DNA of 64,000 nt from the NCBI GenBank assembly GCA_015999875.1, contig JAECRG010000001.1:107330-171329 (forward strand). The letters run 5' to 3'. This document shows, piece after piece, positions 1-64,000 of the stretch. The position numbers were made by a program, and so were the translations under genes. Within the stretch, counting starts at the first letter, position 1. Each line of letters starts with the position of its first letter. This stretch comes from Candidatus Saccharimonadota bacterium. Its GTDB lineage: Bacteria; Patescibacteriota; Saccharimonadia; Saccharimonadales; Saccharimonadaceae. The notes beneath the pieces are model-generated. The model saw only the letters and a program-made list of their open reading frames with translations. It was not told where the DNA came from and searched no databases.

Positions 1-413
1 AGTCGTTTTGGTAAGTAGTGTTTTGCTTCACGGCGCAACGCAGCGCGAATATGCTCGCGGAGTAAATCTTGCACTGCGTTATCGTGTAGCTGCATGGTTG
101 GCGGTAGTGTCACTACTAGTTTGAGCTCTTGGCGCGCAACACCAAGCGTCGCTCCTTCTACTACAAGCAATGAATGACTCTTTCCTATCTGCATGCCGTG
201 TTCGTATCGTACACTGGGCGCTTGTTGCGCTAGCATCTGACGAATCTCATCACGTGAATCAGATAATAGTCGCTTGAGCCCGCGTGTACTTGCAAATGCG
301 GGCATAGATGCCCTCAGACGTCCGTCAGGAGCAACACTTATTTTGACATGGCGGGCACGGTGACTTTTGCGTATGGTAATTTCACCGAATTCTTCATCTG
401 AGAGAGTTGCCAA
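1..413 (-). CDS. YgjP-like (DUF45) metal-dependent hydrolase, N-terminal part
   Basis: The frame is open from a TTG at 413 down to the window edge and yields about 137 residues, so the gene is cut off here. The visible part begins LSDEEFGEITIRKSHRARHV and has the basic strand plus 'P-x-F-A-S-T-R-G-L' region seen at the start of the YgjP/DUF45 family, whose HExxH zinc site would lie further on, outside the window. TTG is chosen because an in-frame TAG, the stop of the upstream kinase gene, sits at 426-428 and no ATG follows it before the conserved part. It is probably co-transcribed with that kinase gene, 12 nt upstream. Family assignment is moderate because the catalytic motif is missing. Confidence 0.6.
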   Translation of the reverse strand, partial: MATLSDEEFGEITIRKSHRARHVKISVAPDGRLRASMPAFASTRGLKRLLSDSRDEIRQMLAQQAPSVRYEHGMQIGKSHSLLVVEGATLGVARQELKLVVTLPPTMQLHDNAVQDLLREHIRAALRREAKHYLPKR

Positions 414-425
414 TGTTGCTGCTTT

Positions 426-1037
426 CTACGATATTTTGATCGAATTACCTTTTAGCACCTGGCGCTTAGGAACCTTGAGCGGCTGCACTGCTGGTCGGTT
501 TGGCTCCGCGAGTCGTTTTAATACTGTACGCACTTGAGACGCATAAGTATGTTTACCACTGATAACGACAGGCTGCTCGTCCTGAGAAGCCGGAGGCGTA
601 AATCGCTTGACTAGATAGTCATAGCGCTCTTCCGGGATGATAAGAGTTTTGTCTTTGTTGCTGCGCGTTGAGCGGGTAGAACGGGTAAAAGCAGTATCGT
701 CATCTGTTTGAACCCACACAAAGATCGATTCGTACCCTTTAGATCTCACGAACTTTGCAAGATTTTGGCGATCTATTCTAGCTTCAGTGCCACCTTCGTA
801 AAGAAACGTTTGCTTCGACTTAAGGAGCTCATTGAGCTGCAGAAGAGTAAGTCGATCTACGACATCTTGTTCGTCATGAGAGTATGTGGGCTCACCCAGC
901 ACATCACGAAGCTTGTCAACTTCCAGGAAGGGCGCGCTGAATGTGTCCGAAAATCTGGTAGCGAACTGAGTTTTGCCCACGCCGGGTTTTCCGACGACAA
1001 AGATGACATGTGGCGTCGTGAGGCTTAGCGATTTCAT
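426..1037 (-). CDS. P-loop (AAA_33/zeta-like) nucleotide kinase
   Basis: The 203-residue product has a Walker A motif, GKPGVGKT, at about residues 16-23, followed by 'EVDKLRDVLG', a layout typical of small AAA_33 kinases that phosphorylate nucleotides, sugars or nucleic-acid ends. Its substrate cannot be read from the sequence. I start at the ATG at 1035-1037 rather than at the longer frame reaching 1106, because the added residues are not family-like and a TGCTATACT box lies only 7 nt upstream of this ATG, which predicts a leaderless message. The C-terminal 30 residues are basic and Pro-rich. The gene is followed directly by the DUF45 hydrolase. Confidence 0.6.
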   Translation of the reverse strand: MKSLSLTTPHVIFVVGKPGVGKTQFATRFSDTFSAPFLEVDKLRDVLGEPTYSHDEQDVVDRLTLLQLNELLKSKQTFLYEGGTEARIDRQNLAKFVRSKGYESIFVWVQTDDDTAFTRSTRSTRSNKDKTLIIPEERYDYLVKRFTPPASQDEQPVVISGKHTYASQVRTVLKRLAEPNRPAVQPLKVPKRQVLKGNSIKIS

Positions 1038-1091
1038 ATAGTTAAGTATAGCAGATAGTCGCGTGACCTGCGAAATGAGTGCGCTATATAA

Positions 1092-1120
1092 TTTACAATT
1101 CCCCACTCGCTTGGTATAGT
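1092..1120 (+). promoter_or_regulatory. sigma70-type promoter of tRNA-Trp
   Basis: A TTTACA -35 box (1092-1097), a 17-nt spacer and a TATAGT -10 box (1115-1120) place the start near 1127, 8 nt before the mature tRNA. Confidence 0.6.
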
Positions 1121-1134
1121 GGTACGGATGCTAT

Positions 1135-1211
1135 AGGGGTATAGCTCAGTTGGCTAGAGCACAGGTCTCCAAAACCTGGTGTCGCGGGTTCGAGTCCCTC
1201 TACCCCTGCCA
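1135..1211 (+). tRNA. tRNA-Trp (anticodon CCA)
   Basis: This is a cloverleaf with acceptor arms AGGGGTA and TACCCCT and anticodon stem CAGGT/ACCTG. The anticodon CCA is at 1169-1171, the T-loop is TTCGAGT, and a genomically encoded CCA end is at 1209-1211. One T-stem pair is mismatched. The CCA anticodon reads UGG only, which fits standard stop use of UGA. Confidence 0.95.
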
Positions 1212-1246
1212 AGATAAAACGAGTCCACCTGGACTCGTTTTATCTT
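1211..1246 (+). terminator. intrinsic terminator after tRNA-Trp
   Basis: A perfect 16-bp inverted repeat (1211-1226 with 1231-1246) has a 4-nt loop and AT-rich outer pairs that supply the U-tract on either strand. Confidence 0.85.
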
Positions 1247-1312
1247 TGTTGTAAAAGTATATGTTCGTGTTGCCCGGGTGCAATCATTGATCTACACTAG
1301 CAAATAATAGTT

Positions 1313-2620
1313 ATGCCAAAAATACCCCGTTTAGTAGAGCGTACTCAGCTATGTGCCATCGATGCATCGTATCATCCCGAGCCTATGTCCAAACCTCACG
1401 ATACGCGACTTACGGGATACATCAGTCAGGAGCACAAAGCGACAGAGGCTAAGGTTAGTAAATTAATAAAGGGGATTGCATCCACGGCCGTAGGGACCGT
1501 ACTGTACGGCGCTACGCTACTTGGCGCTGATGTTACTAGTGGCATACGAGAAGGCAAAGAAGCCGTGCAAGACAGTCATGCGGAGATCCATGACATTTAC
1601 ACGGATGCAGCTGAATTCAATCCGCTTTACCAAGGGCATGCAACATTTGTGTTGACCGGGCTTGGTACTAAAGATCCGTCGAAAACAGCCGAAGTGTTGA
1701 CTATACATCAAGAAATCGGTCGTGTGTTTGGGGTAGAATACAGCAACAAAGACCTCAATACGTTCGATATAGCTAAGCGCATCATCGAGAAAACCAGAGA
1801 ATATCACATCACCGAGCTTTCGTTTGATGGCTACAGCGCTGGTGGCCCAATCTCAATCGATGTGGCGGCGCACATAGGACGGTTAGCTCCTGAGCTCAAG
1901 ATCGTCTCTATCACCCTTAATAGTTCTCCTCTGGGCAAAGAGAGTCTCACCGAGAAGAGTCGTGGCGGCGTTGATATTATGGAAGATATAATGAGTATCA
2001 ATGAAGATCTCGCATACTACAAGCATGGTCATATTGCAGTGGAGGTATTTAATCGAAACGCCGCATACCTCGAGCGTGAGAATGTAGATTCCAGTGCTTC
2101 TGCATTACTGGGTATGAATAAATTTTCACACAACGGAGTTGTCTATACAATCGATTACGGTAAGGCGATAGATGAGATGCGTGAAGTCACAGAAAAGCTC
2201 GACAATCCCGCAGCCGCAAGTGCTGAGTTAATACGTCAACAGGCACGATATACCGTGCGCTCTGATTACAAGAATAACGTTGAAACATTACCGGATGACG
2301 TACTGTATGTATACACTCGTTCTACTGATGCCTCTGCCGACCAAGTTGTCAATGTAGATAACGGTGAGGCGGCATTTATAGAAGTGATGCAAAAGCTCGG
2401 TAGAGAATTTGCAGTACAACATTCAGATGTAGGTCACGCCAATCCAGCTGAAGACTTGCAGGCATACGATCAAATGAAGAGGAGGATGCATGTCGATATT
2501 ACTCGCAAGCTACTCATGCTCTTCATAGAACGTGAAACCGTAAAAATCGAGGCTGTATCCACTACGCTGCAAAACAAAGCGCTACAACCTGCGAACCCCA
2601 TAGAAGGCACACCGAACTAG
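1313..2620 (+). CDS. predicted alpha/beta-hydrolase-fold serine hydrolase, function unknown
   Basis: The product is 435 residues. A nucleophile elbow, GYSAGG, is at residues 173-178 (Ser175), preceded by a strand-like 'HITELSFD'. Downstream, 'STDASADQVV' and 'SDVGHANP' supply a plausible acid and histidine, so a Ser-Asp-His triad is possible. The central layout suits an alpha/beta hydrolase, but I do not recognise a specific family. A hydrophobic stretch at about residues 52-73 could be a membrane anchor. An internal ATG at residue 25 is an alternative start. The gene converges on, and overlaps by 4 bp, the DsbA-like gene on the other strand. Confidence 0.6.
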   Translation: MPKIPRLVERTQLCAIDASYHPEPMSKPHDTRLTGYISQEHKATEAKVSKLIKGIASTAVGTVLYGATLLGADVTSGIREGKEAVQDSHAEIHDIYTDAAEFNPLYQGHATFVLTGLGTKDPSKTAEVLTIHQEIGRVFGVEYSNKDLNTFDIAKRIIEKTREYHITELSFDGYSAGGPISIDVAAHIGRLAPELKIVSITLNSSPLGKESLTEKSRGGVDIMEDIMSINEDLAYYKHGHIAVEVFNRNAAYLERENVDSSASALLGMNKFSHNGVVYTIDYGKAIDEMREVTEKLDNPAAASAELIRQQARYTVRSDYKNNVETLPDDVLYVYTRSTDASADQVVNVDNGEAAFIEVMQKLGREFAVQHSDVGHANPAEDLQAYDQMKRRMHVDITRKLLMLFIERETVKIEAVSTTLQNKALQPANPIEGTPN

Positions 2621-3321
2621 ATTGTGATGTCTACTAAGCTTTTGATAAAAGGATAGATTGAGTAGCCACGGACGGGCTCTTGCTCGCCGATGAATGTCGT
2701 AGGAGTACTGTAGATATTCGCGGCGTATGCCTGTGTATCAGCTTGTTTGATTTTTTCGTCATAGCGTGTCGCATCGAGGCATGACTGAAGCTTGGCTGTA
2801 TCAATAGGAGCGTCATATGATTTCGTGAGTGTATCTGAAATTGCAGAGGAGGGAAAATCAACAAAGAATGTCGCTGCATTTACTACGAGCGTCTGATTGT
2901 TTTTGCGACTCAACGCATCATTAATGAATTCTGACATTTGCCAGTATCGACCCTGTTCATTGCTACACATGAGCAGCTCGGTGAGCGCAGCGGACTGTTC
3001 GGTTACGATACTCACCGGCCGTATTTCAAGCTTAATCTTTTTTGTCGTAACATACTCGTCGTAGAGTGGCTTGAGGGTTTCTTCGTGATACTGGGTGCAT
3101 TTATCGCACACTGGATCTGTGTAGACTACGACAGTGTCTGCGGCCGATGCGTCACCCAGAGTTACACTCAAGGCCGCTTTTTCTGGAAGTGTGTTTGTCT
3201 TGGCTATTTCTTGCTGGTACGTACGATACGCAAAGATGCCAATTACGCTTGCGAGTATTAGGACGACGGCTATAAGTATAACTTTTTCTTGACGTAGGAC
3301 GAGTTTGCGTTGAACTGACAT
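2617..3321 (-). CDS. membrane-anchored DsbA-like thiol-disulfide oxidoreductase
   Basis: The 234-residue protein has one N-terminal membrane segment (about 14-31) and then a thioredoxin-fold DsbA domain outside the membrane. The redox motif is C72-D-K-C75 in 'YTDPVCDKCTQYHEE', and the cis-proline loop appears as 'STPTTFIGE' near residue 208. The family forms or shuffles disulfides in secreted proteins, acting here on the outer face of the membrane. The start is supported by a TGCTATACT box 11 nt upstream of the ATG. No DsbB/VKOR partner is visible nearby. Confidence 0.85.
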   Translation of the reverse strand: MSVQRKLVLRQEKVILIAVVLILASVIGIFAYRTYQQEIAKTNTLPEKAALSVTLGDASAADTVVVYTDPVCDKCTQYHEETLKPLYDEYVTTKKIKLEIRPVSIVTEQSAALTELLMCSNEQGRYWQMSEFINDALSRKNNQTLVVNAATFFVDFPSSAISDTLTKSYDAPIDTAKLQSCLDATRYDEKIKQADTQAYAANIYSTPTTFIGEQEPVRGYSIYPFIKSLVDITI

Positions 3322-3366
3322 AATTATAAATAAGTATAGCAGCTTATATGAGTGCTTGCGATACGC

Positions 3367-4350
3367 TTATGATTTTTTTTGCGGGCGTTTACGCGAGGCT
3401 ACACGTACTGCGCGTCGGAATTTGCGGTCTGCATCTACGTCGGCAAACCTAGCAATGGGCGTATGTACGACAAGTCGGTCTTTTTGATCTTGTATGCCAC
3501 GGTCAATATCCTCTATCATCTGCACGAAGTGCTTCTCGATGAGCCACTCGCGTCCGGGAAGCGTCTGGCCTATTACGCTTATGCGCCACAATTCGTCGTT
3601 CCAACGCTCGGCATAAGTGACCTTAAGAGGACTTGCGAGCATAGTCGTGCCAGTAGGGATAGTATTGATAATTTCATCAATCGCCCGCTCGCCTTTTACC
3701 CTATCGCGCACAAACACGTCAACGGCCATAGTGCGCACACCTTTTGGAGACACGTGTACGGCCTGAATCTGCTGATTGTGAACCCAGACAATCTCGCCAC
3801 TAAGCGTACGGATTTTTGTAGAGCGCAGTGTCATGCGTTCGACAACCCCGCTCACATCTATGAACGGTTCAATCTTAACAAAATCACCTATGTTATACCA
3901 CTTCTCGGCGATCATCATCATGCCCGTAGTCATGTCACGCATAAGAAGGCCGAGGCTTTGCCCTGCAAATACAATAAATAGTGCGCTGGCACCGATTGCC
4001 GCGATACCCCCACCCATAGAGGTATTTGAAGCAGGACTCAACACTCGCCACAGCACATACGCAGTGATGGCAACAATTACTGCCCGCACGGCAGCTATAG
4101 TAATGCTCAAGTATGTTTCAACTTCGCGTAAACGCTGGGCTTTGAGTTCATCGGATTCATTGTCGGTACGCACGGCCACTTTCTGGGCAATATGAATGAT
4201 TAGTTTGGCAATATATCTGCTTAGCCATATTGCGAGCATAATACTGCCAACCAGGATCAGTACGGAGCGAAATGCGTTTGGTGACACAAAAAAATCCCGC
4301 ACTTCTACAAGTACGGACTGCATCATATTGTCCAACGTATCGCTCTGCAT
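3367..4350 (-). CDS. small-conductance mechanosensitive channel, MscS family
   Basis: The product is 327 residues. Hydrophobic helices lie near residues 27-47, 85-105 and 112-135, the last being Gly/Ala-rich like the pore helix of MscS. They are followed by the cytosolic beta domain signature 'NIGDFVKIEPFIDVSGVVE' and 'MTLRSTKIRTLSGEIVWVHN'. The protein releases solutes under hypo-osmotic stress. The C-terminus is strongly basic. GGTATAAT lies 11 nt upstream of the start, with a weak AGAAAAG purine stretch between. It is monocistronic, divergent from the next gene. Confidence 0.9.
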   Translation of the reverse strand: MQSDTLDNMMQSVLVEVRDFFVSPNAFRSVLILVGSIMLAIWLSRYIAKLIIHIAQKVAVRTDNESDELKAQRLREVETYLSITIAAVRAVIVAITAYVLWRVLSPASNTSMGGGIAAIGASALFIVFAGQSLGLLMRDMTTGMMMIAEKWYNIGDFVKIEPFIDVSGVVERMTLRSTKIRTLSGEIVWVHNQQIQAVHVSPKGVRTMAVDVFVRDRVKGERAIDEIINTIPTGTTMLASPLKVTYAERWNDELWRISVIGQTLPGREWLIEKHFVQMIEDIDRGIQDQKDRLVVHTPIARFADVDADRKFRRAVRVASRKRPQKKS

Positions 4351-4450
4351 TTCTTTTCTATATTATACCGTGTTTCTGGGCTTTTTACTAGTTTAATCTT
4401 GTTATGTTTTTTGCTATCATCGTAACAAGATAGCTAAGTGAAGGGTGGAT

Positions 4451-5611
4451 ATGCATACAGTTGTCATAGGGGGCGGATTCGCTGGTATCAAAACGGCACT
4501 AGAGCTTAGTCGACAACAATGCGGTCGTGTCACGCTGATCTCAAACAGACCATCTTTTTTTCATCATGGAGCAGTCTCTGCGGCCATCACCGGAGGAGAT
4601 ATTGCTCAAATGGCGATTTCTCTCGATGATATATTTGCAACACACTCTGACGTCAAGGTTGTACACGCCACTCTTACGTCCATAGACCCAGATAGAAAGT
4701 TGGCCGTCTGCGGACACGCCTCATACCAGTACGACACGCTTGTGATGGCACTAGGGTCTGAGTCTGACTACTCGGGCATAGCTGGCTCACACGAACATAT
4801 GTTTGGCGCACGAAACATAGAGCAGGTGCGACGCTTCCATGATCATTTGCATGCAACTCTTGTTGAAGACCACCATGTTGAGCGAAGTTATGTGATCGTC
4901 GGTGGAGGTGAAACCGGTGTAGAGCTTGCAGGAGCATTGCGCAGCTACGCCGATGAGCTGGCCAAGGCACACATCACCAGGCGCGCCAAAGTACATATTA
5001 CACTAGTAGAAGCGCAGTCACGACTTGTACCGCGACACTCGCATCAAGCCAGTTATCATGTGGCTAAACGACTAAAAGCCTTGGGCGTAGATGTACTCTT
5101 AAATACCAGGGTTGAACGTGTAGACGATGAATTTGTTACCATAGACAAGCGCAAGCTGCCAACAGAGACAGTATTATGGGCTGCGGGTGTGCGCAACAAC
5201 CCCTTCTACCTTAAGCATCCTCAGTACTTCGAAGTTTTATCTGACGGCAGAGTGTCTGTGAACCCATACCTTGAGGCGTACAGGGATATATATGTAATTG
5301 GTGATAATATTGACGTTAAAGATGCCGGTCGCGCACGAAGTGCTCTCGATATGGCCGTATATATCGCAGACCATCTCGTACGCAACGTTGCGAGCCGGCC
5401 TCTGTACCCATACCGACCAAGCGCATCACTCATTTGCATCCCTATCGGTGCACATTGGGCATACGCTGAATGCCTAGGGATCTATGTAACAGGCAAGCTC
5501 GGTAGTTACGTTCATCGGCGTGCAGTGAGGCGTAGTTACCTGCAAATCATGCCGCGCGCAATGGCCGATATGGCTGTTGCATCCCAGACAACAAAAACCA
5601 GGAATTTATAG
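4451..5611 (+). CDS. NDH-2-like NAD(P)H:quinone/FAD oxidoreductase
   Basis: This 386-residue flavoprotein belongs to the pyridine nucleotide-disulfide/NDH-2 family. It has an FAD dinucleotide fold at the N-terminus (VVIGGGFAGIKTAL), a second NAD(P) fold (YVIVGGGETGVELAG) near residue 155, and the FAD ribityl motif 'DIYVIGDNID' near 280. It has no CxxxxC redox disulfide, so it is not a disulfide reductase. NDH-2 enzymes oxidise NADH at the membrane without pumping protons. The C-terminal basic segment could be amphipathic and membrane-associated. Start ATG 4451 is preferred over GTG 4445, since AAGG at 4441-4444 is at normal spacing only for the ATG. Confidence 0.8.
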   Translation: MHTVVIGGGFAGIKTALELSRQQCGRVTLISNRPSFFHHGAVSAAITGGDIAQMAISLDDIFATHSDVKVVHATLTSIDPDRKLAVCGHASYQYDTLVMALGSESDYSGIAGSHEHMFGARNIEQVRRFHDHLHATLVEDHHVERSYVIVGGGETGVELAGALRSYADELAKAHITRRAKVHITLVEAQSRLVPRHSHQASYHVAKRLKALGVDVLLNTRVERVDDEFVTIDKRKLPTETVLWAAGVRNNPFYLKHPQYFEVLSDGRVSVNPYLEAYRDIYVIGDNIDVKDAGRARSALDMAVYIADHLVRNVASRPLYPYRPSASLICIPIGAHWAYAECLGIYVTGKLGSYVHRRAVRRSYLQIMPRAMADMAVASQTTKTRNL

Positions 5612-5612
5612 G

Positions 5613-5641
5613 TTGCCTAAACCATAAGCACTGGCTATAAT
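5613..5641 (+). promoter_or_regulatory. promoter of the alpha-glucan operon
   Basis: A TTGCCT -35 box (5613-5618), 17-nt spacer and TATAAT -10 box (5636-5641) lie about 60 nt upstream of the GT4 start. Confidence 0.65.
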
Positions 5642-5700
5642 AAGAGACAAATGTGGTAAAAAAGGAGTGGTAGCGGGTAGGGATCGCTGGCGAAACAAAT

Positions 5701-6924
5701 ATGAACATACTGATGCTCGGGTGGGAATTGCCACCACACAATAGCGGCGGATTGGGAGTAGCATGCTACCATTTGTCAAAGTCACTTGCCATGCAGGGTG
5801 CAGAGATTGACTTTGTCGTACCGTATACTGCAGAGCATCCAGATATCGATTTCATGTCAATTCACGCAGTCAGCTCCCTCTCGCCCCTAGAGCGCAATGA
5901 GCTTGGTGTTTACGATAGCAGTCGCACTGTCACAAGTCGTGAACTTCCAGATATACCTGGCGGTTCCAAAAATATACGAGATATCCAGCGTCGGTATGTG
6001 TCGTTTGTAGAAAACTTCGTCCAAGACAGCGAGGTTGATGTCATTCATGCACACGACTGGCTCACGATGGAAGCTGGCGTGCGCGCCAAAGAGCTTACCG
6101 GCAAGCCACTTATTGTACATGTGCACGCGACCGAGTTTGACCGTTCGGGCGAGCTTAGCGGTAATCCAATTGTGCATGATATCGAGCAGACTGCACTGCT
6201 GATGGCCGATCGAATCTTTGCAGTGAGCAAGATCACAAAAAGTATCATCGTACATCGCTATGGTATACCTGCCGATAAGGTCGAGGTGGTATATAACGGC
6301 TTTGACCCCGCATCGCTTGATGATGGCTATGATTATGATCAAATCACCTACCGTTATCTTGAATCCCTCAAAGAAGAAGGCTACACCGTAGTCGCAACAG
6401 TTACTCGCTTCACTGTGCAAAAAGGCTTAACCCATTTGATGCACGCTGCCGCAAAAGTACTAGAGCAATACGATAAAGTAGTATTTCTTTTTGCCGGTGA
6501 CGGTGAGCAGCGAAACGAATTGATAGATTTGGCAGCAAGGCTCGGCATAAGTGACAAAGTAATCTTCACAGGATTCGTGCGCGGCAAGAAGTGGCGTGAT
6601 GCTTACTCTGTTGCTGATGTGTTTGTGATGAGTTCTGTCAGTGAACCGTTTGGCCTCACCGCACTTGAGGCTGCTCACCACGACAATGCATTGATCATCA
6701 GCAGGCAGTCAGGTGTGGGCGAAGTATTAAACAGTATTTTCCGATTTGATTTCTGGGATGCAGGCCTACTCGCGGACCAAATCATAGGCCTTGCCACCTC
6801 GCCTGCCCTACTAGGTGAAATGAAACGTAATATTCATGACGAGTATGCCAACTTGTCATGGAACGACATTGCATCGGAATGTATTGCACACTACAGCAGC
6901 GTCCGAACGGGGGCATTAGTATGA
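5701..6924 (+). CDS. GT4-type glycosyltransferase, glycogen/starch-synthase-like
   Basis: The product is 407 residues. The N-terminus 'MLGWELPPHNSGGLGVACY' carries the Gly-Gly-Leu loop that binds the nucleotide-sugar phosphates in GT4/GT5 enzymes. The C-terminal Rossmann domain holds 'VFLFAGDGEQRNEL' and the acidic E-x7-E motif in 'SEPFGLTALEAA'. Its place next to GH57 and GH15 genes suggests it extends an alpha-1,4-glucan rather than decorating the surface. The stop TGA overlaps the next start in an ATGA (6921-6924), implying translational coupling. Confidence 0.85.
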   Translation: MNILMLGWELPPHNSGGLGVACYHLSKSLAMQGAEIDFVVPYTAEHPDIDFMSIHAVSSLSPLERNELGVYDSSRTVTSRELPDIPGGSKNIRDIQRRYVSFVENFVQDSEVDVIHAHDWLTMEAGVRAKELTGKPLIVHVHATEFDRSGELSGNPIVHDIEQTALLMADRIFAVSKITKSIIVHRYGIPADKVEVVYNGFDPASLDDGYDYDQITYRYLESLKEEGYTVVATVTRFTVQKGLTHLMHAAAKVLEQYDKVVFLFAGDGEQRNELIDLAARLGISDKVIFTGFVRGKKWRDAYSVADVFVMSSVSEPFGLTALEAAHHDNALIISRQSGVGEVLNSIFRFDFWDAGLLADQIIGLATSPALLGEMKRNIHDEYANLSWNDIASECIAHYSSVRTGALV

Positions 6925-8132
6925 GTAGCAAGACTATAGCATTGTATTTTCAGCTTCATCAGCCATATCGCATCAAGCGCTACACTATTTTCGATGCGGC
7001 GCACGATCATATGTATTTCAATGACGAGGGAGATGGCGACACCAACAATCGACTCGTGTTCAAGCGTGTCGCCGAGAAATCATATCGGCCTATGCTTACG
7101 CTGCTGGATCGTCTCAGCGAAGAGCATGAGGGGTTCCGCTTCACGCTGAGTATGACCGGGACATTTCTAGAGCAAGCAGAGGCCTGGACGCCAGATGTAG
7201 TCGAAACGCTCAAACGCCTCGTCGCTAGAGGCAACGTCGAGCTACTGGCCGAGACATATCATCATAGCCTGTCTTTCTTCTACAGTCGACGAGAATTTGA
7301 GACAGAAGTAAATCTTCATCGCGAGAAGATATTCGCGACATTTGGCGTCATTCCTTCTGTGTTTCGCAACACTGAGCTTGCATATAGCGATGAGCTTGCC
7401 ACATGGATTGCTGGACACGAATACAAAGGTATTCTGGCTGAAGGTTGGGACGGAGCACTTGATTGGCGCAGTCCAAATCACCTCTATAAAGCCTCGGGCA
7501 CAGATTCACTAGCGCTGCTACTTAAAAACTACAAATTAAGCGATGATCTCGCATTTCGTTTCGGTGATCGTAACTGGTCTGGCTGGCCACTTACTGCCGA
7601 GGGCTACGTGGAGAGGATTCACCAGTCTGACCCATCTGGGCAAATTATCAATTTGTTTATGGACTTTGAAACGTTTGGCGAACATCAGTGGGAAGACACG
7701 GGTATCTTTGATTTCTTCAATAAGTTTGTAGCAGCGTGGTCGCGTAGTGATAATACTTTTGCGACAACTTCGGATGTGATCTCACAGCATAGCCCCGTAG
7801 ACACGATTAGTATGCCGGAAGTTATCACCTGGGCGGACAGCGAACGCGATCTGAGCGCATGGAACGGCAATGCGCTACAGCAAGAGGCTCTCAAGCACGC
7901 ATACGCACTTGAAGCCGAAGTAGTACAGTCTGGTGATAAGGAACTTGTCGCTGATTGGCGAAGGCTCCTTACGTCTGACCATACATACTACATGGCTACA
8001 AAGTGGCATGAAGATGGTAATATCCACGCATACTTTAGTCCTTATGATTCTCCATACGATGCCTTCTTGTCGTATATGAACGTTATACGAGATATTCGCT
8101 GGCGTGTTATGCAGCACCGAAAGGTCTTGTAG
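6921..8132 (+). CDS. glycoside hydrolase family 57 alpha-amylase-like enzyme
   Basis: The 403-residue protein has GH57 signatures: 'YFQLHQPYR' (HQP at 13-15), 'FRNTELAYSD' with the likely nucleophile Glu152, 'GILAEGWDG' and 'FMDFETFGEHQ' with the likely acid/base Asp248. GH57 enzymes hydrolyse or transfer alpha-1,4-glucans with retention. No signal peptide is visible, so it should act on cytoplasmic glucan. The true start is the ATG at 6921 within the ATGA overlap; a longer frame from 6858 lies inside the GT4 gene and is not used. Confidence 0.9.
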   Translation: MSSKTIALYFQLHQPYRIKRYTIFDAAHDHMYFNDEGDGDTNNRLVFKRVAEKSYRPMLTLLDRLSEEHEGFRFTLSMTGTFLEQAEAWTPDVVETLKRLVARGNVELLAETYHHSLSFFYSRREFETEVNLHREKIFATFGVIPSVFRNTELAYSDELATWIAGHEYKGILAEGWDGALDWRSPNHLYKASGTDSLALLLKNYKLSDDLAFRFGDRNWSGWPLTAEGYVERIHQSDPSGQIINLFMDFETFGEHQWEDTGIFDFFNKFVAAWSRSDNTFATTSDVISQHSPVDTISMPEVITWADSERDLSAWNGNALQQEALKHAYALEAEVVQSGDKELVADWRRLLTSDHTYYMATKWHEDGNIHAYFSPYDSPYDAFLSYMNVIRDIRWRVMQHRKVL

Positions 8133-8135
8133 GGC

Positions 8136-10088
8136 ATGACACGACCAATCGTACTTAGCAATGGCGAGCTTCATGTCGGAATAAATAATTTTGGCTTAGT
8201 GCACGATTTCTATTATCCATATGTTGGACTGGAAAACCATGCTGCTGGTAAAGATCTACGTCACCATGTGGGTGTCTGGATAGATGGAGAGATTAGCTGG
8301 CTCGACGACCACGCATCCGACTGGCAGACGACATTTTCGTATCCGCATCGAGGCTTGGTGGGTCGTGTTGCCGCAGTAAACGAAAGACTTGGGGTGATTC
8401 TTGAGTTTGATGATGCAGTAGATGCGACTATGAACGCGTTTTTTCGAAATATTCATGTGGTTAACACTCGTGAGTATGAACGTGAAATACGTTTGTTTAC
8501 GCATCAAGCATTTGTGATTGGTGATTCGCGTAGCAACACAGATACCGCGCAGTACTTACCTGATAGCGACGCAATTTTGCATTATAGAGGGCGTCGTGTG
8601 TTTGTGGTGTCCGGCTCTCACGACGGTAAGCCGTTTGATCAACACACGGTGGGTATTTTTGGTATCGAAGGCAAGGAAGGTACATACCGAGACGCCGAAG
8701 ACGGAGAGCTAAGTATGAGCAATGTCGAACACGGACGCGTCGACAGTACTTTGCGATTTACTCTTCATATTGCACCCCACGAGTCCGCGCGTGTGCATTA
8801 CTGGATAGCTGCAGGAACTTCACTGCGTGAAGCTCTACAAATCAATAAACTCATTTGGAAAGATGGAGTGGATCACTATATGCATGGCACGTTGCACTGG
8901 TGGCACAAATGGCTCGAACCCACAGAGCAAGTACTTGATCGCATGGACGAGCAATATCGAGATAGTTTCCGCCAAAGTGTCATGATCATCAAGTCACAGA
9001 TCGACAAACGCGGCGCAGTAATCGCCAGCACAGACTCCGCTATGCTTAATTATTGGCGCGATGCCTATGCATATTGCTGGCCACGAGATGGCGCATACGT
9101 ACTATGGCCTCTTATCAGGCTTGGCTACACAGAAGAGCCTCAGCGTTTCTTTGAGTTTTGTCGACGCGTCATGCACCCATCGGGCTATTTGATGCATAAA
9201 TTCCGCGCTGATGGCGCACTCGGTTCAAGCTGGCATCCATATATTCATGATGGCGTAGTAGCTCCACCGATTCAAGAAGACGAAACAGCGCTTGTGGTGT
9301 TTGTATTTGCACAGTACTACGGTATGCACAAAAACCCAAAGCTCCTCGATGATTTCTACGAAGAGATGATTAAGCCGATGGCAACTTTTCTGGCAGAATT
9401 CGTCGATGACAAGACAGGACTACCCAAGCCAAGCTACGATCTATGGGAAGAGGTGTTCCTTACGACAACATACACTACCGCCACTGTGTATGCAGCACTG
9501 CTCGCAGCGGGAGATTTGGCTGAAGCCGCAGGAGATGCTGATAACGCGGTTGCTTGGCGTGCGGCGGCGGATGATATATACGATGCTGCGCATAAGTACC
9601 TGTATAACGAAAAGCGACAGTCGTTTTACAAAGGTGTCATCACTAAAGATGGTGAGATGACATACGATGAGCGTATTGATACGTCGAGTGTATTTGGAGC
9701 ATTTATGTTTGGGCTCTTTCCGATTCGTGAGACAGAGTTGCAAAATTCCCTCCAGAGCTTGCTCAAAGCCTTCCCTACGCACGATGATGCATATGGACTG
9801 CCTCGATACGAAAACGATACGTATCTGCGTGTAGACGATGCTACGCCGGGTAACTGGTGGTTCATATCATCACTATGGCTGGCTCAGTACTGTGTCGAAA
9901 CCGGTGATACTGACATGGCACATACGATTATTCGATGGGTGCAGTCTCATGCTGGCTCAACGGGCGTGTTGTCCGAACAAGTAAATCCGCATACCGGTGA
10001 ATCATTGTCTGTCGCGCCACTGACTTGGAGTCACGCAGAATATGTCGCCACGCTTCTGGATATAATTACTGAGCCGGAGCATTCATAG
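8136..10088 (+). CDS. glycoside hydrolase family 15 glucoamylase/glucodextranase
   Basis: The product is 650 residues. An N-terminal beta-sandwich (about 1-260) begins 'VLSNGELHVGINNFGLV'. It is followed by the (alpha/alpha)6 barrel with 'AYCWPRDGAYVLWPLIRLGY', the catalytic-acid segment 'PPIQEDE' near residue 378, and the catalytic-base segment 'LSEQVNPHTGE' near 611 with 'PLTWSHAEY'. These enzymes release glucose from the non-reducing ends of alpha-glucans. It starts 3 nt after the GH57 stop and has no signal peptide, so GT4, GH57 and GH15 together look like an intracellular storage-glucan cycle. Confidence 0.92.
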   Translation: MTRPIVLSNGELHVGINNFGLVHDFYYPYVGLENHAAGKDLRHHVGVWIDGEISWLDDHASDWQTTFSYPHRGLVGRVAAVNERLGVILEFDDAVDATMNAFFRNIHVVNTREYEREIRLFTHQAFVIGDSRSNTDTAQYLPDSDAILHYRGRRVFVVSGSHDGKPFDQHTVGIFGIEGKEGTYRDAEDGELSMSNVEHGRVDSTLRFTLHIAPHESARVHYWIAAGTSLREALQINKLIWKDGVDHYMHGTLHWWHKWLEPTEQVLDRMDEQYRDSFRQSVMIIKSQIDKRGAVIASTDSAMLNYWRDAYAYCWPRDGAYVLWPLIRLGYTEEPQRFFEFCRRVMHPSGYLMHKFRADGALGSSWHPYIHDGVVAPPIQEDETALVVFVFAQYYGMHKNPKLLDDFYEEMIKPMATFLAEFVDDKTGLPKPSYDLWEEVFLTTTYTTATVYAALLAAGDLAEAAGDADNAVAWRAAADDIYDAAHKYLYNEKRQSFYKGVITKDGEMTYDERIDTSSVFGAFMFGLFPIRETELQNSLQSLLKAFPTHDDAYGLPRYENDTYLRVDDATPGNWWFISSLWLAQYCVETGDTDMAHTIIRWVQSHAGSTGVLSEQVNPHTGESLSVAPLTWSHAEYVATLLDIITEPEHS

Positions 10089-10089
10089 T

Positions 10090-10728
10090 ATGCTCGGATC
10101 CGTGTTGCTCGCGTACTCACCGAGCGGTCGTGTCACGCAAAGCTTCAAACAGTTTGCGAAAAAAGCGGGTGTAATGTACATGGGTACCGTCAAGCAGCAT
10201 AGTGTAGAATATCATCTTGTACGTGGTTTTACGGCTTCACACAGCCACAAAGACACAGATCACTGTATCGGCACTTTTTTGCATCATGATTTCATCACCC
10301 TTAATCGCGAGACGTCCAGCGGGCGTGTTGTTATTACGGAAGTTGACCTGCATACGTTGCATCCCTTTAGCCACTTCTTCGTAGTGCCAAATACACTGCG
10401 GCGCGAGCTGTTTGATTCCATCCTGCAGCTTTATCCGCACCATCGACATGCTCCGTATGCGCCCCTCGACTCTTTTAGTGCCAAATTCAAGGATGAATAT
10501 TCAATACTATCACTTCCCACCTATTTTACTCGTTCACTACATTTTGCTGGAGACGAAGTAGCAAAGTGTATCAGTGTTCTTCACAGCACGAAGTATGTAT
10601 TTGAAGTTATTGACAATAGTCTTTTTGTATATAATTTTGCAGCAAACGAGCCAACCGAGAAATCACTTGAATTTCAGGTACGCTTTGCATGCACACTTGC
10701 AACGGCGCTCGAAACCCGCAACAAATAA
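10090..10728 (+). CDS. hypothetical protein, last gene of the alpha-glucan operon
   Basis: I do not recognise this 212-residue protein. It starts one base after the GH15 stop, so it belongs to the same operon. It has no signal peptide or membrane helix. The sequence alternates beta-like strands, is rich in His in the first 150 residues (for example 'ASHSHKDTDHCIG' and 'YPHHRHAPY'), and ends in a helix, 'EFQVRFACTLATALE'. A regulatory or glucan-binding role in the operon is possible but is inference only. Confidence 0.6.
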   Translation: MLGSVLLAYSPSGRVTQSFKQFAKKAGVMYMGTVKQHSVEYHLVRGFTASHSHKDTDHCIGTFLHHDFITLNRETSSGRVVITEVDLHTLHPFSHFFVVPNTLRRELFDSILQLYPHHRHAPYAPLDSFSAKFKDEYSILSLPTYFTRSLHFAGDEVAKCISVLHSTKYVFEVIDNSLFVYNFAANEPTEKSLEFQVRFACTLATALETRNK

Positions 10729-10757
10729 AATAACCTCCGCATTCACGGAGGCTATTT
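10728..10757 (+). terminator. terminator between the glucan operon and rpmG
   Basis: Inverted arms AAATAaCCTCCG and CGGAGGcTATTT face convergent genes and can serve both strands. Confidence 0.75.
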
Positions 10758-10763
10758 GTATGT

Positions 10764-10970
10764 TTAGCTTTTACGCTTTTTGACTTCGTTGCGTCCGAGG
10801 TTTTTCTTTGTCTCGGTGTAAGTTGCGTGCTTACGTGCAATTGGGTCATACTTCTTTAGTACGAGTTTGTCTGGAGTATTCTGGGTATTTTTGACCGTGT
10901 AGTACGTACGGTGACCAGACAAGTCACTCACGAGGCCAATCAGCTTGCGCTTTGTATTCTTCTTTGCCAC
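10764..10970 (-). CDS. rpmG: 50S ribosomal protein L33, cysteine-free form
   Basis: The 68-residue product aligns with L33 through '[23 protein letters not shown]' in two parts (about 20-43) and '[11 protein letters not shown]'. The four zinc-binding cysteines of the classic form are absent; the spots where they fall read 'VSDLSGH' and 'YDPIARKH'. A basic C-terminal tail of about 12 residues extends beyond the usual 50-55 residues. L33 sits near the E site of the large subunit. The gene stands alone, away from the main ribosomal cluster. Confidence 0.9.
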
Positions 10971-11065
10971 TTTAACTTCCTTATTAGATTACCCTGCTTG
11001 GGTTTTGATAAGACTTTCAAAGTAAGATTATAGCAAAAACACCTCTTATGCGCAAGTACTTCGAC

Positions 11066-11560
11066 CTAGCGGAAGTTTACAAATTGCAGAGGCGCGTCGA
11101 TATCGAGCTGATTAACTCGGGTCATTACCGATTGCAACTCGTCTTTACTTGCACTCGTAATCCGTAGTTCGTCCCCTTGAATTACCGGCTTGGCCTTTTT
11201 GAACTCTTCACGAATTGTCTTTGAAATAAGTTTTGCGTTTTCTTGACTCAATCCTTTCTTAAAAGGAACTTCCTTGGTCGCTTGAAGGTTTGACTCTACG
11301 ATATCTTTGCTCAGATCAAGCACTTTACTGCTTACTTCTCGACTAGCGAGCTTCTTGCGTATGATATCGAGCACTGCATCAATCTGCCATTCGTTTGCAC
11401 CGACAATCTTAATTCCCTCTTTGTCCTTGAGCCAGTCAAGCTTGGCAGGAGTACCCTTGAAGTCGTATCTGCTAGCGATTTCTTTTTCCGCCTGCTGATA
11501 CACATTGTTCATTTCTGCTTTGTCGTAATCCGACACTATGTCTAAACTAAATGTTGCCAT
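11066..11560 (-). CDS. yajQ: YajQ family nucleotide-binding protein (DUF520)
   Basis: The 164-residue protein begins MATFSLDIVSDYDKAEMNNV and contains 'SRYDFKGT' and 'DELQSVMTRV', the hallmarks of YajQ across its full length of about 163 residues. Family members bind nucleotides, and some bind cyclic di-GMP. The role here is unknown. The ATG at 11558-11560 is chosen because it gives the family's usual N-terminus; a longer frame extends into the tRNA-Thr region. Confidence 0.9.
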   Translation of the reverse strand: MATFSLDIVSDYDKAEMNNVYQQAEKEIASRYDFKGTPAKLDWLKDKEGIKIVGANEWQIDAVLDIIRKKLASREVSSKVLDLSKDIVESNLQATKEVPFKKGLSQENAKLISKTIREEFKKAKPVIQGDELRITSASKDELQSVMTRVNQLDIDAPLQFVNFR

Positions 11561-11619
11561 GCACCCATTGTAACACCTCTGGAAAATGTATGTCAGTTGT
11601 GGTAATCTGGTATAGATTT

Positions 11620-11695
11620 GCCGCGATAGCTCAGTTGGTAGAGCGCATCCATGGTAAGGATGAGGTCCTGGGTTCAAATCCCAGTCGTGGCTCCA
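11620..11695 (+). tRNA. tRNA-Thr (anticodon GGT)
   Basis: Acceptor arms GCCGCGA/TCGTGGC contain one G-U pair. The anticodon stem CATCC/GGATG has loop ATGGTAA and anticodon GGT. T-stem CTGGG/CCCAG and an encoded CCA complete the 76-nt gene. It lies divergent from yajQ. Confidence 0.95.
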
Positions 11696-11707
11696 AATGA
11701 TATGTTT

Positions 11708-11734
11708 ACGTATCCGTAACGGGTACGTTTTTAA
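11708..11734 (+). terminator. terminator after tRNA-Thr(GGT)
   Basis: Stem ACGTATCC (11708-11715) pairs with GGGTACGT (11721-11728) with one U-G pair and is followed by a run of T. Confidence 0.7.
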
Positions 11735-11770
11735 TTTACCGTGTGAATATATCGTATTATAGATACAAAC

Positions 11771-12877
11771 ATGAGCAATTCAACACACACAGAATCTCGC
11801 AAAAAAGTATTAATAGTAGGAGCCGGCGTAGCCGGGCTTTCATTGGCGATCTTGCTTGAGAAACAAGCTGTCGCGTTTGATATAGTAGAGCGTTCATCTG
11901 AAGCCAAGCCCCAGGGCTATAGCATCACATTACCGAGCGCAGGACTCGACGTGCTTAATCAACTAGGTATATACGAAGATATCCTCGCTGCTGGCAAGCG
12001 TGTTCATGGCGTGCACATTGACTCTGACGAGCATATCCCTGGGAGACTAATCAAGCTTGAAAATATAGTAACTGTGCGTCGCAGTGACCTATACCAGTGC
12101 CTTCTCGACCAATTACGCTCACCCGTTCATTTCGACACTATGCCCACGAGGTACATCACTCAAGCAGACGGCAAGACACTCGTGACGTGTAGCGATGGCA
12201 CCAGTCGCTTATATGATTTGGTAGTGGGTGCAGACGGCATGCACTCTCGTGTGCGCAACTATATTTTTCCGGAGGCTCAACCTAAGCCCGTAGGCGTGGC
12301 CTACTGGACATTTTTTGCTGAGGCAGCTCGCATACCGACGGGTGCAAACTATATCGCACAGACATGGAAACGGGGTAAATTCGTGGGCATGTTTCCTCTG
12401 CCTTCCTCGACAGGTATTGTGCTTAGTGCGTATATCTCACCCGATACGAATTTAGATACAATTGATATTGAGGCGCTGTTTGGTGATACAGAGCACCCTA
12501 TAGGAAACATTCTACGCACGTTTGATCCGAGCATCGCGTACAAAGGACACCTGAAGGAGGTAAATCTAGAGTCATGGAGCAAGGGTAATTTCGTATTGAT
12601 TGGTGATGCTGCACATGCAATGACTCCTGCTACGGGCATGGGAGCTACGGCTGGGCTGCTTGATGCAGTAGAGCTTTCACGCGCACTCACTTCCTTTGAC
12701 GAGTGGAGCAAGGCGCTTAGACTCTATGAGAGGGCCAGGAAATGCTCTGCGCACCGGGCCCAAGTGCGCTCACGACTCATCACGCACGCCATGCTTACGG
12801 ACGGAATAGCCGGAGGCCTAAGAAAAAAAGCCGTCCGACTATTGCCGGAACGACTCTTCTTGCGCCTTGTGTCCTAG
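11771..12877 (+). CDS. FAD-dependent monooxygenase, PHBH/UbiH-type
   Basis: The product is 368 residues. It has an N-terminal FAD fold (VLIVGAGVAGLSLAILLEK), the 'DLVVGADGMHSRVR' DG motif near 150, and the GD motif 'FVLIGDAAHAMTPATGMGA' near 280. These are class A flavoprotein hydroxylase features. Substrate cannot be told. Such enzymes use O2 and NAD(P)H, which is notable in a presumed fermenter. TATTAT lies 10 nt upstream of the ATG. It converges on the SPFH gene with a 3-nt gap. Confidence 0.85.
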   Translation: MSNSTHTESRKKVLIVGAGVAGLSLAILLEKQAVAFDIVERSSEAKPQGYSITLPSAGLDVLNQLGIYEDILAAGKRVHGVHIDSDEHIPGRLIKLENIVTVRRSDLYQCLLDQLRSPVHFDTMPTRYITQADGKTLVTCSDGTSRLYDLVVGADGMHSRVRNYIFPEAQPKPVGVAYWTFFAEAARIPTGANYIAQTWKRGKFVGMFPLPSSTGIVLSAYISPDTNLDTIDIEALFGDTEHPIGNILRTFDPSIAYKGHLKEVNLESWSKGNFVLIGDAAHAMTPATGMGATAGLLDAVELSRALTSFDEWSKALRLYERARKCSAHRAQVRSRLITHAMLTDGIAGGLRKKAVRLLPERLFLRLVS

Positions 12878-12880
12878 TGA

Positions 12881-13654
12881 CTACTGCTGAAGTGGTATGT
12901 TAAATACTGCACCGCCGCCAAGATATTCGGGCATCTTACCGTCCCACTTTTCGATAGCTTGCTTTTGCAAGTATTCCTGAGATAGTGTTTCACTCTGAGC
13001 TTTTTGAGCCTCGGCGTCAGTCTTTGCGGCTTCTAGATTAAACTTGGCACGTTCAGCATTTTGCTGTGCAACCTGCTTATCTTCGATGGCCTTGCTGAAA
13101 TTAGGACTAAATTCGAAGTTCGTGATACTCAATTCATCTACAGTAATACCGTACTTTTTTAAACGTTCGCTGATGATTTTTTGCGTCTCAGCTTTTAGCT
13201 CATTTCGCTTAGATATAAGCTCTGAAGCGCTGTATTTTGCGGCCGCAGCTTTGAAAACCTCATTGATCGCAGGTGTGATTACCTTGTCTTCGTAGGTTGC
13301 GCCAATTGTTTGATGAAGCTCACTAATGTTGTCGCGGCGGAGATTGTAGTTAAGCACAATCTGACTCGATACATCCTGCAAATCGCTGCTTGCGGCCTTA
13401 CTATCAACAGTCTGTTTTTGCAACTTGATATCATACATAGTTACTTTGTTTATGCCAAAAGGTAGTACGAGCGACATGCCTTCATTTAGCTCACGACCGG
13501 TCACCTTGCCGTACTGTGTTACGACGCCAACTTGGCCTGTGCCGACGACTTTTACGCTAGAAAGCACCGCCAAAACCGCCACGACGGCTGCTACAATTAT
13601 AATTAGTCTCTTTTTTCTCGTCATACCCTCACCCACTACTACTGCTTGTTTCAT
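12881..13654 (-). CDS. SPFH/prohibitin-family membrane protein
   Basis: The 257-residue protein has one N-terminal membrane helix (about 17-32), then an SPFH domain ('GTGQVGVVTQYGKVTGRELN'), and a coiled coil rich in Ala, Glu and Lys (about 170-230, 'AQQNAERAKFNLEAAKTDAE'). Prohibitin-type proteins build ring scaffolds at membranes. I start at ATG 13654; TATACT lies 9 nt upstream. It follows a small two-helix membrane protein on the same strand by 22 nt, and that protein could be a partner. Confidence 0.85.
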   Translation of the reverse strand: MKQAVVVGEGMTRKKRLIIIVAAVVAVLAVLSSVKVVGTGQVGVVTQYGKVTGRELNEGMSLVLPFGINKVTMYDIKLQKQTVDSKAASSDLQDVSSQIVLNYNLRRDNISELHQTIGATYEDKVITPAINEVFKAAAAKYSASELISKRNELKAETQKIISERLKKYGITVDELSITNFEFSPNFSKAIEDKQVAQQNAERAKFNLEAAKTDAEAQKAQSETLSQEYLQKQAIEKWDGKMPEYLGGGAVFNIPLQQ

Positions 13655-13676
13655 ATACAAGTCAGTATACTATGAA

Positions 13677-13964
13677 TTACTTCTTGCGAGTAGTAGGTTT
13701 CGTGACGGCTTTTTGCTGTTCAGGTATGCGAAGCAGTACAAATGACTGCAAAAGTGCCCACGCAACAGCATTGAAGAGGAAGATTGCTATACATATGAAT
13801 GCTCCGAGAAGAATTCTCTGGCCTAAATCATAATTGATCAGACCAATGATGCCTGCGCCAAGTACGAGTCCGATAGTCGCAATCAAATATGAATGCTGCA
13901 GTTTTTGGCGTGCGTCATAATTCAGATTCCAATTTTGTAAGCTCGTGATCAAAGTGGTGAACAT
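13677..13964 (-). CDS. small membrane protein, function unknown
   Basis: The 95-residue product has two hydrophobic helices (about 26-46 and 53-78) and a basic C-terminal tail ending KPTTRKK. I do not recognise a family. AAGGAG lies about 11 nt before the ATG and a TATACT directly before it. It is probably co-transcribed with the SPFH gene downstream. Confidence 0.6.
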   Translation of the reverse strand: MFTTLITSLQNWNLNYDARQKLQHSYLIATIGLVLGAGIIGLINYDLGQRILLGAFICIAIFLFNAVAWALLQSFVLLRIPEQQKAVTKPTTRKK

Positions 13965-14036
13965 AGTATAGACAACTCCTTATTACTAAAGTTTAACACT
14001 TTTATATGATTTAGTCAATATTAAGCATCATTACTC

Positions 14037-14065
14037 TTGTCAAAAGTGCGTATGTTTTGTAGAAT
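14037..14065 (+). promoter_or_regulatory. promoter of tRNA-Thr(TGT)-tRNA-Tyr
   Basis: TTGTCA (14037-14042), a 17-nt spacer and TAGAAT (14060-14065) lie 12 nt before the first tRNA. Confidence 0.65.
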
Positions 14066-14077
14066 AGTGAATGTTAC

Positions 14078-14154
14078 GCCGATTTAGCTCAGTTGGTTAG
14101 AGCAGCTGTTTTGTAAACAGCAGGTCCTGGGTTCGAGTCCCTGAATCGGCTCCA
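14078..14154 (+). tRNA. tRNA-Thr (anticodon TGT)
   Basis: Acceptor GCCGATT/AATCGGC, anticodon stem GCTGT/ACAGC with loop TTTGTAA (anticodon TGT), T-stem CTGGG/CCCTG and encoded CCA. It is the second threonine isoacceptor in the window. Confidence 0.95.
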
Positions 14155-14204
14155 CGACAAAATGATGAATAGCTCATCGTTTTGTGTATGGAAATACGAC
14201 ATAC

Positions 14205-14289
14205 GCCGGAATCGTGTAGTGGCAATCACAGGAGACTGTAAATCTCCCGCCTTTCGGCTTCGTAGGTTCGAGTCCTACTTCCGGCACCA
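14205..14289 (+). tRNA. tRNA-Tyr (anticodon GTA)
   Basis: This 85-nt class II tRNA has acceptor GCCGGAA/TTCCGGC, anticodon stem GGAGA/TCTCC with loop CTGTAAA (anticodon GTA), a long variable arm CGCCTTTCGGCTTC, and an encoded CCA. It lies 50 nt after tRNA-Thr(TGT), so the two are likely one transcript. Confidence 0.95.
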
Positions 14290-14312
14290 AAACAGTATTT
14301 TTACGGAAATTG

Positions 14313-14334
14313 CCGCCCTCTGGGGCGGTTTTTT
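14313..14334 (+). terminator. terminator of the tRNA-Thr/tRNA-Tyr unit
   Basis: Stem CCGCCC/GGGCGG with a 4-nt loop is followed by six T. Confidence 0.85.
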
Positions 14335-14384
14335 CTCTGGCGGTGCTGTCGCTTTAGCGACTTTGGCGGTGTCGGCTTGTATCT

Positions 14385-14420
14385 ACGCTATATCTAGCGT
14401 CGGTACACTAGATATAGCGT
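14385..14420. repeat. perfect 13-bp inverted repeat
   Basis: Arms ACGCTATATCTAG (14385-14397) and CTAGATATAGCGT (14408-14420) flank a 10-nt loop. There is no T-run on either side. It lies after the tRNA terminator and just beyond the stop of the convergent PhyH gene, so it may be the 3' stabilising or terminating hairpin of that gene, or a protein-binding palindrome. Confidence 0.7.
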
Positions 14421-14453
14421 ATTCTAGAAATGGGAGACGATTAACACTTTGTC

Positions 14454-15188
14454 TTAGCGGTCGTTACCACGGTATATGTGCTGACCACTCGCGAGAATCT
14501 GCCGTGCTTCGTCGGGCTTTGCGTCGAGCTCGTCTACACTACGGAAACCTAGAGTCATGCTTGTACGAGTTTGTCCTGACGGATTATGCCCAACACCATG
14601 GAACAGGATACCGTTAAATAGTAGTACGTCGCCTTCTCTCATTGGCACTGGTACAGCCTGGTTCTCTAATCCGGCGTATTCTTCGTGCTCGGACATCCAT
14701 GTTCCGCCACCGTTCGCTTGCGGTACACCTACGTATGGCAGGTTGTGCGAACCAGGCACTACTCTTGTCGCACCATTTTCTACTGTAGAATCTTGCAGGT
14801 ATACCGCAGCAGTCATAAGGCCTCTCGAGGGCTGTAGAATATCACGATGCATCCCTTCGGCCGGCTCGCCTTGGCGATTATTGATTGTGGCATGATTGTG
14901 TCTATTTTTAACAAACACCACGTTTGGACCGAGCAATGAGACTAATGCTCCGACGAGCGCCTGGTTGCCGATAACTCTTTTCATGAGTTCGGGGTTGCGA
15001 TCATAAAGACCATACAACTTCTTGTTTGGGTTTTCGGAGTCAAAGTCTCCGCTTGATTTTTCTGCCTCGTCTTCGATAAACTCCCGTATTTCGGTAGTTT
15101 GCTCTGCGTCAAAAACGTTAGACAGCCTGTAGTATCCTTGGTCTCTGTAAAATCTTGCCTGTTCGTGGCTCAATGCTCCGTATTTCAT
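14454..15188 (-). CDS. phytanoyl-CoA dioxygenase (PhyH) family Fe(II)/2-oxoglutarate enzyme
   Basis: The 244-residue product holds the facial triad of the family: H-x-D in 'EGMHRDILQPS', the distal His in 'ILFHGVGHNPSG', and the 2-oxoglutarate-binding Arg in 'GQTRTSMTLGF'. The segment 'NGATRVVPGSHNLPY' is also typical. Members hydroxylate lipids, amino acids or small metabolites using O2; the substrate here is unknown. TATAAT sits 7 nt upstream of the ATG, which predicts a leaderless message. Confidence 0.85.
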   Translation of the reverse strand: MKYGALSHEQARFYRDQGYYRLSNVFDAEQTTEIREFIEDEAEKSSGDFDSENPNKKLYGLYDRNPELMKRVIGNQALVGALVSLLGPNVVFVKNRHNHATINNRQGEPAEGMHRDILQPSRGLMTAAVYLQDSTVENGATRVVPGSHNLPYVGVPQANGGGTWMSEHEEYAGLENQAVPVPMREGDVLLFNGILFHGVGHNPSGQTRTSMTLGFRSVDELDAKPDEARQILASGQHIYRGNDR

Positions 15189-15201
15189 GGAGCATATTAT
15201 A

Positions 15202-15732
15202 CTACAATTTACCTAAATAATCAAGAGCTAGATAGGCAACCTCAATGTCCGTCATCTGACCACTGCGTAGTTGCTGACGAAATTCATCAAGAGGCATGAG
15301 TACTAGCTCGGTCTGCTCAGTGTCGGTATCTTGAGGTTCGCCAACCTTCTTGCAGTTTGTGGCCACAAAACAATGGCGCTCCATAGTTGAATAAGCGTCG
15401 TCTAGACACGTACCTATCTCAACAAACTCACCCTCGTAACCAGTTTCTTCGCGAAACTCACGCCCGATTGACTCGAGTGCATTTTCACCCGGATCAAGGT
15501 AGCCACCAGGTAGCTCGTTCAAGACTTTGCCTGGTCCTGGGCGAAATTGGCGAGCCAAGATGATCTCATTGTTGTCGGTCAGCGCGACGACCGCAGCTGC
15601 CGGTCTAGCGTTGTTGATATAAAAATCAGCTTTGTTGCCACGCGGCATCAAAAAATCCACACGGTCAATATCCCACGCGTATTTTTTGTAAACTTGTTCC
15701 CTTTTTAGCACTTTCCAAGGTAGAATCGCCAT
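15202..15732 (-). CDS. Nudix hydrolase, ADP-ribose pyrophosphatase-like
   Basis: The 176-residue product carries the full Nudix box from 'GGYLDPGENALE' to 'REFREETGYEG' (G-x5-E-x7-R-E-U-x-E-E-x-G-U), preceded by 'ARQFRPGPGKVLNELPGG', which resembles ADP-sugar pyrophosphatases. It would cleave nucleotide-sugar diphosphates to clean up or recycle them. ATG 15732 has better spacing from the G-rich AGGGGGGC stretch than the tandem ATG at 15735. It is next to a sugar nucleotidyltransferase gene, so a shared nucleotide-sugar theme is possible. Confidence 0.88.
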   Translation of the reverse strand: MAILPWKVLKREQVYKKYAWDIDRVDFLMPRGNKADFYINNARPAAAVVALTDNNEIILARQFRPGPGKVLNELPGGYLDPGENALESIGREFREETGYEGEFVEIGTCLDDAYSTMERHCFVATNCKKVGEPQDTDTEQTELVLMPLDEFRQQLRSGQMTDIEVAYLALDYLGKL

Positions 15733-15741
15733 CATGCCCCC

Positions 15742-16548
15742 CTATACGTTATGCTTTTTATTATACCGCAGATGGCTCTGTAGTTCCATATCACCATCTG
15801 AAGCCATCCATGTGGCAACGGTACCAATATCCCTGAAAAACCGCTGACCATTATTGTATGCATACAACGCGTCGTGTTCCCATGCTCGGTGTAAGCAGTC
15901 TCTATACAATGACAAAAGTCCATCGTTGCTGGCCCAGGATTGCCTTCGTAAAAAATCCGGATCAATCACTACTGCGCCCGTGCTGCTAGCACGGTAGTTG
16001 CCCTTAACAGGCGCTACATCCTCATCCTTAAACTCGGCGGAATACACTACCTTACCCTGGCTATCGACCGCAAAAGCATCTTCGTTCGGGACACCTCGAT
16101 TCAGGGTAAGCGCGATTGATGCGACGCCGCCGATTTTTTGTTTGAGTGCAAATTGCCTCGTGAATTCCTGAAGGTCTATATCTAGGATTGTGTCGACATT
16201 TTGTACGAGTATCGGCCTAGCCTGATTGGATTTATTTGCATAATCGACGATACTGCCTCCGTGACAAATTTGCCGGTCGCTTCTGGTGACGCTGACATCT
16301 TGGTCGTCGCCATACATATCTTGCACATATTCATAGACGGCTGCCTGGTCTTCGGCCGATATGATGATATCTTGTATATTTTGCTGTCGCAAATTCGCTA
16401 TGTGGTGATCGACGAACTTGACTTTCGGAACTCCGATTTCAAGCAACGCTTTTGCAATACCTATTTCAGGGTCGGACGTAAAAAGCCCATTTAATCGCGT
16501 ACCTCGACCTCCTGCATTGATGTAGCCGATAGAATTTGAAGTTTCCAT
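15742..16548 (-). CDS. sugar-1-phosphate nucleotidyltransferase-like protein
   Basis: The 268-residue protein has the nucleotidyltransferase loop 'GYINAGGRGTRLNGLF' at about residues 7-22, then 'PKVKFVDHHIANLRQQNI' and 'PILVQNVDTILDIDL', which match the NTP_transferase fold. It likely makes an NDP-sugar from NTP and sugar phosphate. I choose ATG 16548 over the longer frame from 16575: TTGTAA, a 16-nt spacer and CATAAT lie 7 nt before this ATG. It lies 9 nt upstream of the Nudix gene, probably in one operon. Confidence 0.75.
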   Translation of the reverse strand: METSNSIGYINAGGRGTRLNGLFTSDPEIGIAKALLEIGVPKVKFVDHHIANLRQQNIQDIIISAEDQAAVYEYVQDMYGDDQDVSVTRSDRQICHGGSIVDYANKSNQARPILVQNVDTILDIDLQEFTRQFALKQKIGGVASIALTLNRGVPNEDAFAVDSQGKVVYSAEFKDEDVAPVKGNYRASSTGAVVIDPDFLRRQSWASNDGLLSLYRDCLHRAWEHDALYAYNNGQRFFRDIGTVATWMASDGDMELQSHLRYNKKHNV

Positions 16549-16639
16549 AGTATGAATTATGACATCATACGTCATATTTACAATGTATTTGTTATCTGTC
16601 GAGTGTGAAGAGCGCGTAGCGCGTCCGCTATGCCGACCA

Positions 16640-16794
16640 GAGCCGCGACGCCTCTACTGCCCCCCGCAGTAGGCGAACCACCAGCCAACCCCTTTTCAGC
16701 TAAAAAAAGAAATTCGGCGGGGGAAATCTCAAAAAAGGCAAAGGGGGCGGCTGGTGGGGCGCGTCCGCCTTTCGGCGGACAGGCGGCGCGGCTC
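16640..16794. ncRNA. candidate structured RNA or repeat with four-way-junction fold
   Basis: An 8-bp closing stem GAGCCGCG/CGCGGCTC (16640-16647 with 16787-16794) encloses three further stems. Stem A is CTACTGC/GCAGTAG (16654-16672). Stem B is CCACCAGCC/GGCTGGTGG (16678-16686 with 16749-16757), extended by CCCCTTT/AAAGGGG. Stem C is GTCCGCC/GGCGGAC (16763-16780). Read on the minus strand, stem C is capped by GAAA, a GNRA tetraloop, which favours a minus-strand RNA. The element is much more GC-rich than its surroundings. It matches no RNA family I recognise (RNase P, tmRNA and SRP were considered). A non-transcribed repeat is an alternative. Confidence 0.45.
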
Positions 16795-16846
16795 AGATTA
16801 GCATTTGGCTGCGAAATGGGTTCGGATTTCGGCGTAAAATCGCACC

Positions 16847-16882
16847 AAATAAAATTGCGACCTTCTGGTCGCTATTTTATTT
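16847..16882 (-). terminator. terminator of the trpS-rluA-holB-TPR operon
   Basis: Stem AAATAAAAT-GCGACC paired with GGTCGC-ATTTTATTT has a TTCT loop and A/T-rich outer pairs that act as U-tract on either strand. Confidence 0.85.
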
Positions 16883-16926
16883 GATTTGTTCAAGTCATCT
16901 TCTTTTTGTCTAGTGCTCCAGAGAGC

Positions 16927-17598
16927 CTACATGACCACTTTGCGAGGCTGTTTTACAGTCTTCGTGACGCCTGTAGGCGCTTTTTTCGGTATGAGCAGGG
17001 ACTTGGCTTCTTCCCTGGCCGCATCAGCCATTTCAAGCTCATCTATGCGCTCGTACGCATCTGCCAAGATACGAAGCGACTGTGGATTTTTACGGTCATC
17101 AAACCCTACGGCGAGCTCGAGAGATTCAATCATCTTCTTTTTGTGACCGAGCTTTTCCTGCACTTTGGCATAGGCTATGTGTCGAGATGGAACCGAAGCC
17201 TCCATACTGATCGCCTGTTCAAATGCAAGAGCGGCCTTGTCGTATTTCTCCGTCTCGAAATATATCAGACCGACGTTGTGTAAGCTTGAAGCGCTCGGCT
17301 CAAGGCTCTGCGCAATTTCGAAACACTCTATAGCATCAGGAAACGCCTGCTGCTTGGCATAGAGTATACCAAGACGGTTATAGGCCGTGGCATTGCGTTC
17401 ATCGACACGCAAGATAGTCAGCAACGCCTTCTCAGCACGAAGATACTTTTTATCCTGAAGAGACTCTTGAGCAATTTCCCATAGCCTATCGAGCTTATCG
17501 GCAAATTTGAGCTTGGTCTCAGAGGCCACTTCGTGAATCGTCTGCCTATGAAATACGACAGCGAGACCGATGACTATAAGTAGTAGTAGTCCGAACAT
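16927..17598 (-). CDS. membrane-anchored TPR-repeat protein
   Basis: The 223-residue protein has an N-terminal membrane helix (about 2-16) and then about four tetratricopeptide repeats between 50 and 200, for example 'NATAYNRLGILYAKQQAFPD' and 'SSLHNVGLIYFETEKYDKAA'. TPRs bind other proteins. The C-terminus is basic. TACAAT lies 8 nt before the ATG, so it may also have its own leaderless transcript besides reading from holB, 44 nt upstream. Confidence 0.85.
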   Translation of the reverse strand: MFGLLLLIVIGLAVVFHRQTIHEVASETKLKFADKLDRLWEIAQESLQDKKYLRAEKALLTILRVDERNATAYNRLGILYAKQQAFPDAIECFEIAQSLEPSASSLHNVGLIYFETEKYDKAALAFEQAISMEASVPSRHIAYAKVQEKLGHKKKMIESLELAVGFDDRKNPQSLRILADAYERIDELEMADAAREEAKSLLIPKKAPTGVTKTVKQPRKVVM

Positions 17599-17642
17599 TA
17601 GTTACTATTGTACTACGAAGTACGCATCGTGTGAACTTCTCG

Positions 17643-18392
17643 CTATACGATACTGCGAAGAAGCTGCAGCTTGGTATTACCATTTTTGCGAATCGCTTCA
17701 TCTATGTCTAGCAGTAGCGCAGCCTCGTCGCGTAGGCGCACAGAGAATCTCGACTGTAGGAGAGTTCGATACATCACCTGGCATACGCCAATAAACTCTA
17801 GGGCAGTATCTCGTTTATCACCCACCTGCTTGATAATGACAAGGCGCTCATACGAGGAGCCGCCTACAAAGCGTTTCGCAAGCTCAAATAGCCTGCTCCG
17901 CTGTTCAAAATACCGAGAGTCTCGCGCCAGTCGTGACTCTTCGGCCCGAGATCCGCCCGCCATAAAGCGTATACGGGCCTGCGTATCTGCTGGAAGCTCA
18001 ATATTCGCGGTGCTCTGTATAATGACAGATTGCGAGCGGGAACGAATCGTATCAAGGAGCTGCATTGGTGTATGGGTCTGCAATACGAAATGCAAACCTC
18101 TGCGCGGCTCTTCCAGGAGCTTGAGTAGTGCGTTTTGAGATTGCACCGTCATCTTCGCAGCATCTCGCAGCACCACGATAGTACGAGTGTCTTTTTTGGC
18201 TGAACGCACGTCGATTTGAAGATTGCGAATATCGTCGATATAGATGCCCCTGCTCGTCTTTGTGGTGTTTGGATGCTCATCAACATAGAGCACCTCATCC
18301 TCTGTGGATGTTCGGGCATCCAGGTAGCTATCGAGCTGTTCGCCAGGTTCTCCTGCAACGATTACCGCTTGCGGAAGATACTGCAAGTTCAT
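17643..18392 (-). CDS. holB: DNA polymerase III delta' subunit (clamp-loader-like)
   Basis: The 249-residue product contains 'MTVQSQNALLKLLEEPRRG', the diagnostic delta'/gamma motif, then 'DTIRSRSQSVIIQS' with the sensor Ser-Arg-Ser. There is no Walker A at the N-terminus ('AVIVAGEPGEQLDSYL'), as expected for delta', which does not hydrolyse ATP. It is shorter than the E. coli protein (334). It would help load the sliding clamp. It starts 4 nt after the pseudouridine synthase gene, in the trpS operon. Confidence 0.85.
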   Translation of the reverse strand: MNLQYLPQAVIVAGEPGEQLDSYLDARTSTEDEVLYVDEHPNTTKTSRGIYIDDIRNLQIDVRSAKKDTRTIVVLRDAAKMTVQSQNALLKLLEEPRRGLHFVLQTHTPMQLLDTIRSRSQSVIIQSTANIELPADTQARIRFMAGGSRAEESRLARDSRYFEQRSRLFELAKRFVGGSSYERLVIIKQVGDKRDTALEFIGVCQVMYRTLLQSRFSVRLRDEAALLLDIDEAIRKNGNTKLQLLRSIV

Positions 18393-18396
18393 GCGG

Positions 18397-19548
18397 TTAA
18401 ATTACCTCGTGAAAACTTGCTGGTACTGGTGCTTCAAACACCTTGCGAATTCCACCGGGAAGCGTGATCTCTAGCTTGTGCGCGTGAAGATACATGCGGT
18501 CCGCAGACTCCTTACCATACACTTTATCACCAAGAATCGGCGTGCCGATATACGCCATATGGACACGAAGCTGATGTGTCCTACCGGTGCGAGGCTTAAG
18601 TGTCACTAGGGTGTGCGTATCACCCACTTCCTCAACTTCATAAACCGTCTCTGCTGTCTTGCCACTCGCATCAACACGAAATGTACTTGGGGCTGATGGA
18701 TTACGGCCGATAGGTAGATCTATCTTGGCTTTTTCTTGCTCAGGTGTACCCGAAACCACTGCCGCATACGTCTTTTTGGTAGTGCGGTTTGTAAACTGCT
18801 TGCTGATCATACTCGCTGCTTCATCATTTTTCACCATCAAGAGAACGCCGCTGGTGTCGCGATCGAGACGGTGTATGATTCCTGGTCGATTGGTGTCTGC
18901 TTTGTAGCTCGTCTTGTCTTTGACGAAATCTGCCGCAGTGTATTCTTCTGCCAAAGCGCCTTTTGCGTGAGTGAGTAGCCCGACAGGTTTGTTGATCACT
19001 ACTACATTGTCGTCTTCGTAAATCACTTCTATCTCAGTAGTCTCTATCACCGCCTCGACCGACTGTATTGTAATCACATCTGAATCCTTGACGGCACGCT
19101 TGGAAGAAAGTTCAACTTCACCATTAATAAGTACTTCACCTCGGCTAATGCGCTTTTGGTATGTGCTGCGTGATTCACCACCGAAACGCTCCACAAGTGC
19201 GAGATCAAGTCTTGCAGATTGAGGCTCATCACGGAGGAGATAGACCTCTTTTGCGCGGTACGGCAGTGCGTAAGTGGTGAGACTAGTATGCTGAGGAAGT
19301 GGTAAGAGTACATAGAAGTGTTCTTTGCCAGATTCAAGGGCCATTTCATAGACATAGTCTTCGTCATCTTCGGCAGCACCATCGATGAGTACTGCATAGT
19401 TTTTTTTGCCCACAGCAAAGCGAATCAGTACGTTTTTTTCGTGAGGTTTGGATTTACTAATACGCTCAATATGCCGTGGCATTACGTCGTCTTGGACTTC
19501 ATGAAACATGCGAAGTATAGCGACGAGATCTGATGAATCAAATTTCAT
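18397..19548 (-). CDS. RluA-family pseudouridine synthase with extra N-terminal domain
   Basis: The 383-residue protein has an S4 RNA-binding domain (about 110-165, 'STYQKRISRGEVLINGEVE') and the RluA/RluD catalytic domain with 'GIIHRLDRDTSGVLLMVKN' holding the catalytic Asp, plus 'KPRTGRTHQLRVHMAYIG'. It converts uridines in rRNA (probably 23S) or tRNA to pseudouridine. The first 105 or so residues are an unrecognised domain, 'NVLIRFAVGKKNYAVLIDG', not usual in the family. It lies 3 nt after trpS. Confidence 0.9.
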   Translation of the reverse strand: MKFDSSDLVAILRMFHEVQDDVMPRHIERISKSKPHEKNVLIRFAVGKKNYAVLIDGAAEDDEDYVYEMALESGKEHFYVLLPLPQHTSLTTYALPYRAKEVYLLRDEPQSARLDLALVERFGGESRSTYQKRISRGEVLINGEVELSSKRAVKDSDVITIQSVEAVIETTEIEVIYEDDNVVVINKPVGLLTHAKGALAEEYTAADFVKDKTSYKADTNRPGIIHRLDRDTSGVLLMVKNDEAASMISKQFTNRTTKKTYAAVVSGTPEQEKAKIDLPIGRNPSAPSTFRVDASGKTAETVYEVEEVGDTHTLVTLKPRTGRTHQLRVHMAYIGTPILGDKVYGKESADRMYLHAHKLEITLPGGIRKVFEAPVPASFHEVI

Positions 19549-19551
19549 ATC

Positions 19552-20673
19552 TTACGCCTTTGGCCTTAGACCGACAGCTTGTTGTGTCCGTAGTAGTGTT
19601 GCATTTGCTTGTGTATTCATAGTACGCTCCGATGTTTCTAGTTTAGTAATGAGCGTGGTGCTATCTACTTGCGCAAGTCGAGTCTGGAAATCTTCTAGGA
19701 ATCGGCTCATTTCTGTTGCTACGATCTTCTTGAAATCTCCATAGCGTTCGAGACCTTCGAACTTAGCCTGAACTTCTCTCAGCGGCTTTGCCTGTAGCAG
19801 TGCCAAGATATCGAGTAGATTTGAGATGCCTGGCTGCGCTGCACGATCATACTTGACCAAAGCTTTGTCGTCTGTGGTTGCTGACATGATTTTCTTAGCA
19901 GCAGTGGCTGGCTCATCACCGAGAAAGATTACACCTTTACCGGTCTCGTCTGATTTACTCATCTTCTTCGTAGGATTTACGAGATCCATGATGCGAAGCC
20001 CCTGGTCTTTGCCGAAGAATTCGTGTTGCCTCTTTACGGATTCCGGTACCGTAAACAACTCGCCGAAGCGATTATTCATTCGCCCTGCGATGTCACGTGC
20101 GAACTCAAGGTGTTGTGTTTGGTCGTCGCCGACAGGCACGTACCGAGCATCATAGAGAAGAATATCAGCAGCCATGAGGACTGGATAGTTAAAAAGACCC
20201 AGAGACACTCGCGAGCTAGCTTTTGTCGAATCCTCGAGCGCGACAATTGTGGTGACCAGATTACTGTCCCCTGCGCTCATTGACTTTGCGTATGCGTCCT
20301 CGCCTAATTTTGCAGACTTGTCCTTGAATTGAGTCATCCGACTCATTTCACCAAATCCGGTAAAACAATCGAGTATCCAGGTCAACTCACTGTGTGCTGG
20401 CACATAACTTTGGCGGTACAAATGAATGTTGTTGTTATCAAGCGGCAACCCTGCGGCAGCGTAGAGCTTCGCATTATTCATAATTTGGCCTTGCAGCTGA
20501 TCGTGGTCGATAGGCGTCGTGAAGCTATGCAGGTCGGGTATGAACATATTAACCTGATAGTCGGCAGAGCGAGTTTTTGCCATATCAATAATCGGCAGCA
20601 TTGCACCAAAGTAATTGCCGATATGCAAGTCATTGTTTGCACGGAGGCCAGTTAGTATTACAGGCTTAGTCAT
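19552..20673 (-). CDS. trpS: tryptophanyl-tRNA synthetase
   Basis: The product is 373 residues. It has the HIGH-type motif HIGN at 17-20 and KMSKS at 237-241, with 'VGDDQTQHLEFARDIAGR', a clear TrpS class I core. It charges the tRNA-Trp present at 1135. Compared with ordinary bacterial TrpS, about 30 extra residues (around 121-155) interrupt the region between 'MTQFKDKSA' and 'LGLFNYPVLMAADI'. The start is supported by AAGGAG 5 nt upstream of the ATG and TATAAT just before it. It heads the trpS-rluA-holB-TPR operon. Confidence 0.95.
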   Translation of the reverse strand: MTKPVILTGLRANNDLHIGNYFGAMLPIIDMAKTRSADYQVNMFIPDLHSFTTPIDHDQLQGQIMNNAKLYAAAGLPLDNNNIHLYRQSYVPAHSELTWILDCFTGFGEMSRMTQFKDKSAKLGEDAYAKSMSAGDSNLVTTIVALEDSTKASSRVSLGLFNYPVLMAADILLYDARYVPVGDDQTQHLEFARDIAGRMNNRFGELFTVPESVKRQHEFFGKDQGLRIMDLVNPTKKMSKSDETGKGVIFLGDEPATAAKKIMSATTDDKALVKYDRAAQPGISNLLDILALLQAKPLREVQAKFEGLERYGDFKKIVATEMSRFLEDFQTRLAQVDSTTLITKLETSERTMNTQANATLLRTQQAVGLRPKA

Positions 20674-20684
20674 AGTACTCCTTA

Positions 20685-21389
20685 TTATACCTTAATTTCC
20701 TCTGTTTCGCTTGCTTTGAAACCCAGATAGTCTGTTTGTTTTTTGTATGAGTTGTTTCCTGTCATAATCGGCACGAAGCCTAGATCATGTTTTTGGAAGT
20801 TGACAAAGCTTTTAGCTCGCTGCTGCGAGACGTCTTGTTTGTATATTTTCCCAAGCATTCTATAAAACTTCTTGTCTGGATGAGACTCTCTGTGTGACAC
20901 GAAATTCTGTAAATCTTGCGCGATAGCATCAAGCAACATGGGCGTGACAGCGTTGTTTGGCACTTCGTAGCCTATGACATTGTCACCAACTCCCACAATG
21001 TCTCCCATGGCCTGCACCTGGAGGACTGTGTCGATATGGGATGCACGCAGAAACTTCTTTTTTATGTCGCCGTCTAAATTATGGACTATTAGACAGTTGG
21101 GCTGTACGCAATTAGTTGTGTGCATGTCTAGCACAATGTCGGGACTAGTGATTCGTATGTACTCCTTGATCTCGCGAGCACGAAGCACTTCGTATTCGGT
21201 TCCACTTGCCTCGTAGCTTCTATTCAAATCCTTGTCTGTGTACCGCAACTTTTTTGCATACGCCTTCGGATTACCAATAACAAAATCTATCTTCTCAAGC
21301 AACGGAGAGCGTTTCTTGAGTAGTCTTTCGTATAGCTTGATACCAAGGAGTTCGTTTCCGTGTGTCGCAGCTATCAATAAAATCTTCAT
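20685..21389 (-). CDS. AstE/AspA-type zinc carboxypeptidase-like amidohydrolase
   Basis: The 234-residue product looks like the succinylglutamate desuccinylase/aspartoacylase branch of M14 peptidases. 'AATHGNELLG' gives the H-x-x-E zinc pair (His10, Glu13), 'KDLNRSYEA' the substrate-binding Asn-Arg, and 'VLDMHTTN' the third zinc His. The family removes acyl groups from amino acids. It is one of the few probable zinc enzymes in the window. It lies just upstream of trpS on the same strand. Confidence 0.8.
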   Translation of the reverse strand: MKILLIAATHGNELLGIKLYERLLKKRSPLLEKIDFVIGNPKAYAKKLRYTDKDLNRSYEASGTEYEVLRAREIKEYIRITSPDIVLDMHTTNCVQPNCLIVHNLDGDIKKKFLRASHIDTVLQVQAMGDIVGVGDNVIGYEVPNNAVTPMLLDAIAQDLQNFVSHRESHPDKKFYRMLGKIYKQDVSQQRAKSFVNFQKHDLGFVPIMTGNNSYKKQTDYLGFKASETEEIKV

Positions 21390-21394
21390 GCTTT

Positions 21395-22004
21395 TTATTT
21401 CCTTACTCTTGCTGTTAGTATAAGCGCATTTCCTGCACTCGCAAGACCAGAAAACTGTTGTTTGAGCGAGACTCCGCCTGATTCGAGTGGATTGTCCGCT
21501 GGATCTTCTCCTACAAATAACCCTTCTTCTCCGTATCTATTTACATGGTACAGCGCATCGATATATGTTGCGTCTGACATAGAAGTCGCCATGCCATGCA
21601 GCTCCACGTCATCAACAAGCGGGTACACTGCACTCGATTCGTTTTGGATCATTTTTATAATTGCAGGATTCCTCGTGTATGCTGCTAGGTACCCTGGATT
21701 ACACTCATTCACTAGCGTTCGTAGCATCGCCGTACCGACACCTTGGCGTTGCACCGATGGATGCACGACTCTTCCTGCAAGTTCAAGCGCACGCCCGCCA
21801 AAGGCATCCCCGAATCATCGAGAAAGCCATTAGTTCTTCTCTCACATGCGCAAGCTGAACCATATCGGCAGCGTGAATGTGGTTTTCCGTGTCTTCTCGC
21901 ATTTGAGCACTGTCTCCCTGGCCAAAGCCGATACCCGCAAGATATGCCAACTGGTCAACATCGCCCTTGGTGAATTGTTCTGGTGTTTTTGTAGTAATAC
22001 GCAT
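21395..22004 (-). pseudogene. GNAT-family N-acetyltransferase with frameshift
   Basis: Two frames together form one GNAT protein of about 200 residues. The first (22004 to about 21810) begins MRITTKTPEQFTKGDVDQLA and runs out of frame after 'MAFSMIRG'. The second resumes with 'DAFGGRALELAGRVVHPSVQ' and 'RQGVGTAMLRTL', the acetyl-CoA-binding motif A, and continues to 21395. Removing one G from the run of four (CCCC at 21808-21811 on the plus strand) restores a single frame. This could be a real pseudogene, a sequencing error in the homopolymer, or programmed frameshifting. The start has AAGGAG upstream. Confidence 0.8.
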
Positions 22005-22034
22005 CTCTTCTCCTTATGCGTTACGATAATAAAT

Positions 22035-22050
22035 GAGGCCTGACGGCCTC
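22035..22050 (-). terminator. possible weak terminator after the alpha/beta hydrolase gene
   Basis: Stem GAGGCC/GGCCTC with a 4-nt loop is followed on the minus strand only by an AT-rich TCATTTATTAT tract. Confidence 0.4.
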
Positions 22051-22179
22051 TTTCGTATTTTCAATTTTAGTGTGTTATTTCAAAACACAAAACAAGCCAT
22101 CAGAGAAGCTGTTGATGTGCCATGTGCTAAACTGATTGGTTTGTTTTATCATAGCCGAATAATACCATGACTATTGCAG

Positions 22180-22998
22180 CTACGCAAGTAATATATTACC
22201 GATGACTTCTGAGTAGGATTTACTTCTGTTTACCTCATGACCGGCGACTATAGGGTGGACTGTACAATTAGGATTATGTTTGGCGATAGATTTATAGTAT
22301 TTTTTGATCACATAGGGGTCGAGTCTGCCGTACACGAGCGACGTTGGCACATCCGTCTCAATAAGCCATTCAAATGCCGATTGGTTTTCTATAGCCATTT
22401 CAATTGAGCGAGCCACCGATCGAATATTCTTGTCATCCACTACAAAATCCGGATCGATAAATTTTACTCGCCGAGCATAGTAGTTCAACTTCTTCGTGAA
22501 ATCAGGTTTCTCTCGGAGATTTCGCAATACGTTTTTGTAGAATGTTTCCCCGTCAGGCAACTTGAATTTACTAAATATATAGCGTGGCTCCGACTTATAG
22601 AGCGGTGTACTGCAGAGTACAAGCGATTTAAGATGCATGGGGTACTTCTTAGCATATTCGATGGCCACGAGCGCACCTAACGAGTGCCCAACCAGAATCA
22701 CATCACCCGAGACATTGCACCGACGAAGAGTTGCCCGCAGACTAATCGCCTGCTCTTCCGCGTTGTAGCTACGCCAGTCTGGCTTAGGAGACTCCCCAAA
22801 CCCGAGTAAATCAACTGCAATTACTCTCGACTTAGTAGAAAGCGCATTAAGCGTTGTACTCCATACTTTGTGAGTACGGGCAAGCCCATGTACAAACACT
22901 ATCGTAGGCAGGCCAGCCTCTTGTGCAGCCTGATCAAACCCAACATGAAGAGTATGGGGTATGCCAAGTACCTTGTGTACGAGTTTGTCGCGCAACAT
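22180..22998 (-). CDS. alpha/beta hydrolase
   Basis: The 272-residue protein has the oxyanion segment 'TIVFVHGLARTHKVW', a nucleophile elbow 'VGHSLGAL' (Ser near 105), acid in 'LVYGRLDPYVI' and His in 'PIVAGHEVNRSK'. These form an intact triad of the esterase/haloperoxidase type. Substrate is unknown. The ATG at 22998 is uncertain because TATTAT abuts it directly. No signal peptide is seen. Confidence 0.85.
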   Translation of the reverse strand: MLRDKLVHKVLGIPHTLHVGFDQAAQEAGLPTIVFVHGLARTHKVWSTTLNALSTKSRVIAVDLLGFGESPKPDWRSYNAEEQAISLRATLRRCNVSGDVILVGHSLGALVAIEYAKKYPMHLKSLVLCSTPLYKSEPRYIFSKFKLPDGETFYKNVLRNLREKPDFTKKLNYYARRVKFIDPDFVVDDKNIRSVARSIEMAIENQSAFEWLIETDVPTSLVYGRLDPYVIKKYYKSIAKHNPNCTVHPIVAGHEVNRSKSYSEVIGNILLA

Positions 22999-23021
22999 AT
23001 AATATCCAGTTTGACACCAAA

Positions 23022-23049
23022 AAACCCTACCGTCAAATCGATAGGGTTT
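23022..23049 (-). terminator. terminator of the alpha (infA-rpsI) operon
   Basis: Arms AAACCCTA and TAGGGTTT lie 19 nt after the rpsI stop, followed on the minus strand by a run of T. Confidence 0.75.
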
Positions 23050-23067
23050 CTGATAGACAAAACGTAT

Positions 23068-23466
23068 TTAACGCTTTGAGAATTGTTCGCGCTTACGTGC
23101 AGAACGAAGACCGTACTTCTTGCGCTCTTTTTCGCGTGAATCGCGTTTAAGCATATCTGCTTTTTTGAGTGTAGGACGCAGGTCGCTGAATCCAACGGTG
23201 ATCGCTTTTGCGATAGCCAGTTTGATTGCGTCTACTTGACCAGCGAAACCGCCACCGCTTACGCGAATAGTGATATCGAAATCTTTCTGTTTACCAACAA
23301 CTGCGAGTGGATCAGTGATCTCAGCAAGCATTGGTTTGTTGCCAGAAAGGTAGTCTACTGCTGGCTTGTCGTTGATTGTCACAGTACCCTTGCCTTTGTA
23401 GAGGCGGGCGCGAGCTGTTGAGCTCTTGCGACGACCAAGTCCGTAGAAGTATGTAGCATCAGCCAT
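23068..23466 (-). CDS. rpsI: 30S ribosomal protein S9
   Basis: The 132-residue product matches S9: 'YGLGRRKSSTARARL' at the start and the conserved tail 'KKYGLRSARKREQFSKR', whose C-terminus reaches the P-site tRNA. It is the last gene of the operon and lies one base after rplM. Confidence 0.97.
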   Translation of the reverse strand: MADATYFYGLGRRKSSTARARLYKGKGTVTINDKPAVDYLSGNKPMLAEITDPLAVVGKQKDFDITIRVSGGGFAGQVDAIKLAIAKAITVGFSDLRPTLKKADMLKRDSREKERKKYGLRSARKREQFSKR

Positions 23467-23467
23467 A

Positions 23468-23911
23468 TTACTTTACCTCAACTTTCTTAGGTGTTTGTGC
23501 AGTATGTGCATGTTCAGCACCTGGGAACACCTTAAGACGATTCATACGATCCGCCTGAAGCTTGTTCTTTGGCAACATACCTTTTACTGAGTGTTCGATG
23601 ATACGCTCTGGGAATTTCTCACGAACTTCTTCGAGACGAGCATCTTTGATACCACCAGGGAAGCCGGAGTGACGGTAGTAAATCTTCTGTCGCTCTTTGT
23701 CACCTGTTACTGGCACATCTTTTGCGTTGATAACTACTACGTAGTCACCTGCGTCCATGTGTGGGGTGTATGTAGGCTTACTCTTGCCAATCAAGAGATT
23801 TGCAATGATGGTACTGAGGCGACCAAGTGGCAATTCACTTGCGTCAATCAGATGCCATGAACGAGTAATCTCGCTTGGTTTTTGAGAGTAAGTCTTTGAG
23901 TTAACAACCAT
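23468..23911 (-). CDS. rplM: 50S ribosomal protein L13
   Basis: The 147-residue product has L13 signatures 'WHLIDASELPLGRLSTIIAN', 'YTPHMDAGDYVVVINA' and 'VKGMLPKN'. L13 is an early-assembly protein of the large subunit. Its ATG overlaps the rplQ stop by one base (TAATG), and rplM-rpsI is the usual pair. Confidence 0.97.
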   Translation of the reverse strand: MVVNSKTYSQKPSEITRSWHLIDASELPLGRLSTIIANLLIGKSKPTYTPHMDAGDYVVVINAKDVPVTGDKERQKIYYRHSGFPGGIKDARLEEVREKFPERIIEHSVKGMLPKNKLQADRMNRLKVFPGAEHAHTAQTPKKVEVK

Positions 23912-24297
23912 TACTTAGTCTCCTTTCCAGCAGGCTTGAGCTCATCTACGAAACCGATAGTCGCAAGCTGAGCACCGTCACCAATACGTACACGAGTACG
24001 CTCTACACGAACGTGACCACTCGTGCGGCCAGTAAGCTGTGGAGCGATTTCGTCCACAAGCTTGTAGGCAGCAGCCTGAGTAGACAGCTGTGCGATAACC
24101 TGGCGTCGGCTATGCAAGTCACCTTTTTTAGCTTTTGTGATGAGCTTTTCAATGTAACGCACCAATTCTTTGGCTTTTGGCAACGTAGTTTCAATCTTGC
24201 CGTGTTCGACAAGGCTAGTCGCCAGACCCTTCATGAGTGCGCGGCGTTGGTCGCGCTCACGACCGAACTTACGCCCTTTGTATCCATGTCGGTGCAT
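23911..24297 (-). CDS. rplQ: 50S ribosomal protein L17
   Basis: The 128-residue product begins MHRHGYKGRKFGRERDQRRA, the conserved L17 N-terminus, and contains 'ALMKGLATSLVEHGKIETT'. It lies near the exit of the peptide tunnel. It follows rpoA by one base, as in most bacteria. Confidence 0.97.
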   Translation of the reverse strand: MHRHGYKGRKFGRERDQRRALMKGLATSLVEHGKIETTLPKAKELVRYIEKLITKAKKGDLHSRRQVIAQLSTQAAAYKLVDEIAPQLTGRTSGHVRVERTRVRIGDGAQLATIGFVDELKPAGKETK

Positions 24298-24298
24298 A

Positions 24299-25222
24299 TT
24301 ACAGTTCTAACTCCGCTAATTTATCTTTTACTTCATCAAGTGCTTTTGAACCAAAGCCCTTGAGTTCACGAAGGTCCTGCTCAGTCAAAGTCACGAGGTC
24401 TTGAACTGTGCGGATTTCGTTGTTGATGAGCGCATTGGCTGTACGAGCAGTCAAGTTGAGCTCTTCAATTGGTGTATTGAGTTCGCTTACGTCATCGGCA
24501 TCAGTCTGACCAAGGGCAGGTGCCGCTTCGACAGTGGTGCTGCCTGCAAGTGCAGTGTACTGATTGACCAAGATGGCTGCAGCTTCTTCAAACGTCTCAC
24601 GTGGTGTGAGTGTGCCGTCTGTATCGATAGTTACAGTAAGCTTATCAAGATTTGTCTCTTGACCAACACGAGTGGCGTCAACCTTGTAGCGTACACGAAG
24701 TACTGGGCTGAACACTGCATCAAGTGCAATATGATCAGAGTGCAGACGACCGTCGCTCGCTTCGTCAATCGTACGATAGCCGCGGCCAGAATCGACCACA
24801 ATATCGATAACAACACCGCCCTTTGGATCGTCAACAGTACAGATAATCTGTTCTGGGTTGACAATTTCAACATCGGCAGTTGTCTTGATATCACCAGCAG
24901 TAACAACGCCAGCGCCTTTTTTCTCAAGACGTAGCTCTACCGCAGTGTCAGCGTGTACTTTGACGCGAACGTTTTTAAGGTTTAAGCTGATGTCAACGAC
25001 GTCTTCTTTAATACCTTTTACGGTTGTAAACTCGTGAGTTGCGCCTTCGATCTTGAAAGATACGATTGCACCACCCGCGATGCTCGAAAGCAGTACACGA
25101 CGTAGGCTGTTGCCTAGGGTATTGCCATAGCCAGCATGTAGTGGCTCGATGACAAATGATGCACTTGTGTTAGAGTGCTCGTCGATGCTTGCGAGTGCAG
25201 GGTTGTGAATAACTTTTGTCAT
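24299..25222 (-). CDS. rpoA: RNA polymerase alpha subunit
   Basis: The 307-residue protein has the dimerising N-terminal domain ('FVIEPLHAGYGNTLGNSLRR') and, after a linker, the C-terminal helix-hairpin-helix domain ('RTVQDLVTLTEQDLRELKGF') that contacts upstream DNA and activators. Length is normal. Keeping a complete C-terminal domain means UP-element and activator contacts remain possible. Confidence 0.97.
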   Translation of the reverse strand: MTKVIHNPALASIDEHSNTSASFVIEPLHAGYGNTLGNSLRRVLLSSIAGGAIVSFKIEGATHEFTTVKGIKEDVVDISLNLKNVRVKVHADTAVELRLEKKGAGVVTAGDIKTTADVEIVNPEQIICTVDDPKGGVVIDIVVDSGRGYRTIDEASDGRLHSDHIALDAVFSPVLRVRYKVDATRVGQETNLDKLTVTIDTDGTLTPRETFEEAAAILVNQYTALAGSTTVEAAPALGQTDADDVSELNTPIEELNLTARTANALINNEIRTVQDLVTLTEQDLRELKGFGSKALDEVKDKLAELEL

Positions 25223-25242
25223 AGTTTCTAGGCTCCTTACCC

Positions 25243-25860
25243 TTATCGTGAGTAGTACTCAACGATGAGCTGTTCGTTAATATCTACTTCTGCTTCTTCG
25301 CGCTTTGGATTGCCAGTCACAGTAATAGTCAGTTTCTTTTCGTCAGACTTCATCCAACTGAGTGGACCCTGAGTTGAGTTGCTGAGTACATCGCTAATCT
25401 GTGCAAAGTAGCCGCTTTTGCTGCTCTTTGGACGGACTTCGATCACATCACCTTCTTTAAGACGGATTGATGGGATGTCGACACGACGACCGTTAAGCAT
25501 GAAATGACCATGACCTACCAGCTGACGAGCAGCACGGCGGCTTGATGCGAAGCCGGCACGGTAGACGGCGTTATCGATGCGACGCTCAAGAAGTTGAAGT
25601 AGGTTTTCCCCAGCTAGTCCTTCTTTACGTGACGCTTCATTCATAAGGTTTGCGAATTGCTTTTCAAGTAGACCGTAGGTACGGCGAACTTTTTGCTTTT
25701 CACGAAGTTGTGTCAAGTACAAGCTTGGCTTGCCTTGGCGACCATGTGCGTGCTGGCCTGGGATACCAGATTTGCGAGCCATGATTTTGTGTGCTTTTGG
25801 ATGCAGCGCGTAGCCTTCACGACGTGACTGCTTGACAATTGGAGAAGTATCTCGTGCCAT
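25243..25860 (-). CDS. rpsD: 30S ribosomal protein S4, zinc-free form
   Basis: The 205-residue product has 'RRRIDNAVYRAGFASSRRAA' in slightly different spelling, an S4 domain (about 95-155) and the usual C-terminus. The N-terminal zinc knuckle of the cysteine form is replaced by 'ARKSGIPGQHAHGRQGK', without cysteines. S4 nucleates 16S rRNA folding and in many bacteria represses its own operon. Confidence 0.97.
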   Translation of the reverse strand: MARDTSPIVKQSRREGYALHPKAHKIMARKSGIPGQHAHGRQGKPSLYLTQLREKQKVRRTYGLLEKQFANLMNEASRKEGLAGENLLQLLERRIDNAVYRAGFASSRRAARQLVGHGHFMLNGRRVDIPSIRLKEGDVIEVRPKSSKSGYFAQISDVLSNSTQGPLSWMKSDEKKLTITVTGNPKREEAEVDINEQLIVEYYSR

Positions 25861-25863
25861 CGC

Positions 25864-26256
25864 TTACGCCCTCCTTGCTTTCTTTGGACGAACGCCACCG
25901 TGAGGTACGCCTGTCACATCTTTGATACTTTCGACTGCAATCTCAAGATTGCTCATTGCACGGATAGCTGCGTCACGGCCGAGACCGACGCCTTTTACAA
26001 AAACATCAACTGAACCAAGTCCGTGAAGACCCTTTACAGTTTCAGCAGCTTTTTCTGCAGCTACTTGCGCAGCGTATGCAGTACCTTTTTTGCTTCCACG
26101 GAAGCCACAAGCGCCAGCAGATGCTGCTGCAAGTACGTTACCTTTTTTGTCAGTAAACGTAACGATTGTGTTATTGAATGTTGCCTGGATGTGCAACTGA
26201 CCAGCAGGAACTGATCGACGTTGCTTTTTCCGAGCTGTTGTTTTAGCTTCAGCCAT
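25864..26256 (-). CDS. rpsK: 30S ribosomal protein S11
   Basis: The 130-residue product has 'GQLHIQATFNNTIVTFTDKK' and 'VKGVGLGRDAAIRAM', ending 'TGVPHGGVRPKKARRA'. It forms the platform of the small subunit next to the mRNA exit. Confidence 0.97.
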   Translation of the reverse strand: MAEAKTTARKKQRRSVPAGQLHIQATFNNTIVTFTDKKGNVLAAASAGACGFRGSKKGTAYAAQVAAEKAAETVKGLHGLGSVDVFVKGVGLGRDAAIRAMSNLEIAVESIKDVTGVPHGGVRPKKARRA

Positions 26257-26275
26257 GTCTATCTAATTCCTTTCC

Positions 26276-26662
26276 TTAGGTCTTACTTGCCGATTTAGGT
26301 TGAGTGCCACCTACTGATTGTGCGCGTCCCTTACGAGTTCGTGCATTCGTACGAGTTCGTTGTCCGCGTACTGGCAAACCTGCCTTGTGACGCAAACCGC
26401 GATACGCGTTGACGTCCTTCAGGCGCTTAATATTATTTGTTACCAAGCGCTGTAGGTCGCCTTCCGTGGTATAGTCACCATCGACTATCTCACGAATGCG
26501 TTGTTCTTCAGCCTCGGTGAAATCTTTCACCCGAGTGGTCGGCTCTACGTTGGCCGCCGCAAGGATGTCTCGAGCAAACTTCGGACCGATACCATATATA
26601 TAGGTAAGAGCGATCTGAGCCTGCTTCTCTGATGGGATTGTTACCCCAGCAATTCGAGCCAT
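26276..26662 (-). CDS. rpsM: 30S ribosomal protein S13
   Basis: The 128-residue product begins [20 protein letters not shown] and has '[20 protein letters not shown]'. S13 contacts the P-site tRNA and the large subunit. It starts 2 bases after the rpmJ stop. Confidence 0.97.
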
Positions 26663-26664
26663 GC

Positions 26665-26781
26665 TTAACCCTGCCTTTGCTTATTCTTAGGTTTTTTCTT
26701 GTTGATGACACGTAGGCGGCCTTTACGGCGTACCAATTGGTCATCGGGACTGATTTTTTTCACACTCGCACGAACTTTCAT
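26665..26781 (-). CDS. rpmJ: 50S ribosomal protein L36, cysteine-free form
   Basis: A 38-residue frame reads [20 protein letters not shown] and then [18 protein letters not shown]. It aligns end to end with L36, but the three cysteines and histidine that bind zinc in the usual form are replaced: 'ISPDDQ' where L36 has a Cys pair, and 'INKKKPKNK' where Cys and His lie. Gene order infA-rpmJ-rpsM is the standard one. The frame is very short but unmistakable. Confidence 0.96.
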
Positions 26782-26832
26782 GAGCGTCTACAAAAACTCC
26801 CTTTCACGTTAAATTTGACACTTGTAGGCAAC

Positions 26833-27078
26833 CTACGCAGATTGACGCGCAGGTTCATCCCTAAGTCGGAAGCTGATTCGGCCCTGTGTGAGATCATACG
26901 GGGTCATCTCTACTTCGACTTTATCGCCTGGCACCAGACGGATATAATGCTTTCGCATCTTTCCACTGATATGGGCGATAATTGTATGGCCATTCTCGAG
27001 TTCTACCTTAAATTTAGTACCAGGCAGTGCTTCGACTACCTTTCCTGTCATCTTAATTACTTCCTTTTGACTCGCCAT
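26833..27078 (-). CDS. infA: translation initiation factor IF-1
   Basis: The 81-residue protein matches IF-1: '[20 protein letters not shown]', '[20 protein letters not shown]' and '[12 protein letters not shown]'. It occupies the A site during initiation. It opens the alpha operon behind two tandem promoters. Confidence 0.97.
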
Positions 27079-27093
27079 AAATTACAGTAGTTG

Positions 27094-27204
27094 ATTATAC
27101 ACCAAAAGGAATTAAGAGTAAAGGCCTTTTGAGAGCAAATCCGCACAGATTCGTCTGTACGCCTTTCGATATTCCAATTGTACCAAATCACACTCTCAGG
27201 TCAA
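27094..27204 (-). promoter_or_regulatory. tandem promoters of the infA-rpsI operon
   Basis: The distal promoter has TTGACC (27199-27204), 16 nt, then TACAAT (27177-27182). The proximal one has TTTACT (27117-27122), 17 nt, then TATAAT (27094-27099), which lies 15 nt from the infA ATG. All are read on the minus strand. Confidence 0.7.
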
Positions 27205-27261
27205 GCATGATTGACTGATGGTAATTATTATGCTATTATATTAGATACTGGCATCACCCGG

Positions 27262-27552
27262 ATGTCGATGAACATTGGAGATAAAGTGGCCATAACGATA
27301 ACGCAAGAAAATGCTCATGTACAGGCCGCAAAGAGCGCCGCTACAGCTGTTTTTGCATTTATCTGTGCGATGGCAGTATTGTCTGCCGTGACAGTGCAGA
27401 CTGTCCTCGGTCTTCAGAACCAGAATATGCAGGTGCCCTTATGGTCAACTGCTTCTCTAGTAATAAGCTTCCTAGCACTAGGCTACGCCGCAATCAGCAA
27501 TGCGAGGTTGACTGTGAGATATAGTCTCATCGCCGTTACAGGCCGGCACTAG
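27262..27552 (+). CDS. small membrane protein, function unknown
   Basis: The 96-residue product has two hydrophobic helices (about 24-49 and 60-80) and a short polar N-terminus. I do not recognise a family. The frame is open further up to 27211, but TGCTATTAT at about 27230-27238 lies inside that part, so a start at ATG 27262 or 27268 is more likely. It is the only plus-strand gene between the alpha and spc blocks, lying between infA and the sortase gene. Confidence 0.5.
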   Translation: MSMNIGDKVAITITQENAHVQAAKSAATAVFAFICAMAVLSAVTVQTVLGLQNQNMQVPLWSTASLVISFLALGYAAISNARLTVRYSLIAVTGRH

Positions 27553-27580
27553 TCTCCAACATACCCCGCCCCACCAAGAG

Positions 27581-27622
27581 TCGAATCGCCCCCCTAGGCC
27601 GTTCCTCGGTGGGGCGATTCGA
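27581..27622. terminator. hairpin between convergent genes
   Basis: Perfect 12-bp arms TCGAATCGCCCC (27581-27592) and GGGGCGATTCGA (27611-27622). GGTGGGG (27608-27614) can alternatively pair with CCCCACC (27569-27575), so two exclusive hairpins are possible. T-tracts are weak on both sides. Confidence 0.6.
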
Positions 27623-27631
27623 TTTAGAGAC

Positions 27632-28318
27632 TTACTCTACAGCAATAGCCCTGATGGTAACGCGTTGATCATAGGTATTTTTTGCAGGCACCCAATTTCC
27701 AGTACATGATATCAGATTGAGTCCTTCTGATACATCACTCGCAGACTCAGACATTCTCTTCATCCCACCACTATTAAGGTCGTCGAGGGAAAGCGTTTTG
27801 TTTTCGGCAACCTCGTAGGTATACTTTTTGCCATCGCCACGTTCTATCGTAATCTGATCGCCTAGTTTGAGCTCAGGAAGTTTTTCAAACACGCCGCCTT
27901 TTGTGGGTCCACCATTATGACCATCGAGTAGCAAAGCACTACTACCTGATCCTGGAGTTGCACTTTTGTCATACCATCCGACATCAAATATATTTTTAGG
28001 TGTATCAAGTTCTCCGTTTGATTTCACACCCACCGACATCACACGTGCACTATCCACACCGAGTGCGGGTATCGATATATAGCGTGGGAGGTTCGCAGGC
28101 ACCTTGTGAGAGTCTTTTTGCTCACTGGTGACAGTAGATTCATCTACTTCAGGGTTAGCCGCTGCAAAGGCTACTGGGATAGGCGGTTGTTCTCCGGTAG
28201 TGTAATAGCGATAGCCAAACCAGCCTGCAACAACAAGTAGGACTACTAGCACGATTCCTACTATCCATGGGGTGAATCGAAATCCATTTTGTTGCTCTAT
28301 TCGTAGACCTGTTGCCAC
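27632..28318 (-). CDS. class E/F-type sortase
   Basis: The 228-residue protein has a membrane anchor (about 18-36) and an external sortase domain. Catalytic residues are visible: His134 in 'LLLDGHNGGPTKGG', Cys205 in 'NLISCTGNW' and Arg219 in 'YDQRVTIRA'. Sortases join secreted proteins to the cell wall or to each other. It follows secY on the same strand by 26 nt, in the place where adk and map usually lie. The window shows no obvious LPxTG-type substrate. Confidence 0.88.
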   Translation of the reverse strand: MATGLRIEQQNGFRFTPWIVGIVLVVLLVVAGWFGYRYYTTGEQPPIPVAFAAANPEVDESTVTSEQKDSHKVPANLPRYISIPALGVDSARVMSVGVKSNGELDTPKNIFDVGWYDKSATPGSGSSALLLDGHNGGPTKGGVFEKLPELKLGDQITIERGDGKKYTYEVAENKTLSLDDLNSGGMKRMSESASDVSEGLNLISCTGNWVPAKNTYDQRVTIRAIAVE

Positions 28319-28344
28319 AATACCCTCCCCCTACTTACTTTTAT

Positions 28345-29757
28345 TTACTTATAATCGTCGTATGTGACCATGAGCGCACGGCTGTTGATCTGACGCAAGC
28401 TTTCAAGCGCTACAGTAACGATGATCAAGAGCCCCGTACCACCAATAGCCAAGTTCGCGTTTGATATACCCGTGAAATTGTATAGTAGGTATTCTACCGC
28501 AAATGGGGTAATAGCAATCAACCCGAGTACCAGTGATCCAAATAACACAAGACGATTTACTACTTTAGTAAGATATTTCTCTGTCTGCTTGCCGGGTCGG
28601 ACACCTTCGATAAACGCACCTTGTTTCTGTAGGTTTTCTGAAATCTCGTTTGAGTTAAATACAATTCCAGTATAGAAATACGTAAACAAGATAACGAGCA
28701 GGAAGTACATTATCGGATATATAAACGCTTCGATACTAGCACCGGTGAACTGACCAGGGTTTGGCGCCTGGAACCATTTGATTAGATTGTCTGCTACCTG
28801 CGTATAGGCAGGGTTCCCGGAAGACTTGAGTACTTGTCCTACGAATGCAGGAAGACTCAGAAAGGCTACGGCAAAGATAACAGGGATAACTCCCGCTGCG
28901 ATCATCTTGATAGGGAGCACACTCTTTATGCCACCATAACTACTATTTCCCTGTACGCGTTTGGCATAATTGATAGTGATGACACGTTGAGCTTCGTTAA
29001 TCTTAACCAACAAGTACAGCATGAGTGTAGACGCGGAGCCGAGCGCCAAGACAACATAGAATATCGTCGGATTCACTGGTATCCCAAACCAGCCGAATAC
29101 ACTCAATGAGCCCTGAGATGTATCTATGAGCGATGTCCATAGGGTAGACAGTGTTGACGGCATCTGGCTGATAATACCTGCGAAGATGAGCATACTAATA
29201 CCGTTTCCAATACCCCTTTCGGTAATAAGCTCACCAAGCCACATAAGTAGCATAGAGCCCGCTGTCATAGCAGATACTGCAACTACCCAGTCTGTAATAG
29301 ATGCCTCACCCAGGCTCGTTGAGTTACCCGCAAGAACCGACTGACGCAAGATGTAGATAAACGCAATAGACTGTACGATCGCAAGAGGCAACGTAAGCAT
29401 ACGCGTCCATTGGTTAATCTTACGACGACCAGATTCACCATCTTTATGGAGCTCTTCTAGCTTAGGGATAGCCTTAGTGAGCAATTGTGTGATGATACTT
29501 GCCGTAATGAATGGGCTCAAGCCTACCAGTACGATCGATAGCTGACTCAATGCACCGCCTGAAAGCAAATTTAAGAATCCTCCGAAATCACTTGCAGACA
29601 AGAAACTCGTGATTACATCCTTGAGTTTGCTTGGCTCAGCCAGCGGCACTGGTATATGCGCAAGCAATCGATATACTGCGATGAGCGCAAGTACGATCAA
29701 GAATCGCTGCTGCATATCCTTATTTTTAACTGATTTAAATATGTTTTTCCAGTTCAT
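28345..29757 (-). CDS. secY: preprotein translocase subunit SecY
   Basis: The 470-residue protein has ten hydrophobic helices and SecY signatures, 'LGLSPFITASIITQLLTKAI' in slightly altered form ('VGLSPFITASIITQLL') and 'NSNEISENLQKQGAFIEGVR'. It is the protein-conducting pore. It is cut off from rplO by a terminator and has its own promoter. TATACT (29823-29828, minus strand) lies about 66 nt before the ATG. Confidence 0.96.
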   Translation of the reverse strand: MNWKNIFKSVKNKDMQQRFLIVLALIAVYRLLAHIPVPLAEPSKLKDVITSFLSASDFGGFLNLLSGGALSQLSIVLVGLSPFITASIITQLLTKAIPKLEELHKDGESGRRKINQWTRMLTLPLAIVQSIAFIYILRQSVLAGNSTSLGEASITDWVVAVSAMTAGSMLLMWLGELITERGIGNGISMLIFAGIISQMPSTLSTLWTSLIDTSQGSLSVFGWFGIPVNPTIFYVVLALGSASTLMLYLLVKINEAQRVITINYAKRVQGNSSYGGIKSVLPIKMIAAGVIPVIFAVAFLSLPAFVGQVLKSSGNPAYTQVADNLIKWFQAPNPGQFTGASIEAFIYPIMYFLLVILFTYFYTGIVFNSNEISENLQKQGAFIEGVRPGKQTEKYLTKVVNRLVLFGSLVLGLIAITPFAVEYLLYNFTGISNANLAIGGTGLLIIVTVALESLRQINSRALMVTYDDYK

Positions 29758-29915
29758 GAATATATCTCTACCCTTTATGAATTTTCAGTCTCTCACCGTC
29801 ACTCTGGACGTAGTTCCCTACCAGTATACAACAAAAAAAGCTCCCTCGCTATGGAACTTGTAGTGTTAATTACGATTACCTTATGTCCGTACAGGTCATG
29901 CGCAAGTGTCAAAAA

Positions 29916-29942
29916 CAAACAGCCTCTATTTGAGGCTGTTTG
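29916..29942 (-). terminator. terminator after rplO, before secY
   Basis: Arms CAAACAGCCTC and GAGGCTGTTTG are followed on the minus strand by five T. It separates the spc operon from secY. Confidence 0.88.
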
Positions 29943-29961
29943 TAGAGAAAAGAAAACCTAA

Positions 29962-30444
29962 CTACTTCTCAGCTTTTTCTGCTTCTTTAGCAGACTGCTT
30001 GAGTGGCGTAGCTGTCTTTTCAAACGTACCACCCGCTTTTACGACGGCTTCTTGTACGCTCTTAGATGCAGCTTGCACCTTGAGTGTTACTTTTTCTGTA
30101 AGCTCGCCACGTGCAATTACCTTTACAGTGTGGAAAGGCGTTGCAACATAACCCTGCTCAAACAACGTAAAGTTGTCGGCAGTCTTACCCTTGAACGTGT
30201 TGAGGTGATCGAGATATACGACTTGTGCAGGAGCTTTAAAGCTTTTAAAACCACGGTTCTTTGGTGCGCGCTGTGCAAGCGGACCAGAACCACCCTGGAA
30301 CATAGCACGAAGCTTCTTACCAGTACGTGATTTCTGACCTTTTGTACCACGGCCAGCTGTTTTACCGCCACCGGCTGAGATACCACGACCAACACGTTTC
30401 TTGTCTTTGTTGGCTGTAATGTTTAGTTCGTTGTACTTAGTCAT
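29962..30444 (-). CDS. rplO: 50S ribosomal protein L15
   Basis: The 160-residue product has 'KRVGRGISAGGGKTAGRGTK' and 'GGSGPLAQRAPKNRGF', typical of L15, with an added charged tail (KEAEKAEK). Its start overlaps the rpsE stop by one base. There is no room for rpmD (L30), which normally sits between rpsE and rplO. Confidence 0.96.
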   Translation of the reverse strand: MTKYNELNITANKDKKRVGRGISAGGGKTAGRGTKGQKSRTGKKLRAMFQGGSGPLAQRAPKNRGFKSFKAPAQVVYLDHLNTFKGKTADNFTLFEQGYVATPFHTVKVIARGELTEKVTLKVQAASKSVQEAVVKAGGTFEKTATPLKQSAKEAEKAEK

Positions 30445-31070
30445 TATTTAGCCTCCACTTTAGCCGCATCGTCAGCTGCTTTTTTAGCAGTTTTCTTAGG
30501 GGCGTTGAGCCACTGGTCGCGCGGAACAAGTGTCTTGAGCGCATCAATAGTAGCATATGCGATATTGACCTTGTTCGTAGAGCCAAGGCTCTTTGAAAGC
30601 AAGTTTCGTACACCGGTAACACCAATAACCTGACGAACTACGCCGCCGGCAATAATACCGGTACCTGGAGCTGCTGGCTTGATGAGCACCTGTGCGCCGC
30701 TTACTTTGACCTCTGCATCATGCGGAATAGTCTCGTTTGCGATTGGCACAGTGATGAGGTTTTTCTTAGCCACGTCTGTCGCTTTTGCGATAGCAGTCTG
30801 GACATCTTGACCTTTGCTCACGCCGACACCAACTTTGTCTTTGCGGTTACCCACTACGACAAGTGCCTTGAAGCGGAAACGACGTCCACCTTTGACTACG
30901 CGAGCCACACGGTCGATGTTGATTACTACTTCTTCGAACTCTTTTGGTGCAGCATCAGCTGCGTTTCGTCGGTCATCGCGACGACCGCCACGCTGAGGTC
31001 GACCACCGCCTTGGCGGTTGTCGGTACCTGGGCGAGGGGTAGTATTTGCTGGGGCTGGTGCATCAGCCAT
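30444..31070 (-). CDS. rpsE: 30S ribosomal protein S5
   Basis: The 208-residue product contains 'FEEVVINIDRVARVVKGGRR' and 'VGVSKGQDVQTAIAKA' of S5. A Gly/Arg-rich extension of about 45 residues precedes the core. A C-terminal Lys/Ala-rich tail follows. I start at ATG 31070, one base after rplR, because the longer frame lies inside rplR. S5 takes part in mRNA entry and decoding accuracy. Confidence 0.95.
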   Translation of the reverse strand: MADAPAPANTTPRPGTDNRQGGGRPQRGGRRDDRRNAADAAPKEFEEVVINIDRVARVVKGGRRFRFKALVVVGNRKDKVGVGVSKGQDVQTAIAKATDVAKKNLITVPIANETIPHDAEVKVSGAQVLIKPAAPGTGIIAGGVVRQVIGVTGVRNLLSKSLGSTNKVNIAYATIDALKTLVPRDQWLNAPKKTAKKAADDAAKVEAK

Positions 31071-31071
31071 A

Positions 31072-31425
31072 CTAGAACTCCAATCCTTCTTTACGAGCAG
31101 CATCTGCGAGTGCAGCAAGACGTCCAGCGTACTGGCGACCGTTGCGATCGAAGACGACTGCAGTTATTTTAGCTTTTTTTGCCTTCTTGCCAATATCTGT
31201 ACCGACGCTTGCAGCACGCTCTGTGAGCGTCCCTGTAGCTTTGGCACCGATTGTCGTAGCAGCTGCTACAGTATGACCTTTTGAGTCGTCGATCAGCTGT
31301 GCACTCACATGAGTGTTACTGATAGTGACCGTAAGACGCGGGCGCTCAGTAGTACCAGTGACCTTAGCGCGAACGCGACCTTTGCGAAGACTCTTGTTGA
31401 GTGCTTTTCTTGCCTGATCAGCCAT
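31072..31425 (-). CDS. rplR: 50S ribosomal protein L18
   Basis: The 117-residue product has 'RKGRVRAKVTGTTERPRLTV' and 'SNTHVSAQLIDDSKG', then 'FDRNGRQYAGRLAALADAAR'. L18 binds 5S rRNA. It lies 2 nt after rplF. Confidence 0.96.
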   Translation of the reverse strand: MADQARKALNKSLRKGRVRAKVTGTTERPRLTVTISNTHVSAQLIDDSKGHTVAAATTIGAKATGTLTERAASVGTDIGKKAKKAKITAVVFDRNGRQYAGRLAALADAARKEGLEF

Positions 31426-31427
31426 GG

Positions 31428-31961
31428 TTACTTACCTGCCTTTCCTGCCTTGCGAAGGACAACTTCGTCAGCATATTTAATACCTTTGCCCTTATACGGC
31501 TCAGGTTTTTTCAATGAACGAATTTCTGCAGCAACTTGTCCAACCTGCTGCTTGTCGATGCCAGTCACAGTGATTGCCATCTTCTCGCTCGTGATAGTCA
31601 CGCCGGCAGGAGCTTTGTACTTAACAGGGTGGCTAAAGCCAAGAGCCATATCAAGTTCGTTGTTGCTGGTAGCGACACGGAAACCAACGCCGTTAACTTC
31701 GAGTTTCTTTTCGAAACCTTGGGTTACGCCTACAACTGCGTTGTTGAGCAATGCTCGTTGCAATCCGTGCTGCGCTTTTGCGATGCGCTCATCGTCATTT
31801 CGTGTAACTGTCGCTACACCTTCATCTACGGCAACTGTCACGTCGCTCAGATGTGGTACGGTAAGTTCGCCTTTGGCGCCTTTGACCGTGATAACATCTG
31901 AATCGACCGTGATTGTCACGCCTGATGGAATCTCAATTGGTAGTTTTCCGATTCGACTCAT
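31428..31961 (-). CDS. rplF: 50S ribosomal protein L6
   Basis: The 177-residue product begins MSRIGKLPIEIPSGVTITVD and has two repeated folds with the tail 'KPEPYKGKGIKYADEVVLRK'. It lies near the factor-binding site. It does not directly follow rpsH as usual; a HEPN gene and its own promoter intervene. Confidence 0.97.
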   Translation of the reverse strand: MSRIGKLPIEIPSGVTITVDSDVITVKGAKGELTVPHLSDVTVAVDEGVATVTRNDDERIAKAQHGLQRALLNNAVVGVTQGFEKKLEVNGVGFRVATSNNELDMALGFSHPVKYKAPAGVTITSEKMAITVTGIDKQQVGQVAAEIRSLKKPEPYKGKGIKYADEVVLRKAGKAGK

Positions 31962-32070
31962 ACTTACCTTTCTTTACAGGCAAGCGAAATGTTTGTTTCT
32001 GGGCTAACACATCTCTTAGAAATGTGAGCGCAAAATCTCCCGATTTCACTCGCAAATTATTATCCTGACA

Positions 32071-32099
32071 ATTGTAGCACACTAGTGTTATTTAGTAAA
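32071..32099 (-). promoter_or_regulatory. secondary promoter driving rplF-rplO
   Basis: TTTACT (32094-32099), 17 nt, and an extended -10 TGCTACAAT (hexamer 32071-32076) read on the minus strand. The roughly 100-nt leader contains complementary AAATC/GATTT arms that could form a hairpin. Confidence 0.65.
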
Positions 32100-32117
32100 C
32101 CTACACATAGACCTTCT

Positions 32118-32870
32118 TTAACCTATCCCGTCAATCTTTAGGCCTTTTTTAGTAATCGTATCTTCAATAACACAAAAAAGGGCAATGAAATCATCCTTCG
32201 CTTCATCGTACAGTGATTTTGTGATTACTATCCTTTCTCCCTCTCGCTCTGTTTCGCTTGCTACTATCTTTTTTGAGTTATTAAGGTACCTAGCGTCTAC
32301 GACTCCGTCAGAATGCACCAAAACATGCCGCTTCATCCAGATAAGAGCTATCCTTTTTAGTAAATCTTCATTATCGCTTGATATGTCTATCCCAAACATT
32401 CTTTGAAAAGTTGCTGCGGTAGTCTGTATATTTTGAAAGTTTATTTTTTCATTTGCATTTTTGTTATTAAATATCTGCCTTATGACACTTTCAGCCAGCT
32501 GAATAGAGACAAAATCTCCCTGCTCATTTTTCTCAATAATTTTCTTCATCTCATCTAGCGTAAACACTATTCCGCCAATATTGTTCATCTTTATCAAGTT
32601 TTCCAATATTAGGTCTTCTAGCACATCTTTCAAAAGCGCTTCAACGCCCCCGGTCATGAGTATGAATGCCTGTGTGTGAAGTGAATCTGATAACTCCTGT
32701 TGTTTTGCCTTAGCTGATTTTTTTGTTTTGTCGTACAGAGCCATTTTATCCTGGGAAACATTAGCCGCCACTAACACCCCCCTGTAAACTTCATGGAGCG
32801 AGCTATACGATTCAAATATAACCTTTAATGATTCAGTGCGACTATAGAAAGCTTCGACAATTTTCCCCAT
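32118..32870 (-). CDS. HEPN-domain protein, putative ribonuclease, inserted in the spc operon
   Basis: The 250-residue product is mostly helical, with the HEPN catalytic motif R-x4-H at Arg181-His186 in 'WMKRHVLVHSDGVVDARYL'. That wording resembles the RiboL-PSP/MAE-type HEPN proteins found in defence and toxin systems. An N-terminal helical half (1-100) contains 'TQAFILMTGGVEALLKDVLE'. No antitoxin or nucleotidyltransferase partner is next to it. It has its own TATACT box (32889-32894) and a strong AGGAGG 5 nt before the ATG. It is visibly AT-richer than the ribosomal genes on both sides, which suggests transfer. The RNase activity is inferred from the motif only. Confidence 0.75.
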   Translation of the reverse strand: MGKIVEAFYSRTESLKVIFESYSSLHEVYRGVLVAANVSQDKMALYDKTKKSAKAKQQELSDSLHTQAFILMTGGVEALLKDVLEDLILENLIKMNNIGGIVFTLDEMKKIIEKNEQGDFVSIQLAESVIRQIFNNKNANEKINFQNIQTTAATFQRMFGIDISSDNEDLLKRIALIWMKRHVLVHSDGVVDARYLNNSKKIVASETEREGERIVITKSLYDEAKDDFIALFCVIEDTITKKGLKIDGIG

Positions 32871-32875
32871 TAGAC

Positions 32876-32894
32876 CCTCCTTTCTCCCAGTATA
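32876..32894 (-). promoter_or_regulatory. -10 box and ribosome-binding site of the HEPN gene
   Basis: TATACT (32889-32894) lies just downstream of the rpsH terminator, and AGGAGG (32876-32881) is 5 nt from the ATG. The transcript would start about at the ribosome-binding site. Confidence 0.6.
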
Positions 32895-32897
32895 ACC

Positions 32898-32925
32898 AAA
32901 AAACTCCCCTTGCGAGGAGTTTTTT
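32898..32925 (-). terminator. terminator after rpsH
   Basis: Arms AAAAAACTCC and GGAGTTTTTT with an 8-nt loop end in six T on the minus strand, splitting the spc operon before the HEPN gene. Confidence 0.85.
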
Positions 32926-32941
32926 GAACTAAAGCCTGATT

Positions 32942-33343
32942 CTAGTAAACCTTGAGAAGTAGTTCACCACCAAGACCCTGCTTGACAGCTTCACGTCCAG
33001 TAATAACACCCTGAGATGTTGAAACTAGTACGATACCACGTCCGCTCTTTACCTTAGGAATCTCATCTGCTTTTACGTAGACGCGACGACCTGGCTTAGA
33101 AAGACGGGTAATTTCGTTGATAGTGCTGTTTTCACCTGGTTTGTTGATTGTGATTACGATTGTGTCGCGTGGCTTACCAGCTTCACGTTTTACCTCAGCG
33201 AGGTAGCCGCTCTTTTTGAGCTGCTTCGCAATCACTTCTTTGATTTTGCTCGCAGGAACGCGAACTTCTGTTTTACCAACCATCTTAGCGTTTCGAATAC
33301 GGGTTAGAAGGTCGGCTATTGGATCTGTAGTTTGCATAGACAT
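32942..33343 (-). CDS. rpsH: 30S ribosomal protein S8
   Basis: The 133-residue product has 'DPIADLLTRIRNAKMVGKTE' and 'SRPG'-type segment 'LSKPGRRVYVKADEIP', ending 'VISTSQGVITGREA' in near form. S8 organises the central 16S domain and in E. coli represses spc translation. Here it becomes the last gene before a terminator. Confidence 0.96.
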   Translation of the reverse strand: MSMQTTDPIADLLTRIRNAKMVGKTEVRVPASKIKEVIAKQLKKSGYLAEVKREAGKPRDTIVITINKPGENSTINEITRLSKPGRRVYVKADEIPKVKSGRGIVLVSTSQGVITGREAVKQGLGGELLLKVY

Positions 33344-33360
33344 ATCTGATTCCTTCCTTC

Positions 33361-33630
33361 TTACCAGCTACTCTTTACGACACCAGGGATTTCACCCTTG
33401 GATGCTTTTTCACGGAAATTAATACGGTTGAGTCCAAAACGGCGCATATATGCGTGTGGACGGCCGTGCAGTACATCTCGGTTCTTCCAGCGAGTTGGGC
33501 TAGAGTTGCGTGGCAACTTCTGAAGACCTTCTTGGTCGCCCATCTCTTTGAGTTCTTCGCGCTTGCCTGCGAATTTCTTGATCATCTTCTTGCGTTTTTC
33601 ATCGCGAGCGATGCTAGATTTCTTAGCCAT
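33361..33630 (-). CDS. rpsN: 30S ribosomal protein S14, zinc-free form
   Basis: The 89-residue product begins [20 protein letters not shown] and ends '[18 protein letters not shown]'. The zinc-binding CxxC pair of short S14 is absent; the central part reads '[20 protein letters not shown]'. It is the long, cysteine-free type. Confidence 0.96.
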
Positions 33631-34217
33631 TAGCGTCGGCCTCCTTCTTTCTCAAACGGCACACCAAACTTCTCAAGTAGTGCACGTGAGTGTGCTTTGT
33701 CTTCGTTTGCGATTACAAATGTTACCTGCAAGCCGTGAATCAGCTGTGTCTCTTCGAACGTAAGCTCTGGGAAAATTGACTGATCGTTAATACCGACATT
33801 GTAGTTACCACCCTTATCAAAAGCTTTTGCACCGACACCGTGGAAGTCACGGATACGTGGCATAGCTACGTTGACGAAGCGATCGAGAAATTCGTACATG
33901 TTAGCGCCGCGAAGCGTTACATTGATACCTACGCGGTTCATACCGGCGCGAATCTTAAAACCTGCGATCGATTTCTTAGCCATACGATCAACTGGTGCCT
34001 GACCAGTAATCTTATTGAGCGTATTTTTGACAGCTTCATAGTGACGCTTGTCATCCTTGTTTTTACCAAGTCCTACGCTCACAACGATTTTCTCGAGCTT
34101 CGGTACTTGATGTACGTTAGCAAGTCCGAGTTCGGCCTGGAGTTCTTTTTTAATTGTACCTTGGTACAAAGCTTTCAGGCGAGGAGTGTAGGCAGTATCT
34201 TTAGTAGCTGTTGCCAT
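33630..34217 (-). CDS. rplE: 50S ribosomal protein L5
   Basis: The 195-residue product has '[19 protein letters not shown]', '[19 protein letters not shown]' and '[20 protein letters not shown]'. It binds 5S rRNA and touches the P-site tRNA. Its start overlaps the rplX stop by one base. Confidence 0.97.
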
Positions 34218-34537
34218 TATTTAATCTCCCTGTTCTTTAGTTGACGAGCAACACGGACTGTCTTGCCGTCATCTGTTTTCTTGTAACCAACGCGGCTAGT
34301 TGTGCTAGCTTTTTCGTCTACTACAAGCGCTACCTTGTGAAGCGGTGTTGGGACATGGATGTCTTTTACACCACCACGAGGGTTGAGCTGACTTGGCTTC
34401 ACCTTGCGGCTTGCCACGCCAACACCTTCGATAAGAACAGCGTTTTTCTTCGGTAGGACGGCAACAACTTTGCCAGTCTTTCCTTTGTGCTTGCCACCAA
34501 GAAGTTTTACGATATCGTCTTTACGAATACGTGACAT
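34217..34537 (-). CDS. rplX: 50S ribosomal protein L24
   Basis: The 106-residue product holds the KOW motif 'DIVKLLGGKHKGKTGKVVAV' and 'NPRGGVKDIHVPTPLHKVAL'. L24 starts large-subunit assembly. Confidence 0.96.
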   Translation of the reverse strand: MSRIRKDDIVKLLGGKHKGKTGKVVAVLPKKNAVLIEGVGVASRKVKPSQLNPRGGVKDIHVPTPLHKVALVVDEKASTTSRVGYKKTDDGKTVRVARQLKNREIK

Positions 34538-34538
34538 G

Positions 34539-34907
34539 CTAGAGTACCTCCGGAGCTAGGCTGATGATCTTCGAGTAGTTCATGTCACGTAGTTCACGTG
34601 GCACAGGACCAAAGATACGAGTAGCCTTCGGGTTCTTGTCGTCACCAATGATGACAGCTGCGTTGTCATCGAAACGAATTGTAGAACCGTCTTTGCGCTT
34701 GATTTGATTGCGAGTGCGTACGATGACTGCTTTTTGAACAGTTTTCTTCTTGACGTTACCACCTGGGTTAGCGTCTTTGATCGTCACAACGACAACATCA
34801 CCAACGTGAGCGAAACGGCGGCGCGTACCACCAAGCACTCGGATGATGAGTGCTTCTTTTGCACCACTGTTGTCAGTGATCTTAATACGTGATTCTTGTT
34901 GTAACAT
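34539..34907 (-). CDS. rplN: 50S ribosomal protein L14
   Basis: The 122-residue product has '[20 protein letters not shown]', '[20 protein letters not shown]' and '[13 protein letters not shown]' in near form. It faces the small subunit. Confidence 0.97.
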
Positions 34908-35191
34908 TACGCAGCAACCTCCTCAACGTCATCTTTTAGTTCGACGGCACCACGAGATTTCTCTTCGATGATATCAAGCTTGAAAGATTTGGTCTTTGAG
35001 ATAGGACGAGTCTCCACAATGCGAACTTTGTCGCCGAGCTTTGATTCGTTGTTTTCGTCGTGGGCTGTATATTTACGACTTACAGTATACTGCTTGCCAT
35101 AAATAGGGTGCGTTTCACGACTAGTTACAGTGACGGTGATTGTCTTGTCGCGAACATCCGATGTCACGATACCGGTCAGTGTCTTGGCCAT
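34907..35191 (-). CDS. rpsQ: 30S ribosomal protein S17
   Basis: The 94-residue product begins [20 protein letters not shown] and has '[20 protein letters not shown]' and '[17 protein letters not shown]'. ATG 35191, one base after rpmC, is used instead of the longer frame. An acidic C-terminal tail follows the usual end. Confidence 0.95.
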
Positions 35192-35192
35192 A

Positions 35193-35429
35193 TTACTTGT
35201 CTCCCTTCTCGGCGAGCTCAGCTGCTCGGATAGCAGTGTGCAAGCGCGCGATTTCTTTGCGAGTCGCAGTGATAACGCGTGGGTTTTGTAGTTCACCGGC
35301 CGCGAGACCGCGACGTGCTTCTACGATTTCCAGTTGTTTAGCCGAAAGATCCTTACGGAGCTCTTCGATTGTTTTCACTTCAGAAGCGTCTTTAGCTTTT
35401 TTCGTAGCTTTTGGTGCTGCAGTTGCCAT
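35193..35429 (-). CDS. rpmC: 50S ribosomal protein L29
   Basis: The 78-residue product has an Ala/Lys-rich start and the L29 core '[20 protein letters not shown]' and '[20 protein letters not shown]'. It lies near the tunnel exit and contacts SRP and trigger factor. Confidence 0.94.
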
Positions 35430-35430
35430 A

Positions 35431-35844
35431 TTACGCTTCCTCTCGCTTGATGAATTTAGTTTTCACTGGTAGTTTGTGGGCTGCTAGGCGCATTGCTTCG
35501 CGTGCCACTTCTTCTTCTACACCCTTCATCTCGAACAGTACGGTGCCCGCCTTGACTTTAGCTGCGAAGAATTCTGGATTACCTTTACCCATACCCATTT
35601 TGAGTCCCACGGGTTTGCGAGATATTGGAGTATGAGGGAAGATACGAATCCAGATCTTACCACCACGCTTGATATGACGGGTCATTGCCTGACGAGCTGA
35701 CTCGATCTGGCGACTTGTGATATCGTTGTTTGCTTGTGATTGTAGGGCATAGTCGCCAAAGGCTATGTAGTTACCGCGAGTCGCGATACCGTCATTTTTA
35801 CCTTTAAACGCTTTGCGAAATTTGGTTTTCTTTGGGAGTAACAT
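35431..35844 (-). CDS. rplP: 50S ribosomal protein L16
   Basis: The 137-residue product begins [20 protein letters not shown] and has '[20 protein letters not shown]' and '[18 protein letters not shown]'. It helps place tRNA in the A site. Confidence 0.97.
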
Positions 35845-36482
35845 TACGCATCACTCCTTTCGCCTTTGTAGATCCATACCTTCACACCAATGATACCGAC
35901 ACCTGCAGCCATTGCGCGTGCAGAGTGGAAATCAATATCGGCACGAAGTGTGTGGAGTGGCACAGAGCCCTCAATAGTCTTTTCGCGACGAGCCATCTCA
36001 GCATTGTTGAGACGCCCCGCTACTTCGATACGAATACCTTTTGCACCAGCATTGATGGTGTTTAGAGCAGCCATCTTAGTTGCGCGGCGGAAGTTGATAC
36101 GGCGCTCAAGCTGTCGTGCAATATTCTCGGCTACGAGCTTTGCTGACAGTTCTGGTCGCTTCACTTCTTCGATATTGATACGAACCGGTAGGCTCGCGAT
36201 CTTTTCAAGTTGAGTCTTGAGCTCTTGTACACCCGCACCACCACGACCAATCACAACACCTGCTTTTGCGGTATGGATTGTCACAGTAACTTGGTTTGCA
36301 GAACGCTCGATCTCGATACGATCAATGGTCGGACGAGAAGCGAACTTCTTTTCGATCAACTCACGCATCTTGATGTCTTCTGCGAGCCACTTGCTAAAAT
36401 CACGCTTGTTTGCAAACCAGCGAGAATCCCAGTTCTTGTGAATCTGCAGACGGAAGCTGATTGGATTGACTTTCTGTCCCAT
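35844..36482 (-). CDS. rpsC: 30S ribosomal protein S3
   Basis: The 212-residue product begins [20 protein letters not shown]. It has a KH domain '[20 protein letters not shown]' and the C-terminal half ending '[15 protein letters not shown]'. It lines the mRNA entry channel. Confidence 0.97.
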
Positions 36483-36483
36483 C

Positions 36484-36903
36484 TTACTTCTCCTCTTCTT
36501 TCTTAGCTGGCTTTGCTGTAGCTTCGGCCTTCTTAGCGACAGGCGTCTTCTTTGGCTTCTCTACTCCAGAAACTTCTACCAAAATATGAGTAGTCTTCTT
36601 CTGGAATGGAAGTGCCATACCACGCATGTGTGGCTTGAAGCGCTTGAGGCGCGGACCTGCCGTCACACTTAGTGTGGAGATTGCGAGTGACTTATTATCA
36701 AGTCCGTGGTTGTTTGTTGCGTTTGCAGCCGCCGAAGCGATTGCTTTTCGCATTGGTGTAGCCGCACGACGTGGCGTGTGTTCTAGGATCACAAGCGCGT
36801 CTGCCACGGTACGACCACGCACCAAAGCTGCAACTGCGCTGACTTTTCGTGGAGTCAGGTCAACACCTTTGATATACGCACGAACTGTAAGTGTGTCAGC
36901 CAT
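36484..36903 (-). CDS. rplV: 50S ribosomal protein L22
   Basis: The 139-residue product has the L22 core 'VDLTPRKVSAVAALVRGRTV', 'AIASAAANATNNHGLD' and 'GPRLKRFKPHMRGMALP', whose loop lines the peptide tunnel. An extra Lys/Ala-rich tail of about 25 residues follows. Confidence 0.96.
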   Translation of the reverse strand: MADTLTVRAYIKGVDLTPRKVSAVAALVRGRTVADALVILEHTPRRAATPMRKAIASAAANATNNHGLDNKSLAISTLSVTAGPRLKRFKPHMRGMALPFQKKTTHILVEVSGVEKPKKTPVAKKAEATAKPAKKEEEK

Positions 36904-37169
36904 TACTTCTTATCCTTTCCACCATGCTTGCGGAATTTACGTGTTGGGCTAAACTCGCCGAGTTTGTGTCCAACCATGTTTTCCGTGACAAGCACAGGTA
37001 CGTGTACGCGACCGTTGTGAACGGCGATAGTGCGACCAACCATCTCTGGTGTGATAGTACTTGCACGTGCCCACGTTTTGATAACAGTACGATCGTCGGG
37101 GCCAAGCGCCGCCACTTTACGAGCGAGCTTGAAGTCGACGAATGGACCTTTTTTAAGTGATCGACTCAT
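36903..37169 (-). CDS. rpsS: 30S ribosomal protein S19
   Basis: The 88-residue product begins [20 protein letters not shown] and has '[20 protein letters not shown]'. It pairs with S13 in the head of the small subunit. Confidence 0.97.
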
Positions 37170-37172
37170 ATA

Positions 37173-38012
37173 TTACTTCTTCCTTTTCGCGTCATGGCGA
37201 CTTTTAACGATTAGCTTGCCAGTGTCTTTACGACGACGAGTACGGAAACCGAGTGTAAGCTGACCCCATGGTGTGCGTGGTGGTTTACCACTACCATGGC
37301 GACCGCCGTCACCACCACCGTGAGGGTGGTCAGTCGCGTTCATTACGACACCGCGCACGGAAGGACGAATGCCCTTGCGGCGATTGCGACCGGCAGAACC
37401 AATCTTGACGTTCTGATGCTGGACGTTTCCGACAACACCGATTGTTGCTTCACACTCTAGGCGGAAGCGACGGACTTCACCAGATGGCAATTTGACCTGA
37501 GCGTATTCGCCTTCTTTGGCCATAAGCTGTGCTTTTGTACCAGCTGAGCGTACCATCTGTGAACCCTTACCGTGCTGCATCTCGATCGCGTAGATCTGAG
37601 TACCAACAGGGATACGAGACAATGGCATACGGTTTGAAGCTTCGATAGGAGCTTCTGAGCCCGCTTCGATCTTCTTGCCCTTTGTCATCTGAGTGTCGGC
37701 AAGTATGTAGTGGTAGAGACCGTGTTGGTCTTTTACACGAGCGATACGCGCTGAACGGTTCGGATCGTATTCTATCTCCTCAACTGTAAGCTGAAGACCA
37801 TCTGCCAATCGGTGATTGAGCAAACGATAGTGACGCTTCACGCCGCCACCGCGGTGGCGAACTGTGATACGACCAGTATTGTTGCGGCCAGCGTTTTGTT
37901 TCTTACTCTTGATTAGGCTCTTGAGTGGCTTCTTAGTAGTGATTTCGCTCAAATCTTGGCTAGTCATACCGCGACGCGCAGGAGTGGTTGGATTGTATTG
38001 CTGGATAGCCAT
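37173..38012 (-). CDS. rplB: 50S ribosomal protein L2
   Basis: The 279-residue product has 'RNNTGRITVRHRGGGVKRHY', 'RLECEATIGVVGNVQHQNVK' and the conserved 'GVVMNATDHPHGGGDGG' near the peptidyl-transferase centre, with the essential His. It is full length. Confidence 0.98.
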   Translation of the reverse strand: MAIQQYNPTTPARRGMTSQDLSEITTKKPLKSLIKSKKQNAGRNNTGRITVRHRGGGVKRHYRLLNHRLADGLQLTVEEIEYDPNRSARIARVKDQHGLYHYILADTQMTKGKKIEAGSEAPIEASNRMPLSRIPVGTQIYAIEMQHGKGSQMVRSAGTKAQLMAKEGEYAQVKLPSGEVRRFRLECEATIGVVGNVQHQNVKIGSAGRNRRKGIRPSVRGVVMNATDHPHGGGDGGRHGSGKPPRTPWGQLTLGFRTRRRKDTGKLIVKSRHDAKRKK

Positions 38013-38329
38013 TACTTCTTCTCACTTTCTGCTGGTTGGTCAAAAACTTGGATCGAGCTACCTTCGGCGAGCTTTACGTAAGCTTTCTTAGTATCTTTGC
38101 GTTTAGTAGTGCCTGGGTAGCGGTTCTTACCTCGAGAGAATCGAACTGCCTTACCTTGCTGTACGAGCGTCTTGATACCAGCAACCTTCACTTCGAATTG
38201 CGCTTCGATCGCTTCTGCGATCTGCTGCTTGTTTGCCGTAAGTGGCACATCGAAGAGATAGGTGTTTTTAGCTGTAATTTGTGTATACGCCTTTTCTGTA
38301 GGACGTGGGATAACGCTAATGTGTGTCAT
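38012..38329 (-). CDS. rplW: 50S ribosomal protein L23
   Basis: The 105-residue product begins [20 protein letters not shown] and has 'YLFDVPLTANKQQIAEAIEA' and 'FKVKVAGIKTLV'-like text. Start 38329 overlaps the rplD stop by one base (TAATG). It docks trigger factor and SRP. Confidence 0.95.
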   Translation of the reverse strand: MTHISVIPRPTEKAYTQITAKNTYLFDVPLTANKQQIAEAIEAQFEVKVAGIKTLVQQGKAVRFSRGKNRYPGTTKRKDTKKAYVKLAEGSSIQVFDQPAESEKK

Positions 38330-38940
38330 TATGCTTCTCCTCCTGTCAGCCAAGTCTTGATACCGTCGACAGATTTTGCGCTGATCACAATATGGTCTGC
38401 GTTGAGTATGTCAAAGACATTCAAATACATCGGGCTTACAAGCTTGATTTGCTGAACGTTGCTTGTTGCTCGGATAAGCTCTGGTGTCTTTTCGGACACT
38501 ACGAGCACCTTGCGTTCAAGCTTTTTGTCTATCAAATACTTCGCAATTTCAGCTGTCTTGCCAGTAGTCTTGATGTCATCGATGACGACTTTCTTAGCCT
38601 GGTTAGCGAGTGTAAGTGCTTGCTTTACAGCAACACGCTTGCTTGTCTTTGATAGTTTCTTTGTGTAGTTTTCGTTGCCACGTGGGCCGAAAACAATACC
38701 ACCACCGCGCCAGATAGGGTTACGTGACGAACCAAATCGTGCACGACCAGTACCTTTTTGCTTCCATGGCTTCTTACCACCACCGCGTACTTCACCACGT
38801 TGCTTTGTGGTTGCGCTTGCGAGGCGGTTGTTTGCTAGATATGAGTCATATGCTAGCTTCAGTAGATCGTGGCTAGGCACTTCTACTGCAAAAACTTCAC
38901 TAGGTAGTGATGTCTTCTTTGTTGTCGCAGTCTCAGCCAT
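38329..38940 (-). CDS. rplD: 50S ribosomal protein L4
   Basis: The 203-residue product has the tunnel loop '[20 protein letters not shown]' and '[20 protein letters not shown]'. In E. coli L4 represses its own S10 operon, which is relevant to the structured leader upstream of rplC. Confidence 0.96.
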
Positions 38941-39554
38941 TATGCCTTACCTCCGATTACTACAAGACCCTTGCGTGGTCCAGGAACAGCACCTTTGAGG
39001 CCGATCAAGTTTGTCTCCGCGTCGATGTACGCGACTGCGAGGTTCTTGACGGTCACTTGGTCGTGGCCCATCTGGCCAGCCATGCGCTTACCTTTGAAGA
39101 CCTTCTGTGGATACATAGATCCGATAGAACCAGGCTTACGGACGTTGCCGTTACCACCGTGGGTGCTCTTGCTTGTATTAAAGTTGTGGCGTTTTACCGT
39201 ACCGGCAAAACCTTTACCTTTTGATGTACCGGTCGCCTGAACTAACTCACCAAGTTCAAACGTGTTTACATCTACGCGATCTCCTACCTTGAGGCCTTCA
39301 GGTAGTTCTTCTACGCGTATTTCCCGAATATGTTTCGGAGTCACTTTGGCGGACTTAACATGTCCAGCCACGGCCTTGCTCAGGTTCTTACCTTCACCAT
39401 ATGCTACCTGAACTGCGTTGTAACCATCGGTTTCGATAGTTTTTACCTGAGTCACAGTCACAGGGCCAGCTTGGATGAGTGTGATTGGAGTCACACGACC
39501 ATCTTCACCAATGATTTGGGTCATACCAATTTTGGTACCGAGAAGTGCTTTCAT
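38940..39554 (-). CDS. rplC: 50S ribosomal protein L3
   Basis: The 204-residue product begins [20 protein letters not shown] and has '[20 protein letters not shown]' and '[17 protein letters not shown]'-like '[20 protein letters not shown]'. ATG 39554 gives the usual L3 start; a tandem ATG at 39563 would add three residues. It is the first gene of the S10 block here because rpsJ lies elsewhere. Confidence 0.96.
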
Positions 39555-39579
39555 TGCCTTCATTCTCCCACTTAAAACC

Positions 39580-39647
39580 CTTGGTGGCCGACGGTTTCCC
39601 TGCCGCTTTCGTTTCCTCCAGCTCCGGGACCTATCGATTCACCAAGG
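39580..39647 (-). promoter_or_regulatory. structured leader of the rplC operon
   Basis: On the minus-strand transcript, CCTTGGTG (39640-39647 side) and CACCAAGG (39580-39587 side) form an 8-bp closing stem around 52 nt that contain several short GC-rich complementary pieces and GAAA-type loops. It ends 25 nt before the rplC start, so folding could control translation, as ribosomal-protein leaders do elsewhere. Confidence 0.55.
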
Positions 39648-39683
39648 TCGTTAATATTGTCTGTACATAAAAGTAACCTTGCT

Positions 39684-39713
39684 AGCATAGCATAGATTAG
39701 GGGTAGAAGTCAA
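39684..39713 (-). promoter_or_regulatory. promoter of the rplC-rpsH operon
   Basis: TTGACT (39708-39713), 18 nt, and extended -10 TGCTATGCT (hexamer 39684-39689) on the minus strand give a leader of about 120 nt. Confidence 0.65.
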
Positions 39714-39744
39714 GAGTTCTAAGATGTTACTACGTGGCCTAATA

Positions 39745-41472
39745 CTACTGATTTCTTAACTTTTCGATTTCATGCGTGAGAGCCGCAATGTTCGCCCATG
39801 AGCTTTTATCTGACATGATACTAAGCACATATGTACCATTTGGACTATATACAATAGCCGCGTCATGCAAGAACCCATCGAGGAAGCCTACTTTGTCCGC
39901 CACTGTGCCATTTACCCCTGCTGGTATACCCTGCCTATAGACATTGCGCTTGAGTGCATCAACAAACCGTGTTTTACTGTCTACACTCAGCGGTATTTGC
40001 CCAGTGGCGAGTGACGCCATGAAGGTGCTCAAATCTCCAGCAGTGGTCTTATAGCTTTCTGCATCCAAAAATGTCGTGCTACCGCTCACAATACCTTGAG
40101 CGTCAGTAGTGAGCGGGCGAAAACCGATCTTGGCAACTAACGCCTCTGCGCATGCGTTATCAGACTTCACGATCATATCATCGAAGCATTTCTCAAGATT
40201 TCGACCACCAGATATTTGATCCGACCACTTCAACTCGCCAGACTCTATGCGTTTGAGTGCACTATACCCTACATAAAGCTTATACGTACTGGCCGTCGTA
40301 AACTTTTGAGTATCGTTAAATGCTGCGCGCCGACGCTTGCCATCGAGCTCTATAAGCGACGCACCGTATGTACCCGGGTGACTTTCGGCGAAATTTTTAA
40401 TAAGTGCCGATATACCTGTATCAGTGTTACTGTAAGAACGAGTATACTGAACCTCTGGCGGCACGATCGCTTCGCCTACCGCTATAGTGGTTGCTTTAGC
40501 AAGCAGGTATGACTTGATATTTTCAAGTGTCTTATCGGTGCTAAGCCTACGGCCGCTCTGCCCATCTTGACGAGATACTTCTACGAAATCATGCGTAGTA
40601 ACCTTGCTCACACCCGCGGCTCGCTCAAGCGGCTTACTCAGCTTACTTTGCAAATAAGCATCTGCTTTTGTCACGTCAAAGCGCACGTCAAACACATCAC
40701 CTTCAGTGCTAAATACAAGCCAGCTTCGTACAGTACTCGCTTCGACTAATTCTGATTTTCCGTCGTATTTTAGGGTAATTGGCGTAGCTAATTGTTTGTT
40801 GAGCGTTTCAACCACCGGCTGTACGTCTTTTTCGACCAGCTTAGCCGGGATTGGCTCCATATCTACGCGCACAGCAGCAGCTCGTTCAAGCGAAGGAGTG
40901 AGCATAGCGAGACTCTTCTGTACGTCTGCTTCTTTGCAAGCTCCTCCATCATCCTGCTTCACGATTTCTATCTTGTCGCCTGCCACTTTCGCCGTAGCGT
41001 TGACAGGAGCTACCTGGCAACTACCTCCGAGCTGCTTCTGTAAGTACTCACCTAGCTTTTTACTATCATGCCCATAAACTGGGTCTCCGTCATCTATTGT
41101 TGCATGAGACCATAGCAGAGATGTTGGCACGAGGCGAAGATACCATGGATAATTCATCCGTTCTAGGCGAGCTGCATTATCGACAGTGAGCCCAAATTCA
41201 CCAAATTTGGGGCTATACTGAGGCTTTTTGGCATCTCCAAAATACAGCGCCAGAGTGCGTGCCCTATATAGACTATCTAGTTGCGAACTTGCTTCGTTTT
41301 TTGTCTTGAGTCCCACAGCTTGCCCGTCAACCTGCTGCCATGGCACAAGTCTGTCACTAGGGTATAAGAATTGCACCAGTATGATAAACACCAATAGAGC
41401 ACCGGTCGCGATAAAAAGCAGCTTTTTATGCTGCTGTAGCCATCGATGCACCCTCACCTTGTGTATCGTCAT
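39745..41472 (-). CDS. class A beta-lactamase/DD-peptidase-like serine hydrolase, membrane-anchored
   Basis: The 575-residue protein has a membrane anchor (about 17-37), a long central part (about 45-340) that looks like repeated peptidoglycan-binding domains of the YoaR/VanW type, and a C-terminal serine hydrolase domain. Active-site motifs: S395-T-Y-K398, S437-D-N439 and K527-V-G529 in place of KTG. It could be a D,D-peptidase, a beta-lactamase or an inactive binder. ATG 41472 is chosen since TATAAT lies 7 nt upstream. It sits between rpsJ and rplC. Confidence 0.8.
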   Translation of the reverse strand: MTIHKVRVHRWLQQHKKLLFIATGALLVFIILVQFLYPSDRLVPWQQVDGQAVGLKTKNEASSQLDSLYRARTLALYFGDAKKPQYSPKFGEFGLTVDNAARLERMNYPWYLRLVPTSLLWSHATIDDGDPVYGHDSKKLGEYLQKQLGGSCQVAPVNATAKVAGDKIEIVKQDDGGACKEADVQKSLAMLTPSLERAAAVRVDMEPIPAKLVEKDVQPVVETLNKQLATPITLKYDGKSELVEASTVRSWLVFSTEGDVFDVRFDVTKADAYLQSKLSKPLERAAGVSKVTTHDFVEVSRQDGQSGRRLSTDKTLENIKSYLLAKATTIAVGEAIVPPEVQYTRSYSNTDTGISALIKNFAESHPGTYGASLIELDGKRRRAAFNDTQKFTTASTYKLYVGYSALKRIESGELKWSDQISGGRNLEKCFDDMIVKSDNACAEALVAKIGFRPLTTDAQGIVSGSTTFLDAESYKTTAGDLSTFMASLATGQIPLSVDSKTRFVDALKRNVYRQGIPAGVNGTVADKVGFLDGFLHDAAIVYSPNGTYVLSIMSDKSSWANIAALTHEIEKLRNQ

Positions 41473-41495
41473 GAATCCCATTATATCAAACTAGC

Positions 41496-41828
41496 TTAAA
41501 TGATGATGCCTGCGTCGAGAAAAAAGCCGATAATCGTTACGACTACAAGCACCGCGTAAAGTATCTTGCGATTAAACTGAGCTTTTTCAAGCCATGCGAT
41601 CAGCACTAATGCGACAATTGAGCCTGCCGGGAATGCACCTATCGGTACTATGCCACCGATAAGTATTGGCTCCACTAGACGTAGCCACATGAGCCCTGCA
41701 AGCGTCACCACGATAAGCTTAAACAAATATACACCATCTGGCTCAAACACATTCTCGATACCTTTTCGGCTTACAACCGGGCGATTACGTGCATATGTGC
41801 GAACTTTATTTGGTTTTTGTTTTGCCAT
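41496..41828 (-). CDS. small membrane protein, function unknown
   Basis: The 110-residue product has a basic N-terminus ([17 protein letters not shown]) and about three hydrophobic helices (about 38-55, 58-80, 88-108). No family recognised. TGCTACAAT lies 11 nt upstream of ATG 41828. It precedes the beta-lactamase-like gene by 23 nt on the same strand. Confidence 0.6.
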
Positions 41829-41874
41829 AAGTACTTTCAATTGTAGCACAGCAGGCAATTTCACTACCCAAGCA

Positions 41875-41904
41875 AAAGAGACACCCGAGTCTGGGTGTCT
41901 CTTT
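41875..41904 (-). terminator. terminator after rpsJ
   Basis: Arms AAAGAGACACCC and GGGTGTCTCTTT with a 6-nt loop lie 14 nt after the rpsJ stop. It makes rpsJ a single-gene unit. Confidence 0.85.
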
Positions 41905-41918
41905 GAGCATGTAGTTGA

Positions 41919-42233
41919 TTACATACGAATTTCTGCATCTACGCCAGCTGGCAAGCTGAGGTTTTGCAGGCTATCAATAGTCTTTGGAGATGCGTTTGTG
42001 ATGTCGATAAGACGTTTATGTACGCGCATTTCAAATGCTTCACCGCCCTTTTTGTACACGTGTGGGCTTTTGACTACTGTAAATGTACTTCGGCGTGTAG
42101 GGAGTGGAATAGGTCCAGCTACATCTGCACCAGTACGAACAGCCGTGTCGATAATTTGCTTTGCTGATTGGTCGATCACTTTGTGATCATACGCCTTGAG
42201 GCGAATGCGAATTTTGAGACCTGCGTCTGCCAT
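41919..42233 (-). CDS. rpsJ: 30S ribosomal protein S10, detached from its operon
   Basis: The 104-residue product has '[20 protein letters not shown]', '[20 protein letters not shown]' and '[20 protein letters not shown]'. S10 is also NusE in antitermination. It normally heads the rplC operon, but here about 2.3 kb with two unrelated genes and a terminator separate them. AGGAG lies 5 nt before the ATG. Confidence 0.97.
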
Positions 42234-42455
42234 GATGGCTCCTGTTGTTTACATCCCGTAACCTCTGCTCGAATAGTGTTGCTATGCACTCACCTCTGAC
42301 CGAGTTATCGGAGAAATTTATATTACCACACAACTTTACCACGATTCGCAGCTTCCGTCTACGGTGTGAAGAATATATTATCCTGTGCGATACACTACTG
42401 TTGGCTTTGATATAGTATTTTTTGACACTATTTACAGTTGGACACGTAGTATGGA
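42234..42455 (-). other. rpsJ upstream region
   Basis: About 220 bp without a gene separates rpsJ from the tail-fibre-like operon. A TAATAT box (about 42325, minus strand) could be the rpsJ -10 with a leader of roughly 85 nt. I see no clear -35 and no terminator for the upstream operon. Confidence 0.4.
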
Positions 42456-43466
42456 TTAAATGTCTATACTACGTAGCGGCACCTCAACGCCGCCGATGGC
42501 AGCTCGCTCGGTTACCGGCATAATTGTATGCGAGACAGTATCTTCGACGGATTCAGCGCCGAGGTTATCAGTGACCTTATAGCCAAATACAAGCGTTGCG
42601 CCTGCAATTGTCGCTGGCGCCTCGTACGTCCTCGCTACACCTGAGCCATTGATCACCACAACAGGGCTTCCGCTCACCTGTCGCCACGTTCGAGTTGCAA
42701 TCGTACCGTCAGTGTCGTTGTCAGTACCCATCAAGGTAATTGTATCCCACGGTTCGATGTTAGGAATATCAAGGCCTGCATCAGCCGAGGGTATAGCATT
42801 AACTGGACGCACAGGAAGCAGTAAGGATGTGTTGCCGTCATCAGCCGTAACACCTCGAATATAGTAACCAGAGCCCGTCGTATCCCAAGCCGACGCACCC
42901 GGCTTACCAAAATGACAGTTAGCAAGCGCTACGATACCTGCATTGAATGCAGCCGAACTATAGGCAGGGTCCGCTGGAGTCTGAGCATAATCCAGGTAAT
43001 ACGCTGCGCTTACTACGCCAGTGGTGGTTGAAGCACCTGGTTGAACGACAAAACTAATCGTAACCGGAGTGCCATCCGTCGGAAGAGTTGTCGGAAAAGT
43101 ATATACCGAAGTACCCGCTGCATTAAACACCTGTAATTTACCAGCAGTATTCAGATAGATACGTGCGGCGGCTGTCGAAGCATTTCGCACCGTCATGAGT
43201 TCACTCGTCGCAGAAGGTGGCGTGCTCGGCACTTTAATAGTCATACTTATTGAATATGTAGTGTTCGTAGCAAAGCTACCCCAGACAGCAGCCGCCGTCT
43301 GTGAGGCGATGCCATTTACGCGATACCACCCGTTCTCATGAACGAGACTACTTCCAGCACCTACGCTAATCGAGCTAAATGCAGTATTTGTTCCGCCTCC
43401 TGAATTTACGCCAGTAACAACTGTGCCGTTAGGTTGTCCAAATGAAGAGTTAGTACGTAAACTCAT
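42456..43466 (-). CDS. phage-structural-like protein with lectin-like and PKD/Ig-like domains
   Basis: The 336-residue product is Ser/Thr/Ala/Gly-rich and beta-predicted. Residues about 1-200 resemble a concanavalin-type jelly-roll ('SSLVHENGWYRVNGIASQTA', 'RIYLNTAGKLQVFNAAGTSV'). Residues about 225-320 look like a PKD/Ig fold ('TITLMGTDNDTDGTIATRTW', 'VFGYKVTDNLGAESVEDTV'). This resembles minor structural proteins of phages. There is no signal peptide. It is the last of three coupled genes and starts one base after the previous stop. Confidence 0.65.
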   Translation of the reverse strand: MSLRTNSSFGQPNGTVVTGVNSGGGTNTAFSSISVGAGSSLVHENGWYRVNGIASQTAAAVWGSFATNTTYSISMTIKVPSTPPSATSELMTVRNASTAAARIYLNTAGKLQVFNAAGTSVYTFPTTLPTDGTPVTISFVVQPGASTTTGVVSAAYYLDYAQTPADPAYSSAAFNAGIVALANCHFGKPGASAWDTTGSGYYIRGVTADDGNTSLLLPVRPVNAIPSADAGLDIPNIEPWDTITLMGTDNDTDGTIATRTWRQVSGSPVVVINGSGVARTYEAPATIAGATLVFGYKVTDNLGAESVEDTVSHTIMPVTERAAIGGVEVPLRSIDI

Positions 43467-43467
43467 G

Positions 43468-44496
43468 TTATGTCGCCCTCCGCACTAGCACTGGCGCACT
43501 TGTGTCTTCATACACATTTGCATTTGCACCCGAGGCCGGAATAGTGCAAGTCGGAGTAGGATGAATACGTATTGTTTGAGTTGTATTTGTACCTTGCTGC
43601 GCAACATCAAAATATTGATCATGATCAAACTTATTGCGCTGAAAACTTCCGAGCGTTACTGCAGTTGATATCGCCGTTCCATTGACAGCGATCTGGCCAC
43701 CGTACATCCAGTTATCCTCGCAGACCATACCCGACAGCTCACCCACGTTTCGGTTGAGCTGTATGCACGAATTTGTTTGATGACAAGCTGGAGAAAGTGG
43801 CGTTCCAGTGCCATCAACATTAAGCCCGCCAGTATTACCGGTATTTTGATCAATAACACCCTGAAGCAAGTTGCCACGAATGACAATCCCTCCTGTACCA
43901 CCTTGTAACTGAATGCAGTCATTGTGCGTACCGTCAACATGCGCGCCACCATCTGGGTAAAACTTCGTCATATTTTCAACCCAGCACGAAAGGATAGTGA
44001 CGTTCACTGGCGTATCGGGCGCAGTAGCGTTAAATACGCCGAACCCATCAGTTGTTCGGCGAGTACGTACCCGCAGCGCAGTATAGTCATGCCCTTGAAT
44101 AGCATCCCAGCCATACTGTGGTGTCTGGCATTCTATAAGCGTATCTTTGATTGTTGCACGAAGAGTTCCAGCTGAGCTGCAGTGGATCAATCCCTTTGAA
44201 CCCCCTGGTGGCACAGTCTGACCCACTGGACCGCGAATATGACAATTTTCAACCAATTGGTCGACTCCGCGCATTTCGACGAACCCATTGACGATAGTGT
44301 CTACTAACTTCTGACCATTTGTCGTCATAATAACGTTGCCGTCTATTACCGTCATGGGTCGGGCTGGATCATTAAGCAAGCCAGTATTCGTTGCGTTTGG
44401 CTTGTAGGTACCTGGTACCAAACTATCCCTACTACCGCCATCTGGGCGCCCTCTTCGCTTCAATGCACCCGTAAGTGGATACCAAGTTTGTGTCAT
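43468..44496 (-). CDS. right-handed beta-helix protein, tail-spike-like
   Basis: The 342-residue product shows the repeated short strands and Asn/Gly turns of parallel beta-helix proteins such as tail spikes and pectate lyases ('GFVEMRGVDQLVENCHIRGP', 'HNDCIQLQGGTGGIVIRGNL', 'GMVCEDNWMYGGQIAVNG'). About eight cysteines lie along the coils, many for this proteome. No signal peptide is visible. Binding to, or cleavage of, a surface polysaccharide is the usual job of such folds, but no catalytic site is recognisable. Confidence 0.65.
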   Translation of the reverse strand: MTQTWYPLTGALKRRGRPDGGSRDSLVPGTYKPNATNTGLLNDPARPMTVIDGNVIMTTNGQKLVDTIVNGFVEMRGVDQLVENCHIRGPVGQTVPPGGSKGLIHCSSAGTLRATIKDTLIECQTPQYGWDAIQGHDYTALRVRTRRTTDGFGVFNATAPDTPVNVTILSCWVENMTKFYPDGGAHVDGTHNDCIQLQGGTGGIVIRGNLLQGVIDQNTGNTGGLNVDGTGTPLSPACHQTNSCIQLNRNVGELSGMVCEDNWMYGGQIAVNGTAISTAVTLGSFQRNKFDHDQYFDVAQQGTNTTQTIRIHPTPTCTIPASGANANVYEDTSAPVLVRRAT

Positions 44497-45275
44497 ACTG
44501 GCGTGACAAGCCTTACGTCAACATTATCTAGCATACCGCCAGTGCCTGACACCACAATAGCAGGCGATGGGTCTACCCCTTTCCATTGAACAGTAATGTC
44601 TGCTCGTGCAGTAGGTCGTGCCGGCCACGAGCCAGCTTTTTGCACCGTAATTGTAGAGCCCGCAGGAAGCATTTCTATCGTCAATGCAGCAGCCGTCGGC
44701 AGCTGCCCCGAAGGAACTTTACCCGATGAATCAAGCGACGCATAGCCATTCAATTGGCCTTTTTCACTTGTACTTTGTTTCGCATTTAGCGCAGTCTGCG
44801 CAGCACTACTCAGAGGTTTGGTCGCGTCACTAGTATTGTCGACGTTCGCCAATGCAACCGCGTTCTTGTCGAGAGTCTGCCATGTCTTATCGCCACGGTA
44901 ATATTGGCTAGCCGTACCTGCCGATATCGACGGCTCTTTATTTGCAAGTCCGGGAACCGTCGGAGAAGCTGCCGTACCACTCAAGTCACCCGCTAACTGA
45001 ACAGCACCTTTACTACTAGTGGTTGCATCCGCGACACCGGAAGGGTCTGTCCAGCGAAATCCGCCGCTCTGAGTACTGTCTTTGCTGAGTAACTGACCAT
45101 TGGTGCCGCCACTGACTGCAAGCTTCCCTATTGTCACCGCTCCATCTGTAATTGTTGTTGCGGTCACTGTCGCAGGCTTGAGTGTTCCATCTGAAGTATG
45201 CGCTTGCGCAAGATAATCATTCAGAATACTTCCCCAGCTGCCTGCGTCTGATCCAGGATTGGGTAATCGTGCCAT
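44493..45275 (-). CDS. phage tail-fibre-like protein
   Basis: The 260-residue product begins MARLPNPGSDAGSWGSILND and carries the low-complexity repeats of tail fibres: 'SSKGAVQLAGDLSGTAASPT', 'ASQYYRGDKTWQTLDKNAVA' and 'GYASLDSSGKVPSGQLP'. A compact C-terminal domain (about 200-260) could be the tip. Its stop overlaps the beta-helix gene start by 4 bases (ATGA). GTGGAG lies 8 nt before its ATG. It heads a three-gene operon with no capsid, terminase or integrase genes nearby. Confidence 0.75.
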   Translation of the reverse strand: MARLPNPGSDAGSWGSILNDYLAQAHTSDGTLKPATVTATTITDGAVTIGKLAVSGGTNGQLLSKDSTQSGGFRWTDPSGVADATTSSKGAVQLAGDLSGTAASPTVPGLANKEPSISAGTASQYYRGDKTWQTLDKNAVALANVDNTSDATKPLSSAAQTALNAKQSTSEKGQLNGYASLDSSGKVPSGQLPTAAALTIEMLPAGSTITVQKAGSWPARPTARADITVQWKGVDPSPAIVVSGTGGMLDNVDVRLVTPV

Positions 45276-45326
45276 CTATTTCACTCCACTAAAAATAATT
45301 ATGTTTATGATTATACACAAAAGATT

Positions 45327-45980
45327 ATGCAAAATATAGATTTACATGACGGACATAGTTCCCTTCTAAAGACCAGGGAGTGCTCACCAGCCAATGCATG
45401 CTATATAGCACAACAAAGAAATGAACTGATCATGGCAGTACTTGACCCTACATCACATAGATGTTATGATAATATATGTGCCCAAAAATATTGGGTTGAG
45501 TTGCTTCGGCAACACTTGACTCAGAGGAAAGTACGATTGAATATCGCAAAACAGATCATCGGCATACCGTTTCTACTCGCGCGCAAGCTTGTGGCGGATC
45601 CGATCTACGCACTAGACCAGGTCTTTGGAGCTGGCATGCCCGTTCGTCGCCCAATCAAAGATGAAATCTTCATCGGTGATAATCTGGACAAAACCGACGC
45701 CAAGACCCGTGTCGAGCAGGCGATTATCGACCTAGTCACCGACCCCACCGTAGGTAGGCAGGTCAATAAATCCCTGGAGCTTCACGGTCATGTGGAAATT
45801 GTGGTAATCCTGGCAGATGCTGATGCTCACCCGAGCTTGGAGCTGAAGATGGACTACCTCCAAAAGCAGATCACGGAACGCTACGAATCCCCTGTCGGTA
45901 TCCGAGTGGACGTGCTCCGCCAAGGAACAGCATCGTCCGATAAACCAGAGTGTATCGTCATCGCTATCGACAAGACATAG
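45327..45980 (+). CDS. hypothetical protein
   Basis: The 217-residue product matches no family I know. It lacks membrane helices. The first 60 residues are encoded by AT-rich DNA and hold all but one of the cysteines. From about residue 75 the DNA is clearly more GC-rich ('RVEQAIIDLVTDPTVGRQVN' region), hinting at a mosaic origin. ATG 45432 (MAVLDPTSHR) is an alternative start. It is divergent from the tail-fibre operon. Confidence 0.5.
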   Translation: MQNIDLHDGHSSLLKTRECSPANACYIAQQRNELIMAVLDPTSHRCYDNICAQKYWVELLRQHLTQRKVRLNIAKQIIGIPFLLARKLVADPIYALDQVFGAGMPVRRPIKDEIFIGDNLDKTDAKTRVEQAIIDLVTDPTVGRQVNKSLELHGHVEIVVILADADAHPSLELKMDYLQKQITERYESPVGIRVDVLRQGTASSDKPECIVIAIDKT

Positions 45981-45986
45981 CCCTAG

Positions 45987-46030
45987 TGCGTAGCGACCCA
46001 GTCTGAAATCCTCTGAGTCGCTACGCATTT
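45987..46030 (+). terminator. terminator of the 45327 gene
   Basis: Arms TGCGTAGCGAC (45987-45997) and GTCGCTACGCA (46017-46027) are followed by TTTGT. Confidence 0.65.
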
Positions 46031-46044
46031 GTACTCATAACACA

Positions 46045-46076
46045 AAAACACCTCCGATATTACTCGGAGGTGTTTT
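46045..46076 (-). terminator. terminator of tuf
   Basis: Arms AAAACACCTCCG and CGGAGGTGTTTT with an 8-nt loop lie 17 nt after the tuf stop. Confidence 0.85.
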
Positions 46077-46093
46077 ATATAATCTAGGATAGA

Positions 46094-47275
46094 TTATTTG
46101 TTGATCTTAGTAACAACACCGGCACCAACAGTACGGCCACCTTCGCGAATAGCGAAGTTGAGACCTTGCTCCATCGCGATAGGAGCGAGGAGTTTCACCT
46201 TGAAGGTAAGTGTGTCACCAGGCATGACCATTTCTTTGTCAGCTGGAAGTTCAACTTCACCAGTTACGTCAGTAGTACGGAAGTAGAACTGTGGCTTGTA
46301 ACCCTTTGAGAAAGGAGTATGACGTCCGCCTTCTTCTTTCTTAAGGATGTATACTTCAGCTTCAAACTCTGTGTGTGGAGTAATTGAACCTGGCTTTGCA
46401 AGCACTTGACCACGTTCGATTTGATCACGCTCAATACCACGGAGCAATAGACCAGCATTGTCGCCAGCTTGACCTTGGTCGAGGCTCTTCTTGAAAGCTT
46501 CGATACCTGTCACAACTGATTTTTGGCTGTCTTTGATACCAACGATTTCAACTTCGTCGTTGAGCTTGATGATACCTTGCTCGATACGACCAGTTGCTAC
46601 AGTACCACGACCTTTGATCGAAAATACATCTTCGATAGGCATAAGGAATGGCTTATCAAGATCACGTGGTGGTTCTGGAACGTAGTCGTCGAGAGCCTTT
46701 ACAAGAGCCATAATAGCGTCTTCGTTTTCAGCATCACCTTCGAGGGCTTTAGTAGCTGATCCCTTGATGATTGGTGCGCTGTCGTCGAAACCATTCTTTG
46801 CAAGAAGCTCTTGGATGTCCATTTCAACTAGTTCAACTAGTTCAGGATCAGCAAGGTCCATCTTGTTGAGGAAGACAACGATCTTTGGCACACCGACTTG
46901 CTTAGCAAGAAGTACGTGCTCACGAGTCTGTGGCAATGGACCATCGTTTGCAGCAACTACAAGGATGGCGCCGTCGATCTGTGCAGCACCAGTGATCATG
47001 TTTTTGACATAATCGGCGTGTCCTGGCATGTCAACGTGTGCGTAGTGACGAGCTTCTGACTCGTATTCCTGGTGAGAAGAAGCGATCGTGATACCACGTG
47101 CTTTTTCTTCTGGCGCGTTGTCGATCTCATCGTAATTACGTGGCTGGTTAGTAGCACTTGGAAGGCGCTTCGAAAGTACGTGAGTAATCGCAGCGGTTAG
47201 AGTTGTTTTACCGTGGTCGACGTGGCCCATTGTACCAACGTTGACGTGAGGCTTGGTTCGATCGAAATCTGCCAT
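46094..47275 (-). CDS. tuf: elongation factor Tu
   Basis: The 393-residue product has '[20 protein letters not shown]' (G1), '[14 protein letters not shown]' (G3) and '[10 protein letters not shown]' (G4), so it is a complete EF-Tu. The switch I part is '[20 protein letters not shown]', differing from the common 'NTAHVEYET' text. It delivers aminoacyl-tRNA. It stands alone with its own promoter rather than following fusA. Confidence 0.98.
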
Positions 47276-47351
47276 TGTAGGTTAATTCTCCTGATTACTT
47301 ATATTTTCGCGCGGGCAATCTATAACAAAAGACTCCACGGCGTATAGGATA

Positions 47352-47380
47352 AGTATACAGGTTTTCTCACTTTTCGTAAA
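47352..47380 (-). promoter_or_regulatory. promoter of tuf
   Basis: TTTACG (47375-47380), 17 nt, then TATACT (47352-47357) on the minus strand; leader about 70 nt with AGGAG 11 nt before the ATG. Confidence 0.6.
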
Positions 47381-47399
47381 GTACATTAGCGACGCTGCG

Positions 47400-47942
47400 C
47401 TAACTATTCGCCCCAGAGGCCGCACCACCTTGAGCATTCATACCCCTTCCACCGCCCATCTGAGGATTAATCTCTATGGATTCGGCCATGGTTTCATCAT
47501 CAGCATTCGCTCGCACTATTACACGATCACCGCTCTTTATGTCCGCAATTGCCGCTGAATTACCGCTATTTGTAACTTTAGTATTACTCGAAATCTTGTA
47601 TGTTGTTGTAGTAGTACCAGATGAATTGCCCAACCGACCGTCACGCCCCATCGGTGGCGCCTGAGATTCGACAGTAATGCTTGCCTCAGACACTTGCGTA
47701 ACAATGCCCATGCCAGCACCCATCATACCCATACCACCCCTTCCGCCTGGATTTTGCTCGTTCATGATTTTACTTACGGAGTCGTCCGACCTACTGCCTA
47801 CTTGTACACCGGCAAAAAATCCGCTGAGCGTGGCGACAACTACAATTACGACAGCTGCCACATACCAGATAGGTGTACCGGGTCGTAAACTTTGCGTCTT
47901 CAGTGGTTCTGCGACCTCTTCCGCCTGCTTCGGTTGTTTCAT
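47400..47942 (-). CDS. membrane-anchored DUF5666-like protein
   Basis: The 180-residue product has a membrane helix (about 26-48), a Gly/Met-rich stretch ('PGGRGGMGMMGAGMGIV'), and a small beta domain with 'TTTTYKISSNTKVTNSGN' and 'ADIKSGDRVIVRANADDETM', as in DUF5666 proteins. The tail is again Gly-rich and disordered. Function is unknown. AAGGAG precedes the ATG inside an inverted repeat. Confidence 0.6.
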   Translation of the reverse strand: MKQPKQAEEVAEPLKTQSLRPGTPIWYVAAVVIVVVATLSGFFAGVQVGSRSDDSVSKIMNEQNPGGRGGMGMMGAGMGIVTQVSEASITVESQAPPMGRDGRLGNSSGTTTTTYKISSNTKVTNSGNSAAIADIKSGDRVIVRANADDETMAESIEINPQMGGGRGMNAQGGAASGANS

Positions 47943-47945
47943 ATC

Positions 47946-47993
47946 ACTCCTTTCGTCATGTTCTATAGATTTCTTATAGCGTACGAAAGGAGT
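47946..47993 (-). promoter_or_regulatory. inverted repeat covering a ribosome-binding site
   Basis: Perfect 11-bp arms ACTCCTTTCGT and ACGAAAGGAGT are separated by 26 nt that contain a further CTATA/TATAG pair. On the minus strand the second arm is the ribosome-binding site of the DUF5666-like gene, so folding would hide it. A TATAAG box in the loop means some transcripts might lack the first arm. Confidence 0.45.
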
Positions 47994-48015
47994 ATTAACA
48001 CAGTCTTAAAATGAG

Positions 48016-49704
48016 CTATTCTTTACGACGAAGTGCTGCACGTCCGATTTTTACCATGTGCTTTTCTCGATAATTTTCAAAACTTTGCTTGCTGATACCA
48101 TGTGTTGATATGAATGTATTAAGACGCTCAGAGCCGATGAAATGCGGCAACATGACGTAGGTCGCACCGAGCTGATACAATTCCGCTGCTTCATTGTAGC
48201 TATTTGCATAAAGCACAATCACTGCGTCTTTGTTGCGCTTTCGTACGTATTTCACAAGCGAGAGATTGATCGTTTTGTCGCTGATAGTATTTACCACCAG
48301 CTTTGCACCATCCATATGAATCTCAGCAAGTAGCTCGGGATCGGTCGCATCGCCATATAGGTAATCGACATTTGCGCGATGCAAATCTTCGATAACTTCA
48401 GGATCGTAATCTACTACTACAAATTTCTTTTTCAGTGAACGGAACGTACGAAGATATTGATGCCCCCCGTTTTTATAACCAAATAGTATCAGAGGGTACT
48501 CCTTTGCTTCTTGGTGCGCATCTACTGCGCCCCTGCGCTCAAACATGCGCAAACGATGATCTATCTTCTGGTAAATTTGATTATCATATTGCATCAAATA
48601 CGTCGATACGGTGATAGTAATCAGGGCAACGAGTGTCACGATTGCGCTAAGTTCCATGCTCACCATACCAGTAGATGCCGCGAGCACGATAAGTATGATA
48701 GAGAATTCACTAATCTGAGACAGGTTGATACCAGTCTTGAAGCTAGTGCGACGCGTATAGCCAAGTAGTCCGAGCGACGTCATGACCACGAGCGGCTTGA
48801 GCACCAACACAAGTGCCGAGATGATAAGAGCCGGTACGACAGCCGCAGATAAGTTGCTGAAGTTGAGGTTTTCACCAAGACTAATGAAGAAGAGTACGAC
48901 GAAGAAATCTCGGAGTGGCTTAAGTCGTGCACCAATCTGATGGGCGTACGGTAAGTGCGCAAGTGCAACACCTGCGAATAGAGCACCAATTTCGATAGAA
49001 AAACCGACATAGTTTACGGCAGTAGCTACGCCAAAGCCCCATGCCAATGCGAATAGAAAGAGCAACTCTTGTGATTTAGCGACCGACTTAACCGCTTTTG
49101 GTAGTATTTTAGTAGCAATAAATGCCAACACACCGATAACTACGACCCCTTTAAGGAGAAGTAGTCCTATCTCCACAGGGCCTAGCGCCTCACCCGAACT
49201 AGATGCCGCGACAAAGAGCAATGCAAAGGTAGCTATGATGTCGTCTATCAAGATAACACCGATAGCAATTTGGCCATTGAGGCGAGATATCTCCTTTTTG
49301 TCGCTCAAGACCTTCGCGATAATGATAGTACTACTAAAGAACATGGCCAAGCCAAGTAATATAGCCTCTTGCGAGGTAAAATTAAATGCGCTCCCGATCA
49401 AAAACCCAGTAGTACCAACCGTCGCAAGTATGGCGGCGGCAGTGAGAAACACTGGCTTACCAAGCCGTTTGATTACCGACACACTCAGCTCAAGCCCGAT
49501 AATAAAGAGCAGGAGCGCAATACCAATTTCACTAAACGTCTCAAATGAATGTTTATCTTCGATAAGATGCAACATACTCGGGCCCACTAGAATACCAGTG
49601 AGAATGTGACCGACTATGAGTGGCTGTTTGAGCTTGCGCATAAGTAGCGCCATAAGCGTCGCGACGACAAGCACCACGGACAATTGAGTAAATACATCTC
49701 CCAT
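48016..49704 (-). CDS. Kef-type (CPA2) cation:proton antiporter with TrkA-N domain
   Basis: The 562-residue protein has about 12 membrane helices (residues 1-385) with CPA2 features such as 'LKQPLIVGHILTGILVGPSM' and 'LLFIIGLELSVSVIKRLG', and a cytosolic RCK/TrkA-N domain ('YPLILFGYKNGGHQYLRTF', 'VDYDPEVIEDLHRANVDYLY'). It exchanges K+ or Na+ for H+ under control of a nucleotide. The TrkA-C part is missing. TGCTACAAT lies about 55 nt upstream. Confidence 0.9.
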   Translation of the reverse strand: MGDVFTQLSVVLVVATLMALLMRKLKQPLIVGHILTGILVGPSMLHLIEDKHSFETFSEIGIALLLFIIGLELSVSVIKRLGKPVFLTAAAILATVGTTGFLIGSAFNFTSQEAILLGLAMFFSSTIIIAKVLSDKKEISRLNGQIAIGVILIDDIIATFALLFVAASSSGEALGPVEIGLLLLKGVVVIGVLAFIATKILPKAVKSVAKSQELLFLFALAWGFGVATAVNYVGFSIEIGALFAGVALAHLPYAHQIGARLKPLRDFFVVLFFISLGENLNFSNLSAAVVPALIISALVLVLKPLVVMTSLGLLGYTRRTSFKTGINLSQISEFSIILIVLAASTGMVSMELSAIVTLVALITITVSTYLMQYDNQIYQKIDHRLRMFERRGAVDAHQEAKEYPLILFGYKNGGHQYLRTFRSLKKKFVVVDYDPEVIEDLHRANVDYLYGDATDPELLAEIHMDGAKLVVNTISDKTINLSLVKYVRKRNKDAVIVLYANSYNEAAELYQLGATYVMLPHFIGSERLNTFISTHGISKQSFENYREKHMVKIGRAALRRKE

Positions 49705-49994
49705 TCGCTAGGCTCCTTTTGTTTGTTTTGAGTGTAGCATTACTACAATTGTAGCATACGATTTAACGTGGTCGTGATGCGCAATGTACTCTAAATACTA
49801 TCTTGCTACCTTCATTCACGACTCAGATTCGTTTTAACAATCTAGCGCTAGTTACATCATGCGGGCAGATCGATAAGGTAGTGGCTCTTCAGCCAAGCGA
49901 GCACCAGCGCACACCTCGATGCTAATCTAAACGCTTAAAATAGCAAACACACCGCTCTTGCGAGTGGTGTGTTTGCTAGTAAATCTAACGAATA
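49705..49994 (-). other. region between fusA and the antiporter gene
   Basis: About 290 bp holds the fusA terminator (49941-49978) and the antiporter promoter (extended -10 TGCTACAAT at about 49753-49761). The 180 bp between show no coding frame or strong hairpin. Confidence 0.5.
49941..49978 (-). terminator. terminator of fusA
   Basis: Arms TAGCAAACACACC and GGTGTGTTTGCTA with an internal CTC/GAG pair. Confidence 0.85.
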
Positions 49995-52091
49995 CTATTT
50001 GCTGCTACGCTTTTCGATGATCTCTTGCGCAACGTTTGGCGGCACTTCTTCATACTGCGCGAGCTCCATTGTGCTTGCTGCACGACCCTGGCTCATCGAG
50101 CGAATATCGTTTGTATAGCCAAACATACTTGCAAGTGGCACAAATCCACGAATCAGCTTAGCACCACCAGGGATGTCTTCCATTGCGTCGATACGACCAC
50201 GTCGTGAGTTAAGGTCACCGATCACATCACCCATGAATTCTTCTGGTGTTGAGACCTCTACCTTCATGATCGGCTCAAGAAGGATTGGCTTTGCCTGCTT
50301 GATACCTTCACGTGTAGCAATACTACCAGCGAGCTTAAAGGCAAGTTCGCTTGAGTCGACATCATGGTAGCTACCGTCATAGAGAGTCGCTTTGACGTCC
50401 ACTACTGGATAGCCCGCAATCACACCGCCGTCGAGTGTCTCACGGACACCTTGTTCAACAGGTTTGCGGAATTCTTGTGGAACAACACCACCTTTGATGA
50501 TATCGAAGAATTCGAAGCCCTTGCCTGGTTCGTTTGGTTCAAACTCAATCCACACATCACCAAACTGACCGCGTCCACCAGACTGCTTGGCGTGCTTACC
50601 TTGTACTTTTGAAGTACCTCGAATCGATTCGCGGAACGCTACCTGAGGCTCGCCTACGTTTGCTTCGACGTTGAACTCACGTTTCATACGATCGATCAAA
50701 ATGTCGAGATGAAGCTCACCCATACCAGACATGATCGTCTGACCCGTCTCGTCATCTGTGTGAATACGGAATGTTGGGTCTTCTTCGGCGAGTCGACTAA
50801 GTGCAATACCCATCTTTTCCTGGTCTGCTTTTGTCTTTGGCTCTACGGCGATAGACACAGGTGGCTCAGGGAAATCGATAGATTCAAGAGTGATTGGATG
50901 TGCAGGATCAGACAGTGTCGCACCAGTGAAAGTGTCCTTAAGTCCTACGACCGCTGCGATGTCGCCAGCACCGATAGAATCGATCTCTTCTCGCTTGTCA
51001 GCATGCATACGGACAATACGTCCCACACGTTCTTTTTTACCTGTAGTGGTGTTGAGGATATGTGATCCAGCTGTCAATACACCGCTATAGACGCGGACGA
51101 AGATCAAACGGCCAACAAATGGGTCGGTTGCAATCTTAAAGGCAAGACCACACATAGGATCGTCCGCACTTGGTTTGCGTTCCACTTCTTCACCAGTCTT
51201 AGGGTTCTGGCCCCAGATACCATTCACGTCCAATGGAGATGGAAGATAATCAGCGACGAGGTCAAGTACTTTTTCTACAATCACACCTCGGCCGTCACCA
51301 CCAGTCACGAGGAAGAAGTCACCGGCAAGTACACGAGTACGGAGCGCAGCCTTAAGTTCGTCTATAGAAATAGCTTCTTCACCGCCTTCAAAGAACTTGT
51401 TCATCAAAGCGTCATCAGCTTCTACCGCAGCTTCTACGAGTAGTGAGCGAGCATTCTTGGCTTTTTCAAGCATATCTGCAGGAATTTCCCCTACCTTAAG
51501 CTCGTGGTCAGCGTAGTCATCGTAGGTGTACGCTTTCATATCGACGAGATCAACTACACCATTGATTTCTTTTTCGAAACCAATAGGAAGATGAATAGGA
51601 AGTGCATGCTTGCTAAGACGTGTGTGTATTGTCTCGAGGCTCTTATAGAAGTCACCGCCAGTTTGGTTGATTTTATTAACGAAACAAATACGAGGTACGC
51701 CATACTTGTTTGCCTGGCGCCAAACCGTCTCAGTCTGAGCCTCGACACCCATCTTGCCATCAAACACTGTTACTGCACCGTCGAGAACACGAAGTGAACG
51801 CTCAACCTCGGCCGTGAAGTCGATGTGTCCCGGAGTGTCGATGATATTGATTTTGTGGCCTTTCCACATAGCTGTCACGGCAGCAGAGGTAATAGTAATA
51901 CCACGCTCTTTTTCCTGCGCCATCCAGTCAGTCGTCGCACCTGCTGGGTCATCACCCTTAACAACACCGATTTTGTGCGTCAAACCTGTGCGATACAAGA
52001 TACCTTCTGTAGTTGTGGTCTTACCAGCGTCGATGTGAGCGATAATACCGATATTGCGATATTGATTGAGGGGGACGTTCTTCGTAGCCAT
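49995..52091 (-). CDS. fusA: elongation factor G
   Basis: The 698-residue protein has '[20 protein letters not shown]' (G1), '[20 protein letters not shown]' (G3) and '[13 protein letters not shown]' (G4), and domains II-V ending '[20 protein letters not shown]'. It drives translocation. It is isolated from rpsG by about 2.8 kb. A TGCTATAAT box (hexamer 52164-52169) lies upstream. The leader contains a hairpin CTATTTTTT/AAAAAATAG (52129-52151). Confidence 0.98.
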
Positions 52092-52163
52092 GGGGGCGTA
52101 ATCTTTTCCTTCGTTATTTATTACTTACCTATTTTTTGCCATAAAAAATAGCTCTTACTCTCA

Positions 52164-52172
52164 ATTATAGCA
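52164..52172 (-). promoter_or_regulatory. extended -10 element of fusA
   Basis: TGCTATAAT on the minus strand lies about 73 nt before the fusA start; the -35 region (CTGGCA at 18 nt) is weak, as expected with an extended -10. Confidence 0.6.
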
Positions 52173-52199
52173 GATTTCCAATATATTTGCCAGTAGTAG

Positions 52200-52850
52200 C
52201 TACCCGAGCAGCCTAGCAAGCTCGTCATCCCAGTCGCCATTGAACTTACCTTCAGACATGTCTCGTCTCAGACCGTTCTCATTAAACATACCGTGTGCAC
52301 GTAGCGCGGCATATGCCACAACTCCACATCCGACTGCAAAATACCTTTGTGTTGAAAAATCAGCAGCTTCCTCGAAACTAAGTGAATCCAGTTGCTCAAT
52401 AGCTGGTTCACTCATCACGTCCACACCTTGCATGCCAGTTTTAACGAAAAAAGCGCCCATCGCATGATTTCTTTCCGCTAGATCTTCAATCTCATTAATA
52501 CTCGCCGGGAATACAGGTACTATCTTACCCAAGTCCACAGAAGTATCATGCGCGCGAGGCACAAATAAACGTCCGAATACAACACCCCTCACGACGGCTT
52601 TGGCTATTTTTTGGTGTGAATCCACAAACTCACCTGTTGTTCTATCCTGAGGTTCAATCACCCCGCCTATAGTCAGAGCTGCGTTCATATACTCCGCATA
52701 CTCCGGATTCTGACCTGCGTAACCCCTAAAGACAGGTAAAACATCTCGTCCACTACGTATATGCTCAGCCTCAATCGTCATCTGTATTGCGCGCATATAG
52801 TCATCTGGCTGTGGCGGAGGTATTTCGCCAGGCGTTCGGAGTCTCGTCAT
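52200..52850 (-). CDS. hypothetical protein
   Basis: The 216-residue product has no family I recognise. It begins MTRLRTPGEIPPPQPDDYMR, is soluble in character, and has a hydrophobic helix 'FAVGCGVVAYAALRAHGMF' near 175-193. ATG 52850 is chosen over a TTG at 52877; the segment between holds an AGTACTATTTTGTACT palindrome. It lies 45 nt after the next membrane-protein gene on the same strand. Confidence 0.55.
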   Translation of the reverse strand: MTRLRTPGEIPPPQPDDYMRAIQMTIEAEHIRSGRDVLPVFRGYAGQNPEYAEYMNAALTIGGVIEPQDRTTGEFVDSHQKIAKAVVRGVVFGRLFVPRAHDTSVDLGKIVPVFPASINEIEDLAERNHAMGAFFVKTGMQGVDVMSEPAIEQLDSLSFEEAADFSTQRYFAVGCGVVAYAALRAHGMFNENGLRRDMSEGKFNGDWDDELARLLG

Positions 52851-52895
52851 AGTACAAAATAGTACTCCTTTTTCCAAAATATTGCCAACTACCAG

Positions 52896-53426
52896 CTATT
52901 CGCCCGCAAGTAGCTTAATGGCAACCACACCCACACCAATGCTCATCTCAAGCAAGCTAATTGTCAATATCTTGAGAAATGAATCATAGATGCGACGACT
53001 ACCGAGTACAGAAAAAAGAAACATTGAAGCGAGTAGTACGATCATCGACACAAGCAAAGCAGTCGATAAATCCATCGCGCCAGCCTTACTAGCAACAACC
53101 AGAAGGACTGGCACCAGCGCTGGCGTAAGTAGTCCAGATGCAGAGAAAAATATCTCTCGGTACTTCTCAAGCGGCATACCTTTTCCGTGTATTGCGCGGT
53201 ATGACATGCGTGCCGACATGAGCGTCGCAAGCCACAATGCCACAACCGTACCCGCGATAGCCGCCAACGCGCCAAGATGCGAGTGGTGTGCCGAGCTATG
53301 CCATAGCGCAGTTGCAACAGCAAGTAGTGTGATTGTTGAGTATATTCGCTCTTTTGTGTTTTCTGCGTAGCGCTCCCGAGCTTCGAGCGGCAGGTCTTCA
53401 AAGCGCCTTCTTCGTATTGATTTCAT
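52896..53426 (-). CDS. membrane protein, function unknown
   Basis: The 176-residue product has a basic N-terminus (MKSIRRRRFEDLP) and about five hydrophobic helices (about 30-45, 50-72, 92-112, 120-142, 152-172). It recalls VIT-like or DUF-type four-to-five-helix proteins but has no motif I can name. TGCTATACT lies exactly 6 nt before the ATG, so it is probably leaderless. It is divergent from the PAP2 gene. Confidence 0.6.
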   Translation of the reverse strand: MKSIRRRRFEDLPLEARERYAENTKERIYSTITLLAVATALWHSSAHHSHLGALAAIAGTVVALWLATLMSARMSYRAIHGKGMPLEKYREIFFSASGLLTPALVPVLLVVASKAGAMDLSTALLVSMIVLLASMFLFSVLGSRRIYDSFLKILTISLLEMSIGVGVVAIKLLAGE

Positions 53427-53481
53427 ATACCAAGTATAGCAGGCACTACCTTATATGCCGCTTGGTCGGTATACTGGTAAC

Positions 53482-54009
53482 ATGCGAACTCATATGCAAC
53501 GGTTTGACGATACCGTCACACAATCCATTCAGTCCTTGCCACGAAGCTGGCGAGGCTTCTTCAAACAAATGACCCTCATAGGTCAGCCGGTTTTTGCGCT
53601 ACTTGCAGCCGCTGCCGTATCTTACTACGGTGAGTATACCGGTGAGTGGCGGCTCATCATTGCCGGAATTATTGTTGCCACAGCACTACTTTTTGCAAGT
53701 GGACTCAAATACGTACTCCGGCGCAAGCGACCGCTCACCGAGTACGCCGCTGCCATGTTCTTCAAGACATACAGCTTCCCTAGTGGTCATGCGGCGGCGT
53801 CTATTTCGTGCTACGGACTTGTTGCGTACCTGTGCCTATCGTCCGGCAATCCTGTAATTATCGCGACAGGTATAGCTCTGGTGCCCTTCATTATCTCTAT
53901 TGGTATCTCACGTATCTACTTGGGTGCACATTTTCCATCGGATATCATCGGCGGTTGGTTCTTCGGTGGCATAGGTCTTGGGCTAGCAATCTGGATATTA
54001 CACCTATGA
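53482..54009 (+). CDS. PAP2-family membrane phosphatase
   Basis: The 175-residue protein has all three PAP2 motifs: K76-x6-R83-P84, P100-S-G-H103, and S143-R-x5-H150-x3-D154, within five or so membrane helices. It removes phosphate from lipids such as phosphatidate or undecaprenyl pyrophosphate. ATG 53482 is chosen because TATACT is 6 nt upstream. Its stop overlaps the lipid kinase start (ATGA at 54006-54009), so the two are co-translated. Confidence 0.92.
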   Translation: MRTHMQRFDDTVTQSIQSLPRSWRGFFKQMTLIGQPVFALLAAAAVSYYGEYTGEWRLIIAGIIVATALLFASGLKYVLRRKRPLTEYAAAMFFKTYSFPSGHAAASISCYGLVAYLCLSSGNPVIIATGIALVPFIISIGISRIYLGAHFPSDIIGGWFFGGIGLGLAIWILHL

Positions 54010-54848
54010 ACATCGTACTAGTCTATAATCCTAAGTCTGGTACTGCCCTACCGATTGAAGAGCTGCGGAGCAAATGTAAAGCGCACGATATCACCATAGA
54101 CCATGCCATTGATATTACTGATGGGTTCCCTGATTCACTCCACCCCCACCTCAGAGCGGACGCACTGATAGCTGCTATTGGTGGCGATGGCACACTAAAC
54201 TCTGTCGCCCAGGAATTATACGACACGGATGCAGTTTTTATACCCCTCCCTGGCGGCACCTTAAATCACTTTACTAAAGATGCCGGTATCGCACAGACGC
54301 TCGACGAGGCACTTGCAGCCTTGGCAACTGCGAGCGCTCGCAAAGTAGACATCGCTCTCGTAAATGACAAGTTATTCCTCAACAACTCTAGTATCGGTAT
54401 CTATCCCACCTCACTTCGAGTGCGAGAGTCAGTAGAAACTCGTCTCGGCAAATGGCCCTCTGCGGTAGTGGGAGTCATCCAGGCTCTAGTGAAGTTCAAG
54501 CTATATACTGTGACTATGGAAGGCGAAACATTTCGCACACCCTTCATATTTATCGGAAACAATGACTACCATCTCGACAACGGCGGCCAAAGAGATTCTC
54601 TCACATCTGGTAAACTCTGCGCCTACGCCGTTCGCTCACCGCGCCGCAGCACACTAGCGACACTTCTCCTGTATGCAATCTTCGGAAAGCTTCGCGAAGC
54701 AGATGAATTTGTGATACACGACGACACCAAACTGAGCATCGCCACTAAACAATCGCAGGTGAGCGTGTCAGCAGATGGCGAAGTCTTGCTACTCGACGCT
54801 CCTTTGCGCTATCGGTGTGTTGCAGGTAGCCTCACAATCCTCGGATAG
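54006..54848 (+). CDS. diacylglycerol/sphingosine-kinase-like lipid kinase
   Basis: The 280-residue product has the DAGK catalytic-domain motif G59-G-D-G-T-L-N65, the start 'NIVLVYNPKSGTA', and 'PLPGGTLNHFTKDAGI'. The C-terminal beta-sandwich ends with 'VSVSADGEVLLLDAPLRYR'. It should phosphorylate a lipid. Paired with PAP2 it suggests a lipid phosphorylation/dephosphorylation switch. A longer frame from 53808 lies inside the PAP2 gene and is not used. Confidence 0.9.
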   Translation: MNIVLVYNPKSGTALPIEELRSKCKAHDITIDHAIDITDGFPDSLHPHLRADALIAAIGGDGTLNSVAQELYDTDAVFIPLPGGTLNHFTKDAGIAQTLDEALAALATASARKVDIALVNDKLFLNNSSIGIYPTSLRVRESVETRLGKWPSAVVGVIQALVKFKLYTVTMEGETFRTPFIFIGNNDYHLDNGGQRDSLTSGKLCAYAVRSPRRSTLATLLLYAIFGKLREADEFVIHDDTKLSIATKQSQVSVSADGEVLLLDAPLRYRCVAGSLTILG

Positions 54849-54873
54849 TATCACTATTCATATGAGTCTGCAT

Positions 54874-54908
54874 AAATAAAATCGCCCATAGTATGGGCGA
54901 TTTTATTT
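54874..54908. terminator. bidirectional terminator between lipid kinase and rpsG
   Basis: Perfect 16-bp arms starting AAATAAAATCGCCCAT around a 3-nt loop; A/T outer pairs serve both strands. Confidence 0.88.
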
Positions 54909-54926
54909 GAGGCAAATACCGACAGG

Positions 54927-55406
54927 CTAGCTGCGGGCAAAGTGTGCAAACGCGCGGTTTGCTTCTGCCATCTTGTGTGTGTCTTCTTTTTTCTTGAAGG
55001 CAGCACCGGCTTCGTTGTGAGCATCGATAATCTCGAGTGCAAGACGACGAGAGTACGGAATGCCTTTACGAGCACGAGCGCTCTGTACCAACCAGCTAAA
55101 TGAGTAGTGTAATTGGCGGTGACCAGCTACAGGAAACGGAATCTGGTAGTTTGCACCACCAACACGGCGAGATTTTACCTCGAAGTTTGGTGATACGTTT
55201 TTAAGAGCTTTTTCGAATACCGCAAGTGGATCTTCGCTTTTAAGTTCTTTTGCTGCTTGTTCGAGCGCACCATAGACGGCACGTTCTGCAACAAGTTTTT
55301 TGCCATCAAGCATAGACTTGTTGATCAATCGTTGTACGAGTACTGACTGGTACTTACGATCTGGCTGGAGCTCACGCTGGAGCTTTTTAGTAACTTTACG
55401 AGGCAT
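54927..55406 (-). CDS. rpsG: 30S ribosomal protein S7
   Basis: The 159-residue product has 'LQRELQPDRKYQSVLVQRLI', 'NVSPNFEVKSRRVGGANYQI' and 'KKEDTHKMAEANRAFAHF'. It starts assembly of the 30S head. Start overlaps the rpsL stop by one base. Confidence 0.97.
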   Translation of the reverse strand: MPRKVTKKLQRELQPDRKYQSVLVQRLINKSMLDGKKLVAERAVYGALEQAAKELKSEDPLAVFEKALKNVSPNFEVKSRRVGGANYQIPFPVAGHRQLHYSFSWLVQSARARKGIPYSRRLALEIIDAHNEAGAAFKKKEDTHKMAEANRAFAHFARS

Positions 55407-55822
55407 TACTTTTTATCCTCCTTTTTAGCACCGTATTTAGAACGACCCTGAGCACGCTTAGCGACACCCTGAAGGTCAAGTGCACCACGGACGATATGGT
55501 AGCGCACACCCGGAAGATCTGGAACACGACCGCCACGTACGAGCACTACAGCGTGCTCCTGAAGATTGTGACCTTCGCCACCGATATATGCCCATACTTC
55601 TTGGTTGTTTGTAAGACGCACACGAGCAACTTTACGAAGTGCTGAGTTTGGCTTCTTTGGTGTCTTAGTTGTGACACGAATACACACACCACGTTTGAGT
55701 GGAGCGTTCTGATCGTAGTAACGAACCTTGAGCGCATTATGAATGCGACCAAGAGCTGGAGACTTCGACTTTTTATTGGCAGTTTGGCGAGGTTTTCGCA
55801 CTAACTGATTGATTGTTGGCAT
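55406..55822 (-). CDS. rpsL: 30S ribosomal protein S12
   Basis: The 138-residue product begins [20 protein letters not shown] and has '[19 protein letters not shown]' and '[19 protein letters not shown]'. It is longer than usual by an insertion of about 13 residues after residue 20. At the site of the streptomycin-linked Lys of E. coli (RVKDLPG), this protein reads 'RVPDLPG' with Pro101. ATG 55822 is used, not the TTG just before it; AAGAAGGG precedes it. Confidence 0.97.
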
Positions 55823-55966
55823 CAAAAATCCCTTCTTAGTATTGTTCGATTGGGTATGTACAGGTCTGATTCAGCATCTCTCGCCTGTGTCTATGCCTTT
55901 TCGCCCGCGCATGGTGTGTACACATTCATCTCACCTCACACGTCGAAAAGAGGAAACTCTTGAGCT

Positions 55967-55995
55967 ATTATAGCAAAAAAGTGCCGAGTACACAA
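55967..55995 (-). promoter_or_regulatory. promoter of rpsL-rpsG
   Basis: TTGTGT (55990-55995), 17 nt, then extended -10 TGCTATAAT (hexamer 55967-55972) on the minus strand; leader about 140 nt. Confidence 0.7.
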
Positions 55996-56022
55996 TACCG
56001 CCACATTTCTATGGCGGTATTG
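55993..56022 (-). terminator. terminator after rpoC
   Basis: Arms CAATACCGCCA and TGGCGGTATTG lie 23 nt after the rpoC stop; the T-tract is short. It overlaps the rpsL -35 box. Confidence 0.65.
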
Positions 56023-56044
56023 TTTGACACTTCTAGCCTACAGA

Positions 56045-59000
56045 CTATAGGTTTGCAATTGAATCGACTTCTTCGAGAATGTCGGCTTCGTTTGCAACCT
56101 CAGTCGTACGAGCACCTGTACCTACAGGAATCTTGCGACCGATGATCACATTCTCCTTGAGGCCACCGAGGTAGTCCGCACGTCCGCTTGTCGCAGCGTT
56201 GATCAGCACACGAGTCGTGTCCTGGAACGATGCAGCTGAAAGCCAGCTATCAGACCAGATCGAGACCTTGGTGATACCGAGTAGCAACTGCGTATAGCCC
56301 ACAGGTTCTTTACCTGCTTCGAGTAGGCGCGCATTTTCCTCGACAACAGCTGCCTTAGAGACAATATCGCCAGTGACAAATGTACTTTCGCTTGGCTCTT
56401 CGATCTGCACACGCGAGAACATCTGACGTACGATGATCTCGAGGTGCTTGTCTGCCACATCCTGGCCTTGTGCTGCATAGATATTGAGCACTTGGTTAAT
56501 GATGTAACGCTGTGTCGCTTCTGTACCCTTAAGACGCATGAGGTCTTGAAGGTTCAATGAACCGATAGTGAGACGGTCACCGGCTACAACTGCATCGTTT
56601 GCCTTGACGACAAGCTGCGCTGTACCTGGAATTTCATAGCGAGTTGGCGCGCTTGCATTTGCGGCGATGACGATAGTTTGGTCTGTTGCTTCGATTACAC
56701 CATCGAATGGTGCAACAAGTGGCGCAGCACCCTTGTCGCCAGTCGCAATTACGTCACCAACCTTCACGTTACTACCTTCTTTGACTGCAAGCTTGCGGCC
56801 ATCGAGTGGAATCTTCTCTACTTTACCAGAGTCCGGTGTAACCTGGACGATGTACTTCTTGCCATCTTCCCAGATGTCTACAAGTCCAGTCACTTCAGTG
56901 ATGAATGCCTGACCCTTAGGTGAGCGAGCTTCAAACAACTCTTCGACACGAGGGAGACCCTGAGTAATGTCACCACCGGCAACACCAGAGTTGTGGAATG
57001 TACGGAGCGTAAGCTGAGTACCAGGCTCACCGACAGATTGTGCGGCGATGACACCGACAGGCTGTGCGTTTGCGATGAGCTTGCCAGTTGCCATGTCGAT
57101 ACCGTAACTCTTACGTGGGATACCGCGAAGGTTCTTAGTAGAGAGCACGCTCTGGATCTTTACATCGGTTACTGCTGGATCGGCTTCGATACCATCAGCA
57201 ACTTCACGATTGATAAGCTGATCAGCATCGATATGACCTGGAACTGCCTGCGCAGTATAGCGACCAGTCAAACGGTTGCTAAAGTTGATCATCGTGTCAT
57301 CAGTCTCAGAGCGATAAATTGTATATCCTTCGTCGTCGCCAGCTGCGTCTTCGACCGTGAACACGTCTTGCGATACATCAACAAGACGACGGGTCAAGTA
57401 ACCTGAGTCAGCTGTCTTGAGTGCGGTATCAATCAGACCCTTACGTGCACCACGGGTAGCCACGAAGGCTTCGAGGCTCGAAAGACCCTTCTTGAAGTTT
57501 GAGCGGATAGGAAGCTCAATTTCGCGGTTAGTTGCATCAACCTGGATACCAATCATCGCGCTAGCAAGCTTGACGTTTGAGATATCACCACGAGCACCAG
57601 AGTTCACCATCACAGAGATACTTGTATCCATGCTTGCAAGCTGATCACGTAGGAAATCCGTCACCTGATTGTCGACAGTACGCCACGTGCTTACGGTGAG
57701 GCTATAGCGCTCATCTTCTGTCAAAAGACCTTCGTCGAATTGATCAGATACAAGGGCTGCTTTTGCGTCACCTTCTGCGACGAATTCGCCAATCTGCTCG
57801 AAGTTGACATAGTCATCTTTACCAGTAGATACAGCGGCAACAGTCGCAAATCGGAATGCGAGACCCTTGATACGGTCAGCAGAGTTTGCAGTCTGCTCAG
57901 CACCGTATTGTTCAAAGATTTTTGCAAGTACCTTTTTGAGACGCTTCTTAGTCTGTACGCTTTCGTCATACGGGAAATCTGCAGGCAGCACTTCGTTGAA
58001 GAATACGCGACCAAGTGTGGTATCGCGAATCTCACCCTTTGCGAACACACGAATCGGTGTCTGGAGCTGGATCTTTTTGCTATCATACGCCATCTCAGCT
58101 TCATATACAGAGCTGAAAGCCTTGCGTTCTTTAGTCTGAGCACTTGGTTTTTCGTATGTAAGATAGTAGTTACCGAGTACAACGTCCTGTGCGATAGCTA
58201 GTACTGGCGAACCGTCAGCAGGCTTAAGCAAGTTATTTGTTGCGCTCATCAATTCACGAGCTTCACGCTGTGCGTCATCTGACAGAGGCAAGTGAACAGC
58301 CATCTGGTCACCGTCGTAGTCGGCGTTGAAACCGTTGGCTACGAGCGGATGAAGCTGGATTGCTTTACCTTCTACAAGTACTGGCATGAATGCCTGGATC
58401 GAGAGTCGGTGAAGTGACGGTGCACGGTTAAGTAGCACATACTTTCCTTCAATCACAGCATCGAGTGCGTCCCACACCACTGCATCGCCCGCTTCGATAA
58501 GACGAGTTGCACTACGGATGTTATGAGCGTGCTCGTTGCGAAGCAACCAGCTGATAACAAATGGCTTAAACAGTTCGAGTGCCATTTGCTTTGGAAGACC
58601 ACACTGGTTGATCTTGAGCTTAGGACCTACTACGATAACCGAACGACCGGAGTAGTCGACACGCTTACCTAGCAAGTTCTGACGGAAACGACCCTGCTTA
58701 CCCTTGAGCATGTCGCTCAAAGACTTGAGGCGTCGGCGACCACCGGTTGCATTAACTGCGCGGCCACCACGAGCAGCGCTGTTATCTACAAGTGCGTCTA
58801 CGGCTTCTTGAAGCATGCGCATCTCGTTGCGACGAATTACTTCTGGAGCGTTGAGGTCGAGAAGCTTCTTAAGACGGTTGTTTCGGTTGATGACACGACG
58901 ATACAGATCGTTGAGGTCACTTGTCGCAAAACGACCACCCGTAAGCTGCACCATCGGACGAAGGTCTGGTGGAATGACAGGCAATACTGTAAGTGTGAGG

Positions 59001-59875
59001 CTACTTGGTTTGATGCCAGCTGCGAGCATGCTCTCAAGTACCTTAAGGCGCTTGAGCAGCTTCTTTTCGCGCTGACCCTTGGCAGATTCAACTTCTTCAG
59101 ATAGCTGCTTGATAAGCACAGGCAGTTCGATTTCATCGAGCATTGCCTTAAGTGCAGTACCACCCATACCAACTTCAGCGATCTCCTCGTATTCTTCAGG
59201 AAGATTACGGAAATCAGTTTCGTTGATAAGTGCACTCTTGACCAAACTATCAAGCTGACCTTTGCGCACAGTATAGTTTTCGTTGAGCTCTTCAACTTCA
59301 CGGCTCTGTGCTTCAGCAAGCGCTTTTACATCAGCACCCTCAGCTTCGGCCTCACGCTCATAGCGAATTTTGATTGCTGCACGACCTGCTTCTGTCTCAG
59401 CTTCGAGGTCGGCTAGGAATTGATCACGTTTTTCTACATTTACGTTTAGGATAACGTAGTTGGCAAAATATGCGACGCGTTCGATATTACGAACAGTCAT
59501 ACCCAAAAGCAAGCTCATTGCGCTTGGAGTACCGCGCATAAACCAGATGTGTGCCACAGGAGCAGCAAGCTCTATATGACCCATTCGTTCACGACGTACA
59601 ATTGATTTTGTAACTAATTCACCGTTTTTGTCGATAGCTGCTTCTCGAGAGCGAACTCCTTTGAGCTTGCTATCGTGCGGATTAATGTCCTTGACTGGAC
59701 CGAAAATTCGCTCACAGAACAAGCCATCACGCTCGGGTTTTTGAGTACGATAATTAATCGTCTCTGGTTTCGTCACTTCACCGTGACTCCACTTGCGAAT
59801 GTCTTCTGGACTCGCGACTGCGAGGCGCACCGCGTCAAAATCCGCGATGCCTGTGCCAGGAACTACTCGTGACAT
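56045..59875 (-). CDS. rpoC: RNA polymerase beta' subunit, without either zinc site
   Basis: The 1276-residue product has the active-site magnesium loop '[16 protein letters not shown]' (Tyr in place of the usual Phe), the bridge and trigger regions ending in '[16 protein letters not shown]', and full length. Two zinc sites found in typical beta' are missing. After '[12 protein letters not shown]', residues 63-90 carry no cysteine where C-x-C...C-x2-C is expected. Before '[15 protein letters not shown]', the text is '[20 protein letters not shown]' where the other four-cysteine site lies. Only a few cysteines remain in the whole chain. It lies one base after rpoB. Confidence 0.97.
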
Positions 59876-59876
59876 A

Positions 59877-62800
59877 TTACGCCTCCTCCTTATATTCCGC
59901 TTCTGCGGCTTCTTCTATTTCATCTTCACCTTCACTCAGTTCTTCAAGTGAAATTCCGCCATCTTCGAGGTCACCTTCGATATCAAGCTCTACAACTTCT
60001 GCCAGAGTGACAGTCTCTGCGACAGGCTCTGATGGCATCGCTGCTGCAATCACATGTTCGGCATCGATTTCGGCACCCTCATCTTCATCAAGTAGGTCAA
60101 CACGAAGACCAAGACCCTGGAGCTCTTTAACGAGGACGTTGAATGATTCTGGTAGCTTAGGACCGACGATTGCTTCATCTTTGATAATCGACTCATAGGC
60201 TTTTGCACGACCATACACATCGTCTGACTTGATTGTCAGCATTTCTTGCAAGGTTGTAGCTGCGCCGTATGCTTCGAGCGCCCATACTTCCATTTCACCA
60301 AATCGCTGACCACCGTTTTGCGCTTTACCACCGAGTGGCTGCTGGGTAACCATAGTATATGGACCAGTTGAACGTGCATGGATCTTGTCGCTTACCATGT
60401 GATGGAGTTTGATCATATGCATGACACCAACGGTTGTTCGTTCTTCGAACTGTTCACCGGTACGGCCGTCAGCAAGCTGAACTTTACCGTCACGAGCGAA
60501 TCCTGCTTTTTCAAGCTCATCAGAGATTTTCTCATCGCTGACACCATTAAACGGAGGGGTTGCCACTTTATAGCCAAGTGTATGAGCTGCGAGGCCAAGG
60601 TGCGTTTCAAACAGCTGACCGATGTTCATACGGCTTGGTACACCGAGCGGGTTCAAGATCACGTCGACAGGTGTACCGTCTTCCATGAAAGGCATATCCT
60701 CGACAGGGAGAATACGTGCGACAACACCCTTGTTACCGTGGCGTCCAGCCAACTTGTCACCTACAGAAATCTTGCGAGTCTGTGCCACAAAGATCTGGAT
60801 TTGCATCAAGACACCGGCCTTAAGCTCATGACCATCTTCACGTGTGAAGCGTTTGACGCCGACAACTTTACCGCCACCAGCATTGTTCATACGCTGTGAG
60901 GTATCACGTACATCTTTGGCTTTTTCACCGAAGATTGCGCGGAGTAGTCGCTCTTCAGAGCTGAGTTCTTGCTCACCCTTAGGAGTAATCTTACCTACTA
61001 GCACATCGCCAGCTTTGACTTCAGCGCCGACCTGTACAATACCCTCTTCGTCGAGATGACGGAGAGTGTACTCGGATACATTCGGAATATCGCGAGTAGT
61101 TTGCTCGTTACCAAGCTTTGTTTCACGTACTTCTACCATATAGTCTTTGATGTTGATGCTTGTAAGCTCATCATCTTCTACGAGACGATTCGACAAAATG
61201 ATCGCATCGTCCATGTTATAACCACCCCAAGGCATGAATGCTACACGAAGATCGCGACCAAGTGCAATTTCACCGTCGGCCACAGATGCGCCTTCGATCA
61301 AAATATCACCTTCATTAACCTTGTCGCCGCGTACTACGCGAACTTTTTGGTTAATAGAACGATCATCGTTGCTCTTCTGGAAGTGGATTAGCTCGTAGCT
61401 TTTTGCACCGTCTTTGTATTTGACAGTCACTACGTCGCCATCAGCACGTGTTACTTCACCTGCGCCTTCGGCTACAACAAGTTGGCTTGAGTTGCGTGCG
61501 ATAGTTGCTTCAATACCAGTACCCACTGTGGCAGTTTCAGGGGTAATCAGCGGTACTGCCTGGCGTTGCATGTTTGAACCAGTCAAAGAGCGGTCAATAC
61601 GGTTCTTCTCGATAAACGGCACGAGGCTTGCTGTGCTACCGAGGATCTGCTTGTGCGCGGCGTCCATGTAAGTAACTTCAGTTGCGTCGATCTGACCAGG
61701 CTTAAGGTCGATACGAGCAGATACACGCTCGTCGGTAAATTTACCTTTTTCGTCGATCTCTGCACCAGCGTCGGCGATAACTTCGCCGCGTTCGCCAGCT
61801 GCATCGAGGTAGACTACTTCATCAGTAACTGTACCGTTTTTTACCTTGAGGTAAGGTGTTTCGATGAACCCGTACTCATTGACACGAGCATAAGCCGCAA
61901 GGTTGAGCACCAGTCCGATATTGGCACCTTCTGGTGTTTCCACTGAACAGAGGCGACCATAGTGTGTCGGGTGAGCGTCACGCACATCAAATCCTGCACG
62001 TTCACGAGAAAGTCCACCAGGACCCATCGAGCTCAAACGGCGCTTATGGCTTAGTTCTGCAAGTGGGTTTGTCTCATCCATCAACTGGCTGAGCTGTGAG
62101 CTTGCGAAGAATTCGCGTACAGCAGCAACAACAGGACGAGCATTAATAAGCTGGCTAGGTGTTACGCTTTCGAGGTCACTCATACTCATACGATCCATCG
62201 CGTTACGCTGCATGCGGAGCATACCTACACGGAACTGACGAGCCACGAGCTCACCTACTAGGTTTACACGGCGATTGCTGAGTGCATCGATATCATCTGC
62301 AGGTTCCTGTGTATTGTTGAGACGGATAATCTCTTTGATGATAGCGATCAAGTCGCTCATCTGGAACACACGGTTTTCTGTAGTGTTTGGCAAATCAACA
62401 CCTAGGCGCTGATTGAGCTTGTAGCGTCCGACTCGGCTATAGTCAAAACGTTTGAAATCATAGAACATTCGTTCAATCATGCCACGTGCATTCTCGACAG
62501 TAGCAAGATCACCCGGGCGGAGACGACGATACACTTCGATAAGTGCCTCATTGCTGCCACGTGTCGTGTCTTTTTCGAGTGTTGCATCGATGTGCTTCAC
62601 GTCGCCAGTATCTACATCTGCAAACAAAGCCTTGAGCTCGCTTGACTTGCTGTGGCCCAGTGCGCGTAGCAACGTAGTTACAGGGAGCTTACGACGGCGA
62701 TCGATCTTTACGTACAATGCACCGTTTGATGCTGTCTCAAATTCAAGCCATGCTCCACGACCTGGAATAAGCTTCGCACCGTAGTTGTTGTGGCCAGCTG

Positions 62801-63245
62801 CAGCATCTGCAGTAAAGAACACACCCGCAGAACGGATAAGCTGCGAGACAACAACACGCTCTGTGCCATTGATTACAAAAGTGCCGCGCTCAGTCATCCA
62901 TGGGTAATCACCAAGATAAATCTGCTGCTCTTTAACTTCGCCTGTTACCTTGTTGGTAAGTTCGACATTTGCCTGCAACGGCGCGTCAAAGGTAACATTG
63001 TTCTCTTTTGCGTAGCGTTCTGAATTCTTTGGTTCCTGGAACGCGTATTCTTTAAATCGAAGTTCGAGTTTTTGCCCGGTGTAGTCTTCGATTGGATTTA
63101 ATTCCGCAAAGATCTCACCCAAACCAGTTTCTATAAATTCTTTCCAAGAATTTTTCTGGTGTGCAATGAGATCAGGGATTTCAAGTGCTGTATCGTCAGC
63201 GGTGAAAAACACACGCTTACTAGCACTAGGTGACGTTTTAGCCAT
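59877..63245 (-). CDS. rpoB: RNA polymerase beta subunit
   Basis: The 1122-residue product includes the rifampicin-pocket region ('SSQLSQLMDETNPLAELSHK', 'RRLSSMGPGGLSRERAGFDV') with the key Asp, His and Ser retained. It continues through 'VTQQPLGGKAQNGGQRFGEM' to an acidic tail of about 60 residues rich in Glu ('LEELSEGEDEIEEAAEAEYK'). It starts the rpoBC unit with its own promoter; rplJ/rplL are not upstream. Confidence 0.98.
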   Translation of the reverse strand: MAKTSPSASKRVFFTADDTALEIPDLIAHQKNSWKEFIETGLGEIFAELNPIEDYTGQKLELRFKEYAFQEPKNSERYAKENNVTFDAPLQANVELTNKVTGEVKEQQIYLGDYPWMTERGTFVINGTERVVVSQLIRSAGVFFTADAAAGHNNYGAKLIPGRGAWLEFETASNGALYVKIDRRRKLPVTTLLRALGHSKSSELKALFADVDTGDVKHIDATLEKDTTRGSNEALIEVYRRLRPGDLATVENARGMIERMFYDFKRFDYSRVGRYKLNQRLGVDLPNTTENRVFQMSDLIAIIKEIIRLNNTQEPADDIDALSNRRVNLVGELVARQFRVGMLRMQRNAMDRMSMSDLESVTPSQLINARPVVAAVREFFASSQLSQLMDETNPLAELSHKRRLSSMGPGGLSRERAGFDVRDAHPTHYGRLCSVETPEGANIGLVLNLAAYARVNEYGFIETPYLKVKNGTVTDEVVYLDAAGERGEVIADAGAEIDEKGKFTDERVSARIDLKPGQIDATEVTYMDAAHKQILGSTASLVPFIEKNRIDRSLTGSNMQRQAVPLITPETATVGTGIEATIARNSSQLVVAEGAGEVTRADGDVVTVKYKDGAKSYELIHFQKSNDDRSINQKVRVVRGDKVNEGDILIEGASVADGEIALGRDLRVAFMPWGGYNMDDAIILSNRLVEDDELTSINIKDYMVEVRETKLGNEQTTRDIPNVSEYTLRHLDEEGIVQVGAEVKAGDVLVGKITPKGEQELSSEERLLRAIFGEKAKDVRDTSQRMNNAGGGKVVGVKRFTREDGHELKAGVLMQIQIFVAQTRKISVGDKLAGRHGNKGVVARILPVEDMPFMEDGTPVDVILNPLGVPSRMNIGQLFETHLGLAAHTLGYKVATPPFNGVSDEKISDELEKAGFARDGKVQLADGRTGEQFEERTTVGVMHMIKLHHMVSDKIHARSTGPYTMVTQQPLGGKAQNGGQRFGEMEVWALEAYGAATTLQEMLTIKSDDVYGRAKAYESIIKDEAIVGPKLPESFNVLVKELQGLGLRVDLLDEDEGAEIDAEHVIAAAMPSEPVAETVTLAEVVELDIEGDLEDGGISLEELSEGEDEIEEAAEAEYKEEA

Positions 63246-63374
63246 CTATAGCTCCTCGCAGTTAGTTATGTTAGTGACTCTGAATCTGGCGCCGAAGATT
63301 CTCTCTCGCGTTATGACCTAGAACTGCCAACCTCTAGACATACCTAACCCGAGTTACACTGCTTCTTGTTACCC

Positions 63375-63403
63375 ATTATGCACGAGTTTGAGCAATTTTT
63401 CAA
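63375..63403 (-). promoter_or_regulatory. promoter of rpoBC
   Basis: TTGAAA (63398-63403), 17 nt, then CATAAT (63375-63380) on the minus strand; leader about 125 nt with GGAG 6 nt before the rpoB ATG. Confidence 0.7.
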
Positions 63404-63448
63404 GAGGCTCGAAGACTATTTTGTCGCCAGTGCTATAATAGGATTACC

Positions 63449-64000
63449 ATGGAATCATCTACACAAAAAGAATCTACAAATGCCCTACTTAACAAACTAC
63501 GCGCCGCCGTACTCGGCGCCAACGACGGCGTTGTTAGCACATCTGCTGTGGTTATGGGTGTCGCGGGCGCTTCTTCCGACAATCAAGCTATCGCGACAGC
63601 AGGTTTTGCCGCACTCGTAGCAGGTGCGCTGTCGATGGCTGTTGGCGAGTACGTATCTGTAAGCAGTCAGAGCGACACAGAGAAGGCATTCATACATAGG
63701 GAGAAGAGGCTGCTACGCAAAAACCCCATAGACGAAGAACGCCAACTCGCTAAATACTATGAATCTCAAGGAGTATCCGCGGGCACTGCTAAAAAAGTCG
63801 CTGCTGACTTGCATGAATCAAACGCACTTCAGGCACACCTGCGTATGCATTTCGGGATCGACGAAGATGATCTCAATAGCCCCTTGCAGGCTGCTATCGC
63901 ATCGTTAGTCGCATTCACTGCCGGTGGACTCGTGCCTTTTCTTGCAGTCATCCTCGCGCCAGACCCATACAAGCTCATTGCTACTTTTGTTGCCGTACTC
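63449..64000 (+). CDS. VIT/CCC1-family transporter, N-terminal part
   Basis: The frame runs from ATG 63449 to the window edge (184 codons). It begins MESSTQKESTNALLNKLRAA and continues 'VLGANDGVVSTSAVVMGVAG' and 'LVAGALSMAVGEYVSVSSQS', the hallmark first two helices of VIT1/CCC1 iron/manganese transporters. Then comes the charged cytosolic segment 'EEERQLAKYYESQG'-like region (with Glu residues that bind metal in the family) and a third helix. TGCTATAAT lies 9 nt before the ATG. The gene continues beyond the window. Confidence 0.9.
   Translation, partial: MESSTQKESTNALLNKLRAAVLGANDGVVSTSAVVMGVAGASSDNQAIATAGFAALVAGALSMAVGEYVSVSSQSDTEKAFIHREKRLLRKNPIDEERQLAKYYESQGVSAGTAKKVAADLHESNALQAHLRMHFGIDEDDLNSPLQAAIASLVAFTAGGLVPFLAVILAPDPYKLIATFVAVL

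Follow-up and report, generated by a model that had tools for sequence, protein, structure and literature searches.

HEPN effectors and ribosomal-protein leaders

The association between restriction-modification (R-M) systems and HEPN proteins was described by Anantharaman et al. (2013), with PrrC as the worked example, a HEPN anticodon nuclease that the type Ic R-M system EcoprrI keeps in check (PMC3710099). Other HEPN proteins accompany reverse transcriptases (the RT-associated HEPN of PADLOC, RTasHEPN, in DRT/UG systems) or are paired with an MNT antitoxin. Control of the spc ribosomal operon has been described for E. coli, where uS8 exerts autoregulation at a site at the uL5 gene; for B. 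subtilis and other species, a 2024 review calls the regulation of spc unknown and sees no advance in phylogenetic work on it (PMC10931766). Ribosomal-protein leader RNAs, such as the 20 candidates of PMC7247131, are conserved structured RNAs directly ahead of a ribosomal-protein gene; the main text of that study mentions neither rplF nor Saccharibacteria, and among open-access papers none was found that names a ribosomal-protein leader at rplF or a family-wide insertion hotspot inside spc.

Both subjects meet at one junction of the window analysed here, by which we mean the whole 64,000-nucleotide stretch, where the gene order on the minus strand is rpsN-rpsH-[250-residue ORF]-rplF-rplR-rpsE-rplO-secY. 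The explanation that we prefer, with a probability of roughly 0.62, has two parts: the inserted ORF would encode a stand-alone HEPN-like effector of the R-M-associated kind, and the place that it occupies would be a family-specific hotspot between rpsH and rplF, behind which rplF restarts from a promoter and leader of its own. The HEPN part would carry the R-M/HEPN link into ultra-small bacteria. A site that collects cargo within so conserved an operon as spc would be unexpected.

Layout of the split operon

The upstream half of the operon ends with rpsH (uS8; 32942..33343, on the minus strand like all features below), assigned from its ORF and from tblastn in relatives. A terminator-like hairpin with a T run, identified by inverted-repeat and terminator scans at 32897..32926, lies 3' of rpsH and ahead of the inserted gene, as an earlier note on this DNA had claimed; the scanned stretch holds two such sites against 1.0 ± 1.0 expected by chance. 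The inserted ORF itself (32118..32870) lies on the same strand between rpsH and rplF and carries R181-x4-H186 ('RHVLVH'), again as that note had read it, followed by D192. The promoter that the note had assigned to this gene fared less well. Direct reading finds both a putative -10 (TATACT, 32894-32889) and the Shine-Dalgarno sequence AAGGAGGG a few bases 5' of the ATG (together 32876..32894), but the promoter scan missed both, and because no -35 was found for TATACT the assignment is weakly supported.

Downstream of the insertion, the restart promoter of rplF (32071..32099) consists of TTTACT, 17 nt, and a TG-extended TACAAT (32079-32071). This second promoter, also proposed earlier, is well supported by the promoter scan and by conservation, an extended -10 (TGnTAnnnT) preceding 20/20 copies of the adjoining leader, mostly 13 nt before the start of the leader model, against 4% of background 45-mers. 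It is followed by a conserved, structured leader RNA (31961..32057) that ends at the start codon of rplF (uL6; 31428..31961; ORF and homologs), with which the downstream half of the split operon opens. No convincing direct repeats flank the insertion, and its only neighbours are rpsH and rplF; the earlier observation that no antitoxin-like gene adjoins it thus holds, and this sets it apart from HEPN-MNT toxin-antitoxin pairs, since no MNT gene is adjacent.

The HEPN-like protein

In an alignment of nine members, whose numbering omits the Met, R181 and H186 are invariant in 9/9, as are N144-F145-Q146 (the NFQ motif) and D192. The protein of the window itself has no significant match in Pfam, NCBIfam or PADLOC, and no HEPN profile; the comparison with named HEPN families that the earlier note had proposed (RiboL-PSP, MAE_28990, Abi) returned no Pfam match. 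A match to LeuD (E 0.0011) falls far below LeuD's cut-off and was rejected. The PADLOC profile RTasHEPN weakly matches three relatives (E 2.6e-4, 3.4e-4 and 0.014), the best of these matches spanning the C-terminal part of the relative, and one relative adjoins a UG13b reverse transcriptase, a likeness to RT-associated HEPN systems from which the family differs in that the window protein has no match and most relatives have no RT. AF2 models of the full-length protein and of its C-terminal part (pLDDT 82.8 and 85.9) are all-helical and place R-x4-H at the end of a helix spanning residues 167–185. A sequence search of solved structures gave no match, and Foldseek with both models found none in the PDB at E ≤ 0.001, no solved HEPN among them; among viral models its only matches were two unnamed phage proteins (best E 2.7e-3, TM 0.44). 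The HEPN fold is thus unconfirmed, as models of good confidence match no solved structure, and the weak profile matches together with the lack of a solved HEPN counterpart are the reason for calling the protein HEPN-like, its membership being probable rather than proven. On motif and family resemblance it is likely a member of the HEPN superfamily and a putative RNase.

These same negative searches, and the orphan context of the window copy described below, could also be taken to mean that the protein is no longer an enzyme, or is not a HEPN protein at all, but a helical protein in decay or carried as a passenger, in which R-x4-H persists merely by descent. We consider this doubtful, as the reading frame is open over its full length and R181, H186, D192 and NFQ are all kept although even the nearest relative is just about 40% identical.

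Homologs occur in 11/393 genomes of the Saccharibacteria class, the window's own included, and the wider phylum adds four weak matches only. Identity to the window copy ranges from 19 to 42% among eight relatives aligned across most of the length. No homolog was found among viral contigs and phages, and plasmids gave one weak partial match, from Miltoncostaea, with no R-M gene named near it. The gene is AT-rich, as had been noted, its GC content of 0.377 being the lowest of the 65 window ORFs of at least 110 residues (median 0.479, next lowest 0.433). However, the family is AT-rich in every host (GC 0.34–0.43, against 0.39–0.51 for the loci), so that composition alone does not date the transfer, and dating the insertion in this way was abandoned. 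Of the earlier proposal of a transferred HEPN RNase gene, the transfer is upheld as probable by the sporadic distribution, and R-x4-H and the defence associations would fit a putative HEPN RNase.

Restriction-modification neighbourhoods and the orphan copy

The neighbours of each relative (L013–L022) were both read and scanned, and restriction genes adjoin 9 of the 10, among them type I, MmeI, type II, type III, SRA-HNH and C5 genes. The HEPN-like gene lies 3' of MmeI-type enzymes in two relatives (L013 and L015), behind HsdS in operons with HsdM in two others (L019 and L022), and behind a UG13b reverse transcriptase inside an HsdM/HsdS operon in a fifth (L018). It is found 3' of an SRA-HNH-like nuclease in L017, amid type III-like pieces in L020, and next to a C5 methylase in L021. 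Only for L016, a solitary copy, was no R-M neighbour found. Such neighbourhoods fit the R-M/HEPN association described previously (PMC3710099), and their frequency points to a functional coupling with R-M. The closest likeness is to PrrC in EcoprrI, in that three relatives encode, within type I R-M operons, an R-x4-6-H protein that would likely serve, by analogy, as a back-up upon failure of restriction; the family differs from PrrC in having no ABC-ATPase domain and a length of about 250 residues, and the window copy differs further in having no adjoining R-M partner. The protein is a probable new member of the R-M-associated HEPN-like effectors.

Individual neighbourhoods hold some further arrangements. 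In L018 (9964-16665) the UG13b-type reverse transcriptase and the HEPN-like gene form a DRT-like pair nested in the type I R-M operon. In L014 (7720-13267) the HEPN-like gene begins 8 bp past pheT and is followed by a 291-residue protein of unknown function and then by an N6/N4 DNA methylase, so that defence genes are attached to a tRNA-synthetase gene. In L021 (9937-10797) a CxxC-rich N-terminal part (PADLOC PDC-M14A, E 3.4e-14) that differs from the N-termini of the other relatives precedes the HEPN-like C-terminal part.

No R-M gene adjoins the window copy, and without the usual partner of its relatives it is an orphan. A search of the host genome (98.6% complete) for the methylase family PF02384, which scores in 13/14 control genomes, found none; PF01555 gave a sub-threshold partial match only. 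By analogy with PrrC in EcoprrI, the HEPN-like protein may be a metal-independent RNase that stays inactive as long as restriction copes and no infection is sensed; once released it would cut RNA and bring growth to a stop. The window copy may have lost its restriction partner or never had one, and would then be an abortive-infection effector sufficient in itself or else a stray gene passing through. The protein would act here independently of a partner, and the orphan offers an opening to study function without one.

The orphan state also lends itself to another explanation, in which the protein is a solitary toxin or abortive-infection effector that is wholly independent of R-M, silenced by its own regulation and acting alone. 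Consistent with this, neither the window copy nor L016 has an R-M neighbour, the host genome has no N6 methylase of the PF02384 type, and no antitoxin gene adjoins the window copy. Even so, an effector of this kind appears unlikely given that restriction genes accompany nine of the ten relatives, and C5 methylases elsewhere in the host genome would have escaped the search. An R-M-associated effector whose window copy stands alone remains the explanation that we favour.

The rpsH–rplF junction as a cargo hotspot

Comparison of the junction across relatives, which the earlier note had suggested, shows that its contents differ and that the HEPN-like gene is only one of them. Among 71 genomes of the host's family, a count that excludes five further loci (L055, L074, L082, L092 and L098), the gap between rpsH and rplF measures 7–3404 bp, exceeding 100 bp in 32/71 and 300 bp in 20/71. 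Seven other junctions of the spc operon reach at most 127 bp in the family, with three gaps above 100 bp and none above 300, and in 30 genomes outside the family the rpsH–rplF gap does not exceed 236 bp. The cargo is unrelated from one relative to another, including a GDPD phosphodiesterase with a membrane domain, HU-like, CYTH, Nudix and HATPase/STAS-like proteins, an esterase, RDD and mTERF-like proteins, and small ORFs, while some relatives have nothing there. Even four congeneric species all differ, the window carrying the HEPN-like gene and L103, L104 and L105 three other contents. Misassembly is unlikely as a general cause, since several of the genomes are single contigs. The junction is a cargo hotspot which, as far as sampled, is confined to the host's family, and it offers a fixed address at which to seek accessory genes in reduced genomes.

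This bears directly on the earlier reading that the gene owes its place in the operon to a tie between its level and ribosome synthesis. Its position inside spc, on the same strand as the ribosomal genes, would suit such a link, but a terminator precedes it, a promoter and leader follow it, and relatives carry unrelated cargo or none at the same site. Copies in relatives are moreover located elsewhere, outside ribosomal operons, even if one is found immediately 5' of rplU and another, mentioned above, 8 bp past pheT. A link to ribosome dose therefore appears highly improbable. Insulation by the terminator on one side and the promoter and leader on the other, together with the unrelated or absent cargo of relatives, argues for a generic landing place, and the hotspot explains the position of the HEPN-like gene better, as one cargo among many.

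Several junctions have features of their own. In the five loci left out of the count, the stretch of about 4.5 kb upstream of rplF holds no rpsH, and it seems that the operon is fully broken there or the insert very long. Six gaps (L105, L040, L034, L059, L076, L108) hold short ORFs of 36–72 residues in compact junctions, ending near rplF; several of these share KKEK-like tails because their final codons fall within the A/G-rich Shine-Dalgarno region of rplF, and they look translationally coupled to rplF. In seven leaderless split junctions (L073, L075, L088, L089, L100, L110, L112) rplF is preceded by a -10-like box and, after it, a short TTATTA-like stretch, possibly a second, shorter type of restart.

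The rplF leader RNA

With a first covariance model, the leader of about 95 nt was found in 20/84 loci of the host's family, ending at the rplF start codon; eight of these 20 copies were outside model building, two of the eight being weak (E 0.04 and 0.16). A second model found it in 25/393 genomes of the class, all from the host's family, one copy in each, and in 25/25 directly ahead of rplF. Its parts are a core hairpin (GUGAAAUC/GAUUUUGC), a variable hairpin, a 3' strand UUUCGCUUGCC and the Shine-Dalgarno sequence GGUAAG. Pairing in the core hairpin amounts to 98.8%, three of its pairs show two-sided changes, and its covariation score was reached by 0/500 shuffles, so that the structure of this element is supported by covariation. 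Two further pairings have weak covariation: a long-range pairing of GCGAGUGAAA with UUUCRCUYGC (89% paired, 24/500 shuffles), and a pairing of CUUGCC with GGUAAG that would mask the Shine-Dalgarno sequence (79% paired, 61/500 shuffles), of which 8/20 leaders form at most four of the six pairs. In RNAfold predictions the window sequence takes the masked form, those of L069 and L058 the long-range one.

In a tree of four ribosomal proteins (83 rows) the presence of the leader changes at least 14 times, and its divergence tracks that of the ribosomal proteins (Mantel r 0.50, 1/5000). Taken together these fit an ancestral leader that was lost repeatedly, the directions of gain and loss not being separable; spread by transfer is disfavoured, as the divergence follows the ribosomal proteins.

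The same correlation, along with the promoter being the most uniform part (20/20), is what would be expected if the conserved stretch ahead of rplF were simply a promoter and an unstructured 5' UTR, conserved through recent inheritance. Against this, two-sided changes leave the core hairpin paired, whereas slid controls are only 16–63% paired; the next hairpin varies freely in sequence and yet in 18/20 copies its fold surpasses that of shuffles by more than one standard deviation; and the hosts of the leader span 12 genera. We regard conservation by recent inheritance as improbable, and a structured leader as the better description.

What such a leader would do is suggested by its position and its competing pairings. 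It shares with the E. coli system its operon and the proposed control of ribosomal-gene translation, differing in that the E. coli site is at the uL5 gene and this leader is ahead of rplF; resemblance to the uS8 site in 16S helix 21 was limited by eye to a shared GUGAAA and was judged too weak for mimicry. It resembles known ribosomal-protein leaders in being structured and conserved, in its place immediately 5' of a ribosomal-protein gene and in its single copy in each genome; it differs from them in having no Rfam match, and is apparently a new and undescribed example. The likeliest role would be translational autoregulation by a ribosomal protein, with uS8, uL6, uL18, uS5 and uL15 as candidates. 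Where spc is split in this manner, rplF-rplR-rpsE-rplO-secY would restart from the extended -10 promoter and be preceded by the leader, the 5' strand of which, GCGAGUGAAA, could pair either locally, within GUGAAAUC/GAUUUUGC, or with the downstream UUUCRCUYGC; the latter strand, once freed, could cover the rplF Shine-Dalgarno sequence. The presence of two competing pairings, one of them able to mask this sequence, suggests an autoregulatory switch, in which a protein of the spc operon would bind the leader and repress rplF-secY, the competing pairings masking or freeing the ribosome-binding site. More broadly, and tentatively, with the odds slightly against it, the leader may be a new ribosomal-protein-responsive switch in which the strands GCGAGUGAAA, UUUUGC and CGCUUGCC compete to mask or free the rplF Shine-Dalgarno sequence, and a downstream half made self-sufficient in this way would let the host's family take arbitrary cargo, defence genes included, in mid-operon. 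A conserved rplF leader in Saccharibacteria makes the question of spc regulation directly testable.

Two further parts of the window were observed by eye. A sortase-like ORF (27632-28318) is located directly 3' of secY, where the spc genes give way to the rpsM-rpoA cluster, and at 42456-45275 three consecutive ORFs amid housekeeping genes resemble repetitive phage-tail or surface-fibre proteins.
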